Part shown: piece by piece, positions 1 to 64,000 of the stretch
Position numbering within the stretch: the stretch's first letter is position 1
Layout of the letters: the number at the start of each line of letters is the position of its first letter
From: Flavobacteriaceae bacterium
Lineage (GTDB): Bacteria > Bacteroidota > Bacteroidia > Flavobacteriales > Flavobacteriaceae
Assembly (NCBI GenBank): GCA_018402135.1
Contig: JAGYJF010000003.1
Coordinates: 930,001 to 994,000, forward strand
Direction of reading: 5' to 3'
DNA: 64,000 nucleotides
Made by a program: the position numbers and the translations under genes
Notes under the pieces: model-generated
What the model was told of the DNA's origin: nothing
What the model saw: only the letters and a program-made list of their open reading frames with translations
Database searches by the model: none

Positions 1-109
1 CAGATTCAATCTGCCTAGTTAAAACACCATTGTTTCCAACCAAATGTTCTTGACTAAGATAGTCTGTCAAAGTTTGTGGTCGGAGGCGTTCTGCTAACGG
101 TGTATTCAT
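1..109 (-). CDS. rarA: Replication-associated recombination protein A (5' fragment)
   Basis: The minus strand opens at an ATG at 107-109 and stays open to the window edge, giving 36 residues that begin MNTPLAERLRP and continue with TLTDYLSQEHLVG. This is the characteristic amino end of RarA/MgsA, an AAA+ ATPase related to clamp loaders that acts at stalled replication forks. The Walker motifs would lie beyond the edge, so family assignment rests on the N-terminal signature alone. It is divergent from the rhomboid gene. Confidence 0.85.
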   Translation of the reverse strand, partial: MNTPLAERLRPQTLTDYLSQEHLVGNNGVLTRQIES

Positions 110-277
110 AGGCTAAATTTACAAATATTCAACGGACTTTAATGTTTAGTAAGTATCATTTCAGATAAACGACTAATAATTCATCATGCAGACTTTTTGT
201 CAATAAAATTCAAGGGATGTCATATCTTTCAAAGATGGATTGGTTTTTGAAACCAAAGAAAAAAAAATTAACTAGAC

Positions 278-1024
278 GTGCAGCAACAAGAATTCAGATT
301 TTCTACAGGTGTGATTGCCTACCCGATACTTTTTGTATTAATCATTTGGATTGTGTTTTGGTTTCAAGTGCGCGTGCATTATGGAATTAAAAGCTTCGGT
401 ATTTATCCGCAATCCTTAGAAGGATTAAGAGGTATCATTTTTAGTCCGTTTATACACGCGGATGTAACCCATTTATACCACAATACCATTCCCCTTTTTG
501 TGTTATCAGTTGCCTTGTTTTACTTCTACCGTAAAATAAGTTGGAAAGTCATTGTATATGGTATTTTACTTTCGGGGCTGATAACTTGGGTAATTGGCCG
601 ACCTGCAAATCATATTGGCGCTAGCGGACTGATTTATGTATTGGTGAGTTTTATCTTTTTTAAAGGTGTATTTGCGAAACATTACCGTTTAATTGCCTTG
701 TCGTTGTTGGTTATTTTCCTGTATGGCAGCATGATTTGGTATGTGTTTCCTGTAAAAGATAATATGTCGTGGGAAGGACATTTGGGCGGATTGATAACAG
801 GATTCCTATTTGCTTTATTTTTCAGAAAACAAATTGCAAAACCAGAAAAATATAAGTGGGAACAACCAGGCTACAATGAAGAAGACGATGAGTTCATGAA
901 GCATTTTGATGAGAATGGCAATTTCATCGAGTTTAAAAAAGAAGATGAAATGGATACTCAAGAAAAATTGGAAAATTCATCTCCTAAAATCACCTATATA
1001 TTTAAAGAGAACAAAAAAGACTAG
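278..1024 (+). CDS. Rhomboid family intramembrane serine protease
   Basis: A 248-residue polytopic membrane protein with about six hydrophobic segments between residues 12 and 185 and a charged cytoplasmic tail rich in Glu and Lys. The rhomboid catalytic dyad is visible: the Ser in GASG (about residue 113) and the His in MSWEGHLGG (about residue 168). The family cleaves transmembrane substrates within the bilayer; the substrate here is unknown. The start is GTG; an in-frame stop lies just upstream and no ATG is available before the first membrane segment. The 3' end overlaps the convergent rlmB by 4 bases. Confidence 0.9.
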   Translation: MQQQEFRFSTGVIAYPILFVLIIWIVFWFQVRVHYGIKSFGIYPQSLEGLRGIIFSPFIHADVTHLYHNTIPLFVLSVALFYFYRKISWKVIVYGILLSGLITWVIGRPANHIGASGLIYVLVSFIFFKGVFAKHYRLIALSLLVIFLYGSMIWYVFPVKDNMSWEGHLGGLITGFLFALFFRKQIAKPEKYKWEQPGYNEEDDEFMKHFDENGNFIEFKKEDEMDTQEKLENSSPKITYIFKENKKD

Positions 1025-1755
1025 CGTCGTTGCCTCACCACTTCGTACAAAAAAGCGCCGCAGGCAACACTAACATTAAGTGAATCAATAGAGCCTAAAA
1101 TTGGTAATTTAGCTTTGTCATCTACAATTTTTAATACTGATGGATTGATACCATCACCTTCAGAACCCATTACAATCGCGCAAGGTTCAGTAAATGATAC
1201 GTCGTAAAGTAAGTTATCAGTTTTTTCGGTTGCAGCAACTACTTTAATGCCCGAAGCTTGCATATGGAAAATGGCGTCTTTAATATGATCTACCTTGCAG
1301 ATAGGAATATTAAAAATGGCACCGGCACTAGTTTTTACTGCATCGGCATTAAGCGGTGCGCCTCCTTTTTTCTGAACAATGATACCAGAAACGCCGGTAC
1401 ATTCTGCAGTTCTAATAATAGCACCAAAATTACGAACATCACTAATTTGATCTAAAATAAGAAATAATGGAACGGTACCAGATTCAACCACGTTTAAAAC
1501 CAAATCGTCTAAATTGTAAAACGAAACAGGTGCAATTTGAGCCACAACGCCTTGGTGATTTTTTTTAGTTAAGCGATTTAGTTTTTCAACCGGAACGTAA
1601 GAAGTGCTGATACTTTCCTTTCGGAGTAATTGCTCTAATTCCTGAATTAAATCGCCACGAAGTCCTTTTTGTACAAAAACTTTGTCAACGCTTTTTCCAG
1701 CATTGATAGCTTCTATCACAGCGCGAATACCAAATATATTATAATCTTGTTCCAT
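1021..1755 (-). CDS. rlmB: 23S rRNA (guanosine-2'-O-)-methyltransferase RlmB, TrmH family
   Basis: A 244-residue SpoU/TrmH (SPOUT) methyltransferase. An N-terminal substrate-binding domain begins IFGIRAVIEAI, and the trefoil-knot catalytic domain contains the SAM-binding motifs IVMGSEGDGI and LGSIDSLNVSVACGA near the C-terminus. In the family it 2'-O-methylates a guanosine of 23S rRNA using SAM; the exact target (Gm2251 in E. coli) is inferred. It has its own promoter 5 to 37 bases upstream, so the transcript should be almost leaderless. Confidence 0.9.
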   Translation of the reverse strand: MEQDYNIFGIRAVIEAINAGKSVDKVFVQKGLRGDLIQELEQLLRKESISTSYVPVEKLNRLTKKNHQGVVAQIAPVSFYNLDDLVLNVVESGTVPLFLILDQISDVRNFGAIIRTAECTGVSGIIVQKKGGAPLNADAVKTSAGAIFNIPICKVDHIKDAIFHMQASGIKVVAATEKTDNLLYDVSFTEPCAIVMGSEGDGINPSVLKIVDDKAKLPILGSIDSLNVSVACGAFLYEVVRQRR

Positions 1756-1759
1756 GTTG

Positions 1760-1792
1760 CAAAAGTAGCGTAATTCTTTGTTGAAATTTCAA
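1760..1792 (-). promoter_or_regulatory. Bacteroidota-type promoter of rlmB
   Basis: On the minus strand TTG (1790-1792) is followed after 22 bases by TACTTTTG (1760-1767), matching the Bacteroidota -33/-7 pattern TTG...TAnnTTTG. Only four bases separate the -7 box from the ATG, implying a leaderless or nearly leaderless mRNA. Confidence 0.6.
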
Positions 1793-1813
1793 TCTAGTTT
1801 TGAAGTTTTTGAT

Positions 1814-3454
1814 TTAGGATTTTATAAACTTTAACGTGGTACTTTTATTGTTCAACACTAATTTAATAAAATATAAACCGCTGTTTAAGTCTTTTACATT
1901 GACTGTTTCGACCCCATTAGAAAGCATTACTTGATTCCCCAAAATATCATAAATGATATAGTGCTCTATCGGATTACTTGATTCAATGTTTATAATGTCA
2001 ATTACCGGGTTTGGAAAAATAGATACAGAATCAATTTCATTATCATTTATACTTAAGTTGTTGCATAGTGTAAGATTTGGATTCTGTTCAATTGGGTCTC
2101 CAGGTGTTAAATCCTTTCCTATGAACCCAGGAAAATTGGGAGCATATTTTGTTGCTCTAAAAATTTGAGTCTGAAAGTTCATGGTTGGTTGTCCTTGTTC
2201 GGCAATTTCACCAGTATCGTTTCTAACTGGGACGACATACTTCCAAACAATATTTTCCTCTTGATCAATTTCAAAAATCACACCATTTCTACCTTCACAT
2301 ATTAGTATGTTTCCATTAGGTAATTCTTGTGCATTGCTCAATGCTGGCGAAGAAAAATTTGTAATATCTTTATTATCAGTATATGTATAATATGGAGCCG
2401 ACGGTCCAAAGGCTGTGTTATCCGGTTGCGTATAAAATCCAGGGCTGTTAAAAGGCGTCTCAAAAATTATAACTTCTGAATACTGTGGCGTTCTACCATT
2501 CCCATTATTAAAAACAATTACTTTTCCTTCATTATTGAAGCCAGGTTGAATTCTGTATGGGGCGTGTTGGCCATAAAGAATTCTATCCGATTCGGTGCCT
2601 TGGCGATAGGACTGAGGATTTCCCCATCTGTATAGGAAATCACCGCCTTTTCCATAGATACCACCCGAATGAGTTGCTGCTTCAGTTGTGGTTGTTGAGT
2701 GATCAATAATCCAAATTTCGCTTAAATTTCTACTACTGATTATAATCTGATTTAAAACTTCATCCAATTGAATGGAATTAATATGTAGCCAATTTGGATT
2801 ACCGTTAAGACCATTTAAAAAGTTTATATCTAATTTATTGGGGTTTTCACTAACGCTACCGAAATTATCTTTAGTATCATCAAAATCTTGTATTAGGTGA
2901 TCTTTAATATTCCATTCCCAAATTATATTGCCATCCGATGCCCCGATAGGCTCTACTTCGATTATTTGTTCATTATATAAAACATTTTCAACTAAATTAG
3001 CAGGGTTTCTTCCAGCTTGAATCGCTTCAACATCACTCATAACCGTTGCAGCTAGTATAAGTACATTTCCATTTGGCATTGGGAATATATCGTGATGTTG
3101 TCTGTACTCGGGCGTGTCGTAAAAAAACTGCCAAGTTAGATCACCTTCCCAATCATATTTTTCAATTACGCCACCACGACCCCCAAAAGAAATTGTTGTA
3201 CTATTGGTCCTACCAGCTCTTAAAATACTGCCGTCTTCTAAAAGATAGACCGCATTACCTGGAGGAAAATTGCTGGTCCATTCATTAATCACCTCGCCAC
3301 AATTATTTATTAAAAAGGATTTATGATGAACGGATATTAGTGTGTAAGCCTCAAAAACTCCATTATCTATGCTCACCGTTCCATAAGTGTTCTGGGCAGA
3401 GAGAAAAGATTGTGTAAATAAGAAAAACGTAAAGACAACTATTATTTTGTTCAT
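1814..3454 (-). CDS. Arylsulfotransferase-like secreted protein with T9SS sorting domain
   Basis: A 546-residue protein with an N-terminal signal peptide (cleavage about FLSAQ, residue 21), a large central domain and a C-terminal type IX secretion sorting domain of about 75 residues (SIFPNPVIDIINI ... GLYFIKL ... KFIKS). The centre has the repeating beta-propeller strands of the ASST/arylsulfotransferase family, for example HHDIFPMPNGNVLILA, NWLHINSI and NAQELPNGNILICEG, with conserved His residues. The family includes PAPS-independent sulfate transfer between phenolic compounds, but many environmental members are uncharacterised, so enzyme activity is not certain. It is expected to be on the cell surface or released. 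Confidence 0.75.
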   Translation of the reverse strand: MNKIIVVFTFFLFTQSFLSAQNTYGTVSIDNGVFEAYTLISVHHKSFLINNCGEVINEWTSNFPPGNAVYLLEDGSILRAGRTNSTTISFGGRGGVIEKYDWEGDLTWQFFYDTPEYRQHHDIFPMPNGNVLILAATVMSDVEAIQAGRNPANLVENVLYNEQIIEVEPIGASDGNIIWEWNIKDHLIQDFDDTKDNFGSVSENPNKLDINFLNGLNGNPNWLHINSIQLDEVLNQIIISSRNLSEIWIIDHSTTTTEAATHSGGIYGKGGDFLYRWGNPQSYRQGTESDRILYGQHAPYRIQPGFNNEGKVIVFNNGNGRTPQYSEVIIFETPFNSPGFYTQPDNTAFGPSAPYYTYTDNKDITNFSSPALSNAQELPNGNILICEGRNGVIFEIDQEENIVWKYVVPVRNDTGEIAEQGQPTMNFQTQIFRATKYAPNFPGFIGKDLTPGDPIEQNPNLTLCNNLSINDNEIDSVSIFPNPVIDIINIESSNPIEHYIIYDILGNQVMLSNGVETVNVKDLNSGLYFIKLVLNNKSTTLKFIKS

Positions 3455-3574
3455 AGCGTTAAAATATTTAATGTATGTTTAAATTTTTTGCATGAATTTC
3501 GCTAAATAGGAGCTAAAAACCTAGTGATTAAAGAATGTTTAACAAAATTATAAATCTCAATTTTAGAAAAAAGA

Positions 3575-5263
3575 CTAAAACTGCGACGTTAAGCTAATAT
3601 GAATTTTTGAATCTGATAGTCTAAATTGCTGGTTTTCCGTTTTAGCACTCGAGTAGTTAAATTTGAATAAGCCTGCATTGGTCAATAGTCCGAAGCCAAA
3701 GCCAAAGCCGAATAATTTATCCTTGGTGGTGGCTATATTATTTTCACTATACGCCGCATCTAAAACTGTATGCACATATAAGGAATTAGTTAATCTGTAT
3801 CGGTATTCAGTATTTAAAACACCATATAAATTGGCAAGTAAACTATTTTCTTCAAAACCTCTTATAGAATTAATGCCTCCAAATCGGAACAGTTCATTTT
3901 CAAAGTAATTATCCGAAATAAGCGTGGCGCCATCTAGCCGAACGTATATACTATTCCGTTCATTCAAGTTAAAAATCTTAAAAGTATTTAGTCTGAGAAA
4001 TGACTGATTTAAATCGGAATTTGCAATGGTTCTTTTACCAATACCAGCCGAAAAATCAACATAAAAATTCACTGGAAATAAGATGTCATAAAACTGCGGT
4101 GCTATATGCTGATATTCGGCAATGTAAAAATTAGACCTAAAGTCTTCGAAAATGAGTGAAGTATTACTTAAAAGATTATCTGACTTCACACTACTAATAC
4201 CAGCGCTAAATCTATTTTTAACATCTATTTGGTAGTCTAATTTTAAGGTTTGCATGGTGCTTAAAAAGGTTGAATCTCGTCTAAAAATATTTAAGTTGCC
4301 AGTAATACCAATTGGTGATTTAAACAAATAAGGCATTCTAACTTCTATATCAAAGGTGCGTTGTTCATTTTCGTCGCTCTTATATAGTAGTTTAAGTGTT
4401 TCGCCATAATTGAGATTATTGATTAAATTTAAGTTTAAATAGCCGTCAAACTCAATTTTATTGGTGTCTTCATTGGTCCCAAAACCCAGAAAACCATCAA
4501 AATTATTCACTTTAGATTTTTCAATGTAGACATATAATATAGTAGAGTCTTTTGTGAATAATACTTCAGGTTCTTTTATTTGGTTTGCAAAATTTATGTT
4601 CTGAAGATTGGCAGTTTGCTTTTTGATGCGCTCTAAGTTAAAAACCGAATTTTTGGTAAGTTTAAGTTGATGTTTTAAAAATGACTTCGGAAATTTTTCA
4701 TAACCTTTTATAACAATAGAATCTAAAGTTCTTTTGGCATTTTGTTCTATATCGAGATAGCCGGTTATAATGTTATTATCCAATGGAATCAGATTTTGAA
4801 GCTGAACAACTGCAAAAGGTTGACCAGAAGCAGTGATGTCTTGATTGACAAGTTGCATCACAGTTTCTAAATTAGATATAGCAACCTCAAAATAATCGTC
4901 GTTTTTGTTAATGATTAATGGTCGAAGCAATTGTATATTTACAAGATGGATATTGTAGATTCTAACTTTACTAAATTTATTGTTGAGACTTAGTTGGGCA
5001 AGAAAGGTTGAATCGGAGCTTTGTTTGATTTCTTTGAGATAGGCTTCAATGTATCCCAATTTATAGAGTAATTTTAATTGCTTATCAACTTCGTTATTTA
5101 TGGCATTAAAATCAAGATGTTTTCTAGAATATCGCAAAGAATCAACCACTTTAGTTTCTAGGCTATCCATTCCTTTAATGCGCAATGTTAAGGACTGTGC
5201 TTGTATAGATGTGAAAGCGGTATATAAAAAAATAAAAATGAGGTAGCTATATTTTTTCGACAC
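3575..5263 (-). CDS. BamA/Omp85-like outer-membrane protein (surface antigen D15 type)
   Basis: About 562 residues: a signal peptide (SKKYSYLIFIFLYTAF ... QAQ), POTRA-like repeats to about residue 250, and a C-terminal beta barrel ending in SLTSQF with a terminal Phe. The barrel contains RFGGINSIRGFEEN, the RGF-type motif of Omp85 proteins. It is probably an assembly or secretion pore rather than BamA itself, since it is short and not next to other bam genes. I prefer the GTG at 5263, directly before the signal peptide; a TTG at 5287 would add eight residues. The gene is divergent from rpsL. Confidence 0.75.
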   Translation of the reverse strand: MSKKYSYLIFIFLYTAFTSIQAQSLTLRIKGMDSLETKVVDSLRYSRKHLDFNAINNEVDKQLKLLYKLGYIEAYLKEIKQSSDSTFLAQLSLNNKFSKVRIYNIHLVNIQLLRPLIINKNDDYFEVAISNLETVMQLVNQDITASGQPFAVVQLQNLIPLDNNIITGYLDIEQNAKRTLDSIVIKGYEKFPKSFLKHQLKLTKNSVFNLERIKKQTANLQNINFANQIKEPEVLFTKDSTILYVYIEKSKVNNFDGFLGFGTNEDTNKIEFDGYLNLNLINNLNYGETLKLLYKSDENEQRTFDIEVRMPYLFKSPIGITGNLNIFRRDSTFLSTMQTLKLDYQIDVKNRFSAGISSVKSDNLLSNTSLIFEDFRSNFYIAEYQHIAPQFYDILFPVNFYVDFSAGIGKRTIANSDLNQSFLRLNTFKIFNLNERNSIYVRLDGATLISDNYFENELFRFGGINSIRGFEENSLLANLYGVLNTEYRYRLTNSLYVHTVLDAAYSENNIATTKDKLFGFGFGFGLLTNAGLFKFNYSSAKTENQQFRLSDSKIHISLTSQF

Positions 5264-5366
5264 AATATAAGGTTGATAAAGGTTCAAATCTAACGCAAAA
5301 AATTGTTTAAAGTTATAGCCTAGGTAAAATTTACGGTGGTACTTCTAAAATTTAATTAATTAGTGT

Positions 5367-5396
5367 TTGAATTATTCATTTTAATTTCTACCTTTG
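5367..5396 (+). promoter_or_regulatory. Promoter of the str/S10 ribosomal protein run
   Basis: TTG (5367-5369), a 19-base spacer, then TACCTTTG (5389-5396): a close match to the Bacteroidota housekeeping promoter. The rpsL ATG follows 44 bases later after an A/T-rich leader without a Shine-Dalgarno sequence. Confidence 0.75.
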
Positions 5397-5440
5397 CAGC
5401 CCTCAAAAGCGAGGGTTAAAAAATTATATAGTAAAAATAT

Positions 5441-5815
5441 ATGCCAACAATTTCACAATTAGTACGAAAAGGAAGAGCCAAAATAACCAAGAAGAGTAAA
5501 TCGGCTGCTTTAGATTCGTGTCCACAACGTCGTGGAGTTTGTACGCGTGTTTACACTACAACGCCTAAAAAACCTAACTCTGCAATGCGTAAAGTTGCAA
5601 GGGTAAGGTTAACAAATGGCAATGAAGTTAACGCCTACATTCCAGGAGAAGGACATAATCTACAAGAGCACTCGATAGTATTGGTTAGAGGTGGAAGGGT
5701 TAAAGATTTACCAGGAGTTAGATACCACATTGTTCGTGGCGCTTTAGACACCGCAGGTGTAGCAGGCAGAACGCAACGTAGATCTAAGTATGGTGCTAAA
5801 CGCCCTAAGAAGTAA
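5441..5815 (+). CDS. rpsL: 30S ribosomal protein S12 (uS12)
   Basis: A 124-residue decoding-centre protein of the small subunit. Conserved blocks [16 protein letters not shown] and [13 protein letters not shown] are intact; the lysines at the two positions classically mutated to streptomycin resistance (E. coli K42 and K87) are both present, so the sequence is of the sensitive type. First gene of the str cluster, 20 bases before rpsG. Confidence 0.98.
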
Positions 5816-5835
5816 TTAAACTTTAAGAAGAAGAC

Positions 5836-6312
5836 ATGAGAAAAAGACAAGCGAAAAAAAGACCGCTTTTACCAGATCCGAGATTTAACGATCAGCTAGT
5901 AACGCGGTTCGTTAATATGATGATGTGGGATGGTAAAAAATCGGTGGCGTTTAAAGTATTCTATGATGCAATTGATATTGTAGAACAAAAGAAAACAGAC
6001 GAGGAAAAGACATCTCTAGAAATTTGGAAAGATGCATTATCAAATGTAATGCCTCACGTAGAAGTACGCAGCCGCAGAGTTGGTGGTGCTACATTTCAAA
6101 TTCCGATGCAAATTCGCCCAGATCGTAAAGTTTCAACTGCAATGAAATGGTTAATTAGCTATTCACGTAAAAGAAACGAAAAATCTATGGCCTTAAGATT
6201 AGCTTCCGAAATTTTAGCCGCTGCTAAAGAAGAAGGTGCTGCTGTGAAGAAAAGAGTAGATACTCATAAAATGGCAGAAGCAAACAAAGCATTCTCACAC
6301 TTTAGATTTTAA
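5836..6312 (+). CDS. rpsG: 30S ribosomal protein S7 (uS7)
   Basis: A 158-residue primary 16S rRNA-binding protein that nucleates the small-subunit head. It begins [17 protein letters not shown] and carries the typical VGGATFQIP and [13 protein letters not shown] blocks. It sits between rpsL and fusA (6-base gap), the standard str order. In other bacteria S7 is the translational repressor of this operon; nothing in this sequence shows whether that holds here. Confidence 0.98.
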
Positions 6313-6318
6313 GATAAA

Positions 6319-8445
6319 ATGGCTAGAGATTTAAAATATACAAGAAATATAGGTATTGCTGCGCATATTGATGCTGGCAAAACAACAACTACAGAGCGTA
6401 TCCTTTACTATACGGGTGTTTCTCATAAAATTGGTGAAGTACACGATGGTGCTGCTACAATGGATTGGATGGAGCAAGAGCAAGAGAGAGGTATTACCAT
6501 TACTTCTGCTGCAACCACCTGTACTTGGGTATTTCCAAAAGAAAATGCACAACCTACCGAAGATGCTAAAGATTATCATTTTAATATTATAGATACTCCT
6601 GGCCACGTTGACTTTACTGTTGAGGTAAATAGATCACTACGTGTACTTGATGGTTTGGTTTTCTTATTTAGTGCTGTTGATGGTGTTGAGCCACAATCTG
6701 AAACTAACTGGAGGTTAGCCGATAATTATAAGGTGCCAAGAATTGGTTTCGTTAATAAAATGGACCGTCAAGGCTCAAACTTTATGGCTGTTTGTACGCA
6801 AGTAAAAGAAATGCTTGGGTCTAACGCTGTTCCGATTGTATTACCGATTGGTGATGAAGTTGATTTTAGAGGTATTGTAGATTTGGTAAAAAACCGAGCT
6901 ATTGTATGGCACGATGAGACACAGGGAGCAACTTTTGATGTTGTTGAAATTCCTGAAGAATTAAAAGAAGAGACAAAAAAATATAGAGCCCTTCTTATAG
7001 AAGAAGTAGCTGGTTATGATGAAGCGCTTCTTGAGAAATTCATGGAAGATGAAGATTCAATCACAGAAGACGAAATCCACGCAGCCTTAAGAGCAGCGGT
7101 TATGGACATGTCTATCATTCCTATGATATGTGGTTCTTCTTTTAAAAATAAAGGAGTACAGTTTTTATTAGACGCTGTATGTCGTTATTTGCCTTCCCCT
7201 ATGGATAAAGAGGCGATTATTGGTATCAATCCAGATACAGAAAAAGAAGAAAGAAGAAAGCCTTCAGTTACTGAACCTTTCGCAGCGTTAGCATTTAAAA
7301 TTGCAACTGACCCATTTGTTGGACGTTTAGCATTTTTTAGAGCATATTCTGGTCGTTTAGATGCGGGTTCATACGTATTGAACAATCGTTCTGGTAATAA
7401 AGAGCGTATTTCTCGTATTTACCAAATGCATGCTAACAAACAAAATGCTATCGATTTTATTGAAGCTGGTGATATTGGTGCAGCAGTTGGTTTTAAGAGT
7501 ATAAAAACTGGAGATACCTTATCAGATGAAAAACATCCTATCGTTTTAGAAAGTATGAATTTCCCTGATCCCGTTATCGGTATTGCAGTTGAACCAAAAA
7601 CTAAGGCAGATGTAGATAAATTGGGTATGGCACTTGCTAAATTAGCTGAAGAAGATCCTACTTTTACAGTAAGAACAGATGAGGCCTCAGGTCAAACTAT
7701 CATCTCTGGTATGGGTGAGTTACACTTAGATATCATTGTAGATAGATTAAGACGTGAGTTTAAAGTTGAAGTAAATCAAGGTCAGCCACAAGTTGAGTAC
7801 AAAGAGGCAATCACTAAAAAAGCACAGCACAGAGAGGTTTACAAAAAGCAATCTGGTGGTCGTGGTAAGTTTGCCGATATTGTATTTACTTTAGAACCAG
7901 CCGAAGAAGGAAAAGTGGGATTAGAGTTTGTTTCTGAAATTAAAGGTGGTAATATTCCAAAAGAGTTTATCCCTTCAATCGAAAAAGGATTTAAACAAGC
8001 TATGATCAACGGACCTTTAGCAGGCTATGAAGTAGATGCTATGAAAGTGGTTGTTACTGATGGTTCTTATCACGATGTGGATTCAGATCAGTTGTCTTTT
8101 GAATTAGCCGCTAAAATGGGATTCAAAGCTGCTGCAAAAGCTGCGAAAGCAGTAATTATGGAGCCAATCATGAAATTAGAAGTGTTAACTCCTGAAGAAA
8201 ACATGGGAGATATTGTTGGAGACCTTAACCGTCGTCGTGGTCAAGTAAATGACATGGGTGACAGAGCTGGTTCTAAAGTAGTTAAAGCAACAGTGCCGCT
8301 ATCAGAAATGTTCGGCTATGTAACTTCACTACGTACGTTATCATCTGGTAGAGCAACTTCTACTATGGAATTTTCACATTATGCCGAAACACCTTCTAAT
8401 ATATCTGAAGAAGTAATTAAGGCAGCAAAAGGTGTAGAAGCATAA
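6319..8445 (+). CDS. fusA: Translation elongation factor G
   Basis: A 708-residue translocation GTPase. The G domain shows [19 protein letters not shown] (P-loop, about residues 16-34), the switch II motif DTPGHVDF and the NKMD specificity motif, followed by domains II-V with [11 protein letters not shown]. Length and full motif set indicate a canonical EF-G1, not a ribosome-protection paralogue. The gap to rpsJ is 11 bases, so str and S10 genes are probably cotranscribed. Confidence 0.98.
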
Positions 8446-8456
8446 ACTAAAAAAAC

Positions 8457-8762
8457 ATGAGTCAGAAAATAAGAATAAAATTAAAATCTTACGATCACAA
8501 TTTAGTAGATAAGTCTGCCGAGAAAATCGTAAAAACTGTTAAAAGTACTGGTGCTGTTGTAACAGGTCCTATTCCGTTACCAACTCACAAGAAAATATTC
8601 ACAGTATTGCGTTCTCCGCACGTAAACAAGAAAAGTAGAGAGCAATTCCAATTAAGTTCTTACAAGAGATTATTGGATATCTACAGTTCTTCATCAAAAA
8701 CTATTGATGCTTTGATGAAGCTTGAGTTACCAAGTGGTGTTGAGGTTGAAATTAAAGTGTAA
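8457..8762 (+). CDS. rpsJ: 30S ribosomal protein S10 (uS10)
   Basis: A 101-residue small-subunit head protein beginning [14 protein letters not shown], with the usual TGPIPLPT and [13 protein letters not shown] segments. It is followed by a 220-base structured spacer before rplC, unlike the tight packing of the rest of the cluster. Confidence 0.98.
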
Positions 8763-8776
8763 TGTGTTCCTGTAAA

Positions 8777-8794
8777 TCCCGATAGTTATCGGGA
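8777..8794. repeat. Inverted repeat 1 in the rpsJ-rplC spacer
   Basis: TCCCGATA at 8777-8784 and its reverse complement TATCGGGA at 8787-8794, separated by GT. I recall similar CCCGATAGTTATCGGG hairpins scattered in flavobacterial intergenic DNA; that is memory and was not searched. Confidence 0.7.
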
Positions 8795-8831
8795 GGAATC
8801 ACATGAACAAAAGCCTTAAGATTAAAACATG

Positions 8832-8851
8832 TCCTTAACGATGGTTAAGGA
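8832..8851. repeat. Inverted repeat 2 in the rpsJ-rplC spacer
   Basis: TCCTTAAC (8832-8839), loop GATG, GTTAAGGA (8844-8851): a perfect 8-bp stem with a four-base loop. Confidence 0.7.
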
Positions 8852-8870
8852 AAAACGGTAAAAATACAAT

Positions 8871-8910
8871 TCAGGGTTGAAAGGTATTTTGACCCTGATT
8901 ATTTTTAAAA
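8871..8910 (+). terminator. Inverted repeat 3: hairpin with T-rich tail, possible attenuator
   Basis: TCAGGGT (8871-8877) pairs with ACCCTGA (8892-8898), extended by G-T pairs, then TTATTTTTAAAA. This looks like a weak intrinsic terminator inside the ribosomal run, upstream of rplC. It could set the ratio of upstream to downstream transcription; that role is inference. Confidence 0.45.
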
Positions 8911-8930
8911 GGTCAAGTCGCGACTTGACC
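8911..8930. repeat. Inverted repeat 4: perfect 20-bp palindrome
   Basis: GGTCAAGTCG at 8911-8920 is followed directly by its exact reverse complement at 8921-8930. The core AAGTCGCGACTT is GC-rich against an AT-rich background. As DNA it could be an operator; as RNA it would form a hairpin. Confidence 0.8.
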
Positions 8931-8944
8931 ATAAAATCAGAAAA

Positions 8945-8962
8945 GACAAGTCGCGAATTGTC
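8945..8962. repeat. Inverted repeat 5: near-copy of repeat 4
   Basis: GACAAGTCG and CGAATTGTC form an 18-bp palindrome with one mismatched pair. It shares the CAAGTCGCGA core with the palindrome 15 bases upstream and ends 20 bases before the rplC start. Confidence 0.7.
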
Positions 8963-8982
8963 AATAACAAAAACAAATAAAT

Positions 8983-9600
8983 ATGTCTGGGTTAATAGGA
9001 AAAAAAATCGGTATGACCAGTATTTATGACGAGAATGGAAAAAATATTCCATGTACCGTTATACAGGCTGGACCATGTATCGTTACCCAAGTCAGAACCG
9101 AAGAGGTTGACGGGTACAAAGCGCTTCAACTTGGTTTCGATGACAAGGCAGAGAAAAGTGCTATTAAAGCTGAAATTGGTCACGCCAAGAAAGCTGGTAC
9201 TTCTGTAAAAACTAAAGTCGCCGAGTTCCAAGGATTTGAAGAAGGTTACAAATTGGGTGATGCCATTACGGTGGAATACTTTATTGAAGGAGAATTTGTT
9301 GATATTGCTGGAATCTCTAAAGGAAAAGGATTTCAAGGTGTTGTAAAACGTCACGGTTTTGGTGGTGTTGGTCAAGCTACGCACGGGCAGCACAACAGAT
9401 TAAGAGCACCAGGTTCTATTGGTGCGGCTTCATATCCTGCAAGAGTATTTAAAGGAATGAAAATGGCCGGAAGAATGGGCGGAGAGAAAGTGAAAGTTGA
9501 AAATTTAAGAGTTTACAAAGTGGTTCCAGAAAAAAACCTTTTAGTTATTAAAGGTTGTATTCCTGGTCACAAAAATTCTTATGTAATTATCGAGAAGTAA
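8983..9600 (+). CDS. rplC: 50S ribosomal protein L3 (uL3)
   Basis: A 205-residue large-subunit core protein that reaches the peptidyl-transferase centre. Conserved segments [23 protein letters not shown] (about residue 112) and [15 protein letters not shown] with the Gln-containing loop are present. Its TAA overlaps the rplD start by one base (TAATG), which suggests translational coupling. Confidence 0.98.
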
Positions 9601-10229
9601 TGAAAGTAGCAGTTTTAGATATAAACGGAAAAGACACAGGTAGAAAAGCAGAGCTTTCTCAAGATGTGTTCGCTATTGAGCCTAACAATCACGCAGTATA
9701 TTTAGATGTAAAACAGTATTTGGCTAACCAACGTCAGGGTACTCACAAGTCTAAAGAAAGAAATGAAATTTCTGGAAGTACGCGCAAGATTAAAAAGCAA
9801 AAAGGTACTGGTACAGCGCGTGCTGGCAGTATAAAGTCTGGTATTTTTAAAGGTGGTGGTCGTATGTTCGGTCCAAGACCAAGAAATTACAGTTTTAAAT
9901 TAAATAAAGGTTTAAAGAGGTTAGCTCGTAAGTCTGCGTTAAGTATTAAGGCAAATGAAAACTCAATTGTAGTGATAGAAGACTTCAATTTTGACGCTCC
10001 AAAAACAAGTAATTTTACCAATGTTTTGAAAGCTTTAGAGATTGAAAACAAAAAATCTCTATTTGTGTTGGGAGCGTTAAATAATAATGTATATTTGTCG
10101 TCACGCAATTTAAAGGGCTCAGACGTTATAATAAGTTCAGAATTAAGTACATACAAGATAATGAACGCAAATAAGTTGGTGCTTTTAGAAAGTGCCTTAG
10201 AAGGAATTGAATCGAATTTAAGTAAATAG
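9600..10229 (+). CDS. rplD: 50S ribosomal protein L4 (uL4)
   Basis: A 209-residue protein starting [12 protein letters not shown] at the ATG that overlaps the rplC stop. The extended arginine-rich tunnel loop is visible (KKQKGTGTARAGSIKS and FGPRPRNYSFKLNK). L4 lines the exit tunnel; in E. coli it also autoregulates the S10 operon, which makes the structured spacer upstream of rplC notable, although no such role is shown here. Confidence 0.97.
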   Translation: MKVAVLDINGKDTGRKAELSQDVFAIEPNNHAVYLDVKQYLANQRQGTHKSKERNEISGSTRKIKKQKGTGTARAGSIKSGIFKGGGRMFGPRPRNYSFKLNKGLKRLARKSALSIKANENSIVVIEDFNFDAPKTSNFTNVLKALEIENKKSLFVLGALNNNVYLSSRNLKGSDVIISSELSTYKIMNANKLVLLESALEGIESNLSK

Positions 10230-10236
10230 GACAACC

Positions 10237-10527
10237 ATGAACATCTTAATAAAACCTATAATTACTGAAAAAGCTACCAAAGATAGTGAGTTGAGAAACT
10301 GCTATAGCTTTGAAGTAAATAACAAGGCGAACAAGATAGAAATTAAAAATGCGGTGGAAGCTGCTTATGGTGTTTCTGTTGATAAAGTTCGTACAATAAA
10401 TGTCCGTCCAGATAGAAGAACGCGTTTTACAAAAACAGGCGTTCAGCATGGTAAAACAAATGCTGTTAAAAAAGCAATTGTACAACTGGCGGAAGGTGAG
10501 ACCATTGATTTATACGCTAATATGTAA
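10237..10527 (+). CDS. rplW: 50S ribosomal protein L23 (uL23)
   Basis: A 96-residue protein beginning MNILIKPIITEKATKDSE, the family signature. It sits at the tunnel exit and is a docking site for trigger factor and SRP. It lies 7 bases after rplD and 10 bases before rplB. Confidence 0.97.
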   Translation: MNILIKPIITEKATKDSELRNCYSFEVNNKANKIEIKNAVEAAYGVSVDKVRTINVRPDRRTRFTKTGVQHGKTNAVKKAIVQLAEGETIDLYANM

Positions 10528-10537
10528 TTAGACAAAA

Positions 10538-11365
10538 ATGTCAGTAAGAAAATTAAAACCAATCACATCAGCTCAGCGATTTAGAGTAGTAAATGGATTT
10601 GACGCCATCACTACTGATAAGCCGGAGAAAAGTTTATTAGCTCCGAAGAAACGGTCTGGTGGAAGAAACAGTCAAGGAAGAATGACCATGCGCTACATTG
10701 GTGGTGGTCATAAAAAGAAGTATCGTATTATCGACTTTAAACGAAATAAAGCGGGAATTCCAGCTGAAGTTAAGTCTATCGAGTATGATCCAAACAGAAC
10801 AGCCTTTATCGCTTTATTGAATTATCACGATGGCGAAAAAAGATACATCATTGCTCAGAATGGTTTGCAGGTTGGTCAGAATTTAGTTTCTGGCATTAGT
10901 GGCGTCGCTCCTGAAATAGGAAACGCAATGCCTCTTAGCCAAATACCATTAGGAACAGTAATTTCTTGTATAGAATTGCACCCTGGTCAAGGAGCTGTTA
11001 TGGCTCGAAGTGCTGGAGCATTTGCTCAGTTAATGGCTAGAGACGGTAAGTTTGCAACAGTTAAATTACCATCTGGGGAAACCCGTTTGATTTTAGCTAA
11101 TTGTATGGCTACCATTGGCGCAGTTTCAAACTCCGATCACCAATTAATTGTATCTGGTAAAGCGGGTAGAAGTCGTTGGTTGGGAAGACGTCCAAGAACA
11201 AGACCTGTTGTAATGAATCCCGTCGATCACCCAATGGGTGGTGGTGAAGGTAAGTCATCAGGTGGTCACCCTAGATCTAGAAAAGGTATTCCAGCTAAAG
11301 GTTATAGAACGCGTTCTAAAACTAAAGCAAGTAGTAAGTATATTGTAGAACGTAGAAAGAAATAA
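10538..11365 (+). CDS. rplB: 50S ribosomal protein L2 (uL2)
   Basis: A 275-residue protein of full length. It carries the RNA-binding OB and SH3-like domains and the conserved C-terminal block [18 protein letters not shown], whose His is the residue implicated near the peptidyl-transferase centre. Located in canonical S10 order between rplW and rpsS. Confidence 0.98.
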
Positions 11366-11375
11366 TTAAGATAGT

Positions 11376-11654
11376 ATGGCACGTTCATTAAAAAAAGGAC
11401 CTTATATCCATTATAAACTAGAGAAGAAAGTTGCAGAAAATGTAGCCTCTAATAAAAAGTCAGTTATAAAAACTTGGTCAAGAGCATCAATGATTTCTCC
11501 GGATTTTGTTGGTCAAACAATAGCAGTTCACAACGGACGCCAATTTGTACCAGTGTATGTAACCGAAAACATGGTAGGTCACAAGTTAGGAGAATTTTCA
11601 CCAACGCGTTCTTTCAGAGGTCACGCAGGTGCAAAAAATAAAGGTAAAAAATAA
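11376..11654 (+). CDS. rpsS: 30S ribosomal protein S19 (uS19)
   Basis: A 92-residue small-subunit head protein beginning [11 protein letters not shown], with the conserved [27 protein letters not shown] region interacting with S13 and the A-site finger. Eight bases separate it from rplV. Confidence 0.98.
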
Positions 11655-11662
11655 ATAGCGCT

Positions 11663-12070
11663 ATGGGAACTCGTAAAAAAGAAATGGCAGAGGCTATAAA
11701 AGCAGAAAGAAAGACTGTTGCAATCGCAAAGCTTAATGACTGCCCAACCTCACCAAGAAAAATGCGTTTAGTTGCGGATTTAGTAAGAGGTCAGAAAGTT
11801 GACAAGGCTTTACAAATATGCAAGTTTAGCTCAAAAGAAGCTTCACGTCGTGTTGAGAAGTTATTACTTTCGGCCATTGCAAATTGGCAAGCAAAAAATG
11901 AAGATGCCGACGTTGAAAGCGCTGATTTATTTGTGAAAGAAATAAGAGTTGATTGTGGAACAATGTTGAAACGATTACGTCCAGCACCACAAGGAAGAGC
12001 TCACAGAATTAGAAAAAGATCTAACCACGTTACTGTGATTGTAGACGCATTAAACAAAACACAAAGCTAA
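11663..12070 (+). CDS. rplV: 50S ribosomal protein L22 (uL22)
   Basis: A 135-residue tunnel protein. The beta-hairpin that lines the exit tunnel is seen as [22 protein letters not shown] near the C-terminus; in the family, changes there can alter macrolide response. It has about 15 extra N-terminal residues before the first conserved helix. Confidence 0.97.
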
Positions 12071-12079
12071 GATAGAAGT

Positions 12080-12796
12080 ATGGGACAAAAGACAAATCCA
12101 ATCGGAAATCGTTTAGGTATTATCAGAGGATGGGAATCTAACTGGTACGGTGGAAATGACTACGGTGATAAACTCGCTGAAGACGATAAGATTAGAAAAT
12201 ACGTTCACGCACGTTTATCTAAAGCTAGTGTGTCTAGAGTAATTATTGAGCGTACACTTAAACTTGTAACCGTTACTATCACTACCGCAAGACCTGGTAT
12301 CATTATTGGGAAAGGTGGTCAAGAGGTAGACAAGTTAAAAGAAGAGCTTAAGAAAATTACTAACAAAGAAGTTCAGTTAAATATTTTTGAAATCAAAAGA
12401 CCTGAACTTGATGCATTCTTAGTAGCTTCAAGCGTTGCACGTCAAATTGAAAGTCGTATTTCATACAGACGCGCAATTAAGATGGCAATTGCTGCTACCA
12501 TGAGAATGAATGCAGAAGGAATTAAAATTCAAATTAGTGGTCGATTGAACGGTGCAGAAATGGCACGTTCCGAACATTATAAAGAAGGACGTATTCCTTT
12601 GTCAACATTTAGAGCCGATATTGATTATGCTTTAGTTGAAGCCCACACTACTTACGGTAGATTAGGCATCAAAGTATGGATCATGAAAGGTGAAGTATAC
12701 GGAAAGAGAGAACTTTCTCCTTTAGTAGGACTATCTAAGAAACAAGGCGGAAAACCCGCTGGAGCAGGTAGTCCAAAACCACGTCGTAGAAAGTAA
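12080..12796 (+). CDS. rpsC: 30S ribosomal protein S3 (uS3)
   Basis: A 238-residue protein with an N-terminal KH domain whose GxxG loop reads [13 protein letters not shown] (about residues 73-85), and a C-terminal S3 domain ([13 protein letters not shown]). It forms part of the mRNA entry channel. The tail is short, basic and Pro/Gly-rich. Confidence 0.98.
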
Positions 12797-12812
12797 TTAA
12801 AAGTAAAGGAAA

Positions 12813-13232
12813 ATGTTACAACCGAAAAGAACAAAATTTCGTAAAGTCCAGAAAGGACGTATGAAAGGTAATACCGGAAGAGGTCATTTACTCTCTAATG
12901 GAATGTTTGGAATTAAATCTTTAGATGAGAGTTTTTTAACGTCTCGTCAGATTGAAGCCGCTCGTATTGCCGCTACACGTTATATGAAAAGAGAAGGTCA
13001 ATTGTGGATTAAAATATTCCCAGACAAGCCAATTACCAAAAAACCATTAGAAGTACGTATGGGTAAAGGTAAAGGTGCTGTTGAATATTGGGTAGCAGTT
13101 GTAAAACCAGGTCGTATGTTATTTGAAGTAGCGGGTGTACCAATGGAAGTTGCAAAAGAAGCACTAAGATTGGCGGCTCAAAAGCTTCCAGTAAAAACAA
13201 AATTTATCGTAGCTAGAGATTACGAAGCTTAA
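12813..13232 (+). CDS. rplP: 50S ribosomal protein L16 (uL16)
   Basis: A 139-residue protein beginning [19 protein letters not shown], with [19 protein letters not shown]. It contacts the A-site tRNA elbow and organises the central protuberance. It sits between rpsC and rpmC as in the standard S10 operon. Confidence 0.98.
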
Positions 13233-13245
13233 TAGAATTAAAATT

Positions 13246-13437
13246 ATGAAGCAATCAGAAATTAAAGAGCTATCCGTAGCCGAGTTACAAGAAAAATTAG
13301 GTGAGACCAAAAAGAGTTATGCGGATCTAAAATTAGCCCACGCCATAACACCTTTAGAAAATCCAATTCAGTTGCGCAATGCTAGACGTGTTGTTGCGAG
13401 AATAGCAACAGAATTAACAAATAGAGAATTACAATAA
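13246..13437 (+). CDS. rpmC: 50S ribosomal protein L29 (uL29)
   Basis: A 63-residue two-helix protein (MKQSEIKELSVAELQEKL ... NARRVVARIATELTNRE). It sits beside L23 at the tunnel exit. It is 17 bases before rpsQ. Confidence 0.95.
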   Translation: MKQSEIKELSVAELQEKLGETKKSYADLKLAHAITPLENPIQLRNARRVVARIATELTNRELQ

Positions 13438-13454
13438 TCGTATTCTGCTGAAAG

Positions 13455-13712
13455 ATGGAAAACAGAAATTTAAGAAAAGAACGTATAGGAGTTGTTACAA
13501 GTAACAAAATGCAGAAGTCCATTGTGGTTTCTGAAGTTAAAAAGGTAAAACACCCTATGTATGGAAAATTCGTTTTGAAAACGAAAAAATACGTTGCACA
13601 CGACGAAACTAACGATTGTAACATTGGCGATAAAGTAAAGATCATGGAAACACGACCTTTAAGCAAATCAAAATGTTGGAGATTAGTAGAAATAATTGAA
13701 AGAGCTAAGTAA
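13455..13712 (+). CDS. rpsQ: 30S ribosomal protein S17 (uS17)
   Basis: An 85-residue OB-fold protein ([19 protein letters not shown] ... [18 protein letters not shown]) that binds 16S rRNA early in assembly. Its stop is two bases before the rplN ATG. Confidence 0.97.
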
Positions 13713-13714
13713 TT

Positions 13715-14083
13715 ATGGTACAACAAGAATCTAGATTAAAAGTAGCCGATAATACCGGTGCAAAAGAGGTTTTAACCATCAGAGTATTGGGTGGTACAAA
13801 AAGACGTTATGCATCAGTAGGAGATAAAATAGTTGTTTCTATCAAAGATGCAACGCCCAACGGCAACGTTAAAAAGGGATCGGTTTCTACAGCTGTAGTA
13901 GTTCGTACAGTTAAGGAAGTTAGACGTCCAGATGGCTCATACATTCGTTTCGATGACAACGCCTGTGTATTGTTAAATGCTCAAGGTGAAATGAGAGGAA
14001 CACGTGTGTTTGGTCCAGTTGCGAGAGAACTTCGTGATAAACAATTCATGAAAATTGTATCATTGGCACCAGAAGTGCTTTAA
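13715..14083 (+). CDS. rplN: 50S ribosomal protein L14 (uL14)
   Basis: A 122-residue protein beginning [18 protein letters not shown], the family signature, at the subunit interface where RsfS docks. That factor is encoded in this same window at 32397-32768. Confidence 0.98.
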
Positions 14084-14095
14084 GGAATATTAAAA

Positions 14096-14407
14096 ATGAC
14101 AAAACTGAAAATTAAATCAGGAGATACCGTTCAAGTTATTGCTGGAGATCATAAAGGTTCAGAAGGTAAAGTGCTTAAGGTATTGTTAGATAAAAACAAG
14201 GCCATTGTTGAAGGCGTTAACACGGTGAAAAAACACACCAAACCTAGCGCTCAAAATCCACAAGGTGGTATTGTAGAGAAGGAAGCACCAATCCATATAT
14301 CTAATTTATCTTTGTTAACAAAGAAAGGTGAAACTACTCGTGTAGGTTACAGAATGGAAGGTGATAAAAAAGTGAGATTTTCTAAAAAATCAAATGAAGT
14401 AATTTAA
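14096..14407 (+). CDS. rplX: 50S ribosomal protein L24 (uL24)
   Basis: A 103-residue KOW-domain protein ([20 protein letters not shown], about residues 4-23) that initiates large-subunit assembly. Two bases separate it from rplE. Confidence 0.97.
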
Positions 14408-14409
14408 TT

Positions 14410-14961
14410 ATGAGCTACATTCCAAGATTAAAACAAGAGTATAGAGGCAAAGTTGTGTCTGCTCTTACAGAAGAGTTCGGATATCAAAATGTGATGCAAG
14501 TTCCAAAACTTCAGAAAATAGTTGTTTCTAAAGGAGTTGGTGCGGCAGTAGCTGATAAAAAATTAGTAGATCATGCCGTTGAAGAGCTAACTAAAATTAC
14601 AGGCCAAAGAGCAGTTGCGACTATTTCAAAAAAGGATGTTGCTTCGTTTAAGTTACGAAAAGGCATGCCAATTGGTGCAAAAGTTACCTTAAGAGGTGAG
14701 CGTATGTATGAGTTTTTAGATAGACTTGTTACATCAGCACTTCCTAGAGTTAGAGATTTTAGCGGAATAAAAGCAGGTGGTTTCGATGGGAGAGGTAACT
14801 ATAATTTAGGGATTACTGAACAAATCATTTTTCCAGAAATAGATATCGATAAAATCAACAAGATCTCAGGTATGGATATTACATTTGTAACTTCAGCTGA
14901 GACTGATAAAGAAGCAAAATCATTATTAACCGAATTAGGTTTACCGTTTCAAAAGAATTAA
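14410..14961 (+). CDS. rplE: 50S ribosomal protein L5 (uL5)
   Basis: A 183-residue 5S rRNA-binding protein with the conserved PRLKQEY start, [16 protein letters not shown] and [17 protein letters not shown]. It forms the central protuberance and contacts P-site tRNA. Confidence 0.98.
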
Positions 14962-14964
14962 GAT

Positions 14965-15234
14965 ATGGCTAAAGAATCAATGAAAGCCCGCGAGGTGAAA
15001 AGAGAAAAAACTGTAGCTAAATATGCTGAGAAGAGAAAGGCTTTGAAAGAAGCTGGAGATTACGAAGCGCTGCAGAAACTGCCAAAAAATGCATCTCCAG
15101 TTAGATTGCATAACAGATGTAAACTTACAGGTAGACCGAGAGGTTACGTCAGACAATTTGGTATTTCGCGTGTTATGTTGCGTGAAATGGCAAATAAAGG
15201 ACTAATTCCAGGAGTTAAAAAGGCAAGTTGGTAA
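14965..15234 (+). CDS. rpsN: 30S ribosomal protein S14 (uS14), zinc-independent form
   Basis: An 89-residue S14 with the C-terminal block [20 protein letters not shown]. It is the long form without the paired CxxC zinc-ribbon cysteines. It begins three bases after rplE. Confidence 0.97.
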
Positions 15235-15307
15235 AGAAATAACTTGGTTTAAGGTTCACTGTAGATAATTGTCTGCAGTTGAAAACCAAAACCACAAATC
15301 AATAATT

Positions 15308-15706
15308 ATGTACACAGATCCAGTAGCGGATTATTTAACCAGAATTAGAAATGCAGTAAAAGCTAACCATAGAGTGGTTGATATACCTGCGTCTAATTTG
15401 AAGAAAGAGATAACTAAAATATTATTCGAACAAGGATATATTTTAAGTTACAAATTTGACGACTCATCAGTTCAAGGAACTATTAAGATAGCCTTGAAGT
15501 ATTCTAAAGATACGAAAGAGTCTGTTATTAAGAAGATTCAACGAATCAGTAAACCAGGTTTACGTAAGTATGCTGGCGCAAACGAAATGCCTAGAGTTTT
15601 AAATGGTCTTGGTATTGCGATTGTATCAACTTCGCACGGGGTAATGACCGCCAAACAAGCGCAACGCGAGAATGTAGGTGGTGAATTATTATGTTACGTA
15701 TACTAA
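15308..15706 (+). CDS. rpsH: 30S ribosomal protein S8 (uS8)
   Basis: A 132-residue protein starting MYTDPVADYLTRIRNA at the ATG at 15308; the reading frame is open for 13 codons upstream but those do not resemble S8. The C-terminus GGELLCYVY is typical. A 73-base spacer precedes it, the largest inside the spc part. S8 is a spc-operon repressor in E. coli; here that is only a possibility. Confidence 0.97.
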   Translation: MYTDPVADYLTRIRNAVKANHRVVDIPASNLKKEITKILFEQGYILSYKFDDSSVQGTIKIALKYSKDTKESVIKKIQRISKPGLRKYAGANEMPRVLNGLGIAIVSTSHGVMTAKQAQRENVGGELLCYVY

Positions 15707-15721
15707 TAAAACAGGAAAGAA

Positions 15722-16264
15722 ATGTCAAGAATAGGAAATAACCCCATTGCAATTCCATCAGGAGTAACAATAGATTTTAAAGACAATTTACTTACTGTAA
15801 AAGGTAAATTAGGAGAGCTTTCTCAAAACATACAGGATGTAGAATTAACCATAGAAGATACAAATATCGTGGTTACTAGACCATCCGATTCTAAAACTGC
15901 AAGAACTAATCATGGTTTGTACCGTTCGCTTATATTCAATATGATTGAAGGCGTATCTAACGGTTGGACAAAACAGCTAGAATTAGTAGGTGTAGGTTAT
16001 AGAGCATCTAATCAAGGAAACAAATTAGACTTAGCTTTAGGTTTTTCACACAATATCGTTATTGATGTAGCACCTGAAGTAACAGTTGAAACAATTTCTG
16101 AGAAAGGAAAGAATCCAATAGTTAAATTAACATCTCATGACAAACAATTGGTTGGTCAAGTTGCTGCTAAAATACGCGGCTTCAGAAAACCAGAACCTTA
16201 CAAAGGAAAAGGTGTGAAATTTGTTGGTGAAGAATTAAGAAGAAAAGCAGGTAAATCAGCTTAA
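15722..16264 (+). CDS. rplF: 50S ribosomal protein L6 (uL6)
   Basis: A 180-residue protein with two tandem L6 domains, starting [15 protein letters not shown] and ending in the conserved [13 protein letters not shown] segment. It lies near the sarcin-ricin loop. Confidence 0.98.
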
Positions 16265-16274
16265 TAGAAAAGTT

Positions 16275-16631
16275 ATGGCATTAACAAAAAACGAAAGAAG
16301 AATAAGAATTAAAAGCAGAATTCGCAAGGTAGTTTCTGGTACAGAAGCCAGACCACGTTTATCTGTTTTTAGAAGCAATAAAGAAATTTATGCTCAAATC
16401 GTAGATGATGTAACTGGTAAAACTATTGCAGCTGCATCTTCAAGAGATAAAGACATTGTAACTGTTAAAGGTAACAAATCCGAAGTAGCAACTTTAGTTG
16501 GTAAAGCAGTAGGTGAAAAAGCATTAAAAGCTGGCGTTGAAACTATTTCTTTTGATAGAGGTGGTTATTTGTATCACGGTAGAGTTAAATCATTAGCCGA
16601 CGGTGCTAGAGAAGCTGGACTTAAATTTTAA
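16275..16631 (+). CDS. rplR: 50S ribosomal protein L18 (uL18)
   Basis: A 118-residue 5S rRNA-binding protein with [20 protein letters not shown] and the C-terminal [20 protein letters not shown]. Six bases separate it from rpsE. Confidence 0.97.
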
Positions 16632-16637
16632 AAAATT

Positions 16638-17162
16638 ATGTATCAAAAATATAAAAACGCAGAGCTTGTTAAGCCAGGTGGATTAGAATTAAAAGATAGA
16701 TTAGTAGGTGTACAACGTGTTACGAAGGTAACAAAAGGTGGTAGAGCGTTTGGTTTTTCTGCTATCGTGGTTGTAGGCGATGAAGCTGGTATTGTTGGTC
16801 ACGGTCTCGGAAAATCTAAAGATGTTGCAACAGCTATCGCTAAAGCAATTGAAGATGCTAAGAAAAATTTAGTAAAAATTCCAATCATCAAAGGTACGTT
16901 ACCTCACGAACAAAAAGGTAAATACGGTGGAGCGAGAGTAAATATCATTCCTGCGGCCCCTGGTACAGGTGTAATTGCTGGTGGTGCTGTAAGAACTGTT
17001 TTAGAAGCAGTAGGTGTTCACGACGTATTATCAAAATCTCAAGGATCTTCAAATCCACATAACGTTGTTAAAGCGACATTTGATGCTTTATTACAATTAA
17101 GAGATGCCAGAACAATTGCGAAGGATAGAGGGATTTCACTTGAAAAGGTTTTTAACGGATAA
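16638..17162 (+). CDS. rpsE: 30S ribosomal protein S5 (uS5)
   Basis: A 174-residue protein with the double-stranded-RNA-binding N-domain ([19 protein letters not shown]) and a C-terminal domain containing [15 protein letters not shown]. The spectinomycin loop region ([10 protein letters not shown]) looks normal. S5 takes part in decoding fidelity. Confidence 0.98.
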
Positions 17163-17175
17163 TCTAAAGGATAAG

Positions 17176-17358
17176 ATGGCAACAATTAAAGTAAAAAAAG
17201 TAAAAAGTGCTATTAAACGCACTAAACGACAAAAAGACACTCTTATAGCGCTAGGTTTAAAAAAAATCGGTCAAGTAGTAGAGCATGAAGCCACGCCAAA
17301 TATTATTGGTATGGTTAAAAAAGTTGAACACTTAGTTTCTGTTGAAGAGACAAAATAA
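17176..17358 (+). CDS. rpmD: 50S ribosomal protein L30 (uL30)
   Basis: A 60-residue protein starting MATIKVKKVKSAIKRT at the ATG at 17176, 13 bases after the rpsE stop. Earlier in-frame codons overlap rpsE and lack similarity to L30. The C-terminus MVKKVEHLVSVEE is typical. Confidence 0.95.
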   Translation: MATIKVKKVKSAIKRTKRQKDTLIALGLKKIGQVVEHEATPNIIGMVKKVEHLVSVEETK

Positions 17359-17371
17359 TACTTAATAAACA

Positions 17372-17824
17372 ATGGATTTAAGTAATTTAAAACCTGCAGA
17401 AGGTTCAGTAAAAAATCAAGGTAAACGCATTGGTCGTGGTCAAGGCTCGGGTAAAGGCGGTACTGCTACACGTGGACACAAAGGCGCCAAATCTCGTTCA
17501 GGATACTCTAAGAAAATAGGCTTCGAGGGTGGACAAATGCCAATCCAAAGACGAGTGCCAAAATTTGGTTTTACCAATATCAACCGTGTTGAATACCAAG
17601 GTGTGAATTTAGATACCTTACAACAGCTGGTTGAGGATAAAAAAATAAAAGATACTGTTACAGTTGATACGTTAATACAATTAGGTCTATGTACCAAGAA
17701 TGAATTGGTAAAGATTTTAGGTAGAGGCGAATTAAAAGTGAAAATCAATGTAACAGCACATAAATTTACTGCTACTGCAAAAGCTGCAATTGAAGCGGCT
17801 GGTGGCGAAGTAGTAACTTTATAA
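17372..17824 (+). CDS. rplO: 50S ribosomal protein L15 (uL15)
   Basis: A 150-residue protein with the glycine/arginine-rich N-terminal extension GKRIGRGQGSGKGGTATRG, which penetrates 23S rRNA, and a globular C-terminal domain. It directly precedes secY, the usual spc order. Confidence 0.97.
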   Translation: MDLSNLKPAEGSVKNQGKRIGRGQGSGKGGTATRGHKGAKSRSGYSKKIGFEGGQMPIQRRVPKFGFTNINRVEYQGVNLDTLQQLVEDKKIKDTVTVDTLIQLGLCTKNELVKILGRGELKVKINVTAHKFTATAKAAIEAAGGEVVTL

Positions 17825-17839
17825 GACAATCAATCAGCC

Positions 17840-19192
17840 ATGAAGATAATAGAAACACTAAAAAACGTTTGGAAAATAACAGAACTAAAAGATCGTATCA
17901 TTCTAACTCTTGGTCTTTTACTAGTGTATCGTTTTGGTGCCCAGGTAGTATTACCTGGCATTGATGCCAGTAAATTAGGTGGTTTAGCCGAAGGAACTGA
18001 AGGCGGAATATTAGGTCTTTTAGTCGCATTTACAGGTGGTGCATTTGCTAACGCATCTGTATTTGCTTTAGGTATTATGCCATACATTTCTGCCTCTATT
18101 GTGGTGCAGTTAATGGGTATTGCGATTCCTTATCTTCAGAAATTACAGAAAGAAGGAGAAAGTGGAAGAAAAAAAATCAACCAAATTACGCGTTGGTTAA
18201 CTATTGCAATATGTTTGGTGCAAGCGCCGGGTTATTTGGCTAGTTTAACAACATTAGGTGTCCCGCCAGATGCATTTTTATTAGGTCAAGGTGGATTGTT
18301 CTATTTTTCATCGGTAATTATTTTAGTAACCGGCTGTGTTTTCGCAATGTGGCTTGGGGAGAAAATTACTGATAAGGGAATAGGTAATGGTATTTCATTA
18401 TTAATTATGGTTGGTATTATAGCAACCTTACCGCAATCATTCATTCAAAATGCTTTGTCACGTTTAAGTGGTGCAGGAAGTGGTGGTTTTATGTTAATCC
18501 TTATTGAACTTGTTATTTGGTTCGCTATTATTTTAGCTTCGGTTATGTTGGTTATGGCAGTTAGAAAAATTGCTGTTCAATATGCGAGAAGAACTGCTAC
18601 CGGTGGTTTTGAAAAGAATGTTTTCGGTTCTAGACAATTTTTGCCTTTAAAATTGAATGCCTCAGGCGTTATGCCAATTATCTTTGCGCAGGCAATAATG
18701 TTTGTGCCTAGTTTAATCGGTGGAACGGATATGCTAAAAGATACAGGTGCTGGTTCGTGGTTGCAAACCGAATTCTCTGATATGTTTGGATTAACCTATA
18801 ATATCGTTTTCGGATTGTTGATAATTATCTTTACCTATTTTTATACAGCTATCACAGTTCCTACGAACAAAATGGCTGATGATTTAAAACGTAGTGGTGG
18901 TTTTATTCCTGGGATTAGACCTGGTACAGAAACAGCTGAATATTTAGATAAAATCATGTCGCAAATTACTTTACCAGGATCTATATTTTTAGCGCTCATT
19001 GCTGTGTTCCCTGCAATAATTGTGAAGATTGTAGATGTTCAAGCGGGTTGGGCACTTTTTTTTGGTGGTACTTCGCTGCTTATTATGGTTGGTGTAGCGA
19101 TAGATACAATGCAACAAATTAATTCGTATTTATTGAATAAACATTACGATGGCTTGATGAAAACCGGTAAAAACAGAAAAGCAATAGCTTAA
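17840..19192 (+). CDS. secY: Protein translocase subunit SecY
   Basis: A 450-residue inner-membrane channel protein with about ten membrane segments. The plug region (GGILGLLVAFTGGAFANASV) and SecY signatures (ALGIMPYISASIVVQL and FFYTAITVP-like FTYFYTAITVP) are present. It forms the SecYEG pore with SecE and SecG, which are not in this window. Fifteen bases separate it from rplO. Confidence 0.97.
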   Translation: MKIIETLKNVWKITELKDRIILTLGLLLVYRFGAQVVLPGIDASKLGGLAEGTEGGILGLLVAFTGGAFANASVFALGIMPYISASIVVQLMGIAIPYLQKLQKEGESGRKKINQITRWLTIAICLVQAPGYLASLTTLGVPPDAFLLGQGGLFYFSSVIILVTGCVFAMWLGEKITDKGIGNGISLLIMVGIIATLPQSFIQNALSRLSGAGSGGFMLILIELVIWFAIILASVMLVMAVRKIAVQYARRTATGGFEKNVFGSRQFLPLKLNASGVMPIIFAQAIMFVPSLIGGTDMLKDTGAGSWLQTEFSDMFGLTYNIVFGLLIIIFTYFYTAITVPTNKMADDLKRSGGFIPGIRPGTETAEYLDKIMSQITLPGSIFLALIAVFPAIIVKIVDVQAGWALFFGGTSLLIMVGVAIDTMQQINSYLLNKHYDGLMKTGKNRKAIA

Positions 19193-19200
19193 CTTAAATT

Positions 19201-19416
19201 ATGGCTAAACAAGCAGCAATAGAACAAGATGGAACCATTATAGAAGCGTTGTCAAATGCAATGTTCCGAGTAGAATTGGAAAATGGTCACATTGTAACAG
19301 CGCATATATCTGGTAAAATGCGCATGCATTACATTAAATTATTACCAGGTGACAAAGTGAAATTAGAAATGAGTCCTTACGATTTATCAAAGGCACGCAT
19401 TACTTACAGATATTAA
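19201..19416 (+). CDS. infA: Translation initiation factor IF-1
   Basis: A 71-residue OB-fold protein ([20 protein letters not shown] ... [21 protein letters not shown]) that binds the 30S A site. It stands 8 bases after secY and is followed by rpmJ, a common arrangement. Confidence 0.97.
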
Positions 19417-19474
19417 AAGAAGAGATTATATCGAAAGATAATAATCTATTAAAAAAGAAAAATAAATTTAAGCG

Positions 19475-19591
19475 ATGAAAGTAAGAGCATCAGTTAAAAA
19501 GAGAAGTGCCGATTGCAAATTGGTACGTCGTAAAGGAAGACTTTACGTGATTAACAAAAAGAATCCAAGGTTCAAACAAAGACAAGGGTAA
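19475..19591 (+). CDS. rpmJ: 50S ribosomal protein L36 (bL36), zinc-free form
   Basis: A 38-residue basic protein, [14 protein letters not shown] to NPRFKQRQG, two bases before rpsM. The canonical bL36 Zn ribbon uses three Cys and one His; only Cys14 survives here, with Ser11 and Phe33 at other ligand positions. It therefore belongs to the C-minus class and should not bind zinc. Confidence 0.95.
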
Positions 19592-19593
19592 TT

Positions 19594-19968
19594 ATGGCAA
19601 GAATTGCAGGTGTAGACATACCAAAACAAAAAAGAGGTGTAATCGCGCTAACCTATATCTACGGTATTGGTAAAAGCAGAGCACAAGAAATTTTAGCAGC
19701 TGCTAAAGTTGACGAAAGCACAAAAGTTCAAGACTGGACAGACGAAGAAGTAGGAAACATTCGTGAGGCTGTTGGTACTTTTACTATTGAAGGTGAATTA
19801 AGATCTGAAATTCAATTAAACATCAAGCGTTTAATGGATATTGGATGTTACAGAGGTATTCGTCATAGAGCGGGACTTCCTTTAAGAGGTCAACGCACTA
19901 AGAATAATTCTAGAACAAGAAAAGGTAGAAGAAAAACAGTTGCTAACAAGAAAAAAGTAACTAAGTAA
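19594..19968 (+). CDS. rpsM: 30S ribosomal protein S13 (uS13)
   Basis: A 124-residue head protein beginning [21 protein letters not shown], with the helix-two-turn-helix and basic tail ([18 protein letters not shown]) that contacts P-site tRNA. First ribosomal gene of the alpha group, followed by a 105-base spacer with a long imperfect inverted repeat. Confidence 0.98.
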
Positions 19969-19976
19969 AAATAGAC

Positions 19977-20068
19977 GTTAGTCATTAGTGTTTAGAAGTT
20001 AGATGAATCTGTTCGAAATAGAAATGTTTAGGATTCTAACAACTAAAAGCTAACACCTAGAAACTAAA
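19977..20068. repeat. Long imperfect inverted repeat between rpsM and rpsK
   Basis: Arms at about 19977-20009 (GTTAGTCATTAGTGTTTAG...) and 20032-20068 (...AAAGCTAACACCTAGAAAC) are largely complementary, with bulges, across a 22-base loop. Both consist of TTAG/CTAA-rich words. It could fold into a hairpin in the alpha-operon transcript or be a decayed small repeat element. Confidence 0.5.
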
Positions 20069-20073
20069 TTAAT

Positions 20074-20457
20074 ATGGCAAAGTCAAGTACTAAAAAACGT
20101 AAAGTTATTGTTGATGCTATTGGGGAAGCGCACATTGCAGCCTCTTTCAATAACATCATTATTTCCTTAACCAACAAAAAAGGCGATGTAATTGCATGGT
20201 CATCTGCTGGTAAAATGGGGTTTAGGGGTTCAAAGAAAAATACACCTTACGCTGCTCAACTTGCGGCTGAAGATGCAGCAGGAGTTGCAAGAGAAGCAGG
20301 TTTGAAAAAAGTAAAAGTGTACGTTAAAGGTCCTGGTAATGGTAGAGAATCTGCTATTAGATCAATTCATAATGCGGGTATTGAAGTGTCCGAAATTATT
20401 GATGTCACACCACTTCCGCACAATGGTTGCAGACCTCCTAAACGAAGAAGAGTATAA
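20074..20457 (+). CDS. rpsK: 30S ribosomal protein S11 (uS11)
   Basis: A 127-residue platform protein with [20 protein letters not shown] and the C-terminal signature [18 protein letters not shown]. It lies in the mRNA exit region with S7. Confidence 0.98.
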
Positions 20458-20573
20458 TAGAGAGTAAGTCTCGAAAATAATAATTAATAACAAGTATAAT
20501 AGAGAAATTAAAATTTTTTGAAGGATAAGTTTAAGACCTTAATTCATAAAATAGTTTCTCATAAATTTTAAAA

Positions 20574-21179
20574 ATGGCAAGATATACTGGTCCTAAAACT
20601 AAAATAGCTCGAAAATTTGGTCAAGCTATATACGGAGATGATAAAGCTTTCGAAAAGAGAAATTATCCTCCAGGTCAACACGGTAACAACCGTCGTCGTG
20701 GCAAGAAATCTGAATACGCAGTTCAGTTAATGGAAAAGCAAAAAGCTAAATATACCTACGGGGTATTAGAGCGTCAGTTCAGAAATATGTTTAAAAGAGC
20801 AACAGCTTCTAAAGGTATAACAGGTGAAGTATTACTTCAATTATGTGAATCTAGATTAGATAACGTTGTTTACAGAATGGGAATCGCGCCGTCAAGAAGT
20901 GCGGCTAGACAGTTAGTTTCCCATAGACACATTACCGTTAATGGTGAAAAAGTGAACATTCCGTCATACAATTGTCATGCTGGAGATGTAATTGCGGTTA
21001 GAGAGAAATCGAAGTCTTTAGAAGCGATTCAAAACTCACTTTCTAATTCAAGTCATGTTTACGAATGGATTACTTGGAACAATGATAAAATGGAAGGCAC
21101 ATATGTTTCCGTCCCTGCAAGAATTCAAATTCCAGAACAAATTAACGAACAATATATCGTTGAATTATATTCTAAATAA
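20574..21179 (+). CDS. rpsD: 30S ribosomal protein S4 (uS4)
   Basis: A 201-residue primary assembly protein with the S4 RNA-binding domain ([20 protein letters not shown] at about 97-116, then [13 protein letters not shown]). N-terminal zinc-binding cysteines of some S4 proteins are absent. It is preceded by a 116-base A/T-rich spacer in which I see no clear structure. Confidence 0.98.
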
Positions 21180-21199
21180 TAATTGATACAAAACACAAT

Positions 21200-22192
21200 A
21201 TGGCAATATTAAATTTTCAGAAGCCCGACAAAGTAATCATGATTGATTCAAATGATTTTGAAGGTAAATTTGAATTTAGACCTTTAGAACCAGGATATGG
21301 ATTAACAGTAGGAAATGCTTTAAGAAGAGTTTTGTTATCTTCTCTAGAAGGTTTTGCTATAACCTCGGTTAGAATTGAAGGCGTTGATCACGAATTCTCA
21401 ACCATTTCTGGCGTGGTAGAAGATGTTACAGAAATAATTTTGAATTTGAAGCAATTACGTCTCAAAAGACAAATTGATGAAATCGATAACGAAGCAGTAA
21501 CCATTTCAATCTCTGGCCAAGATCAAATAACCGCTGGAGACTTTCAGAAATTTATTTCTGGATTTCAGGTTTTAAATACCGATTTGGTGATTTGCAACCT
21601 AGATCCTAAAGTTTCCATTAATATGGAAATCACTATTGAAAAAGGCCGCGGTTATGTTCCAGCTGAGGAAAATAAAAAGGCATCTGCATTACTTGGAACA
21701 ATCTTTACTGATTCTGTTTACACACCAATTAAAAACGTGAAATACAGCATTGAGAATTTCCGTGTTGAGCAAAAGACAGATTACGAAAAATTAATTTTCG
21801 AAATCATTACCGATGGATCTATTCATCCAAAAGTTGCTTTAACTGAAGCCGCGAAAATTCTTATTCATCACTTTATGTTATTCTCTGACGAGCGTATCAC
21901 CCTAGAAGCCGATGAAATAGCACAAACAGAAACTTATGATGAAGAATCTCTTCACATGAGACAATTATTGAAGACTAAATTAGTAGACATGGATTTGTCT
22001 GTACGTGCGCTTAACTGCTTAAAAGCGGCCGAAGTAGATACGCTAGGTGATTTAGTTTCTTTCAATAAAAACGATTTAATGAAGTTTAGAAATTTTGGTA
22101 AAAAATCATTAACCGAGCTCGAAGAGTTAGTGCATGTAAAAGGCCTTAATTTTGGAATGGATTTAAGCAAATACAAATTAGATAAAGACTAA
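21200..22192 (+). CDS. rpoA: RNA polymerase alpha subunit
   Basis: A 330-residue subunit. The N-terminal dimerisation and assembly domain contains [24 protein letters not shown], and the C-terminal domain has the helix-hairpin-helix motif [20 protein letters not shown] that binds UP-element DNA and regulators. It is between rpsD and rplQ, the conserved alpha-operon order. Confidence 0.98.
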
Positions 22193-22256
22193 CACGTCAT
22201 ATTTTGCTCTTCGCATGCAGCGGATTGTAGCAAGATGATGGTTAATAATTAAAGTC

Positions 22257-22745
22257 ATGAGACACGGAAAAAAAATAAATCACTTAAGCAGAAAAACTGC
22301 CCATAGAAAATCAATGTTGGCTAATATGGCTTGCTCGTTAATAGAGCATAAGCGTATTAATACTACTGTAGCAAAGGCAAAGGCTTTAAAGCAATTTGTA
22401 GAACCAATGATAACTAAGTCTAAAGAAGACACAACTCACAACAGACGTTTGGTGTTTTCTAAGTTAAGACAAAAAGAAGCAGTAACTGTATTATTCAGAG
22501 ATGTTGCATCAAAGGTAGGTGATCGTCCAGGTGGTTACACTAGAATTATAAAACTTGGTAACAGGTTAGGTGATAATGCTGATATGGCCATGATAGAGTT
22601 GGTAGATTACAATGAAATCTACAATGCTACTAAACCAGAAAAGAAAACAACTCGTAGAAGTAGAAGAGGTGGAAGTAAACCTGCCGCAGCAGCGCCTGCT
22701 CCGGTAGCAACTGATACCAAAGTTTCAAATGAAGAAGAGGAATAA
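22257..22745 (+). CDS. rplQ: 50S ribosomal protein L17 (bL17)
   Basis: A 162-residue protein. The conserved core of about 120 residues starts [20 protein letters not shown]. It is followed by an extension of about 40 residues: first basic ([13 protein letters not shown]), then Ala/Pro-rich, ending in acidic EEEE. Such tails are variable in Bacteroidota. It is the last gene of the ribosomal run. Confidence 0.97.
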
Positions 22746-22768
22746 ATGTTAATAAGCATTTAATATAT

Positions 22769-22800
22769 AAAGGATAATCTAATAAAGGTTATCCTTTTTT
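22769..22800 (+). terminator. Intrinsic terminator after rplQ
   Basis: AAAGGATAATC (22769-22779) pairs with GGTTATCCTTT (22787-22797), one G-T pair, followed by a run of T. It closes the ribosomal transcription unit 23 bases after the rplQ stop. Confidence 0.85.
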
Positions 22801-22833
22801 TTATGCAATTTTGTAAAACTATTTAATTTAAAT

Positions 22834-23940
22834 ATGAAATACTCCAAAAAACAAAAAGCAATAGTTATTTTAGAAGACGGCACCATATTTTATGGTAAAG
22901 CTATTGGTAAATCAGGAACAGCCTTCGGTGAAGTGTGTTTCAATACGGGTACCACAGGTTATCAAGAAATCTTTACCGACCCATCTTATTTCGGTCAAAT
23001 AATGGTCGCTACAAATGCGCATATTGGTAATTACGGAGCTTCTGATGAAGATATAGAATCAGATTCAGTTAAAATAGCTGGACTTATTTGTAAAAATTTT
23101 AGTTACAACTATTCAAGAGTGTCAGCAAATGAGTCCTTAGAAGAATTTTTTGATAAGCACAAAACTTTTGTTGTTTCTGATGTTGACACCAGAGCTTTAG
23201 TGAGTTATATTAGAGATCATGGCGCCATGAATGCCGTAATGTCCACTGAGGTTGATAAAATTGACGAATTAAAATTGGCGTTATCAAAAGTACCTAGTAT
23301 GGCAGGTTTAGAACTGGCTTCAAAGGTTTCAACTAACCAACCTTATTTCCATGGTAATCCCGAAGCAACTTATAAAATTGCCGCCTTAGATTTAGGTATT
23401 AAGAAAAATATTCTGCGAAACTTTGCTCAACGAGATGCTTATGTAAAAGTCTTTCCATACAACGCTACTTTTGAAGAAATGAGTGCTTTTAATCCTGATG
23501 GCTATTTTATTTCTAATGGTCCTGGAGATCCAGAACCTTTAAAGGATGCACAAAAATTGGCTCAAGATATTTTGTATGAAAAGCGTCCGCTTTTTGGTAT
23601 TTGCTTAGGTCATCAAGTGATTGCCTTAGCCAATGGAATTTCAACTTATAAAATGCATAATGGCCATAGAGGAATCAATCACCCAATTAAAAATTTGGTC
23701 ACTGGAAAAGGTGAAATAACTTCACAAAATCATGGTTTTGCAGTTAATAGAGAGGAGACGGAAAAACATTCTGATATAGAAATCACCCATATTCATCTTA
23801 ATGATAATACAGTAGCTGGCATTAAGTTAAAATCTAAACCATGTTTTTCTGTGCAGTATCATCCAGAAGCAAGTCCTGGACCACACGATGCTTCCTATTT
23901 ATTTGATGATTTTATGACACTAATCCAGAAGAATAACTAG
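22834..23940 (+). CDS. carA: Carbamoyl-phosphate synthase small subunit
   Basis: A 368-residue glutaminase subunit. The N-terminal CPSase_sm domain begins with a LEDGTIFYGKAIG-like block, and the C-terminal class I amidotransferase domain has NGPGDPEPL, the nucleophile Cys in FGICLGHQ and the HPEASPGPHD block with catalytic His and downstream acid. It supplies ammonia to CarB for arginine and pyrimidine synthesis. No carB is adjacent. Confidence 0.96.
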   Translation: MKYSKKQKAIVILEDGTIFYGKAIGKSGTAFGEVCFNTGTTGYQEIFTDPSYFGQIMVATNAHIGNYGASDEDIESDSVKIAGLICKNFSYNYSRVSANESLEEFFDKHKTFVVSDVDTRALVSYIRDHGAMNAVMSTEVDKIDELKLALSKVPSMAGLELASKVSTNQPYFHGNPEATYKIAALDLGIKKNILRNFAQRDAYVKVFPYNATFEEMSAFNPDGYFISNGPGDPEPLKDAQKLAQDILYEKRPLFGICLGHQVIALANGISTYKMHNGHRGINHPIKNLVTGKGEITSQNHGFAVNREETEKHSDIEITHIHLNDNTVAGIKLKSKPCFSVQYHPEASPGPHDASYLFDDFMTLIQKNN

Positions 23941-24052
23941 TTAAATTTTAATGATTCAGGTATAAATCTGCACATTTTTCAATTCGAAAACATTGTAGTT
24001 GAATAAAACTATAATAATGCCTATTGTCAAAGCTATGAGCTTCACAATTTTG

Positions 24053-24060
24053 TAACTTTG
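24053..24060 (+). promoter_or_regulatory. -7 box upstream of eno
   Basis: TAACTTTG 25 bases before the eno ATG matches the Bacteroidota -7 consensus. The nearest upstream TTG is at 24024-24026 with a long 26-base spacer, so only the -7 part is convincing. Confidence 0.5.
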
Positions 24061-24073
24061 TAAATAACACTAA

Positions 24074-25372
<1,299 letters not shown>

Positions 25373-25395
25373 TAAAATATCAACACGATAAAAAG

Positions 25396-25428
25396 AACCT
25401 TTACATTAATCGATGTAAAGGTTTTTTT
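25396..25428 (+). terminator. Intrinsic terminator after eno
   Basis: A perfect 11-bp stem, AACCTTTACAT (25396-25406) with ATGTAAAGGTT (25413-25423), loop TAATCG, followed by seven T from the stem end. Confidence 0.9.
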
Positions 25429-25576
25429 ATGAAATAAAGAAAATCAAAATGCAAACGTCTCCAGGTATTGCAGCTTCAATTCAGTAAACTACTTAAAACC
25501 CGAGACATCACTTTAAAATAGCTAGAAACAGTCTAAAACTGTTGTTAACTTCGTAAAGAAATAGTGAGATATTTCG

Positions 25577-25584
25577 TAATTTTG
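25577..25584 (+). promoter_or_regulatory. -7 box upstream of gltA
   Basis: TAATTTTG lies 31 bases before the gltA ATG and fits TAnnTTTG. No TTG at standard spacing was seen. Confidence 0.45.
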
Positions 25585-25615
25585 TAATCTACTGAAAATT
25601 ATTTAAAATCATCAT

Positions 25616-26902
25616 ATGTCAGACAAAGCTATATTAGAAATTAACGGTGAAAAACATGAATTACCAATAATTCACGGAACAGAAAATGAAAGTGCAATAG
25701 ATATTAAAAGCTTAAGAAGTGCTACCAATGGCGTCATCACTATTGATCCTGGTTATAAAAATACTGGAAGCTGCGTAAGTGCAATTACATTCCTTGAAGG
25801 GGATAAGGGAATTCTAAGATATAGAGGTTATTCAATAGAAGAATTGGCTGAAAAAGCTACTTTTTTAGAAGTTGCCTTTTTATTGATTTTCGGTGAATTA
25901 CCAACACAAGAACAATTATATAAATTTCATAATGATATCAAAGCACAGTCAGTTGTTGATGAAGACGTAAAAAAAATATTAGATGCTTTCCCTAAGTCAG
26001 CACACCCTATGGGTGTTTTGGCGTCCTTAACTTCTGCCTTAACTGCTTTTAACCCAACTTCAGTGAATGTAAATTCTGAAGCTGATATGTACAATGCTAT
26101 TGTGAAAATTCTGGCTAAATTCCCGGTCTTGGCTGCCTGGACATTACGTAAAAAGCAAGGTTTACCACTAGACTATGGTGACAGATCTTTGGGATATGTT
26201 GAGAACGTACTTAAAATGATGTTTAAACAGCCGAATGAAGAGTTTAAATTAAATCCGATTTTAGTCGATGCCTTAGATAAACTCTTAATTTTACATGCCG
26301 ATCACGAACAAAATTGTTCTACTTCTACTGTAAGAATAGTTGGCTCGTCCCATGCTGGTTTGTTTGTGTCTCTTGCTGCAGGAGTATCTGCCTTATGGGG
26401 ACCTTTACATGGTGGTGCAAACCAAGCGGTTTTGGAGATGTTGGAGGCTATTAAAGAAGATGGTGGTGATACTAAAAAGTATATGGCAAAAGCTAAAGAC
26501 AAAGACGATCCTTTTAGGTTGATGGGATTTGGCCACCGTGTTTATAAAAATTTCGATCCGAGGGCTAGGATTATTAAAAAAGCTGCGGATGAAGTATTAG
26601 CAGATTTGGGTGTAGAAGATCCTATTTTGGAAATAGCAAAAGGACTTGAAAAAGAGGCACTAGAAGATCCTTATTTTGTAGATAGAAAATTATATCCTAA
26701 TGTCGATTTTTATTCAGGTATCATTTACCGTGCAATGGGCATTCCAGTTGAAATGTTTACAGTGATGTTTGCTCTGGGAAGACTTCCAGGTTGGATTGCA
26801 CAGTGGAGAGAAATGCGTTTAAATAAAGAGCCAATAGGAAGACCAAGACAAATTTACATTGGTGCAACTTCAAGGGAATTCAAAACAATTAATAAACGCT
26901 AA
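25616..26902 (+). CDS. gltA: Citrate synthase
   Basis: A 428-residue type II-like (hexameric class) citrate synthase condensing acetyl-CoA and oxaloacetate. Recognisable blocks: GSCVSAITFLEGDKGILRYRG, the catalytic His regions LHADHEQNCSTSTVR and GPLHGGANQAV, and GFGHRVYKNFDPRA with the catalytic His/Arg. N-terminal domain length matches Gram-negative type II enzymes. It is followed by a strong terminator and a dimethylargininase-like gene. Confidence 0.96.
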   Translation: MSDKAILEINGEKHELPIIHGTENESAIDIKSLRSATNGVITIDPGYKNTGSCVSAITFLEGDKGILRYRGYSIEELAEKATFLEVAFLLIFGELPTQEQLYKFHNDIKAQSVVDEDVKKILDAFPKSAHPMGVLASLTSALTAFNPTSVNVNSEADMYNAIVKILAKFPVLAAWTLRKKQGLPLDYGDRSLGYVENVLKMMFKQPNEEFKLNPILVDALDKLLILHADHEQNCSTSTVRIVGSSHAGLFVSLAAGVSALWGPLHGGANQAVLEMLEAIKEDGGDTKKYMAKAKDKDDPFRLMGFGHRVYKNFDPRARIIKKAADEVLADLGVEDPILEIAKGLEKEALEDPYFVDRKLYPNVDFYSGIIYRAMGIPVEMFTVMFALGRLPGWIAQWREMRLNKEPIGRPRQIYIGATSREFKTINKR

Positions 26903-26920
26903 TTAATTTAGCATTTCTTA

Positions 26921-26950
26921 AAAAGCTTCATATAATCTATGAAGCTTTTT
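26921..26950 (+). terminator. Intrinsic terminator after gltA
   Basis: A perfect 12-bp stem, AAAAGCTTCATA (26921-26932) with TATGAAGCTTTT (26938-26949), loop TAATC, then T residues. It ends only 16 bases before the next ATG, leaving no room for a separate promoter after it. Confidence 0.9.
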
Positions 26951-26965
26951 TATAATATAGCTTTT

Positions 26966-27877
26966 ATGAAATTAAACATTCAAAATGAAACTTCCCGTTT
27001 GAGGTCTGTAGTTTTAGGAATTGCCAACAGCAATGGTCCAATTCCTGCTGCAGAAGATTGTTATGATCCAAAAAGCCGGCTTCACGTATTAGAAGGCAAC
27101 TATCCAAAGGAAGAGGATATGATTGCAGAATTGGATGCCGCCGCTAAAGTATTTGAAAATTATGATGTAAAAGTGTATCGACCAAAAGTGATAGAAAACT
27201 ATAACCAAATTTTCACACGTGATATCTCGTTTGTTATAGAAGATAAAATGTTTGTGGCTAATATTTTACCAGATAGAGAGCGCGAAATATATGCCATAGA
27301 ACATGTTTGGTCACAAGTAGACAAATCTAACAGAATAAGATTGCCAGATCACTGCCATATTGAAGGTGGTGATGTGATGTTATGGAATGAATATCTGTTT
27401 ATAGGAACTTACTTAGGTAAAGATTATTCCAATTTTATTACAGCCCGAACCAATATAGATGCCGTAAATGCTATTAAAGATTTGTTTCCCAATAAAAAAG
27501 TTAAAGCTTTTAATTTAAGAAAATCAAATACAGATCCCTACATTAATGCACTTCATTTAGACTGCTGCTTTCAACCAATCGGAACAAATAAAGCAATTAT
27601 CCATAAAAATGGTTTTCTAAATATTGAAGATTATCATTGGTTGGTTAATTTTTTTGGTAAGGACAATGTATTTGAAATTGATGAGAAGGAAATGTTTGCC
27701 ATGCAGAGTAATGTATTTTCAATTTCCGAAAAAGTTATTATTTCTGAAGTAAATTTCACAAGATTAAACACTTGGCTAAGAGATAAGGGATTTACTGTTG
27801 AAACGGTACCGTATGCCGAAATTGCGAAACAAGAAGGTTTGCTACGATGTACTACCTTACCTTTAGTAAGAGACTAA
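26966..27877 (+). CDS. Dimethylarginine dimethylaminohydrolase / amidinotransferase-fold hydrolase
   Basis: A 303-residue guanidino-group-modifying enzyme. The active-site pattern is visible: FTRDISFVIED, HCHIEGGDVM, the His of ALHLDCCFQPIG and the nucleophilic Cys of LRCTTLPLVRD close to the C-terminus. The family includes DDAH, arginine deiminase and amidinotransferases, and substrate cannot be set from sequence alone. I chose the ATG at 26966 (MKLNIQNETSRLR); an earlier in-frame ATG at 26939 lies inside the gltA terminator hairpin. Confidence 0.8.
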   Translation: MKLNIQNETSRLRSVVLGIANSNGPIPAAEDCYDPKSRLHVLEGNYPKEEDMIAELDAAAKVFENYDVKVYRPKVIENYNQIFTRDISFVIEDKMFVANILPDREREIYAIEHVWSQVDKSNRIRLPDHCHIEGGDVMLWNEYLFIGTYLGKDYSNFITARTNIDAVNAIKDLFPNKKVKAFNLRKSNTDPYINALHLDCCFQPIGTNKAIIHKNGFLNIEDYHWLVNFFGKDNVFEIDEKEMFAMQSNVFSISEKVIISEVNFTRLNTWLRDKGFTVETVPYAEIAKQEGLLRCTTLPLVRD

Positions 27878-27881
27878 CAAT

Positions 27882-28148
27882 CTATTTTCTATAAAGAAAA
27901 TAATTATTCACGAGATCAATATAAACCTGTTTTGCCTCGTCAGGGGTGACGTTTTGAACCTGAAATAATGCATTGGTTTTAAATGCATTAATTATAGGTT
28001 TTCGACTACTTGGCCGGCCGTAATTATTGGTAGCCTTTTTATAGTAAGCATATAGCCTTAATAAAAAATCAGCAGGGAAAGGTTCTGTATGCGCATTAAT
28101 GCGTTCTACGGCTTCCTCAAAGGCAATATTTAGTTCTTCGGAGGTCAT
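27882..28148 (-). CDS. Acyl-CoA-binding protein (ACBP family)
   Basis: An 88-residue protein with an ACBP four-helix pattern: LNIAFEEAVERIN, LRLYAYYKKATNNYG (the YKQAT-like ligand motif of the family) and the conserved C-terminal KQVYIDLVNNY. It binds medium and long acyl-CoA esters in the cytosol. It overlaps psd by four bases at the end of a phospholipid-synthesis operon (cdsA-psd), which fits lipid metabolism. Confidence 0.85.
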   Translation of the reverse strand: MTSEELNIAFEEAVERINAHTEPFPADFLLRLYAYYKKATNNYGRPSSRKPIINAFKTNALFQVQNVTPDEAKQVYIDLVNNYFLYRK

Positions 28149-28798
28149 TCAATAGTTGCTAAAATGGTTTCGCCACCTTTAACTTTGTCATTTAGTTTTA
28201 CTTCAATTTTTGAATGTAAAGGTAAAAAAACATCCACACGCGAACCAAATTTAATAAACCCAGAATCTGCGCCTTGAATTGCCATATTTTTCTCAACAGC
28301 ATAATTGACAATTCGTCTAGCTAGGGCACCGGCAATTTGACGGTACAAAACCTTTCCAAAACTTTTGTTTTTTATGACTACGGTTGTACGTTCATTTTCT
28401 TCACTTGCTTTTGGATGCCATGCCACTAAGTATTTTCCTGGATGGTATTTACTATAGATAATATCGCCGCTAACAGGATATCTTGTAACATGAACATTTA
28501 ACGGAGACATAAATACAGAAACTTGTATGCATTTTTGCTTTAGAAATTCGTTTTCAAAAACTTCTTCAATCACAACAACCTTACCATCTACAGGGCATAA
28601 GGCATTAATGTCATTTGGTTTTGTATTTATTTTTGGGTTTCTGAAAAACTGAAGTATTAATATAAAAAAGACTAATACAATTAACATCAAACTGGTTCTT
28701 AACCAATTTAAAGATATAAAATAGTCAACAATAAAAATAAGTAGTACAACTACTACTAGTGAAGCGAAAATTATTTTTTGTCCTTCTTTATGAAACAT
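28145..28798 (-). CDS. psd: Phosphatidylserine decarboxylase proenzyme
   Basis: A 217-residue short-type Psd that makes phosphatidylethanolamine. Two hydrophobic segments occupy residues 8-50. The catalytic core contains CPVDGKVVVIEEV, HVTRYPVSGDI and, near the C-terminus, FGSRVDVFLP, where self-cleavage at Gly-Ser would create the pyruvoyl group. The ATG at 28798 (MFHKEGQKI) is preferred over an upstream TTG at 28804. Its start lies within the cdsA 3' end (11-base overlap), suggesting translational coupling. Confidence 0.92.
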   Translation of the reverse strand: MFHKEGQKIIFASLVVVVLLIFIVDYFISLNWLRTSLMLIVLVFFILILQFFRNPKINTKPNDINALCPVDGKVVVIEEVFENEFLKQKCIQVSVFMSPLNVHVTRYPVSGDIIYSKYHPGKYLVAWHPKASEENERTTVVIKNKSFGKVLYRQIAGALARRIVNYAVEKNMAIQGADSGFIKFGSRVDVFLPLHSKIEVKLNDKVKGGETILATIE

Positions 28799-29609
28799 AA
28801 TCAACTACAATCAGAAATAAATAGATAAATGGCGATGCAAAAATAATACTGTCTAGCCGGTCTAACAAACCTCCATGGCCAGGCATCATAGCGCCGCTGT
28901 CTTTAACTTTAGCTTGACGTTTAAACTTAGACTCTATAAGGTCGCCCAACGTGCCAAAAACACTTATGATGATCGCCAAAAATAACCAAGCGTTAAAACT
29001 TAAAGATGCGCTAAAATAAAAAATAAAATAACTGGCAACACAAGCAAAAAATAATCCACCAAGAAAACCTTCAACTGTTTTTTTTGGGGATACACTCGAG
29101 AACAGTTTTTGTTTACCAAAATTTTTACCAATTAAATAAGCAAAGGTATCGTTGATCCATACTAGTATAAAACTGCCTAAAACAAAAACTGGTGTAAATT
29201 CGTGATTAAAATTTCCTATTAAAATTAAAAAAATAAACCCGCTGGTTAGATAAAAGGTAGTCAGAATAAAGCGTTTGGTGTGAAATAAAGGTATAGTCTT
29301 TTCAGAAAATAAATCCTTAATAAGAAGTAAAAGAACGAAAATCGTGATTACATGTAAAATTTGAATAGTTTCTACTAGCCCGTCTTTATTATCATAAAGT
29401 ATACTCCAAAATCCAAAAAAAGAATATAACAAAGTGAATACAATATATGGAGCAACATGTTTAAGCCCTATTAACTTATTAAATTCAACCATACATATAA
29501 TTCCAAAGGCATAAAATAAACCAATAAGTGCTAATTGCCATTTTAATGCTATAATTAAAAGGGCTACATAAAAGATACCCGAAATGGCTCTGGTTCCTAA
29601 TTCCTTCAT
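28788..29609 (-). CDS. cdsA: Phosphatidate cytidylyltransferase
   Basis: A 273-residue integral membrane enzyme with about seven or eight hydrophobic segments, making CDP-diacylglycerol from phosphatidate and CTP. The family signature is at the C-terminus: GDLIESKFKRQAKVKDSG then MMPGHGGLLDRLDS. The adjacent psd uses phosphatidylserine, the product made downstream from CDP-diacylglycerol. The gene begins immediately after the LUD gene stop. Confidence 0.95.
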   Translation of the reverse strand: MKELGTRAISGIFYVALLIIALKWQLALIGLFYAFGIICMVEFNKLIGLKHVAPYIVFTLLYSFFGFWSILYDNKDGLVETIQILHVITIFVLLLLIKDLFSEKTIPLFHTKRFILTTFYLTSGFIFLILIGNFNHEFTPVFVLGSFILVWINDTFAYLIGKNFGKQKLFSSVSPKKTVEGFLGGLFFACVASYFIFYFSASLSFNAWLFLAIIISVFGTLGDLIESKFKRQAKVKDSGAMMPGHGGLLDRLDSIIFASPFIYLFLIVVDYVS

Positions 29610-30218
29610 TTATAAATCTTCAAGAAGCAGCAAATATAAGTCTTTAGAACTGCTTCCGTAAGACATAAAATCTTTATCCTCTATAGTTTTAAAATGTTTA
29701 ATGGTAGTAATATTAGTCGGAATTTTATCTTGACTTTTACGCTTAATACCTTTTAATCCTTCGCCAATGCTTTCAACTAATTGACTGGTGGTGGCGTAAA
29801 CTATAAAGTGATCTGGAAGTTCTTTTAATTTTTTTTCTGCTATTTGATTAGACGAAATTAATAGCGAACCATCGTCCGAAATTAAATATTCACAAGTGGT
29901 GAGAAAGTATTCACTTTCATTTGATTTTACTGTTAATTTTAATTGGGATGTGGAGAAAAGTTTAGCTAATCTTTCATCATAAACCAAGGCTTGTTTGTCC
30001 AACCAATTATTTTCCTGTAAAATGCTTTGAAGACTTTGGTTTACCTCGTTCATATCTTCACAATACAAAAATTTACCACCATTTGATTTGAAATTTATTG
30101 TAAATCTTTCATCAACAGGTAGCTTAATTTCAGGCATATATTTACCTCTATCGTCATTTTTAATACGCTCTTCTGAACTGCTTGATTTTAGTCCGAAGAT
30201 TTTACGAAATAAACTCAT
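29610..30218 (-). CDS. LUD domain (LutC/YkgG-type) protein
   Basis: A 202-residue protein with a basic amino end and a LUD-type alpha/beta domain; the segment VNQSLQSILQENNW and the core TCEYLISDDGSLLISSNQ are recognisable, the latter being the conserved strand-turn of LutC-like proteins. The family is associated with lactate-utilisation complexes, but here it stands alone between ftsH and cdsA, without lutA or lutB. The role is unknown. A terminator separates it from ftsH. Confidence 0.75.
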   Translation of the reverse strand: MSLFRKIFGLKSSSSEERIKNDDRGKYMPEIKLPVDERFTINFKSNGGKFLYCEDMNEVNQSLQSILQENNWLDKQALVYDERLAKLFSTSQLKLTVKSNESEYFLTTCEYLISDDGSLLISSNQIAEKKLKELPDHFIVYATTSQLVESIGEGLKGIKRKSQDKIPTNITTIKHFKTIEDKDFMSYGSSSKDLYLLLLEDL

Positions 30219-30266
30219 GTATTAGTTGCTATTAATCGATTTCTCCTTGAGATTCCACCAAATATA

Positions 30267-30305
30267 AAAAAACTTAAATTAACATCGCGTCAATTTAAGT
30301 TTTTT
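30267..30305 (-). terminator. Intrinsic terminator after ftsH
   Basis: A perfect 14-bp stem: AAAAAACTTAAATT (30267-30280) with AATTTAAGTTTTTT (30292-30305), 11-base loop. It is symmetrical enough to act on either strand, but the minus-strand ftsH stop is 36 bases away. Confidence 0.85.
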
Positions 30306-30340
30306 GTAACTCCGAGCTAGATTATTTACTGAAAATCTAA

Positions 30341-32386
<2,046 letters not shown>

Positions 32387-32396
32387 CAATATTTTT

Positions 32397-32768
32397 TTAG
32401 TAACTCGTTTCTATCAGCGTTGACTTTGCGTCTCCCCATAAACTTTCAATATCGTAGTAGTCTCTTATATGTTTTTGAAAAACATGTACTACAACATTCA
32501 CGTAATCAATTAAAACCCACTCGGCATTGTCTTCACCTTCTACATGCCAGGGTTTATCCTTAACTTCTTTGCTAACTTTTTTCTGAATTGAATTTACAAT
32601 GGCTTTAACTTGCGTATTCGACGTGCCTTCACAAACAATGAAGTAATCACAAACTGTATTGTCTATAGCTCTTAAATCTAAAATATTAATTTCCTTTCCT
32701 TTAACATCTTCAATACCACCAAGAATCGCTGTTATGAGTTGATCTGCAGTTATTTTCGTTTTCGTCAT
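32397..32768 (-). CDS. rsfS: Ribosome silencing factor RsfS
   Basis: A 123-residue Iojap/RsfS protein. Family motifs: ILDLRAIDNTVCDYFIVCEG, PWHVEGEDNAEWVLIDYVNVVVHVF and RDYYDIESLWGDA. It binds L14 and blocks subunit joining under nutrient limitation. It is ten bases upstream of ftsH in an apparent operon, and divergent from birA. Confidence 0.95.
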   Translation of the reverse strand: MTKTKITADQLITAILGGIEDVKGKEINILDLRAIDNTVCDYFIVCEGTSNTQVKAIVNSIQKKVSKEVKDKPWHVEGEDNAEWVLIDYVNVVVHVFQKHIRDYYDIESLWGDAKSTLIETSY

Positions 32769-32788
32769 TAATTATAATTAATTTTATG

Positions 32789-32796
32789 CAAAGTTA
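32789..32796 (-). promoter_or_regulatory. -7 box for rsfS-ftsH
   Basis: TAACTTTG on the minus strand, 20 bases before the rsfS ATG. No convincing -33 TTG was found at standard spacing. Confidence 0.5.
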
Positions 32797-32863
32797 TTAT
32801 TTTTTTATTTCTTTTGAACTTTTAAATTTCATAAGAAATATATAAAAAACAGAACATTTATTG

Positions 32864-33598
32864 ATGCAGATAATCAAACTTAATGCCACTGATTCTACCA
32901 ATACTTATTTACGAGAACTTTCAGTAAATAAAGAACTTGAGGATTATACCGTTGTGACGGCGAACCATCAAACCAATGGTCGTGGTCAAATGGGTACTAA
33001 TTGGGAATCGCAATCAGGTAAAAACCTAACTGTTAGTGTATTTAAAGACGTTTCTTGGTTAGGGGTGGCTAATCATTTTTTTATTAGCATGGTGGTATCA
33101 TTGAGTTTGGCTAAAACTTTAAATGAAATAATGGTGATGAATGTTAAAATTAAATGGCCTAACGACATTTTGTCAGACAATTATAAATTAGGTGGAATTC
33201 TAATTGAAAATATCATTAAAAATAACCAATTAAAAGCCTCTGTCATAGGTATAGGGCTCAATGTGAATCAGACAATTTTTGATAATTTACCGCAAGCATC
33301 GTCCATTCAAAATATTACCGGTCGTCATTTTTCATTGGAAGAAATTTTGAATATGCTTGTTGAAAATTTGATGTATTTCTTCAACGAACTACAATATAAG
33401 CATGCGTTTGTTGAATTGAAACAAGCGTATGATGACAAATTGTTTCGAATACATAAACCATCGACTTTTAAAGATAAAAAAGGAAATCTAATTGCTGGTT
33501 ACATTCATGGCACTGACGCCTATGGAAACTTGCTACTGCTTTTGGAAAATCAGGTTATAAAATCTTATGGTTTTAAAGAGTTAGAGCTTCTATACTAG
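32864..33598 (+). CDS. birA: Biotin--[acetyl-CoA-carboxylase] ligase
   Basis: A 244-residue class I ligase without the N-terminal DNA-binding helix-turn-helix of E. coli BirA, so it should not be a repressor. The biotinyl-AMP loop GRGQMGTNWESQSGKNL (about 44-60), KWPNDIL and GGILIE are present, with a C-terminal SH3-like domain. It attaches biotin to acetyl-CoA carboxylase. The ATG at 32864 follows a TTG codon. It shares a CTAG stop overlap with the next, convergent gene. Confidence 0.93.
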   Translation: MQIIKLNATDSTNTYLRELSVNKELEDYTVVTANHQTNGRGQMGTNWESQSGKNLTVSVFKDVSWLGVANHFFISMVVSLSLAKTLNEIMVMNVKIKWPNDILSDNYKLGGILIENIIKNNQLKASVIGIGLNVNQTIFDNLPQASSIQNITGRHFSLEEILNMLVENLMYFFNELQYKHAFVELKQAYDDKLFRIHKPSTFKDKKGNLIAGYIHGTDAYGNLLLLLENQVIKSYGFKELELLY

Positions 33599-33990
33599 AT
33601 AGCAGTCTTTACGTTTTGGGCTAAAGTTTCTATAAACTTAGTTATCGGACCTTTAATCATCATTGCCATCATTGGATTAAAATCACCATCAAAGGTCAGT
33701 TTAACATCACTTGATTCTGAACCTGTTTCCGATATGTGAGCTGTAAGATTAAAATCTAATTTTCCGCCAGCTGCGCCCAAAACGATTTTGTTTGGTGCTA
33801 CAGCGTCTTTCTTTTTTAAAATTATCTCTGGCATTCCTTTGAGTGCAAAAAGAAATTTTTCAGAGTCTAAAACCTCAAATTTACTTATGGTGTCTGGCAT
33901 TAATTTTTCAAAGTTGTCAACTTTACTTAAAAATTCAAATACGATGTTTGAACTTTGGTTAACGGGAACTGTGGGAGATTCTATATTCAT
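33595..33990 (-). CDS. SRPBCC (START-like fold) family protein
   Basis: A 131-residue protein with a helix-grip-fold pattern: FEFLSKVDNFEKLMPDTISKFEVLD near the start, beta-strand-rich centre, and a C-terminal long helix (KGPITKFIETLAQNVK). It resembles CoxG/polyketide-cyclase-like proteins that bind hydrophobic ligands. No ligand can be assigned. It lies seven bases downstream of pyrE, so probably cotranscribed with it. Confidence 0.7.
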   Translation of the reverse strand: MNIESPTVPVNQSSNIVFEFLSKVDNFEKLMPDTISKFEVLDSEKFLFALKGMPEIILKKKDAVAPNKIVLGAAGGKLDFNLTAHISETGSESSDVKLTFDGDFNPMMAMMIKGPITKFIETLAQNVKTAI

Positions 33991-33997
33991 GAATTAA

Positions 33998-34642
33998 TTA
34001 ACTATTTTGCCATTCCGACGGGTTGGCGTTCCATTGACCTAAGAGTTGTGCTTCATCCTCAGTGATGTAATTTGTTTGTTTCGCTTTTTCAAGTAATGCT
34101 TCGTAATTGCTTAAGGTGTGCAGCACCATATTATCAGATTTAAAATTTTGTTTCGCAACATCAAATCCATAGGTGAAAATGGCCACCATTCCTAAAACTT
34201 CTACATTTGCTTCTTTAAGTGCGTTTACGGCATTTAAACTGCTTTTTCCAGTACTGATAAGATCTTCAACCACTACGACCTTTTGATTTTTATATACTTG
34301 ACCTTCAATTTTGTTTTGTCTGCCATGACTTTTTGCCTCTGGTCGTACATATATAAATGGCAGGTTTAAGGCATTGGCAACTAACATGCCAATTCCAATG
34401 GCACCTGTTGCAACACCTGCAATCACATCCGGTTTTCCGTATACATTAGTAATGTGATTTGCCATCTCATTACAAATGTAATTTCTAATTTCCGGAAATG
34501 ACAATATAATTCTGTTGTCGCAATATATTGGCGATTTCCAGCCAGAAGCCCATGTAAATGGCATATTTGGTTGCAGTTTTATAGCTTCAACTTGAAGCAA
34601 GAGCTCAGCTGTTTTTTCAGCGGTTTCGGTGTTAAAATACAT
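33998..34642 (-). CDS. pyrE: Orotate phosphoribosyltransferase
   Basis: A 214-residue type I phosphoribosyltransferase that makes orotidine 5'-monophosphate from orotate and PRPP. The PRPP-binding motif VVVVEDLISTGKSS is at about residues 122-135, and the flexible-loop lysine region YVRPEAKSHGRQNKIEG precedes it. A short extra segment at the C-terminus (TEDEAQLLGQWNANPSEW) is typical of flavobacterial forms. Divergent from the NUDIX gene. Confidence 0.95.
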   Translation of the reverse strand: MYFNTETAEKTAELLLQVEAIKLQPNMPFTWASGWKSPIYCDNRIILSFPEIRNYICNEMANHITNVYGKPDVIAGVATGAIGIGMLVANALNLPFIYVRPEAKSHGRQNKIEGQVYKNQKVVVVEDLISTGKSSLNAVNALKEANVEVLGMVAIFTYGFDVAKQNFKSDNMVLHTLSNYEALLEKAKQTNYITEDEAQLLGQWNANPSEWQNS

Positions 34643-34750
34643 GCGGTAAATTTAAACTATTTATACTAATTACTGATCAACTAATTTATTTTAGATTTTT
34701 GAAGGTTGTATTATTATTTTAATATTTTTACCGTTCTAGAAGGCACAATA

Positions 34751-35335
34751 ATGATTAAAGTTTTTGTAGGCGATAAGCCCATTATTCTCACTACTGAAGT
34801 ATTAAAAGAGCACAAATTTAAAAACTATTTGCTAAATAGCTTTTCTATTGGTCACGCGATTATGGAATTGAACAAGTCTAAAATTGAAAAGATTCATTTG
34901 ATCCATGATAATCCTGAAGAAATGTTGCCAATATTTTTAAAACTGTTGCCGATAGTAAAGGCCGCTGGTGGAAAAGTGATACACGAAAACGGAAAGATAT
35001 TATTTATTTACCGAAATGATAAATGGGATTTACCGAAAGGAAAAATTGAAAAAAAAGAATCGATAGAAACTGCAGCAATTAGAGAAGTAGAAGAAGAAAC
35101 AGGAGTAAATGGATTAAGAATCACCAAACCGCTCGAAACCACCTACCACATATTTAAACGTAATGGCCAGCATGCCATAAAAATAACCTATTGGTTTGAA
35201 ATGATCACTGATTTTGAAGGTTTGCTAACACCTCAGTTTACTGAAGGTATAACCAAAGTTTCGTGGTTAGACAACCAAAGTGCTAATTTGGTTTTAGACA
35301 ACTCTTATGCTAATATTAAATCTCTTATTGTTTAA
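34751..35335 (+). CDS. NUDIX hydrolase
   Basis: A 194-residue protein with an N-terminal region of about 75 residues that I do not recognise, and a NUDIX domain with a complete box: GKIEKKESIETAAIREVEEE then TGV, matching Gx5Ex7REUxEExGU. The family hydrolyses nucleoside diphosphates linked to another group; substrate unknown. I start at the ATG at 34751 (MIKVFVGDKP); an upstream TTG frame (34706) is unlikely. The 3' end overlaps the convergent peptidase gene by 11 bases. Confidence 0.85.
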   Translation: MIKVFVGDKPIILTTEVLKEHKFKNYLLNSFSIGHAIMELNKSKIEKIHLIHDNPEEMLPIFLKLLPIVKAAGGKVIHENGKILFIYRNDKWDLPKGKIEKKESIETAAIREVEEETGVNGLRITKPLETTYHIFKRNGQHAIKITYWFEMITDFEGLLTPQFTEGITKVSWLDNQSANLVLDNSYANIKSLIV

Positions 35336-37067
35336 GTAGTCTATAAACAGGATATTGCAAATGAGCGCTTTCATAAAATTCACTTTGTTTATGAATCCAA
35401 TCTAATTGGGCGTACCAATTGTTTGCAAATTCAGGTTCTAAGGATTTTTTCATATTAAATGCAATTTGAAGTCTTGGATTTTGAACCAATAATTCTAAAA
35501 TTTTGTCTTCCCAAACATAGGGTGAAAATCCTTCTTTTTGCTGAAGAATGGTATCAAAAAAATTCCAATTAAAAAATGAATCTACCGCCTGAGGCTCTAG
35601 GGTTTCTAGTAAATAACGTATTGCAGATTGTTGTGTTGGGACATAATAGTCACCTTCTCTAAATTTTACAGATTGAATACTAGTTTCTATTGAAGTATTG
35701 TAGTGAAGGTAATGGCCTTCGTATGGACTGTTTCGAGTTTTATAATCTTTAATCCTGTATGATGCTACCTTTAAAGTGGTGTCGCTTTCAAACCTAAAGT
35801 ATTCAACTTGGTTTAATTTGAGCAATTCTAAGACATTGTGCCATCCTTGAGGGATGAGATAGGCGTGCGGTATTAAAACGCTGTCCTTTGGTTTAAAAAA
35901 ATTTTGATAGGTTAGCTCTTTTTCAAAAGGTTTATTGCGGTCGTACTTTAATCGTGGTTTACCAGTAACAGTGCTTGTTAGCGTATCTGCTTCAAATCCT
36001 TTAAAATTTATGGTTGAGCTTTTTTCGGTATCCAATTCCCAATTGAGCGGATAGATGTCACCGGCTTTAAGCATTGAATTTTGCTCTTTTTTTAATGTTT
36101 TGATGAGGTCAGCATCAAAATCAACAATTTCCATGATGCTTTTCATAAGTTCGTAAGTGCCTTCAACGCGTTGTTTGTAAGGTTTTAGCATGTGTGTTTC
36201 TACCATCATACCTAAGGTATTGAAAAGGGTAGTATAACCAGTGGAATAACGTGGGGAATCAAAAAACTGAGAGAATCCTTGTTCTGGTGTACTGTTAAAT
36301 ACATTTACATAGGGTGTTATTGGCCATGATTTATCCTCAAGCGATTGCTCTAGTTTTGGCATTAATTGCTCCTGTAGATAAGTGCTAAGTGGTCCACCCA
36401 ATTTGTTATGCTGCGTGAATAAATGGGTGAGTACATATTGATAATCGGCGCCATTACTTACATGGTTATCAATAAAAACATCAGGTTTTACTTGATGAAA
36501 TATTTCACTAAAGGTTTTTGCGTTTTTAGTATCACATTTAATAAAATCCCGATTTAAATCAAAATTTCTTGCATTACCTCTAAAACCATATTCCAATGGA
36601 CCATTTTGATTAGTTCGTGAAGTACTATTGCGGTTTAAACTGCCACCAATGTTATAAATAGGAATGGTTGCGAGTACCACATTCTTTGGTGGAGAAACAG
36701 AGCCATCTGCTAAATCTCTAAACAACATCATGGTTGCATCAATGCCATCAGGTTCGCCAGGGTGAATACCGTTGTTAATTAGAATAATTCGTTTGTTGCT
36801 AGCAATGTTTTCGAAGTCAAAATTGTTATCTGGATTTAAAACCACTAAATGAAGTGGATGTCCAGAATCGGTTGTGCCAAAACTATCTAATTGAATGCTT
36901 GGATACGATTCTGAAAGTGTTTTATAAAACGCAATAACCTCATGGTAGGTAGCCGTTTCTAGACCGTTTGAAGCTTCAAATTTGGTTGTGAGTTTTTCAG
37001 ACTCTGAGCTGGTATTATTTTGGCAGGCCAAAATGGCAAATACCAAAATAAATAATAGTTTTTTCAT
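35325..37067 (-). CDS. M14 family zinc carboxypeptidase, putative lipoprotein
   Basis: About 580 residues. A lipoprotein signal MKKLLFILVFAILAC places it in the envelope. The M14 domain has the zinc motif in NNGIHPGEPDGID (HxxE), a further ligand region FIDNHVSNGADY, and the general-base region MMVETHMLKPY. A C-terminal domain of about 200 residues is not recognised. The ATG at 37067 gives the clean lipobox; a TTG eight codons upstream is rejected. Confidence 0.85.
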   Translation of the reverse strand: MKKLLFILVFAILACQNNTSSESEKLTTKFEASNGLETATYHEVIAFYKTLSESYPSIQLDSFGTTDSGHPLHLVVLNPDNNFDFENIASNKRIILINNGIHPGEPDGIDATMMLFRDLADGSVSPPKNVVLATIPIYNIGGSLNRNSTSRTNQNGPLEYGFRGNARNFDLNRDFIKCDTKNAKTFSEIFHQVKPDVFIDNHVSNGADYQYVLTHLFTQHNKLGGPLSTYLQEQLMPKLEQSLEDKSWPITPYVNVFNSTPEQGFSQFFDSPRYSTGYTTLFNTLGMMVETHMLKPYKQRVEGTYELMKSIMEIVDFDADLIKTLKKEQNSMLKAGDIYPLNWELDTEKSSTINFKGFEADTLTSTVTGKPRLKYDRNKPFEKELTYQNFFKPKDSVLIPHAYLIPQGWHNVLELLKLNQVEYFRFESDTTLKVASYRIKDYKTRNSPYEGHYLHYNTSIETSIQSVKFREGDYYVPTQQSAIRYLLETLEPQAVDSFFNWNFFDTILQQKEGFSPYVWEDKILELLVQNPRLQIAFNMKKSLEPEFANNWYAQLDWIHKQSEFYESAHLQYPVYRLLKQ

Positions 37068-37148
37068 AGTTGATAAAGTTGATTTCAAACATAAACATTT
37101 GTACAGAAATAGATGGAGTTTCAGTTTATTATTTCATTTTAAAAAGAG

Positions 37149-37156
37149 TAATTTTG
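37149..37156 (+). promoter_or_regulatory. -7 box for the CtlX-like gene
   Basis: TAATTTTG, 18 bases before the ATG at 37175. No -33 TTG at standard distance. Confidence 0.4.
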
Positions 37157-37174
37157 CGTTTCAATTTGTTATTT

Positions 37175-38110
37175 ATGTCTCAAACTACCAACACAATTTT
37201 AATGGTTCGTCCTGTAAATTTCAGGATGAATGAACAAACAGCGGTTAATAATTACTTCCAAACCGAAGCTAAATTAAAAAATGAGGAAATAAATAAAAAA
37301 GCTCAAGCGGAATTTGATGCCTTTGTTGAGGTTTTAAAAAACAATGGTGTGAATGTAATAGTTGAAAGTGACGATATTTTAATGGACACTCCCGATTCAA
37401 TATTCCCAAATAATTGGGTGAGTTTTCACGACGATGGTAATGTCGCTATTTATCCGATGTTTGCCGAAAACAGACGTAAAGAACGTCGCGAAGAAGTATT
37501 TATGCGACTAGAGAGCGAAGGTTTTAAAATTGAAAATATTATTGATTACACCTCGGCTGAGGATGAAGGTCTGTATTTGGAAGGTACTGGTAGTCTCGTG
37601 TTAGATCGGGAAAATAAAATTGCATACTGCGCCTTGTCGCCGCGTGCAGATGAGGATTTGTTCATCGAGTTTTGTGAAGATTTCGATTATTTTCCACTGC
37701 TTTTTAAGGCCAACCAAACTGTGAACGGTGAGCGATTACCAATTTATCACACCAATGTTATGATGTGTATTGGAACCAAATTGGCCGTGATTTGTTTAGA
37801 CTGTATTGATGATAAAAAAGAACGCAAGCAGGTTTTACAACACCTTAAAAACGCTGATAAAACAATTGTAAATATTTCTGAAATTCAAATGAATCAATTT
37901 GCAGGAAACATGTTGCAATTAAAAGGCGCCAATAATGCAGATTTATTGGTGATGAGTAAGGCTGCTCATACGAGTCTTACAAAAGCTCAAATTGAATTAA
38001 TTGAGCAACACTGCAAAATTGTATCAAGTTCCTTAGAAACTATTGAAACCTGCGGTGGCGGTAGTGCCAGATGTATGATGGCTGAGGTTTTTTTGCCACG
38101 AATAGATTAA
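37175..38110 (+). CDS. Citrulline-utilisation hydrolase-like protein (CtlX type, guanidino-modifying fold)
   Basis: A 311-residue protein starting MSQTTNTILMVRPVNFRMNE. Features of the amidinotransferase/deiminase superfamily: DSIFPNNWVSFHDDG, GTGSLVLDRENKIAYCALSPR, a central His (LPIYHTNVMMCIG), and a C-terminal Cys in TCGGGSARCMMAE, the expected nucleophile position. I recall the label CtlX for this subfamily from databases; the reaction is not established from this sequence. Frame continues upstream but those codons look non-coding. Confidence 0.8.
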   Translation: MSQTTNTILMVRPVNFRMNEQTAVNNYFQTEAKLKNEEINKKAQAEFDAFVEVLKNNGVNVIVESDDILMDTPDSIFPNNWVSFHDDGNVAIYPMFAENRRKERREEVFMRLESEGFKIENIIDYTSAEDEGLYLEGTGSLVLDRENKIAYCALSPRADEDLFIEFCEDFDYFPLLFKANQTVNGERLPIYHTNVMMCIGTKLAVICLDCIDDKKERKQVLQHLKNADKTIVNISEIQMNQFAGNMLQLKGANNADLLVMSKAAHTSLTKAQIELIEQHCKIVSSSLETIETCGGGSARCMMAEVFLPRID

Positions 38111-38139
38111 TTTCGTCCAGGTAAGTAATAATAATAGGA

Positions 38140-40185
38140 TTAGACGACTGCCTTAGGTAACTCAACAAAGAATTTACTGCCGACATTTTGAGTGCTTTCC
38201 ACCCAAATTTTACCATTATTTAATTCTACCAATTCTTTGCAAATGGTCAATCCGAGTCCAGTGCCTTTTTCGTTTTTAGTGCCAATGGTTGTGAAGGCAT
38301 CGTTTTTGAAAAGTCTGTCAAGGTTTTCTTTTGAAATTCCAACACCAGTGTCTTCAACACACAAGCGCACTTTTTCACCTAAATCCTGACTAGATACCGT
38401 AATAACATCGCCAACCCTGCTAAACTTCACAGCATTGGTAAGTAAGTTTTGAACCACAATTTCAACCATGCTTCTGTCGGCATAAACATAATCTTTTTGC
38501 GATTCGTCTATTACAACGATACGTTTTTGCTCAACTTTCTGTTCTATTAAATTTAATTTATTTTCAAAAACTTCTTTCACATTAAACAACTCAGGTTTTG
38601 GTTCTAAGTTTTGCATTTGCGATTTAGACCAATTCAATAAATTGTAAAGTAACATTGAAGCATTGTTTGCATTTTCACTTAGTTCTGGAATCAGCTCATT
38701 AAATTCTTCTTTAGAAATACTGTCTTCTTTTAATAAATCTAAAAATCCTTTGATAGATGATATAGAATCTTTTAAATCGTGTGAAACAATTGAAAACAAT
38801 CGGTCCTTCACCTTATTTATTTCTTCTAAATGTTTGGTTTGCTCTAGCGCAATAGCATTTTGCTCGGTAAGTTGTTTGTTTTTAGCAGCGAGACCAACAT
38901 GAAGATTTTTATTTTTACTGAATTGGGTACCAATAATAAACAAGCTGATTAATGAAATCAATAAGGCTGCTCCCAACAGGTAAGCAGCAATTTCAAATTT
39001 TTTATTCACTCCAAAATTATCCGAGCGTTTATTTACCACAGTATCATTTGCTAAACTAGTTAATGCAATTTGGCTGTTGGGCATTGCAATATCCTCTGGT
39101 ATTTTTGGCTTATTTAAGTTGTTGATTTCTTCTTTAAGATTGAAATATTTTCGTTGCCAATTAAAGGCATTTTGATAAAAACCACGCGTTGAATCTAACT
39201 CAATTTGTAATCGGTAGTTATTAAGCAATTCGTTTTTATTATTCGTTTTTAAGGCAATGTCAAGTGCTTCGCCCAATTGAATTTCGGCTAGTTTTAATTG
39301 CTTTTGCTTTAAATTAAGATTCCCAATAGCATTTAGCGATAGTAGAATTCCTTCCGGATTATTTTCTGTTCGATTGTATTGTAACCCTTCTAATAAAAAA
39401 TCGGTAGCTTTATCATATTCTTTAAATTGAAGATATTCATTTCCAATTCTAGGTAAGATTTCACCACGGATTACTTGATCGGTTTTTGGGTTGAGTAAGC
39501 TCAAGGTTTTCTCGTAATACTCAATGGCCTTACGATGTTCTTTTCTCATTGAATATAAGAGTGCTATATTTTTGGTTGAGTTTTTAATGCCGGAGCTATC
39601 TGCTAACTGCATTCTCGCTTTCAAGGCTTTTTGATTAAACTCTAATGATTTTTCTATTTGATTGGTATTGAAATAAGCCTCAGCAAGGTTATTATAGGCC
39701 TTACTCAATTCATCAGTTAAATTTCGTTTTTCAAAAATTTCTAAAGCCGAAAGAGAATTTTTAAGTCCGGTAGCGTAATTACCGCGTTTTATTTCAATCA
39801 ATCCAATACTGTTGCTAACTCTAGCAATTCCTAAGGTATCTTTAAGTTGCGAAAATAATTGTCGGGATTTTGTATAGTTGTCTAGAGCATTAAAATAATC
39901 GTCGCGGTCGGTATAAATCAAGGCGCGATAGTAATTAGCTTCGGCACTTCCCTTGGTGTAATTAATTTTATTAGATAACTGAAGCGTTTGATCAATATAT
40001 AGTAATGCTTTTCTATAATTTTGGGTTTTGTAAAGCACTTCAATAAGTTTTATAGAGGTGTCTACTTTGGCGGAATCTTGTTTTTGATAGGCAATTTCGA
40101 GAATAAGGTCATCTACTTGTTCGTTTTGCGAACGAGCAAATAGCACAAGCATAAGTGCAGTTATTATGAATAACTGCTGCTTCAT
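38140..40185 (-). CDS. TPR-containing sensor histidine kinase (orphan)
   Basis: A 681-residue protein: signal peptide, about seven tetratricopeptide repeats (residues 40-330, such as YYRALIYTDRDDYFNALDNY), one transmembrane segment near 400-422, a coiled linker, HisKA with the phospho-acceptor His in SIVSHDLKDSISSIKGFLD, and an HATPase domain with the N box NLLTNAVKF, DTGVGI and GTGLGLTICKEL. It should autophosphorylate and pass phosphate to a response regulator, but none is adjacent. Upstream lies a 485-base spacer. Confidence 0.93.
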   Translation of the reverse strand: MKQQLFIITALMLVLFARSQNEQVDDLILEIAYQKQDSAKVDTSIKLIEVLYKTQNYRKALLYIDQTLQLSNKINYTKGSAEANYYRALIYTDRDDYFNALDNYTKSRQLFSQLKDTLGIARVSNSIGLIEIKRGNYATGLKNSLSALEIFEKRNLTDELSKAYNNLAEAYFNTNQIEKSLEFNQKALKARMQLADSSGIKNSTKNIALLYSMRKEHRKAIEYYEKTLSLLNPKTDQVIRGEILPRIGNEYLQFKEYDKATDFLLEGLQYNRTENNPEGILLSLNAIGNLNLKQKQLKLAEIQLGEALDIALKTNNKNELLNNYRLQIELDSTRGFYQNAFNWQRKYFNLKEEINNLNKPKIPEDIAMPNSQIALTSLANDTVVNKRSDNFGVNKKFEIAAYLLGAALLISLISLFIIGTQFSKNKNLHVGLAAKNKQLTEQNAIALEQTKHLEEINKVKDRLFSIVSHDLKDSISSIKGFLDLLKEDSISKEEFNELIPELSENANNASMLLYNLLNWSKSQMQNLEPKPELFNVKEVFENKLNLIEQKVEQKRIVVIDESQKDYVYADRSMVEIVVQNLLTNAVKFSRVGDVITVSSQDLGEKVRLCVEDTGVGISKENLDRLFKNDAFTTIGTKNEKGTGLGLTICKELVELNNGKIWVESTQNVGSKFFVELPKAVV

Positions 40186-40670
40186 GATTGGTTAGTTTTT
40201 GTTTCTATGTAAATGTGATGCCAACTAGCCTTGAGGGAATGGTTAAGTAAGTTCACAATAAACAATAACAAAACTGTTAATGTTTGTTCTTTAAGTGTCA
40301 TCAACGTTTGGGACCTTGATTAATAGCATTCCAAAAATCACTAAACAATACTGAAAAAACTAATTTAAGGGATTTAATGCTCAAAAATTAGTTAAACTGA
40401 CAGTTGAACTACAAGAAAAATTCGACCTATCGATAAACGGCACAAATCATAGAAAATTGACCTATTTATCGACGAACAGCAATTATATTTAAATAATTCG
40501 CATAAACATATGGTAATCATTAATTTAAAAAATATATTGAATGTTTTCTTTGTCTAAGTATGATATAAAATTAAACATTTTTAAAACCATATTTTATCGC
40601 TTTTGAGCATGGCTTTTGATCTATTCATTTTTAATAAAAATGCTATCTTTGACCCTTATATAATTTGAAT
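40186..40670. other. 485-base intergenic region between the histidine kinase and argS
   Basis: No open reading frame, tRNA or strong hairpin was seen. It holds two GACCTAT words in TCGATA/TATCGA contexts (GACCTATCGATAAACG near 40425 and GACCTATTTATCGACG near 40462), which could be regulator half-sites, and the argS -7 box near its right end. The divergent orientation means promoters for both neighbours should lie here. Confidence 0.6.
40644..40651 (+). promoter_or_regulatory. -7 box for argS
   Basis: TATCTTTG, 19 bases before the argS ATG. A TTG at 40616-40618 is present but at a long 25-base spacing. Confidence 0.5.
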
Positions 40671-42446
40671 ATGACACTCCAATCCATTCTTGAGAATCAC
40701 ATAAAAAAAGCTGTTTTAGAATTATTTTCTGCTGAATTACCGGTGGTAGAATTTCAGGCAACGCGCAAAGAATTTTCGGGTGATATTACAGTTGTGATTT
40801 TTGGAATGCTCAGGCATGTTAAGGGAAATCCGCAGGTAATTGGAGAGAAAATAGGTGCCTATTTGCAAACTGAAGTAAACGAGGTTAAGGCTTTTAATGT
40901 AATAAAGGGTTTTTTAAATTTAGAAATTGAAGATACTTATTATGTTTCATTTTTAAATGGTATAAAGAATGATTTAAACTTTGGATTTGTAGAACCAGAT
41001 CAGCACGATGCTGTTATGGTAGAGTATTCATCACCAAACACTAATAAACCTTTACACTTGGGTCATATCCGAAATAATTTATTGGGTTATAGTGTAGCTG
41101 AAATCATAAAAGCCTCTGGTAAAAAGGTATATAAAACCCAAATTATTAACGATCGCGGTATTCATATTTGTAAAAGTATGTTGGCCTGGCAGCGTTTTGG
41201 AAATGGTGAAACACCGGAATCTACGGGATTAAAGGGTGACAAGCTAGTTGGTAATTATTATGTAAAATTTGACCAGGTTTACAAGAAGGAAGTTCAAAAT
41301 TTAATTGCCCAAGGAAAAACAGAAGACGAGGCCAAAAAAGAAGCACCAATATTGGTGGATGCTCAGAAAATGCTCTTAAAATGGGAAGCTGGCGATGCTG
41401 AAACAGTATTTCTTTGGAAAACCATGAACCAGTGGGTTTATAATGGATTTGAGGTTACTTATAAAAATTTAGGTGTTGATTTTGATAGTTATTATTACGA
41501 AAGCGAAACCTATTTGCTAGGAAAAGAATTTGTTAGTGAAGGCTTAAAATCAGGTGTTTTTTATAAAAAGGAAGATGGTTCGGTTTGGTGCGATTTAACT
41601 CCTGACGGATTGGATGAAAAAATCGTGTTGCGGTCCGATGGCACTGCGGTTTATATGACACAAGATATTGGCACCGCCATTCAACGTATAAAAGACCATC
41701 CCGATGTTAGTGGTATGGTATATACCGTGGGTAATGAACAGGATTATCATTTTAAAGTTTTATTTTTAATATTGAAGAAACTCGGCTTTGAATGGGCGAA
41801 AAACTTGTTTCATCTTAGCTACGGAATGGTAGATTTACCTAGCGGTAAGATGAAGAGTAGAGAAGGAACTGTAGTAGATGCAGACGATCTAATAGAAGAA
41901 ATGGCAACAACTGCCGCTGAAATTTCAGAAGAATTAGGCAAATTGGAAGGCTATTCCCAACAAGAAAGACAACAGCTTTACAAAACAATAGGACTTGGTG
42001 CTTTAAAATATTACATTCTGAAAGTGGACCCAAAAAAGCGTATCCTATTTGATCCCAAAGAATCTATCGATTTTCAAGGAAATACAGGTCCGTTTATCCA
42101 GTATACTTATGCGCGTATTCAGTCTATATTAAGAAAGGCCGAGTTAAATTCATCTTTTATTGAGAATGATATTGTATTGCACGAAAAGGAAAAGGAATTA
42201 TTAAAACAATTGGAGCTTTTTCCAGAGATTATTCAAAGTTCGGCACAGCAATACAGTCCAGCCCTAGTTGCTAATTATAGTTATGATTTGGTAAAAGCGT
42301 TTAATACTTTTTATCAAAATGTATCCATTCTAGGCGCAGATTTAGAAACTGAAAAAGCTTTTAGAGTCCAATTATCTCATACGGTTGGTAACACCATTAA
42401 GAATGCTTGTATGCTTTTGGGAATTGAAGTACCTGATCGTATGTAA
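40671..42446 (+). CDS. argS: Arginine--tRNA ligase
   Basis: A 591-residue class I aminoacyl-tRNA synthetase. The N-terminal Add1 tRNA-binding domain is followed by the HIGH-type signature SSPNTNKPLHLGHIRNN (HLGH, about 122-138). Downstream are MVDLPSGKMKSREGT, the KMSKS-equivalent region, and the DALR anticodon-binding domain (QYTYARIQSILRKAE onwards). The C-terminus MLLGIEVPDRM is typical. ATG at 40671 is preferred to the TTG two codons earlier. Confidence 0.96.
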   Translation: MTLQSILENHIKKAVLELFSAELPVVEFQATRKEFSGDITVVIFGMLRHVKGNPQVIGEKIGAYLQTEVNEVKAFNVIKGFLNLEIEDTYYVSFLNGIKNDLNFGFVEPDQHDAVMVEYSSPNTNKPLHLGHIRNNLLGYSVAEIIKASGKKVYKTQIINDRGIHICKSMLAWQRFGNGETPESTGLKGDKLVGNYYVKFDQVYKKEVQNLIAQGKTEDEAKKEAPILVDAQKMLLKWEAGDAETVFLWKTMNQWVYNGFEVTYKNLGVDFDSYYYESETYLLGKEFVSEGLKSGVFYKKEDGSVWCDLTPDGLDEKIVLRSDGTAVYMTQDIGTAIQRIKDHPDVSGMVYTVGNEQDYHFKVLFLILKKLGFEWAKNLFHLSYGMVDLPSGKMKSREGTVVDADDLIEEMATTAAEISEELGKLEGYSQQERQQLYKTIGLGALKYYILKVDPKKRILFDPKESIDFQGNTGPFIQYTYARIQSILRKAELNSSFIENDIVLHEKEKELLKQLELFPEIIQSSAQQYSPALVANYSYDLVKAFNTFYQNVSILGADLETEKAFRVQLSHTVGNTIKNACMLLGIEVPDRM

Positions 42447-42617
42447 TTAATTATTTTTTAAAGCTTCAATTTCTTCCAAAACCGCTTGTGCTTCAGCTTG
42501 TTTTTTGTCGCTGGCAGAACGGTTTGTTTTTGAAAGCTCAAAAGCTTCTTTTAATAAATCTTTGTATTTTTTTTGAAGTATTTCTTCGGGATTTTTCTTT
42601 TTAAATAGTCCGAACAT
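42447..42617 (-). CDS. Small conserved flavobacterial protein (56 residues)
   Basis: The minus strand encodes MFGLFKKKNPEEILQKK, then KDLLKEAFELSKTNRSASDK and KQAEAQAVLEEIEALKNN: a highly charged helical protein without signal peptide. It resembles a small flavobacterial family I remember being labelled Lacal_2735; this was not checked. Its stop codon abuts the argS stop (argS ends at 42446), and it lies downstream of the proteorhodopsin terminator, so it is probably transcribed alone. Function unknown. Confidence 0.8.
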   Translation of the reverse strand: MFGLFKKKNPEEILQKKYKDLLKEAFELSKTNRSASDKKQAEAQAVLEEIEALKNN

Positions 42618-42651
42618 AATAAATAAGAATTTGAAATTTTTATGAAAGAAT

Positions 42652-42684
42652 AAAGGCTACTCTTTATAAAAAGGAGTAGCCTTT
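42652..42684 (-). terminator. Intrinsic terminator after the proteorhodopsin gene
   Basis: An 11-bp perfect stem, AAAGGCTACTC (42652-42662) with GAGTAGCCTTT (42674-42684), 11-base loop. On the minus strand it comes 28 bases after the rhodopsin stop. Confidence 0.85.
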
Positions 42685-42712
42685 AAATTTACTAACTAAT
42701 AAATAAAAACTA

Positions 42713-43480
42713 TTAAGCTTCGGTAGTTTTTGTAGTTGAAGCGACTGCTAAACTATAAATTACTAAACCAAATCCAATTTTGTTAACGGCATCTCCAATG
42801 TTGTAAACAACGTTCATTGACATTTGAGCAGCTTCAATGTTCGATACTAATTGTAAGCCAAATAAACCACCTTCAGTTCCTAAAATGTAACCTAGTGGGT
42901 AAATGGCCCATCCAACCAATACAAACCAACATAATACTTTGTGGGCTTTTAATACGGCTCCACCGGCTGTTTCAGCTAATTTCTTGCCTTCACCAAACCA
43001 AACAATGTAAACGATGATAAAGTATGCAATACCTGAGATTAGACCCCAAACCCACTGCATTGTTGGATTTCCGATAGCAACTGCTTCTCCAAAGTAACCC
43101 GTTACTAGCATTACAACAGACCAGAAAATTAATTTCCACATAAGGCCAACTTTTGCGCCAGCTACACGTAGAATTAAGAAAAATTCAACACACATTAATG
43201 GTACTGTTAATACCCAATCTACATATCTGAAGAATGTTGGAGACTCACCAACTTGGTCCCAATAATCTCTCATGTAGAAATAGTGCACTGCTGCAATAAA
43301 GGTAATTAAACCTGATACTAGAACCGAAGTTCTCCATTTTTTATCAAATTGGTTTAATGATAAAAAGAAAAAGGCTGAGGCAGCCATCATGGCCATACTT
43401 CCTACGAAAAAAGTAAAGCCTACATAATCATCGGTCGCAATTTGCTTCAACTGGCCGAGAGCGTAAAATAAATTATCCAT
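42713..43480 (-). CDS. Proteorhodopsin (light-driven proton pump)
   Basis: A 255-residue seven-helix retinal protein. In helix C, RYVDWVLTVPLMCVEF gives Asp, Thr and Glu at the positions of D97, T101 and E108 of the reference proteorhodopsin, the DTE set of outward proton pumps. Position 105 is Met, as in many flavobacterial green-absorbing forms. His75 and Arg94 equivalents are present. The retinal Schiff-base Lys lies in GDAVNKIGFG with the counter-ion Asp four residues earlier. The retinal is probably supplied by the divergent blh product. Confidence 0.97.
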   Translation of the reverse strand: MDNLFYALGQLKQIATDDYVGFTFFVGSMAMMAASAFFFLSLNQFDKKWRTSVLVSGLITFIAAVHYFYMRDYWDQVGESPTFFRYVDWVLTVPLMCVEFFLILRVAGAKVGLMWKLIFWSVVMLVTGYFGEAVAIGNPTMQWVWGLISGIAYFIIVYIVWFGEGKKLAETAGGAVLKAHKVLCWFVLVGWAIYPLGYILGTEGGLFGLQLVSNIEAAQMSMNVVYNIGDAVNKIGFGLVIYSLAVASTTKTTEA

Positions 43481-43497
43481 AATATTGTTAATTAGTT

Positions 43498-43537
43498 ATT
43501 TTGTGTATGTAAATTTACAAATTGTTAAACACAAAAT
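43498..43537. promoter_or_regulatory. Nested palindromes in the proteorhodopsin/blh divergent spacer
   Basis: Outer arms ATTTTGTGT (43498-43506) and ACACAAAAT (43529-43537) are exact reverse complements. Within them is the perfect 12-bp palindrome TGTAAATTTACA (43508-43519). The 106-base spacer must hold both promoters, and I found no clean TAnnTTTG box in it. A regulator-controlled promoter pair is the natural inference; the regulator is unknown. Confidence 0.55.
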
Positions 43538-43586
43538 GTTTAAAATTTTGTAAAAAAAATTAAACACTATTAAAATAATAACGACG

Positions 43587-44459
43587 ATGTATCAAAAAGT
43601 TCAATCAATACGGGTGGTGGCGACGTTTTTCGGGTTATGGATTTCAGCCTATATTTTAGGTAATTTTCAAGATTATGTAGCCTTTTTTCTTATATTTTCG
43701 TTGGGAATTCTGCATGGTTCTAACGATATTACGCTAATAAAACGCGCTTATAACACCAAAAATCTTACTTTTTTAAAGGTGTTAATGTCGTATTTATTGA
43801 TAATTGGTATTGGTACTACCTTGTTTTTTTTAATACCTCCTGTCGCCTTAATATTATTTATTGCATTTAGTGCCTATCATTTTGGTGAACAACATTTCCA
43901 TTTTTTAAAAATTAATAATAGCGTTATCTCTTATCTATTATATTTCGGATATGGACTGTTCGTGATTACCTTAATATTATATCTCAATGCAAGTGATGCT
44001 TTACGTATAATTAATGAAATGATTGGTGTTATTGTAAGCCTTGATGTATTAAGATGGATTTTATTAATTTCTGCAGTCCTAACTATAGCAGCAGGTGCGA
44101 TGGTCTATTTTAGGCAAAAGTTCAATGTTTTTATAGAGCTCTTCTATTTGTTCTTGTTTTCGGTTGTTTTTTTTGCTTCAAATCTAATTTGGTCGTTTGC
44201 ATTATATTTTATTCTTTGGCATTCATTACCGTCTTTGGCAGACCAGGTTCAATATTTATATAAAGAAGTTACGAAAGAAACCATTATACAATATATAAAG
44301 TCATCATTTATCTATTGGTTAATTTCGGTGGTTGGCTTTTTTGTTTTAGTGCAATTCTTAGAAAATAACCCAACGGTTATGTTATCTTTTTTCTTTTCCT
44401 TTCTTGCCGCAATTACTTTTCCTCATGTATTGGTGATGCATAAAATACTTAAAGATTAA
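43587..44459 (+). CDS. blh: Brp/Blh-family beta-carotene 15,15'-dioxygenase
   Basis: A 290-residue protein with about eight membrane segments. Conserved His residues expected to bind iron are seen in GILHGSNDI, AYHFGEQHFHF, LWHSLPSLADQ and FPHVLVMHK. The family cleaves beta-carotene into two retinals, the chromophore of the adjacent rhodopsin. No carotenoid-synthesis genes are in the window, so those must be elsewhere. The TAA shares a TTAA with the stop of the convergent TonB receptor gene. Confidence 0.92.
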   Translation: MYQKVQSIRVVATFFGLWISAYILGNFQDYVAFFLIFSLGILHGSNDITLIKRAYNTKNLTFLKVLMSYLLIIGIGTTLFFLIPPVALILFIAFSAYHFGEQHFHFLKINNSVISYLLYFGYGLFVITLILYLNASDALRIINEMIGVIVSLDVLRWILLISAVLTIAAGAMVYFRQKFNVFIELFYLFLFSVVFFASNLIWSFALYFILWHSLPSLADQVQYLYKEVTKETIIQYIKSSFIYWLISVVGFFVLVQFLENNPTVMLSFFFSFLAAITFPHVLVMHKILKD

Positions 44460-46765
44460 ATTGTAATTCGGGCAAAGAAATTAGGCGTTAATCCTAAAGA
44501 TAAATTTTCAACTTTTACAGGTTGGTTATCCTGATTTAGAAAAAAGTATGTATTGATAATATTTTTTGCGTTAAGAACATTCCAAACAGAAGCGCCTACA
44601 TCAAGTTTGGTTCCTTTTGATAATATCATGCTATAGGTTGCTGATGCATCTACTCGCAAATAATCGCTTGTTGAACTGCTATTAGGAGTTTCGAAGTTGA
44701 TTTGATTATTTGCCACTTCGTTGCCTGCAATGGGCATTGTAATTGGTAACCCCGAATGCCAATTAACGCCAGATGATATTTTAAAATGATTAATGCTGTA
44801 GTTCAAACCAAAGTTCACAAAGTGCTCAATTCCGAAATTATTCCGAAATGCTATACCATCATTAATATTGTCAAACTGGTATTGGTTATTATTATAGGTA
44901 TAACTTAGCCATGAACTGATTTTTTTATCTTGGTAATTAATTAAAAATTCAGCTCCTTTAACAGTATAACCACCAACATCTGTGATAAATTGAAATTGAT
45001 TTTGAAAGGCCTGACTTCTCGCAGTAATGCCATTAACTTCCTTATAGAAACCTTCGGCGTTGATAAATAGTTTATTCTTTTTAAAAGAAACACCTACCGA
45101 GGCTTGTTGACTTTTAACAATGGGAATGCTGCTGTCATTTGACAGAATCCAGCGCCGTTTTTCAACCCCTAAAAAGTCGTTTTGTAAATCGATGATTTGT
45201 GTGGTGGTCTGACTTTTAAATTCTCCTAAAAGTTCAAACTTAAAATAGTTTGCAAACCGCTGGCTAAAACCTAGCCTTGGTTCTAATATGTAAGTGTCAA
45301 ATTTTTGAAAGGTGTTCAATCTTCCGCCAGCTCTTAAAATAGTACTACCATTATTTAATTTAATGGTGCCTTCTGCATAAGCCGAATGACTTCTAATAAC
45401 TTCTTTTATGAAACTTCTGAAAACCGGATTATTAACATCTTCTAGATTTGTGATACCAACTTCGTTAAATTGATATCCAATATTGATGTCTATAGCATCG
45501 GTAGGTTTGTAATTTAGGTTAAGCTTTAAAGCACCGTCTAAAACCTCATTTTTTTGAATAAGTCTCTGGTTATTTACAAGGTCAAAATTAGTCGCGTCTA
45601 AGTTGTAATTGGTAAGATACAGTTGGGCTTCAGTATTAATTTTTTCGCTCCATTTTCTGTTATAAGTTAAACTGCCTGCAACAGTACTTTGTGTGAGTGA
45701 GCTTGTTAATGATTGATTAACAGAACTAAAGGCGGCTGTTTCTTCGTAATCTACATTATTGAAAAAATTTATGAAACTGATATTTATTTTGTCGTTTTCA
45801 CTTAAATTCATTAATAATTTAGCATTCACATCATAAAAGTAAAAATTTTCGTTTTGCGTAAGGATTTCATTTGACAAAGAATTTCTGGTTATATCTGTAT
45901 CCTGAAATGCCCTTTCAAAATAATTATTAAAGGTTGGTGTGGAAATTAAATCAGTGATAGATCTTCTGGCGGCAAATTGAAATTCAACATTTTTGTTAAT
46001 GGGTAATTCGGCAAAAATATCACCATATATCATATTAAAACCTGCGCCTACCTTTTTTTCTTTGCTCACATTGGTTGAGGTTTGCATATTTAATATACTG
46101 CTAATTCCGTCGCCATAATAAGCACTTGAACCATTTTTAATAACCGATACATTTTTTGTGAGATACGGATTAAATGCCGAAATCAAGCCAAAAAAATGAC
46201 CCGATTGGTACATTTTCATACCGTCGAAAATAATTAAATTTTGGTCGTTTGTACCGCCGCGAACATTAAGATTGGAAACGGTTTCGTCAGTACTAGTTAT
46301 GCCAGGTAGCGATTGTAAAATAAGCAAAACATCAGGTTCTACCAAGCCAGGTAAAATCGCAAATTCCTCAGGATTCACATTGAAACTACCTAAAGATTTT
46401 TTGGAAATACCACTGGTTATATAATTGGTGATTATTACTTCGTCAAGAGTTTGGTCTAAAAAAGATTCTGCCCAATTGAAAAGCTTAACCGCAATAAACC
46501 GATCGTTTAATTTAAAAATTTCAACATTAACATGAGATTTGATGAAATTTAAAGCTTGATCTAAACTTAAAGTCTCATCGGGAATGGGTAATGTAAAATT
46601 TTCTAAAGCTGCTGGATTATAGGAAAAACGCACATCGAAGCGATTCTCAAGCAATTTTAAAACTAGCTCAAGCGTGTTACGTTCGCTAGTTTGGGCTTGT
46701 AACTTTAAGCCACCATGAATGCAAAATATAAATATGAAAACAAACTTTAAAAAAGCTTTAGTCAC
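44456..46765 (-). CDS. TonB-dependent receptor with STN signalling domain
   Basis: A 769-residue outer-membrane receptor: signal peptide (to about LKLQAQ), an STN domain at about residues 30-95 (LVLKLLENRFDVRFSYN onwards), a plug domain at about 130-240 (LQSLPGITSTDETVSNLNVR, YYGDGISSILNM), then a beta barrel to the C-terminus. The STN domain is the part that signals to an anti-sigma factor. There is no SusD partner, so it is more like a FecA-type transducer; the ligand is unknown. GTG start at 46765 is forced by an upstream stop, and overlaps fecR by 8 bases. Confidence 0.92.
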   Translation of the reverse strand: MTKAFLKFVFIFIFCIHGGLKLQAQTSERNTLELVLKLLENRFDVRFSYNPAALENFTLPIPDETLSLDQALNFIKSHVNVEIFKLNDRFIAVKLFNWAESFLDQTLDEVIITNYITSGISKKSLGSFNVNPEEFAILPGLVEPDVLLILQSLPGITSTDETVSNLNVRGGTNDQNLIIFDGMKMYQSGHFFGLISAFNPYLTKNVSVIKNGSSAYYGDGISSILNMQTSTNVSKEKKVGAGFNMIYGDIFAELPINKNVEFQFAARRSITDLISTPTFNNYFERAFQDTDITRNSLSNEILTQNENFYFYDVNAKLLMNLSENDKINISFINFFNNVDYEETAAFSSVNQSLTSSLTQSTVAGSLTYNRKWSEKINTEAQLYLTNYNLDATNFDLVNNQRLIQKNEVLDGALKLNLNYKPTDAIDINIGYQFNEVGITNLEDVNNPVFRSFIKEVIRSHSAYAEGTIKLNNGSTILRAGGRLNTFQKFDTYILEPRLGFSQRFANYFKFELLGEFKSQTTTQIIDLQNDFLGVEKRRWILSNDSSIPIVKSQQASVGVSFKKNKLFINAEGFYKEVNGITARSQAFQNQFQFITDVGGYTVKGAEFLINYQDKKISSWLSYTYNNNQYQFDNINDGIAFRNNFGIEHFVNFGLNYSINHFKISSGVNWHSGLPITMPIAGNEVANNQINFETPNSSSTSDYLRVDASATYSMILSKGTKLDVGASVWNVLNAKNIINTYFFLNQDNQPVKVENLSLGLTPNFFARITI

Positions 46766-47654
46766 GCAAAATGGTTATTTGTTTATTATCAATTTTATAG
46801 GTTAAATTTAGTGGAATTGTTATAGATTTTAAGGCTAGCTCCAAATTGGTATGTGTAAATGTACCATTAAATAGCAGTGTTTTTTCAATTTGATCACTGT
46901 TTATAAAAACATTATACTGACGGGTTAGTTCTTCAAAAACGAGATAAACAGGCACATCATCAAACGAGCTTTCTTTTGAAAGCCAAGATGGCAACTGGGT
47001 CGTTTCGTTATTAATTTTTTGAATGATTCCGTCTATAATCTGAAAGCTTTCACCTGGTTTTAAAACTTGCGTATCATCTATGGTTTCAACACCTACCGAT
47101 CCTTCAAAACAGTAAACTTCAAAGTAATTCTCTCTTTGTTTCACGTTGAATTCGGTCCCTAAAACACTCACGATTCCCGCAGAAGTTACTACATTAAACT
47201 TTGAGCCTTTTGACACTTTAAAAAAAGCTTCACCTTCTAAATTTACCAATCGGTTTTTATGCCAACTTCTTTTATTAAAGGATAAGGTTGAGGCGGAATT
47301 TAAAGTAATTTGAGAATCGTCTGGTAATACGGTTTTAATTTGTTGTGCAACTTCTGTTTGATAATTGGTATCTAGACCCGCAATATAAAAATACAATCCG
47401 AAAGCAATGACTAAAATAGCAGCAATTCGCATAAATGGTTTTAACCAGTTGTATTCCTTAGTTTTTAAGCTGTGAAGGTGTTGAAGCGTTTTTTCTAACG
47501 CTTGATCAGCATTGTATTCTGGAGCTTTAAAGCGCTTAATACTTTGGTCTAACTTTACCAAATCTTCATAGTCTTCAAGTTGCTGAAAAGCCTTAAATTC
47601 TTCTGGATTTAGCGCGTTGTCTAACCATTTATTTATGAGTAATTCTCGTGTCAT
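46758..47654 (-). CDS. FecR family anti-sigma factor
   Basis: A 298-residue inner-membrane regulator. The cytoplasmic amino part (1-70) is followed by a single transmembrane segment (about 74-92), the FecR domain (DSQITLNSASTLSFNKRSW ... SVLGTEFNVKQRE) and a C-terminal domain (FEELTRQYNVFINSD ... GTFTHTNLELALKSI), like DUF4974. It should relay the receptor state to the sigma factor encoded upstream. A strong copy of the AGGTAGGA motif precedes it. Confidence 0.92.
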   Translation of the reverse strand: MTRELLINKWLDNALNPEEFKAFQQLEDYEDLVKLDQSIKRFKAPEYNADQALEKTLQHLHSLKTKEYNWLKPFMRIAAILVIAFGLYFYIAGLDTNYQTEVAQQIKTVLPDDSQITLNSASTLSFNKRSWHKNRLVNLEGEAFFKVSKGSKFNVVTSAGIVSVLGTEFNVKQRENYFEVYCFEGSVGVETIDDTQVLKPGESFQIIDGIIQKINNETTQLPSWLSKESSFDDVPVYLVFEELTRQYNVFINSDQIEKTLLFNGTFTHTNLELALKSITIPLNLTYKIDNKQITILRD

Positions 47655-47676
47655 AATTCACATATTTCAATTATAG

Positions 47677-47704
47677 AACAAGTTGGTTTCAAAAACTCCT
47701 ACCT
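47677..47704 (-). promoter_or_regulatory. Predicted ECF sigma promoter before fecR (site A)
   Basis: On the minus strand AGGTAGGA (47697-47704), 16 bases, TGTT (47677-47680), then 22 bases to the fecR ATG. It matches site B (48623) at 28 of 35 positions, including TTTTT, AAAC and ATAAT outside the core. Confidence 0.7.
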
Positions 47705-47714
47705 TTATGAGGTT

Positions 47715-48233
47715 TTATTTTAAGCCTTCAACTTGTTCTTTCAATATTTTTAAGGCACCGTAGATTCTTTTTTCAACTGCTTTGGTCGAGATATTTAATA
47801 TTTCGGCAATTTCTTTATGTTTCTTTCCTTCAATTCTATTCATCAGAAATGCAGTCCTCTGCGCGTCGCTTAAACTTTCAATAGCTCTTTGTAGTGTATC
47901 CATGTATTCATTGCCTTGCATAATGAATTCTGGATTTTCATTGGTGTAATGTTTGGGTTTGATTGCTTGGTATTTCAATACTACTTTTTGATGCGCATGT
48001 TCATTCAACATTAAATTATTGGCAACCGTAAATAGAAACGATTTTGCTTTATCGGGCGTTACTTTACTGCAATTCTCCCAAAGTTTGATGAAAGCTTCTT
48101 GAACTTTATCTTTTGGATTAAAGTTTTCGCCAAATTTGTAATATAGAAAGTCATGTAAGTCCGTTGAATACCTTTTAAAGATAGCCGAATATATAGATTC
48201 GGAGCATACATTGTCATTTATAGCTTTTGACAT
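47715..48233 (-). CDS. ECF-type RNA polymerase sigma factor (FecI-like)
   Basis: A 172-residue sigma-70 family protein of group 4. Region 2 (about 12-80: YSAIFKRYSTDLHDFLYYKF, then KVQEAFIKLWENC) and region 4 with a helix-turn-helix (LSDAQRTAFLMNRIEGKKHK and EIAEILNISTKAVEKRIYGA) are clear. It lacks regions 1 and 3. It precedes fecR and the TonB receptor, the standard cell-surface-signalling order. No AGGTAGGA site precedes its own start in its direction, so it may not autoregulate through this motif. Confidence 0.95.
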   Translation of the reverse strand: MSKAINDNVCSESIYSAIFKRYSTDLHDFLYYKFGENFNPKDKVQEAFIKLWENCSKVTPDKAKSFLFTVANNLMLNEHAHQKVVLKYQAIKPKHYTNENPEFIMQGNEYMDTLQRAIESLSDAQRTAFLMNRIEGKKHKEIAEILNISTKAVEKRIYGALKILKEQVEGLK

Positions 48234-48246
48234 TTATAAAAATTTC

Positions 48247-48274
48247 AGGTAGGAAAATTAGCTTTTAAATTGTT
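48247..48274 (+). promoter_or_regulatory. Predicted ECF sigma promoter before the 100-residue gene (site C)
   Basis: AGGTAGGA (48247-48254), 16 bases, TGTT (48271-48274), 51 bases before the ATG at 48326. It shares the bipartite core with sites A and B but not their spacer bases, so it is the weakest of the three. Confidence 0.5.
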
Positions 48275-48325
48275 TAGTTACAAATAAAATAGTTGTTCCA
48301 ACGTAAACTAAATTCTTAATCTCTA

Positions 48326-48628
48326 ATGGAAAATCATTGCTCTGAAAATTCCAAAACAACAGTTTTACATGATTATGATTCTCAGTTACAGTGTCAAAAT
48401 TCGTTCTTAGATTTCGGACTGAGTATTTTATCATCTTATAACGAGCAAAAATTTCACCATAGTATTTTGATATTAGATGCGCTAAAAGAAAAATTGCTTG
48501 AAAATCCAGAAAACAGATTCCTTAAATTAAAATTTCAGCTTAAATTGGAACAATTAAAATCAATCATTTCAACTAAAAAACGCATCGATTTATTAAACCT
48601 AGAAATAAAAAATTTAAAATACAGGTAG
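48326..48628 (+). CDS. Hypothetical 100-residue helical protein in the ECF locus
   Basis: Not recognised. It has no signal peptide or membrane segment. Residues 45-100 are predicted by eye to be largely helical and charged (HHSILILDALKEKLLENPEN, then RFLKLKFQLKLEQLKSII). The gene is divergent from the sigma gene and 48 bases before the acidic lipoprotein gene. Its stop codon lies inside site B, so a promoter for the next gene is embedded in its 3' end. A cytoplasmic regulator or adaptor of the system is possible but unproven. Confidence 0.65.
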   Translation: MENHCSENSKTTVLHDYDSQLQCQNSFLDFGLSILSSYNEQKFHHSILILDALKEKLLENPENRFLKLKFQLKLEQLKSIISTKKRIDLLNLEIKNLKYR

Positions 48629-48650
48629 GAATTTTTAAAACTCACCTGTT
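48623..48650 (+). promoter_or_regulatory. Predicted ECF sigma promoter before the acidic lipoprotein gene (site B)
   Basis: AGGTAGGA (48623-48630), 16 bases, TGTT (48647-48650), then 26 bases to the ATG at 48677. Nearly the same distance from the start codon as in site A, and highly similar between the two cores as well. Confidence 0.7.
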
Positions 48651-48676
48651 TCATAATAAACCACAAAATAATAACC

Positions 48677-50087
48677 ATGAAAACAATTGTATATTTTACA
48701 AAATTAATCACCTTTTTTACACTAGTATTTTTTGTTTCTTGCCAAGATGAGGTCACCGAAATTACCCAGCCTACCGAACAAGAAGCTTTAGTGCCTGATA
48801 CGCCGTTGGCACAAAATATTTTTAACATCTCAACGCTTAGTAGTAGCGCTTCCTCAATTGTAACAAATACTACATGTTTAACCTGTAGACTTGCCATTTT
48901 CTGTAATAGTAAACGGTATAGAGATAAGCGTTGAAACCGATGAAGATTATGATATAATAGCTACAATTTTTGATGAGTTTGATGATGATGATGACGAACT
49001 TCAAATAGTATATCCAATAACACTTATTTTATTTGATTATTCGGAAGTGGTTGTTAATAACAATGACGAATTAGAGTTTTATATTGAAGAATGCCTCAAC
49101 AGCTATAACGTAGATGATGATATTGAATGTATCAGTTTTGAATATCCCATAACCTTATCGCTGTTTAATACCGCGTTTCAATTTTTAGACACGTTTGTGG
49201 TAAATAATGATCAGGAATTATTCAATTTTTTAGATGATGATTTTGATGATGACGATCTGATTGTAGCTATAAATTACCCTATAAATGTCATTTTATTTGG
49301 TGGAACTGTGATTTCAGTAAATAATAATTTAGAATTGAATAATATAATAGAAGCTAACTCTGATGATTGCGATGATGATAGTAACACTAACATCTCAATA
49401 GAAGAATTAGAAGCACTATTATTAGAGTGTTTTTGGAAAGTAGATGATCTAGAAATCGATGATGAAGATTTAGATGATTTGTATGAAGATTTTCTGATAG
49501 ATTTCCGTGAAGGCGGAATTGTTGTGGTTACGAGTCCTCAAAGCCTTGTGTATAATGGTACTTGGAGTCTTATTGAAACAACAACTAGTATTAAGTTAAA
49601 CTTGCAAGTTGATGGCCTAGCTGATTTAAATAATGCAGGTTGGGTGTTCAGAAAGTTTGAGGACGACGACAACGACGATGAAATTGAGGTTGAATTCAGA
49701 AATATTGAAGATGAGCTTGAGTTAGAACAAGTATGTATTTCTACTAATAATGAGGAAGTTCAAAATTTAAGAAATATTATTACAGACGGAAGCTGGTTTG
49801 TATCGCTTTACTTTGATGATGAGGATGATACCTTAGATTTTCAAAATTTAACATTTGTATTTAATTCAAACGGAAGTGTTGACGTTTCCAATCAACAATC
49901 AAATGTTGTAATCGGAAGTTGGTCTTCGTTTACAAATAGTCAAAATCAACTAAAGCTATTACTCATGTTCCCAGAAGATAATAATCCATTGGATGATCTA
50001 GATGATGATTGGGATGTTATAACCTTAACCGAAAATAGAATTGAGTTAACCGATGATAACGATCTACTAACCTTTGAAAAAATTTAA
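48677..50087 (+). pseudogene. Asp-rich repeat lipoprotein gene, interrupted by a single-base frameshift
   Basis: The first frame (48677-48934) encodes a lipoprotein signal, MKTIVYFTKLITFF to LVFFVSCQDE, and ends early. The rest continues in the next frame to 50087. Skipping one base near 48884 joins them as NTTCLTVDLPFSVIVNG. The joined product of about 470 residues has four tandem repeats of about 42 residues (pattern [FY]PIT-L-LF ... VVNN-DEL) and two similar C-terminal domains beginning CFWKVDDLE and GSWFVSLYF, each with a later G[TS]W. Asp runs such as DDDDDE give a very acidic protein. Function unknown; cation or partner binding is possible. Confidence 0.75.
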
Positions 50088-50160
50088 ATTATTTGACCAT
50101 TTCTCAAACATAAGTTATAATCAATTTGTTTTGTTAGTTAACAAATCCATTTATATTGAA

Positions 50161-50190
50161 AAGAGTTGCAAAATTGGGCAACTCTTTTTT
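50161..50190 (+). terminator. Intrinsic terminator after the acidic lipoprotein gene
   Basis: AAGAGTTGC (50161-50169) pairs with GCAACTCTT (50178-50186), followed by a T run to 50190. It closes the locus before ffh. Confidence 0.85.
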
Positions 50191-50234
50191 ATTTAAGTCC
50201 GAATTTAGTACTTTACAAATCAACCTTAAATTTG

Positions 50235-50242
50235 TAACTTTG
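50235..50242 (+). promoter_or_regulatory. -7 box for ffh
   Basis: TAACTTTG, 23 bases before the ffh ATG; no -33 TTG at standard spacing. Confidence 0.5.
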
Positions 50243-50265
50243 CATCTTTCCAAAACAAAAGACAC

Positions 50266-51594
50266 ATGTTTAATAATTTAAGTGAAAAGTTAGATAAAGC
50301 CTTACACGTACTTAAAGGTCACGGCAGTATTACAGAGGTGAATGTTGCTGAAACCTTAAAAGAAGTTAGAAGAGCGCTTTTAGATGCCGATGTAAACTTT
50401 AAAATTGCCAAAGATTTTACCGTTAGAGTAAAAGAAAAAGCACTTGGTCAAAACGTTTTAACCAACCTGCAACCTGGTCAGTTGATGGTTAAAATTGTGA
50501 AGGATGAGCTAACCGAACTTATGGGTGGCGATGCCGAAGGATTGAATTTGTCAGGTGCACCAAGTATCATTTTAATGTCGGGTTTGCAAGGTTCTGGTAA
50601 AACAACTTTTTCGGGAAAGCTTGCAAACTATCTTAAAAATAAAAAAACAAAAAAACCTTTATTGGTAGCTTGCGATGTCTATCGTCCAGCCGCTATTGAC
50701 CAGCTTCATATTGTTGGTGAGCAAATAGGTGTTGAAGTTTTTAGTGATAAAGGAAATAACAATCCTGTAGCAATTGCTCAGGCAGGAATTGCTCATGCCA
50801 AAGCCAACGGGTTTAACGTTGTAATCATTGATACTGCTGGTCGTTTAGCTGTTGATGAGGTCATGATGAACGAAATATCGAACATTCACAAAGCTATTCA
50901 ACCGCAAGAGACCTTGTTTGTGGTAGATGCCATGACAGGTCAAGATGCTGTAAATACGGCAAAATCCTTTAACGATGTCTTAAATTTTGATGGTGTAATT
51001 CTTACCAAATTAGATGGTGATACGCGCGGTGGTGCAGCTATTTCCATTAAATCAGTAGTTAACAAACCTATCAAGTTTATTGGTACTGGTGAAAAAATGG
51101 AGGCGATAGATGTATTTTATCCTTCCAGAATGGCCGACAGAATTCTCGGTATGGGCGATGTGGTGTCGTTGGTTGAAAGAGCGCAGGAACAATATGATGA
51201 AGAAGAAGCTAGAAAACTTTCTAAAAAAATAGCTAAGAATCAATTTGGTTTTGATGATTTTCTGAAACAAATACAGCAAATCAAAAAAATGGGTAATATG
51301 AAGGATTTGCTCGGTATGATTCCAGGTGCTGGTAAAATGATGAAAGATGTTGATATCGACGATGATGCCTTTAAACATGTCGAAGCTATTATTCAATCTA
51401 TGACGCCAGCCGAACGATCAAATCCATCGCTACTTAATGCCACACGTAAAAAGCGTATAGGTAATGGTTCAGGCACATCGGTTCAGCAAGTAAATCAGCT
51501 TATGAAACAGTTCGAGCAAATGAGTAAAATGATGAAAATGATGCAAGGTGGTAAAGGAAAGCAGATGATGCAAATGATGAATAACATGAAATAA
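50266..51594 (+). CDS. ffh: Signal recognition particle protein Ffh
   Basis: A 442-residue SRP54 GTPase: N domain, then the G domain with GLQGSGKTTFSGKLA (about 106-120), DTAGRLAVDE and TKLDGDTRGGAA, then the Met-rich M domain that binds signal sequences and SRP RNA. The tail is unusually Met/Lys/Gln-rich (KMMKMMQGGKGKQMMQMM). It targets membrane proteins cotranslationally to the SecY channel whose gene is at 17840. Confidence 0.97.
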   Translation: MFNNLSEKLDKALHVLKGHGSITEVNVAETLKEVRRALLDADVNFKIAKDFTVRVKEKALGQNVLTNLQPGQLMVKIVKDELTELMGGDAEGLNLSGAPSIILMSGLQGSGKTTFSGKLANYLKNKKTKKPLLVACDVYRPAAIDQLHIVGEQIGVEVFSDKGNNNPVAIAQAGIAHAKANGFNVVIIDTAGRLAVDEVMMNEISNIHKAIQPQETLFVVDAMTGQDAVNTAKSFNDVLNFDGVILTKLDGDTRGGAAISIKSVVNKPIKFIGTGEKMEAIDVFYPSRMADRILGMGDVVSLVERAQEQYDEEEARKLSKKIAKNQFGFDDFLKQIQQIKKMGNMKDLLGMIPGAGKMMKDVDIDDDAFKHVEAIIQSMTPAERSNPSLLNATRKKRIGNGSGTSVQQVNQLMKQFEQMSKMMKMMQGGKGKQMMQMMNNMK

Positions 51595-51792
51595 GACAAA
51601 GATTTAGGTAAATGGTATTTGTTTACAGAGAAACTATTTACCTGTGGTAAACCGTGAAATTCATATTTAATAGAGAGAAGAGAAAAGAGAAATAGGGAAA
51701 TGAATTAAATTAAACCTTGAGCACCTTAAAAATGCAACAGCAATCTGTGAAAATCCGTATCTAAAGTAACTAACTCAACCAAATAACCAATT

Positions 51793-52674
51793 ATGACAAT
51801 CCTAGACGGCCGAAAAGTAAGTAACGACATTAAAAATGAAATTACAGCGCAAGTAAATAAAATGATAGCCAAAGGCGAAAAAGTGCCGCATTTGGCTGCT
51901 GTTATTGTAGGTAACGATGGTGCAAGTCTTACTTATGTGAATAGTAAAGTGAAAGCTTGTGAGCGCGTAGGTTTTAAGTCAACAATGATTAGAATGTCTA
52001 ATACAACCAGTGAGATCGAACTGCTGGAAAAAATAGAAGAACTCAATCAAAATACAGAAATCGATGGATTTATAGTGCAACTACCGTTGCCTAAACAAAT
52101 TGACACGCAAAAAGTATTAATGACCGTTAACCCAGATAAAGATGTGGATGGTTTTCATCCGATGAATTTCGGAAAAATGGCTTTAGATATGAGCACTTTT
52201 ATTCCTGCAACGCCTTTTGGAATCTTAGAACTATTGGAAAGATACAACGTGCAAACCGACGGAAAGCATACGGTAATTATAGGAAGATCCCATATTGTGG
52301 GAAGACCGATGAGCATTTTAATGGGTAGAAAAGGGTTCCCGGGAAATTCAACTGTTACCTTGACCCACAGTCACACTAAAAATATTACGCAAATAACCTC
52401 ACAAGCCGATATTGTTATTTCTGCATTAGGAGTTCCTGGTTTTTTAAAAGCAGAAATGGTAAAAGATGATGCTGTGGTAATTGATGTGGGCATTACAAGA
52501 GTTCCCGATGAAACCACAGAAAAAGGTTATTACATAACGGGCGATGTCGACTTCGAAAATGTAAGCAAAAAGGCAAGTTTTATAACGCCTGTTCCAGGAG
52601 GTGTTGGCCCTATGACTATTGCTATGTTGCTTAAAAATACGCTTTTAGCGAGAGAAAGACATTTGTTGAAATAA
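51793..52674 (+). CDS. folD: Bifunctional methylenetetrahydrofolate dehydrogenase/cyclohydrolase FolD
   Basis: A 293-residue enzyme that oxidises 5,10-methylene-THF and hydrolyses the product to 10-formyl-THF. Signatures: VGNDGASLTYVNSKVKACE with the catalytic Lys, DGFIVQLPLP, the NADP-binding GRSHIVGRPMS and PVPGGVGPMTIAML. The spacer upstream holds an imperfect hairpin (51607-51642) and a purine-rich stretch. Confidence 0.96.
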   Translation: MTILDGRKVSNDIKNEITAQVNKMIAKGEKVPHLAAVIVGNDGASLTYVNSKVKACERVGFKSTMIRMSNTTSEIELLEKIEELNQNTEIDGFIVQLPLPKQIDTQKVLMTVNPDKDVDGFHPMNFGKMALDMSTFIPATPFGILELLERYNVQTDGKHTVIIGRSHIVGRPMSILMGRKGFPGNSTVTLTHSHTKNITQITSQADIVISALGVPGFLKAEMVKDDAVVIDVGITRVPDETTEKGYYITGDVDFENVSKKASFITPVPGGVGPMTIAMLLKNTLLARERHLLK

Positions 52675-53097
52675 TTATTTAGCAAACAACTGACCCAAAT
52701 CTTTGAAAGCCTTAAATTCTAATGCGTTTCCGGCAGGATCATAAAAAAACATTGTGGCTTGCTCTCCTACTTGACCCTCAAAACGAATGTAGGGCTCAAT
52801 AACAAACTTTACTGCTTTTATTTTTAAGTGATTTGCGAAATTCTCAAATTCATTCCACGGTAACACTACGCCATAGTGAGGTACAGGTACATCCTTTCCG
52901 TCAACTGGATTGGTGTGTAATGTTTCTTCTGTTTTTGGTTTATAATGAATTACTAATTGGTGTCCAAAAAAATTAAAATCAACCCAGTGATTACTGCTTC
53001 TGCCTTCTTCACAGTTTAAAACATCTCTGTAAAAAACACGGCATTCATCTAAATTGTGAACCGGAATAGCAATATGAAAAGGAGAAACTTTATTCAT
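52675..53097 (-). CDS. VOC (glyoxalase/bleomycin-resistance fold) family protein
   Basis: A 140-residue protein with two beta-alpha-beta-beta-beta modules: [19 protein letters not shown] with a metal-ligand His, and a C-terminal [17 protein letters not shown] with a Glu ligand. The middle has [11 protein letters not shown]. Members bind divalent metals and act as dioxygenases, lyases or binding proteins; the substrate is unknown. Convergent with folD. Confidence 0.85.
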
Positions 53098-53126
53098 GAG
53101 ATTTTATTTTTAAGTTGAAATAAATT

Positions 53127-53891
53127 TTACTTGTTAAATCGTTTGTGATTTGACTTTAATTCAGATTTGAAGGTTTTATCTGAGGATTCTAAAAGTTGGT
53201 TTAATTCTAATAATTCATCTTTGGTTAGCGCTCTGTAGGTTCCTAAATTAACATCAAGTTTAATGTTCATTATCCGAATGCGTTTTAAAGTTTCAACTTC
53301 GTAATCTAAATACTCACACATGCGTCTAATTTGACGATTTAAGCCTTGGGTTAAAATAATCTTGAAAGTTAAATTATCAATTTTTTCAACTTTACACTTT
53401 TTTGTAACTGTATCTAATATAGGAACCCCATTGGACATTCGCTCAATAAATGTTTGTGATATTGGCTTATTAACAGTAACAAAGTATTCTTTTTCATGGT
53501 TATTGCTCGCACGCAGAATTTTATTCACAATGTCTCCGTCATCGGTAAGTAAAATTAAACCTTCACTCGCTTTGTCTAACCGGCCAATAGGGAAAATACG
53601 TTTGTGAAAATTTATATAATCAATAATATTGTTTTTTTCAACTTTGGTGTCAGTCGTGCAAACTATACCGATTGGTTTGTTAAATGCCAAGTAAGTGAAA
53701 GCTTCATCTTTCATGGCTATAACATTTCCATCTACTTTTACAATGTCGTTTTCGCTGATTTTAGTTCCCATTTCTGGTACTTCGTCATTTACGGTGACCC
53801 GCTTAGCATCAATTAGCTTGTCTGCTTCTCGTCTTGAGCAATAGCCAACTTCACTTAGATACTTGTTAATTCTTGTGAGTTTAGGTTCCAT
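53127..53891 (-). CDS. rluF: 23S rRNA pseudouridine synthase, RluF-like
   Basis: A 254-residue RsuA/RluF-family protein. An N-terminal S4 domain (RINKYLSEVGYCSRREADKL) precedes the synthase domain with the catalytic Asp in IGRLDKASEGLILLTDDGD and the C-terminal QGLNRQIRRMCEYLDYEV. It isomerises uridine in 23S rRNA; the exact site (U2604 for RluF) is inferred. It is followed after three bases by an alpha/beta hydrolase gene, which reads the same way. Confidence 0.85.
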   Translation of the reverse strand: MEPKLTRINKYLSEVGYCSRREADKLIDAKRVTVNDEVPEMGTKISENDIVKVDGNVIAMKDEAFTYLAFNKPIGIVCTTDTKVEKNNIIDYINFHKRIFPIGRLDKASEGLILLTDDGDIVNKILRASNNHEKEYFVTVNKPISQTFIERMSNGVPILDTVTKKCKVEKIDNLTFKIILTQGLNRQIRRMCEYLDYEVETLKRIRIMNIKLDVNLGTYRALTKDELLELNQLLESSDKTFKSELKSNHKRFNK

Positions 53892-53894
53892 GTA

Positions 53895-54731
53895 TTATAA
53901 TGATTCGGCTTCTATAAATTCTTCAATATAAGAAGTGATGGTTTCGTTATTTAGTGAATGGCCAAATCCTTTGGTGGTTATTAATTGACCTTTCCGTGCA
54001 TGCTTATATATGAGAACAGCGTCGTTGTAAGGAATTATGGCGTCGTCTTCATCGTGAATAATCAAACTCTGTTGATTTAGTTCTCTAAGTATTTTAGATG
54101 TTGAAAATTCTTCTGAGGTTTTTCCAAAACGTTCAATAATAATACTATCTATTCTTTTCGTAATACGCTGGTTGTATCCTAACATGTTGGTGTATCTTCC
54201 CATAACATCAGTAAACTCTGATGGTGTACCAAGTAGTACCAATTTATGAACAGATTCAAGTTGGTATTTCTGTTGAAAAAAAACCGAAGACATTCCGCCA
54301 ACCGAATGACCAATAAGGATGCTTGGTTTAAATCTTTTGGCAACAACCGCTATAAATTCTGAATATAAAATTGCGTTGAAATCTCTGCTTCCAGAGCGTC
54401 CGTGCGCTGGCGCATCTAATGCTACTACATTAAAACCAGATTTGTTGAGTTGTTTTATAAGTTTTTTCCATCGCGACGCATTACTTTCCCAACCATGAGC
54501 AAGTAAAATAGTTTCTTTTTTTCCTAACCATCGGTAAGTCATCACAGGAAGTTGATTGTATATCAACTCTTCTTTAAATGCTGTACCTAAAAAGTCGGCT
54601 TGCTTTTCCTTTATGTAACCTTTACGCGGTGTAGTAAATAATTTTAAGGCTTTATTTGCTGCATAATCTTGAGAAAAATAGCTCAATACGTTATAATAAT
54701 TACCTATTATTTTTATTATTAATGACTTCAT
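53895..54731 (-). CDS. Alpha/beta hydrolase
   Basis: A 278-residue hydrolase. The nucleophile elbow reads LIGHSVGGMSS (about residue 139), the oxyanion region LLAHGWESNASRW comes earlier, and the catalytic Asp and His are suggested by IIHDEDDAIIPY and TTKGFGHSLNNE. The short N-terminal hydrophobic stretch is not a clear signal. Esterase or lipase activity is plausible; the substrate is unknown. Confidence 0.85.
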   Translation of the reverse strand: MKSLIIKIIGNYYNVLSYFSQDYAANKALKLFTTPRKGYIKEKQADFLGTAFKEELIYNQLPVMTYRWLGKKETILLAHGWESNASRWKKLIKQLNKSGFNVVALDAPAHGRSGSRDFNAILYSEFIAVVAKRFKPSILIGHSVGGMSSVFFQQKYQLESVHKLVLLGTPSEFTDVMGRYTNMLGYNQRITKRIDSIIIERFGKTSEEFSTSKILRELNQQSLIIHDEDDAIIPYNDAVLIYKHARKGQLITTKGFGHSLNNETITSYIEEFIEAESL

Positions 54732-55094
54732 TTAGTCTTCTCTATTGGCTTTTTCAATTGAAAATGCTGGTGTGCAAATAGCGATATACTTGCAAGGTGT
54801 TTCAAATGGATTGGAGTATTGTACTCTTGTGTTTTTTAGAATTTTGATGGATTCTCCAGCATTTAAAACTATAATTTCGTTGTCTATCAGGAATTGTTTT
54901 TTGCCTGAAATCACATAAGTTACTTCATCAAATTCTGGCGTTTGAAATGGTTCGCTCCAACCTGGTGGCGCAATCATATGTGCTACGCTTAAGCTTGAGT
55001 TTCCATCACTTGCCAAACCAAAATGTTCTTCTATTAATTTTCCGTCGGTTGTTGGAACTATAAAAGGTGACGTTTGTTTATTGTATTTTTTCAC
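54732..55094 (-). CDS. Cupin domain protein
   Basis: A 120-residue single-cupin protein: the first cupin motif is approximated by PPGWSEPFQTPEFDEVTYVI and the second by VLNAGESIKILKNTRVQYSN. Metal ligands are only partly conserved, with Glu in place of the usual His residues. The start codon of the downstream hydrolase abuts its stop codon, so the two are probably cotranscribed. Function unknown. Confidence 0.75.
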   Translation of the reverse strand: MKKYNKQTSPFIVPTTDGKLIEEHFGLASDGNSSLSVAHMIAPPGWSEPFQTPEFDEVTYVISGKKQFLIDNEIIVLNAGESIKILKNTRVQYSNPFETPCKYIAICTPAFSIEKANRED

Positions 55095-55109
55095 TTGTTG
55101 TTTTTTTCA

Positions 55110-55661
55110 CTACCAATGCAGCATAAAGTATTTTATTTTTGCTTTTCCGGGGATTTGTAAGACGTCGATTGTCATGTTTTGGTCAAATCTAATGCTTGCT
55201 GGAAGCTCATTTTTATCAATAGTGAACGACGCATTAAGTTCTTTTACCGTTACTACAACACTACCAATTAAATTGTCTATTTTATTTATTTTGTAGTTAT
55301 CCTTAATATCTTTGAAAGTACTTATTTTTGAAATTCCTTTAATGGTTTTAAACTGCGCGCTTTCAACTCTAATGGTTTTTATTGTTGCAGTGGAATCTTT
55401 TGACGCCGTTGGGCTTAAAATTAAAAGTTTTTCCCCAACTGAATTGAAGATTTCTACATCGTAGTTATTCCCGGTAAATGTATTACTGCTCTCAAAATTT
55501 GCAATAGAGTCGTTCGGAAATATACTTTTTAAATCTTTAACTTGGGTTGAATCGTTTAGGTTGCCAATGTAGCGCTTGCCTATTTCGAACGGATTTTGCT
55601 CTTTGGTGCAGCTAACTGCGAAACTGAAAATTAGAGTGATTAGGATTAATTTTTTGAACAT
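55110..55661 (-). CDS. Hypothetical lipoprotein
   Basis: Not recognised. It is 183 residues with a lipoprotein signal (LILITLIFSFAVSC, Cys18). The mature part alternates beta-rich segments with polar turns: YDVEIFNSVGEKLLILSPTA and IKTIRVESAQFKTIKGISK. It ends IKYFMLHW. It follows the HerA-like gene by 12 bases on the same strand, so the two may be cotranscribed. No function can be assigned. Confidence 0.75.
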   Translation of the reverse strand: MFKKLILITLIFSFAVSCTKEQNPFEIGKRYIGNLNDSTQVKDLKSIFPNDSIANFESSNTFTGNNYDVEIFNSVGEKLLILSPTASKDSTATIKTIRVESAQFKTIKGISKISTFKDIKDNYKINKIDNLIGSVVVTVKELNASFTIDKNELPASIRFDQNMTIDVLQIPGKAKIKYFMLHW

Positions 55662-55673
55662 ATAATTTTAAAT

Positions 55674-57206
55674 TTATTTCATTAGTTTAGTTAGAATGCC
55701 TAAAACACTTCTTATAACAGTTGGGCTGCTCAATATTTTTGTGAAAGGATTTTGTGTGGTTCTTCTTCTACTAGTAGTAGTTTTCGTTCTAGTCGCTTTT
55801 TTCTGATTTTCAGCTTCTTTTTCAGCCTTTTCTTTAGCTGCATCAGTTTCTGCCTCTAAAATTTTATGCTTTAATATATCATAGGCACTTTCTCTGTCAA
55901 TAACTTCATTGTATTTTTTTATCAACTCCGATTTTGAAAGTAAGGTTTTGAGTTCAGATTCTGATAAAATGTCCATTCTACTTGCTGGAGCACGAAGCAT
56001 AGTTGCAGCGAGTGGCGTTGGTCGTCCTTTTTCATCCAAAGCAGAAATTAAAGCCTCACCTATACCTAATGATGTCAGTATTTCAGATGTTTTATAATAG
56101 GGTGAATCTGGATAGTTTTCAGCTGTTAATTTAATAGCTTTTCTGTCCTTAGCCGTAAAAGCACGAAGCGCGTGTTGTACTTTCAATCCTAATTGTCCTA
56201 AAACTTCTTCAGGCACATCGGTTGGGTTTTGAGTTACAAAATAAATGCCAACACCCTTACTTCTTATTAATTTTATAATGCTTTCAATTTGGTTTAAAAG
56301 TGCTTTTGATGCTTCTTTAAAAATAAGATGGGCTTCATCAATAAACATAACGAGTTCAGGCTGGTCTGCATCACCTTTTTCAGGAAATGTTTGATAAATT
56401 TCAGCGAGTAAACCCAACATAAAAGTTGAAAATAATTTTGGTTTATCTTGAATATCGGTAAGCCGTAAGATATTGATAAAACCTTTTCCATTTTTGTCAA
56501 TTCTCAATAAATCTTGAGGATCGAAGGATTTTTCGCCGAAAAATATATCACCGCCTTGCTGTTCAATTTCAACAATTTTCCTCAAAATAGCGCCCGTTGA
56601 AGCGGTTGAGATTCGTCCATATTCATCTTCGAACGCTTCTTTTCCATCGTCCGTGGCAAATTGAAGTATGCTTTTGAAATCTTTTAAGTCTAAAAGTGGC
56701 ATTTCATGGTCGTCGCAATATTTGAAAATTACCGACACAATTCCCGATTGGGTATCGGTTAAGTCTAAAATTCTCGAGATTAAAACGGGGCCAAATTCAC
56801 TAACGGTAGCACGCAATCTAACGCCATTTTGAGCCGATAATGATAAAATTTCAACAGGATAAGCTTGCGCTTCAAAAGGTAAGCCAATTAGTTGATGACG
56901 CTCGTCAATTTTTGGATGCCCAGGACTGGGCATTGCTATGCCACTTAAATCACCTTTCACATCCATTAACAATACAGGAATGCCTTTTTCTGAAAGATTT
57001 TCGGCTAAAACTTGGAGTGTTTTGGTTTTTCCAGTACCTGTGGCGCCTGCGATAAGTCCGTGACGGTTGAGTGTACGAAGTGGTATTTTAACGTGTGCGT
57101 TGGTGATAACTTCGCCGTTTAGCATGGCCGCACCCAATGCAATACTATCGCCCTTAAAAGTGTTACCTGCTAAAATGTGGTTGAAAAAAGTTTGTTTTTC
57201 GGACAT
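55674..57206 (-). CDS. HerA-like ATPase (DUF853 family)
   Basis: A 510-residue FtsK/HerA-superfamily ATPase. Walker A is GLIAGATGTGKTKTLQ (about residues 50-65), a second strand has VLLMDVKGDLSGIA, and Walker B is LVMFIDEAHLIFKEA with a sensor region IYFVTQNPTDVPEEV. It resembles E. coli YjgR, whose role is poorly known. The C-terminal 90 residues are Lys/Glu-rich and then basic, possibly coiled coil. Cytoplasmic. Confidence 0.88.
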   Translation of the reverse strand: MSEKQTFFNHILAGNTFKGDSIALGAAMLNGEVITNAHVKIPLRTLNRHGLIAGATGTGKTKTLQVLAENLSEKGIPVLLMDVKGDLSGIAMPSPGHPKIDERHQLIGLPFEAQAYPVEILSLSAQNGVRLRATVSEFGPVLISRILDLTDTQSGIVSVIFKYCDDHEMPLLDLKDFKSILQFATDDGKEAFEDEYGRISTASTGAILRKIVEIEQQGGDIFFGEKSFDPQDLLRIDKNGKGFINILRLTDIQDKPKLFSTFMLGLLAEIYQTFPEKGDADQPELVMFIDEAHLIFKEASKALLNQIESIIKLIRSKGVGIYFVTQNPTDVPEEVLGQLGLKVQHALRAFTAKDRKAIKLTAENYPDSPYYKTSEILTSLGIGEALISALDEKGRPTPLAATMLRAPASRMDILSESELKTLLSKSELIKKYNEVIDRESAYDILKHKILEAETDAAKEKAEKEAENQKKATRTKTTTSRRRTTQNPFTKILSSPTVIRSVLGILTKLMK

Positions 57207-57261
57207 GCATTAAATTTTGTATAAAAATACTGTAATTTTAGTCAAGTTTAAAATTGACAAA

Positions 57262-57705
57262 ATGAAAAACATCTTGACAATCGCCATTGTCCTTATGGGA
57301 GTATTGCAATTTAGTTGCGAAAAGAAGAAAAAGATAATCTTTCATAAATCTCATGAACTCAAAAAGGAGAATGCCCCATTTAGCGATGCCGTTGAAATCG
57401 ATAATTTGTTATTTCTTTCTGGTCAAATCGGTATGGATCACAGTACGAGAACATTGGTTGAAGGGGGAATTGAGGCCGAAACATTGCAAACCATCAAAAA
57501 CATAGAGGCAGTGCTTCAGCATCATAATTTAGGACTTGAAAATGTGATAAAATGCACCGTTATTTTAAGCGATATCAATGATTTTGCTACATTTAATGAA
57601 ATTTATATTCAGCATTTCAAACAAAAACCAGCCAGAACAACTTTTGCGGCCTCGGGGTTGGCTGCCAACGCTAGTATTGAAATTGAGGTGGTGGCCTTTA
57701 GGTAA
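57262..57705 (+). CDS. RidA/YjgF-family protein with lipoprotein signal
   Basis: A 147-residue protein whose last 120 residues form a complete RidA domain: LFLSGQIGMDH, the internal LENVIKCTVILSDINDF, and KPARTTFAASGLAANASIEI with the Arg that binds 2-aminoacrylate carboxylate in active RidA. Before it is a clear lipoprotein signal MKNILTIAIVLMGVLQFSC followed by lysines. Most RidA deaminases are cytoplasmic, so envelope anchoring is unusual. ATG at 57262 is chosen; upstream codons look non-coding. Confidence 0.85.
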   Translation: MKNILTIAIVLMGVLQFSCEKKKKIIFHKSHELKKENAPFSDAVEIDNLLFLSGQIGMDHSTRTLVEGGIEAETLQTIKNIEAVLQHHNLGLENVIKCTVILSDINDFATFNEIYIQHFKQKPARTTFAASGLAANASIEIEVVAFR

Positions 57706-57749
57706 CTAAACATTTATCGAGTTTAATCTATTTTTTTCGTTTATTGATT

Positions 57750-57757
57750 TATCTTTG
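57750..57757 (+). promoter_or_regulatory. -7 box directly before queE
   Basis: TATCTTTG ends six bases before the ATG at 57764. If functional, transcription begins at or next to the start codon. Confidence 0.5.
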
Positions 57758-57763
57758 CAGCCC

Positions 57764-58393
57764 ATGAAAAAAGAAATACAGCAACTGGTAAATCAAGGCA
57801 AAATGTTGCCCTTAATGGAGGAGTTTTACACCATTCAGGGGGAAGGCTTCCACAAAGGAACTGCAGCGTATTTTATTCGCGTTGGTGGTTGTGATGTTGG
57901 TTGCCATTGGTGTGATGTAAAGGAAAGTTGGAATGCAGATTTACATCCGCCAACAGAGATCAGTAAAATAGTTGCTAATGCCGTAAAATTTTCTGATACC
58001 ATTGTAATTACTGGCGGTGAACCACTAACTTGGGATATGACCGAATTAACCAGTCAGCTTAAGGAAAAGGGCTTAAATATTCATATTGAAACTTCTGGGG
58101 CTTATCCGTTAACTGGTATTTGGGACTGGATTTGTTTATCGCCTAAAAAAATAAAGTTACCCACGGAGGAAATATATCAAAAAGCGCATGAGCTAAAAGT
58201 AATCGTTTACAATAATGATGATTTTAAATTTGCCGAAGAGCAAGCTTCTAAAGTGAACAAAGATTGTATTTTATACCTCCAGCCAGAGTGGAGTAAGCGG
58301 GAAAAAGTAACGCCTAGTATTGTAGATTACGTAATGAAACATCCAAAGTGGAAAGTGTCTTTACAAACGCACAAGTATTTAAATATCCCGTAA
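57764..58393 (+). CDS. queE: 7-carboxy-7-deazaguanine synthase QueE
   Basis: A 209-residue radical SAM enzyme of queuosine and deazapurine synthesis. The iron-sulfur cluster motif is GGCDVGCHWCD (CxxxCxxC). MEEFYTIQGEGFHKGTAAYF precedes it, and TGGEPLTWD and LSPKKIKLP follow. It converts 6-carboxy-tetrahydropterin to the 7-deazaguanine ring. The ATG at 57764 gives 13 extra residues compared with the ATG at 57803 (MLPLMEEFY); either is possible. Confidence 0.92.
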   Translation: MKKEIQQLVNQGKMLPLMEEFYTIQGEGFHKGTAAYFIRVGGCDVGCHWCDVKESWNADLHPPTEISKIVANAVKFSDTIVITGGEPLTWDMTELTSQLKEKGLNIHIETSGAYPLTGIWDWICLSPKKIKLPTEEIYQKAHELKVIVYNNDDFKFAEEQASKVNKDCILYLQPEWSKREKVTPSIVDYVMKHPKWKVSLQTHKYLNIP

Positions 58394-58396
58394 TGG

Positions 58397-58425
58397 AAAA
58401 AGCCCGAGATTAACTCAGGCTTTTT
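58397..58425 (+). terminator. Intrinsic terminator after queE
   Basis: AAAAAGCCCGAG (58397-58408) pairs with CTCAGGCTTTTT (58414-58425) with one C-A mismatch and loop ATTAA. It lies just after the queE stop and before the convergent DUF2911 gene, so it can serve both strands. Confidence 0.8.
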
Positions 58426-58443
58426 AAAATTTATTCAATCTTG

Positions 58444-58986
58444 TTATTTTTTAAATGGAACCGCCAAACGCATAGTTCCCCAGCCTAAATGTAGATGAAC
58501 ACCATCAGTCGCCTCTTCAAAAGTCATGGAAAATGCTTCTAGTGATTCTTTTCCTTCCTTTAAAGGAACAGTCGTTCTAGCAACATCTTTAGATTCATTA
58601 TAACTATAAGAACCCCAGGTATTTAAATCTTTGTTGATGATTACTGTCCATTCTTTATCACCAGGTATGGTATAAAGGGTATAAGTTCCAGCTTTCACTG
58701 TTTGGTCGCCGAGTTTCATGTCTACATAAAACGTGATTTCTGCGGCTTCATTAGCGCCAGTTCTCCAAACTTTTCCATTCGGTGCTAAGTCCGAAAGTAT
58801 TCTTCCATTTAGTTGCGGACGGCTATAAGTTATTTTAACTAGTTTATTGGACTCTTTGTAGCTACTTGGAAAAGCTGTAGCGTCCATCGGACTTTTATCT
58901 AGTCCTTTAAATTCTTGGGCAATTGCTGTTTGAAAGCAAAACATCATAGTGGCAAAACCTACTATGGTAATTATTGATTTATTCAT
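58444..58986 (-). CDS. DUF2911 domain protein, secreted
   Basis: A 180-residue protein with an N-terminal signal peptide (to about TAIAQ) followed by a DUF2911 domain: KITYSRPQLNGRILSDLAPN, KVWRTGANEAAEITFYVD and VKAGTYTLYTIPGDKEWTVI. The C-terminus HLHLGWGTMRLAVPFKK is characteristic. The domain is widespread in Bacteroidota envelopes but has no known function. Expected to be periplasmic or outer-membrane associated. Confidence 0.88.
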   Translation of the reverse strand: MNKSIITIVGFATMMFCFQTAIAQEFKGLDKSPMDATAFPSSYKESNKLVKITYSRPQLNGRILSDLAPNGKVWRTGANEAAEITFYVDMKLGDQTVKAGTYTLYTIPGDKEWTVIINKDLNTWGSYSYNESKDVARTTVPLKEGKESLEAFSMTFEEATDGVHLHLGWGTMRLAVPFKK

Positions 58987-59102
58987 AAAATATAATTTTT
59001 GTTAAAAATAAAACATTTGATTCTTAATCATATTTCAAAAAGTATAAACAAACGTTAATTTTTTGAATTTATATAGATGTTTTTAGGTTTTTAAGTAATA
59101 GC

Positions 59103-60371
59103 TTACTGCTTCAAAAATTTTAAGGTTTTTCGTCCAGTGTTGGTGTGAACATTTAAAAAATAGCTACCAGCTGATAAGTTGTCAACTTTAAACTGATAAT
59201 TTTTTGTTTGCTTAAAATATATTAGGTCTCGAGCTAGTTGTTCAATAAAGCGCCCTTGTATGTCGTAAATTTCTATTACAATATTATCAGAAGATTCAAA
59301 GGTGATGTTCAAATCTAGAACTTCCTTAATGGGGTTTTCAACAATAGAAATGGTAATAGCGGGCATTGTTTCAACTTCAAAAGCATTAATAGATAAAGAA
59401 CCGTCGGAATATTTATAGATAGATGTGCCACAGCCATAAGCCAATCCTGAATTCAGTACAAAAATCCGATTTAAATTATTGCCAATTCCGGTATTTGTCC
59501 AAGTTTGTCCGCCGTCGTTGGTTTCGTAGAATCCTGTCGTATGTCCGCCCATCCAGCCTTTGGTTTCAGAAACAAAACCAACAGCCTGAATATCGGTCTC
59601 CGGTGCGTCAAAATTTTGCCAGGTACTGCCGCTGTCATTACTTTTTATGAGTTTGCCTAAATGTGGCGCCACCGATGAAACAGCTCCGAAAATTATATCA
59701 GGATTGGATTCTAATGCTTGTAATTTCCAAACATATTCCCCTGGGACATTAGAGTTGTAAATTTCAGCCCAGGTCGCACCACCGTCTTCGGTTTTTAGCA
59801 AACATGCACCGTTGTTGTTTTGACCACCGGTATAACCAATTTGCTCGTCTAGAAATAAAATTTCAACTAAGGCTGTGGCATAATCGGACATATCGGTATG
59901 TACCCAGTTCACGCCAGCATCAGTAGATTTTATAATAAAAGCAGGTCCGAAAAACGCACCACAGCCATACACGCTGGTTTCTCCTGAGGTATCTAATCCA
60001 CATATGGCCAAAGGATTTGGAGTGATATTGGTAACGGTTTCCCAATTTTCGCCGCCATCAATTGTTTTTAAAAATAAACTATTTAAAGTGCCTACAAAAC
60101 CAATGTTTTCATTTAAAAATTCGATATTTCTAAAATAAAAAGCACCACCTAAATCTGCTTCATTTAGTTGTTCTTCCCAAGTTGTGCCGCCATCAATGGT
60201 CTTATAAACTGACGCAAAAAAACCGTTAGCCGCCCAGCCTATATTGTCATTTAAAAAAAATACGTCATCAAATCGCTGACCGCTGGTATTATCGTCAATA
60301 TTGGTTTGCTGCCAAGTTTGGCCTTGAAGCCAAGCTACAGAAAGTAGAAAAACTAAAGCTAAAAATTTCAT
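59103..60371 (-). CDS. YCF48/BNR-like beta-propeller protein with T9SS sorting domain
   Basis: A 422-residue secreted protein: signal peptide (to about WLQGQ), then a propeller built from repeats like SVYKTIDGGTTWEEQ, LFLKTIDGGENWETV, CLLKTEDGGATWAEI and GFYETNDGGQTWTNT (Asp/Gly-Gly-x-TW motifs). The last 80 residues are a type IX secretion sorting domain (VENPIKEVLDLNI ... DNLSAGSYFLNV ... KFLKQ). It should reach the cell surface. Ligand or role unknown. Confidence 0.88.
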   Translation of the reverse strand: MKFLALVFLLSVAWLQGQTWQQTNIDDNTSGQRFDDVFFLNDNIGWAANGFFASVYKTIDGGTTWEEQLNEADLGGAFYFRNIEFLNENIGFVGTLNSLFLKTIDGGENWETVTNITPNPLAICGLDTSGETSVYGCGAFFGPAFIIKSTDAGVNWVHTDMSDYATALVEILFLDEQIGYTGGQNNNGACLLKTEDGGATWAEIYNSNVPGEYVWKLQALESNPDIIFGAVSSVAPHLGKLIKSNDSGSTWQNFDAPETDIQAVGFVSETKGWMGGHTTGFYETNDGGQTWTNTGIGNNLNRIFVLNSGLAYGCGTSIYKYSDGSLSINAFEVETMPAITISIVENPIKEVLDLNITFESSDNIVIEIYDIQGRFIEQLARDLIYFKQTKNYQFKVDNLSAGSYFLNVHTNTGRKTLKFLKQ

Positions 60372-60523
60372 TTTGTAAATATAACTAACTTAATCAATTA
60401 ATTTAAGTTATAAAATATATGTTTAATTCATTTTATAATTACAAATTGAAACTAATATATAGTTTATGGTTTTATATATGAAAGTTAAAATTCACTTTTG
60501 CATAGAAAAAATAATTAAAAGTT

Positions 60524-62188
60524 ATGTGTGGAATTGTTTGTGCTTTTGATCTGAAGCAAAAATCTGAAGATTTAAGACCTCAATTGTTAGAAATGTCCAA
60601 AATTATCCGTCATCGCGGTCCGGATTGGAGCGGTATTTACAGTAATGACAAGGCTATTTTGGCTCATGAACGTTTGGCTATTGTAGATCCAGCTTCTGGA
60701 AAACAGCCTTTATTGAGTGCGGATAAAAAACTCATTTTGGCAGCCAATGGCGAAATTTACAACCATCGTTCCTTGCGCAAACAGTTTGATGGAAAATATG
60801 AATTTCAAACAGAAAGCGACTGCGAAGTCATTTTGGCCTTATACCAAGAAAAAGGCGTTGATTTTATTGATGAGATGAATGGTATTTTTGGTTTTGCCAT
60901 CTATGATGTTGAAAAAGATGAATACTTTATTGCTCGCGATCACATGGGTATTATTCCACTTTATATCGGCTGGGATAAAAATGGAACCTTTTATGTAGCG
61001 TCCGAGTTAAAAGCTTTGGAAGGCTATTGCACAAAAATCGAATTATTTCCGCCAGGACATTACATGAGCAGTAAAGATGGAAAGTTTGTTAAATGGTATC
61101 ACCGAGAATGGACAGAATACGATGCTGTAAAAGACAACGAAACAAGTATTGCTAAAATTAAAGAAGCGCTTGAAGCGGCAGTACATCGGCAATTAATGAG
61201 TGATGTACCATACGGCGTGTTGCTTTCTGGTGGATTAGATTCTTCTGTTACTTCGGCCATAGCTAAAAAATATGCTGAGAAACGCATCGAATCTGATGAT
61301 ACCCAAGCGGCTTGGTGGCCACAATTGCACAGTTTTTCTGTGGGATTAGAAGGTTCGCCAGATTTAGCAGCTGCCAGAAAAGTGGCAGATCATATCGGGA
61401 CCATTCATCATGAAATTAAGTTTACCATTCAAGAAGGTTTAGACGCTATCAAAGATGTGATCTATAATTTAGAAACTTACGATATAACAACCGTTAGAGC
61501 ATCAACACCAATGTATTTAATGGCTAGAGTTATAAAATCTATGGGTATCAAAATGGTGTTATCAGGTGAAGGTGCCGATGAACTTTTTGGCGGTTATCTT
61601 TATTTTCACAAAGCACCAAATGCTAGGGAATTTCACGAAGAAACCGTACGTAAATTGAGCAAGCTTCACATGTACGATTGCTTGCGGGCTAATAAAAGTT
61701 TGGCAGCTTGGGGTATTGAAGGTCGTGTGCCATTTTTAGACAAAGAATTTATAGATGTCGCCATGCGAATCAACCCACAAGATAAAATGATAAACGGCGA
61801 ACGCATGGAAAAATGGGTGGTGCGTAAAGCCTTCGAAGATATGCTACCAGCAAGCGTGGCTTGGAGACAAAAAGAACAATTTAGCGATGGTGTTGGTTAC
61901 AGTTGGATTGATACCTTAAAAGAAGTAGTTGCTAAAGAAGTTACTGATGAACAATTGGCAAATGCCAAATACAAGTTTCCATTGCAAACACCAACCAGTA
62001 AAGAAGAATTTTACTACCGTTCTATTTTTGCAGACCACTTTCCAAGTGACGCTGCCGCTATGTGTGTGCCACAAGAACCAAGTGTAGCTTGTAGCACCAA
62101 AATTGCTTTAGAATGGGACGAGGCTTTTAAAAACATGAACGATCCTAGTGGTAGGGCAGTAGCTAGAGTACATACGGATGCTTATTGA
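60524..62188 (+). CDS. asnB: Asparagine synthetase (glutamine-hydrolysing), AsnB
   Basis: A 554-residue enzyme that makes asparagine from aspartate, ATP and glutamine. The N-terminal nucleophile is Cys2 in MCGIVCAFDL; class II amidotransferase residues follow (RHRGPDWSG, ANGEIYNH). The synthetase domain has the pyrophosphate loop LLSGGLDSSVTS (about residues 233-244) and SGEGADELFGGYLYFHKAP. It resembles E. coli AsnB in length. No partner genes nearby. Confidence 0.97.
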   Translation: MCGIVCAFDLKQKSEDLRPQLLEMSKIIRHRGPDWSGIYSNDKAILAHERLAIVDPASGKQPLLSADKKLILAANGEIYNHRSLRKQFDGKYEFQTESDCEVILALYQEKGVDFIDEMNGIFGFAIYDVEKDEYFIARDHMGIIPLYIGWDKNGTFYVASELKALEGYCTKIELFPPGHYMSSKDGKFVKWYHREWTEYDAVKDNETSIAKIKEALEAAVHRQLMSDVPYGVLLSGGLDSSVTSAIAKKYAEKRIESDDTQAAWWPQLHSFSVGLEGSPDLAAARKVADHIGTIHHEIKFTIQEGLDAIKDVIYNLETYDITTVRASTPMYLMARVIKSMGIKMVLSGEGADELFGGYLYFHKAPNAREFHEETVRKLSKLHMYDCLRANKSLAAWGIEGRVPFLDKEFIDVAMRINPQDKMINGERMEKWVVRKAFEDMLPASVAWRQKEQFSDGVGYSWIDTLKEVVAKEVTDEQLANAKYKFPLQTPTSKEEFYYRSIFADHFPSDAAAMCVPQEPSVACSTKIALEWDEAFKNMNDPSGRAVARVHTDAY

Positions 62189-62322
62189 TTTTTTTTGAAA
62201 TAATTTTTTCGCTAAAAATTAATGTTGAAAATGAACATATTTTATTTAAACATTCAAGCACTTAAAACTTTTAAAATTCATTAAATAAATGCACTGTAAA
62301 TTATGATTTTAAAATAAACAAA

Positions 62323-63419
62323 TTAAAATGTATATCCAATTCTCAAATCAAAAAAATCTGCTACATACCTATGTGCTTTAAGGCTAAAACCTGCAAAGAA
62401 ATGTTTATTAAAATTATAAAATAAGCTGTAGCGCTGGTATACATCATCATTAATTCGGAAATCGTTAAAATAATAGATTCCAAGCTCTTGACTAAAGGTC
62501 ACTTTTCCTAACCAAAATTCATGACCAAGCAATGCTGATGCTTGAACAAAATTAGTATCAATGCCATCTAAATTTATTTGTTCCTTTCTAGAATAATCAA
62601 GAATTATTTCTGTGCCCGCAGTTAAGGCGCTTCGGCCTCCAAGCCAACGGCTATACTTACCCATAAAACCAAAAACATAAAATTTATCTTTATCGCCTAC
62701 ATTGGCATTACTCCAGCCAGAAAAATGGGCAATGCTGAATCGTTCTTTGATTTCTGGGGGTTTTCTGTCGCCGATCTTCTCTAAATTAGGATAATCTACA
62801 GGACTTAGACTCTTACTAACGCCGAAGCTCAAGGATGGAAAATTTAGTCCTTTGTTTGGAGCCCTTATACCACCATTTGACGTGTGGTTATACTTGGCGG
62901 CAAGCCTAAGGTTCCAAGAATCTGTTAAGCGATAATTAAAACCTAAGCCAACCATAACTGCAAAACTAAGATTTGTACTATAGGTCTCATTTAAAGGATT
63001 AGTGACTTCGTTATAAGGCTTCGTTAAATAAGCGCCACCTAGACCCATTCTAAAAAAAAGATTAGTTTTTTTTGGGTTCTAAAGTAGGGTTCAACATAGC
63101 TCATGATCAAAATACCATTGCCTAATACATCTTGGTTGTCCAAATTCCATAGTGCGAGGTCTATTCCTATCCTTGGAAAACAATTACAGAATTCCCAAGC
63201 GTTCTGCGTGAGTAATAACTGGCTCCAATCTATACTAATTGCGGAAGGGTAAGCATTGCCAATTTCTCTTAAAGAGGATGTGTGCTTTAAAATAAATCCA
63301 TAATCGACATTTACTCCGATAATAGTTGGATTTTTTACAAATTTTGTTGAATCTGACTGACTTAAAGTAAAATTTATACAAAGTACAGAGATGATTAAGT
63401 ACAGCCAAATTCTTTCCAT
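62323..63419 (-). pseudogene. Acyloxyacyl hydrolase / PagL-like lipid A deacylase gene, frameshifted
   Basis: Two overlapping frames belong to one gene: 63419-63039 (signal peptide MERIWLYLIISVLC and barrel start) and 63048-62323, which holds NHTSNGGIRAPNKGLNF, the HxS-type active site of PagL-like deacylases. The break lies in an A8 tract (63066-63073). One more A would give RTQKKTNLFFRMGLGGAYLT, reading smoothly into the second frame, and about 365 residues. The intact family removes acyl chains from lipid A in the outer membrane. Sequencing error, real mutation or phase variation cannot be told apart here. Confidence 0.75.
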
Positions 63420-63497
63420 TTCAGACTTTAAAATTTTATATCTAAGAGTGGCATAAATAATTGGTTTGAATATATGAAGCCAGAGTTTTTTGAAGTT

Positions 63498-64000
63498 CTA
63501 TTTTTTGATAGAAATTAAAATTAAATCCTCTTGAGGCGCCACTAAATATTCTGCGCCATTTTCAGTAACAACAGCCATTTCCTCTACAGAAATAGTTTTG
63601 ATTTTGCCATCATCTAGTTTCCAAGCATGAAAACCGTCAAAAGCGAAAGTCATTCCAGGTTTTATTGTTTTCTGACTTGCGGGTCGTACATGTGACTCTT
63701 GTGAACCTCCAAGATTTGGACCGACATCATGGGCTACATACCCAACAGGATGCCCCGTGCTCCACATCACATATTCAGATCCTGCTTTTCTCATTAAAAC
63801 ACGTTGTGACATATCAACATCAACGCCTCGAGCTCCTGGTTTCATAGCGGCTAAAGCGGCTCTGTTAGCTGCTTTTCCGCTATTCCAGTAATGTTTAATA
63901 TCATCAGGTGCCTCGGTTTCACCTTTTTTAAGCACATAAGCAAATCGTTGAATATCACTCACCCAGCGGTTATAAATTTTAATACCAAAATCAATTTGAA
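63498..64000 (-). CDS. M24-family metallopeptidase (Xaa-Pro aminopeptidase-like), 3' part
   Basis: An incomplete gene whose frame is open to the right edge; 167 codons are visible. It contains DFGIKIYNRWVSDIQR (metal-binding Asp), TGHPVGYVAHDVGPN with the conserved His, SHVRPASQKTIKPGMTFAFD and SVEEMAVVTENGAEYL with the metal-ligand Glu. The first two-thirds of a typical M24 protein would be beyond the window, so whether it belongs to a signalled or cytoplasmic form is not visible. Confidence 0.88.
   Translation of the reverse strand, partial: QIDFGIKIYNRWVSDIQRFAYVLKKGETEAPDDIKHYWNSGKAANRAALAAMKPGARGVDVDMSQRVLMRKAGSEYVMWSTGHPVGYVAHDVGPNLGGSQESHVRPASQKTIKPGMTFAFDGFHAWKLDDGKIKTISVEEMAVVTENGAEYLVAPQEDLILISIKK

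Follow-up and report, generated by a model that had tools for sequence, protein, structure and literature searches.

The window, i.e., the whole stretch of 64,000 nucleotides of Flavobacteriaceae DNA analysed here, carries on its minus strand the genes of an ECF sigma factor, a FecR-type anti-sigma factor, and a TonB-dependent receptor, and divergently, on its plus strand, the genes of a 100-aa protein and an acidic lipoprotein (Table 1). FecI/FecR-type systems are recognized by a sigma factor with regions 2 and 4 and by a FecR anti-sigma gene adjoining the sigma gene, and both are found here, with both Pfam models of each protein above their cut-offs. The best NCBIfam match of the sigma factor is TIGR02985 (Sig70_bacteroi1), at 108.9 bits and below the curated cut-off of 126.4. 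The start of the receptor gene overlaps the end of fecR, and the receptor has an N-terminal FecR_C-like domain, which scores 21.0 bits in the window, below the Pfam cut-off of 24.4, and exceeds the cut-off in three of the four orthologues tested. A search by sequence found no solved relative of the receptor at E <= 0.01. Directly after the receptor gene (42713-44459) lie two genes presumed to be rhodopsin-like and blh-like, an arrangement that recurs in G069, a sister species and the one further genome of the same genus compared, and was not seen in the other fetched loci. On the other side, a gene that we take to be ffh (SRP54-like) adjoins this locus in the majority of the long loci fetched and is a syntenic neighbour outside the regulon.

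The two divergent genes differ in their distribution. The 100-aa protein is nearly an orphan, for which the function search gave two database homologues alone (98% and 77% identical), to which one in G069 is added; it has no family match in Pfam or NCBIfam, and its gene is found in very close relatives only. By contrast, the lipoprotein has 388 homologues in the database search (120 of them listed); among the matches listed, the closest is an unbroken public sequence of 469 aa (98% identical), Paucihalobacter (91%) provides the closest match with an organism name, and the genera named there are, we assume, Flavobacteriaceae. The frame of the lipoprotein gene is broken in the window, which is either an assembly error or a truly broken copy. 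The protein is strongly acidic, with 65 Asp, 43 Glu, and 12 Lys + Arg residues (counted in P0001), and its structure model (mean pLDDT 80.6, pTM 0.48) gave a weak fold match, with a Bacteroides lipocalin-like protein as the best (E 3.1e-3) and nothing at E <= 0.001.

Table 1. Genes of the locus and motif sites in the window genome (other contigs as C1 and C5) and in the sister species G069.
Feature	Position	Strand	Remarks
TonB-dependent receptor, 769 aa	44456..46765	-	Plug 40.1 bits, above cut-off
FecR-type anti-sigma factor, 298 aa	46758..47654	-	FecR 66.9 bits, FecR_C 36.9 bits
Predicted sigma-dependent promoter of fecR-receptor	47677-47704	-	exact motif; between sigma and fecR
ECF sigma factor, 172 aa	47715..48233	-	Sigma70_r2 36.3 bits, Sigma70_r4_2 58.8 bits
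Predicted sigma-dependent promoter of 100-aa gene	48247-48274	+	exact motif; same place in G069
100-aa protein, no assigned family	48326..48628	+	homologues: two in database, one in G069
Predicted sigma-dependent promoter of lipoprotein	48623-48650	+	exact motif; same place in G069
Acidic lipoprotein with lipocalin-like part	48677..50087	+	ORFs 48677-48934 and 48891-50087, frame broken between
Presumed ffh (SRP54-like) gene	50266..51594	+	syntenic neighbour
GGTAGGR site, second acidic lipoprotein	C1:597806		29 nt before gene of 253-aa acidic lipoprotein
GGTAGGR site, outer-membrane barrel	C5:148702		17 nt before gene of 195-aa barrel
G069 site before fecR	C13:423696		
G069 site before 100-aa gene	C13:423126		
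G069 site before lipoprotein	C13:422753		
G069 site before second lipoprotein orthologue	C14:86678		orthologue 81% identical
G069 site before barrel orthologue	C13:173850		orthologue 76% identical

An exact scan of the window for AGGTAGGA-N16-TGTT returned three matches, and not a single match arose in any of 100 dinucleotide shuffles. The sites precede fecR, the 100-aa gene, and the lipoprotein gene, with 22, 51, and 26 nt, respectively, between TGTT and the start codon; that of the 100-aa gene lies 13 bp upstream of the sigma gene on the opposite strand, and that of the lipoprotein overlaps the end of the 100-aa gene. Over 35 positions, the sites of fecR and the lipoprotein share 28. These three matches, the agreement of two of them, and their distances of 22 and 26 nt from the start codons had all been described in the sequence-only reading and were confirmed. 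In the whole assembly (2.69 Mb, 89% complete), the exact AGGTAGGA form has four matches and GGTAGGR-N16-TGTT five, against one for the backwards control, all five lying 17-51 nt upstream of a start codon. When one mismatch is permitted, the genome-wide count is 15 versus 12 for the control, and with two mismatches, the window holds 4 matches versus 5.0 expected; because such loose matching approaches control or expectation, strict patterns alone were used for genome counts. The two sites outside the window precede the genes of an outer-membrane barrel and of a second acidic lipoprotein, the latter without a clear family in Pfam or NCBIfam.

Each of the five sites has a counterpart in G069 before the orthologue of the same gene (5/5). 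GGTAGGR-N16-TGTT has ten matches in that genome in all, and the other five are not tied to genes; at one of them (C1:240917), the nearest downstream frame is a 77-aa piece. The sequence-only reading had proposed a local regulon, and its three members in the window stand, whereas its confinement to the locus does not, because the two additional sites are found on different contigs and recur in G069. The motif is real and, as judged from sequence, marks a small, conserved regulon that is more than local. The proposed 100-aa target likewise holds in part: the site precedes the gene in the window and in G069, whereas the gene itself is limited to very close relatives.

The co-occurrence of motif and sigma factor was assessed by counting a stricter pattern, RGGTAGGA-N16-TGTTNTA, in 299 genomes of the family and searching the same 299 for the sigma factor. 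The stricter site is present in 82 of the 84 genomes with a close sigma relative (best sigma match E <= 1e-70; the misses are G051 and G109), in 21 of the 126 whose best match lies between 1e-70 and 1e-20, and in 3 of the 89 without a match at 1e-20 (G003, G023, and G178). The comparison of 82/84 with 3/89 gives a Fisher p of 6e-43, which is nominal because the genomes are related. Two earlier sets of 20 genomes, hand-picked from genomes with and without a sigma match, held 46 sites in 20/20 and 2 sites in 2/20 genomes, respectively, with one to four strict sites per sigma genome and 0 for the backwards control in both. In the genome G190, the best sigma match of which has an E of 1.1e-56, four strict sites occur (C1:1158977, 1672306, 1672876, and 2505467), two of which form a divergent pair 570 bases apart.

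Among 40 loci chosen by the motif (L071-L110), the sigma-fecR-receptor locus was found in 25 and was absent from 15. Since loci chosen in this manner are biased, 90 further loci (L111-L200) were chosen by sigma similarity, following the rank among the sigma matches listed and skipping those already fetched by the motif and some others; L111 is the window locus and was replaced by the window itself, so that 90 rows remain. Sigma position 155 is Lys in 60 rows (hereafter class 1), Tyr in 29, and a gap in one (L118). When the 60 Lys155 loci were scanned with up to two mismatches and a spacer of 16, 55 of the 57 with a recognized fecR had a site ahead of this gene, 55 of the 60 had one at up to 300 nt on the divergent (lipoprotein) side, and 52 had both, compared with 8/1200 shuffled and 5/1200 reversed 200-mers. 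In 48 of the 55 loci, 18-22 nt separate TGTT from the fecR ATG, and the fecR and lipoprotein sites are kept across many genera while the letters of the spacer vary. No site (up to one mismatch) was detected in the direction of the sigma gene within 300 nt upstream of it in any of 89 loci.

These counts bear on most of what the sequence-only reading had put forward. Its observation that the sigma gene lacks a site in its own direction extends to the 89 loci, its proposal that the local sigma factor recognizes the motif is supported by the 82/84 versus 3/89 comparison, and the lipoprotein gains support as a regulon member from the divergent-side sites in 55/60 loci. Two checks suggested there, on the frequency of the motif and on its conservation before orthologues, showed it to be rare (five genome-wide matches) and present before fecR in 55/57 loci fetched by sigma similarity. 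From these sequence comparisons, the divergent lipoprotein is predicted to be a general target, unlike the 100-aa gene.

Further targets are indicated in other genomes. In seven motif-chosen loci (L076, L085, L089, L091, L093, L095, and L106), the site precedes the gene of a secreted protein of approximately 157 aa, which is followed by a giant protein in both loci that were read further; the giant protein of L093, the one scanned, contains CUB, PKD, and a CHU_C type IX sorting domain. In L093 (675-8530) and L076 (2-3876), the site, the gene of the ~157-aa protein, and the giant protein gene run divergently from a series of genes that are presumably folE-, cysS-, and lgt-like. Fifty of the 299 genomes encode a homologue of the 157-aa protein. 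Thirty loci of this family were fetched, including the query's own and several met earlier by the motif, and 21 have an upstream site (up to two mismatches), each with at most 1 of 200 shuffles as good. Eight of the nine loci without a site lie in genomes with a close sigma relative, and the 157-aa protein is therefore no universal target; its gene is absent from the window genome and from G069. Other distal genes behind sites encode predicted lipoproteins (G145, G159, and G219) and further large secreted proteins, and several other motif matches have no convincing gene downstream.

The 29 Tyr155 loci, paralogous modules within L161-L199, define a second class of predicted promoter. RGGTAGGR-N16-TGTT is found in 57 of the 60 Lys155 loci, 41 of them with two or more copies (the misses are L180, L193, and L198), and in none of the 29 Tyr155 loci. 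Conversely, AAT(A/C)AGGA or AGTCAGGA-N16-TGTT, a pattern composed after the class-2 sites had been inspected, is found in 27 of the 29 Tyr155 loci and none of the 60 Lys155 loci. In an alignment of 27 class-2 fecR promoters, which are those selected for AGGA, TGTT is invariant and T(C/A) replaces GGT before AGGA. The class-2 paralogues, from other Flavobacteriaceae, likewise comprise a sigma factor and FecR, joined in almost every locus by a related lipoprotein, and share the spacer and TGTT; they combine T(C/A)AGGA with Tyr155, whereas the class of the window combines GGTAGGA with Lys155. In the sigma tree, all 29 class-2 rows group in a single supported clade (100/97, the bootstrap being not fully settled) nested within class 1; 27 of them were scored for the motif and 2 were not. 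Sigma positions 124, 133, 149, 152, 155, and 161 have no residue common to both classes, and all six lie inside the Pfam region-4 match at 113-162, region 4 being where the sigma factors of the two classes diverge most; positions 149-161 presumably lie in the recognition helix, judging from sigma structure. The class switch is one event on the tree, and hence the link between sigma factor and -35 box is a correlation. L180 (G007:C6:50000-58500) is sister to class 2, retains Lys155, and has neither promoter pattern; TGTTATATA stands before its fecR, where the -35-like box is different.

We consider it probable from these comparisons that a duplicated module of sigma factor, FecR, receptor, and lipocalin-like lipoprotein in Flavobacteriaceae has diverged into two copies acting as separate channels, through a change in the sigma recognition helix (e.g., Lys155 to Tyr) together with a change of the fecR promoters from GGTAGGA to T(C/A)AGGA, the 16-base spacer and TGTT remaining fixed. 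If true, single genomes would preserve a natural record of how one sigma factor splits into two without crosstalk.

The five copies of GGTAGGR-N16-TGTT are likely, with a probability of about 0.86, to be promoters recognized by the product of the sigma gene at 47715-48233; FecR would hold this sigma factor, and a signal from the receptor would release it. The test genomes each hold several other sigma candidates, and it is conceivable, if improbable, that another regulator, be it a repressor, an activator, or a different ECF sigma factor, binds the motif while the local sigma factor uses something else; however, two fixed boxes with fixed spacing at a nearly fixed distance from the ATG resemble a promoter, the presence of the motif tracks this sigma family, and the -35-like box differs in the very clade whose sigma region 4 differs. 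That the window sites are leftovers of a local duplication without present function might be suggested by the 376 bases separating the two plus-strand sites and by the restriction of the intervening 100-aa gene to close relatives, but such an origin is very unlikely given two more sites on other contigs and the conservation of the fecR and lipoprotein sites across many genera despite varying spacers. Accidental matches that the eye picked out of AT-rich sequence, which the loose-matching counts near or below control and expectation would allow, are hardly credible in view of the empty shuffles of the window, the strict-pattern counts, and conservation in the sister species and family-wide.

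The rarity and conservation of the sites, their co-occurrence with the sigma factor, their position in the locus, and the change of box in the paralogues make it very likely that the genes form a FecI/FecR-type surface-signalling system, in which the sigma factor would drive the anti-sigma/receptor operon and a few envelope genes and not itself. Briefly, a ligand would bind the receptor, the N-terminal domain of the receptor would contact periplasmic FecR, and the freed sigma factor would bind GGTAGGA as the -35 and TGTTnTA as the -10 element. The conserved site that precedes the fecR-receptor gene pair would drive it as an operon, and increased transcription would yield more receptor and also more anti-sigma factor, i.e., negative feedback; with its promoter between sigma and anti-sigma genes, the response would be self-limiting, and the sigma gene would stay outside its own regulon. 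Furthermore, the lipocalin-like lipoprotein, the 100-aa protein, the second acidic lipoprotein, and the outer-membrane barrel would also rise.

The same genome contains a second sigma/FecR locus of a Bacteroidota type at approximately C2:399415-406280 (L244), with genes that we take to be SusC/SusD-type and with the only other FecR match of the genome. The order of sigma, fecR, and receptor is the same in both, whereas the receptor of L244 has 1123 aa and is accompanied by a 460-aa SusD-like protein, without a GGTAGGR site, and that of the window locus has 769 aa and is accompanied by the divergent lipocalin-like lipoprotein. A local SusC/SusD polysaccharide locus was ruled out on the basis of that receptor and lipoprotein and of such a locus lying elsewhere in the genome, without a site.

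Among known systems, that of Serratia marcescens is similar: according to PMC9249621, HasI activates hasS and the receptor gene and not hasI, so that this wiring is known in one studied case. HasI/HasS/HasR likewise comprises an ECF sigma factor, a FecR-like anti-sigma factor, and a TonB-dependent receptor with a sigma gene that, in the same review, is not autoregulated, and a site before the anti-sigma gene with none before the sigma gene is the arrangement predicted here (55/57 and 0/89). The Has system functions in haem uptake, for which it employs a hemophore, and its -35 region reads TTTACGGGTTT (PMC9249621), whereas here lipoproteins and a barrel are the other predicted targets and the box is GGTAGGA. 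FecI/FecR/FecA of Escherichia coli consists of the same protein types, with the receptor gene in the sigma regulon; however, fecIR is described in the same review as co-transcribed by sigma-70, under Fur, and not autoregulated (PMC9249621). The window locus departs from this wiring, in which no sigma-dependent promoter precedes the anti-sigma gene, in having a predicted promoter between the sigma gene and fecR, and the receptor gene after fecR.

In the open-licence literature, little was found on promoter rules of Bacteroidota FecI-like sigma factors, and the promoter sequence, the target set, and the two-class split were not found there, an earlier prediction within ECF classification being possible. 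The present analysis provides a testable promoter sequence for a Bacteroidota FecI-like sigma factor together with a predicted five-site regulon in one genome, a conserved envelope target set across the family, and a pair of paralogues whose -35 specificity seems to have been altered, and acidic lipoproteins of unexplained role thereby gain a regulatory context.
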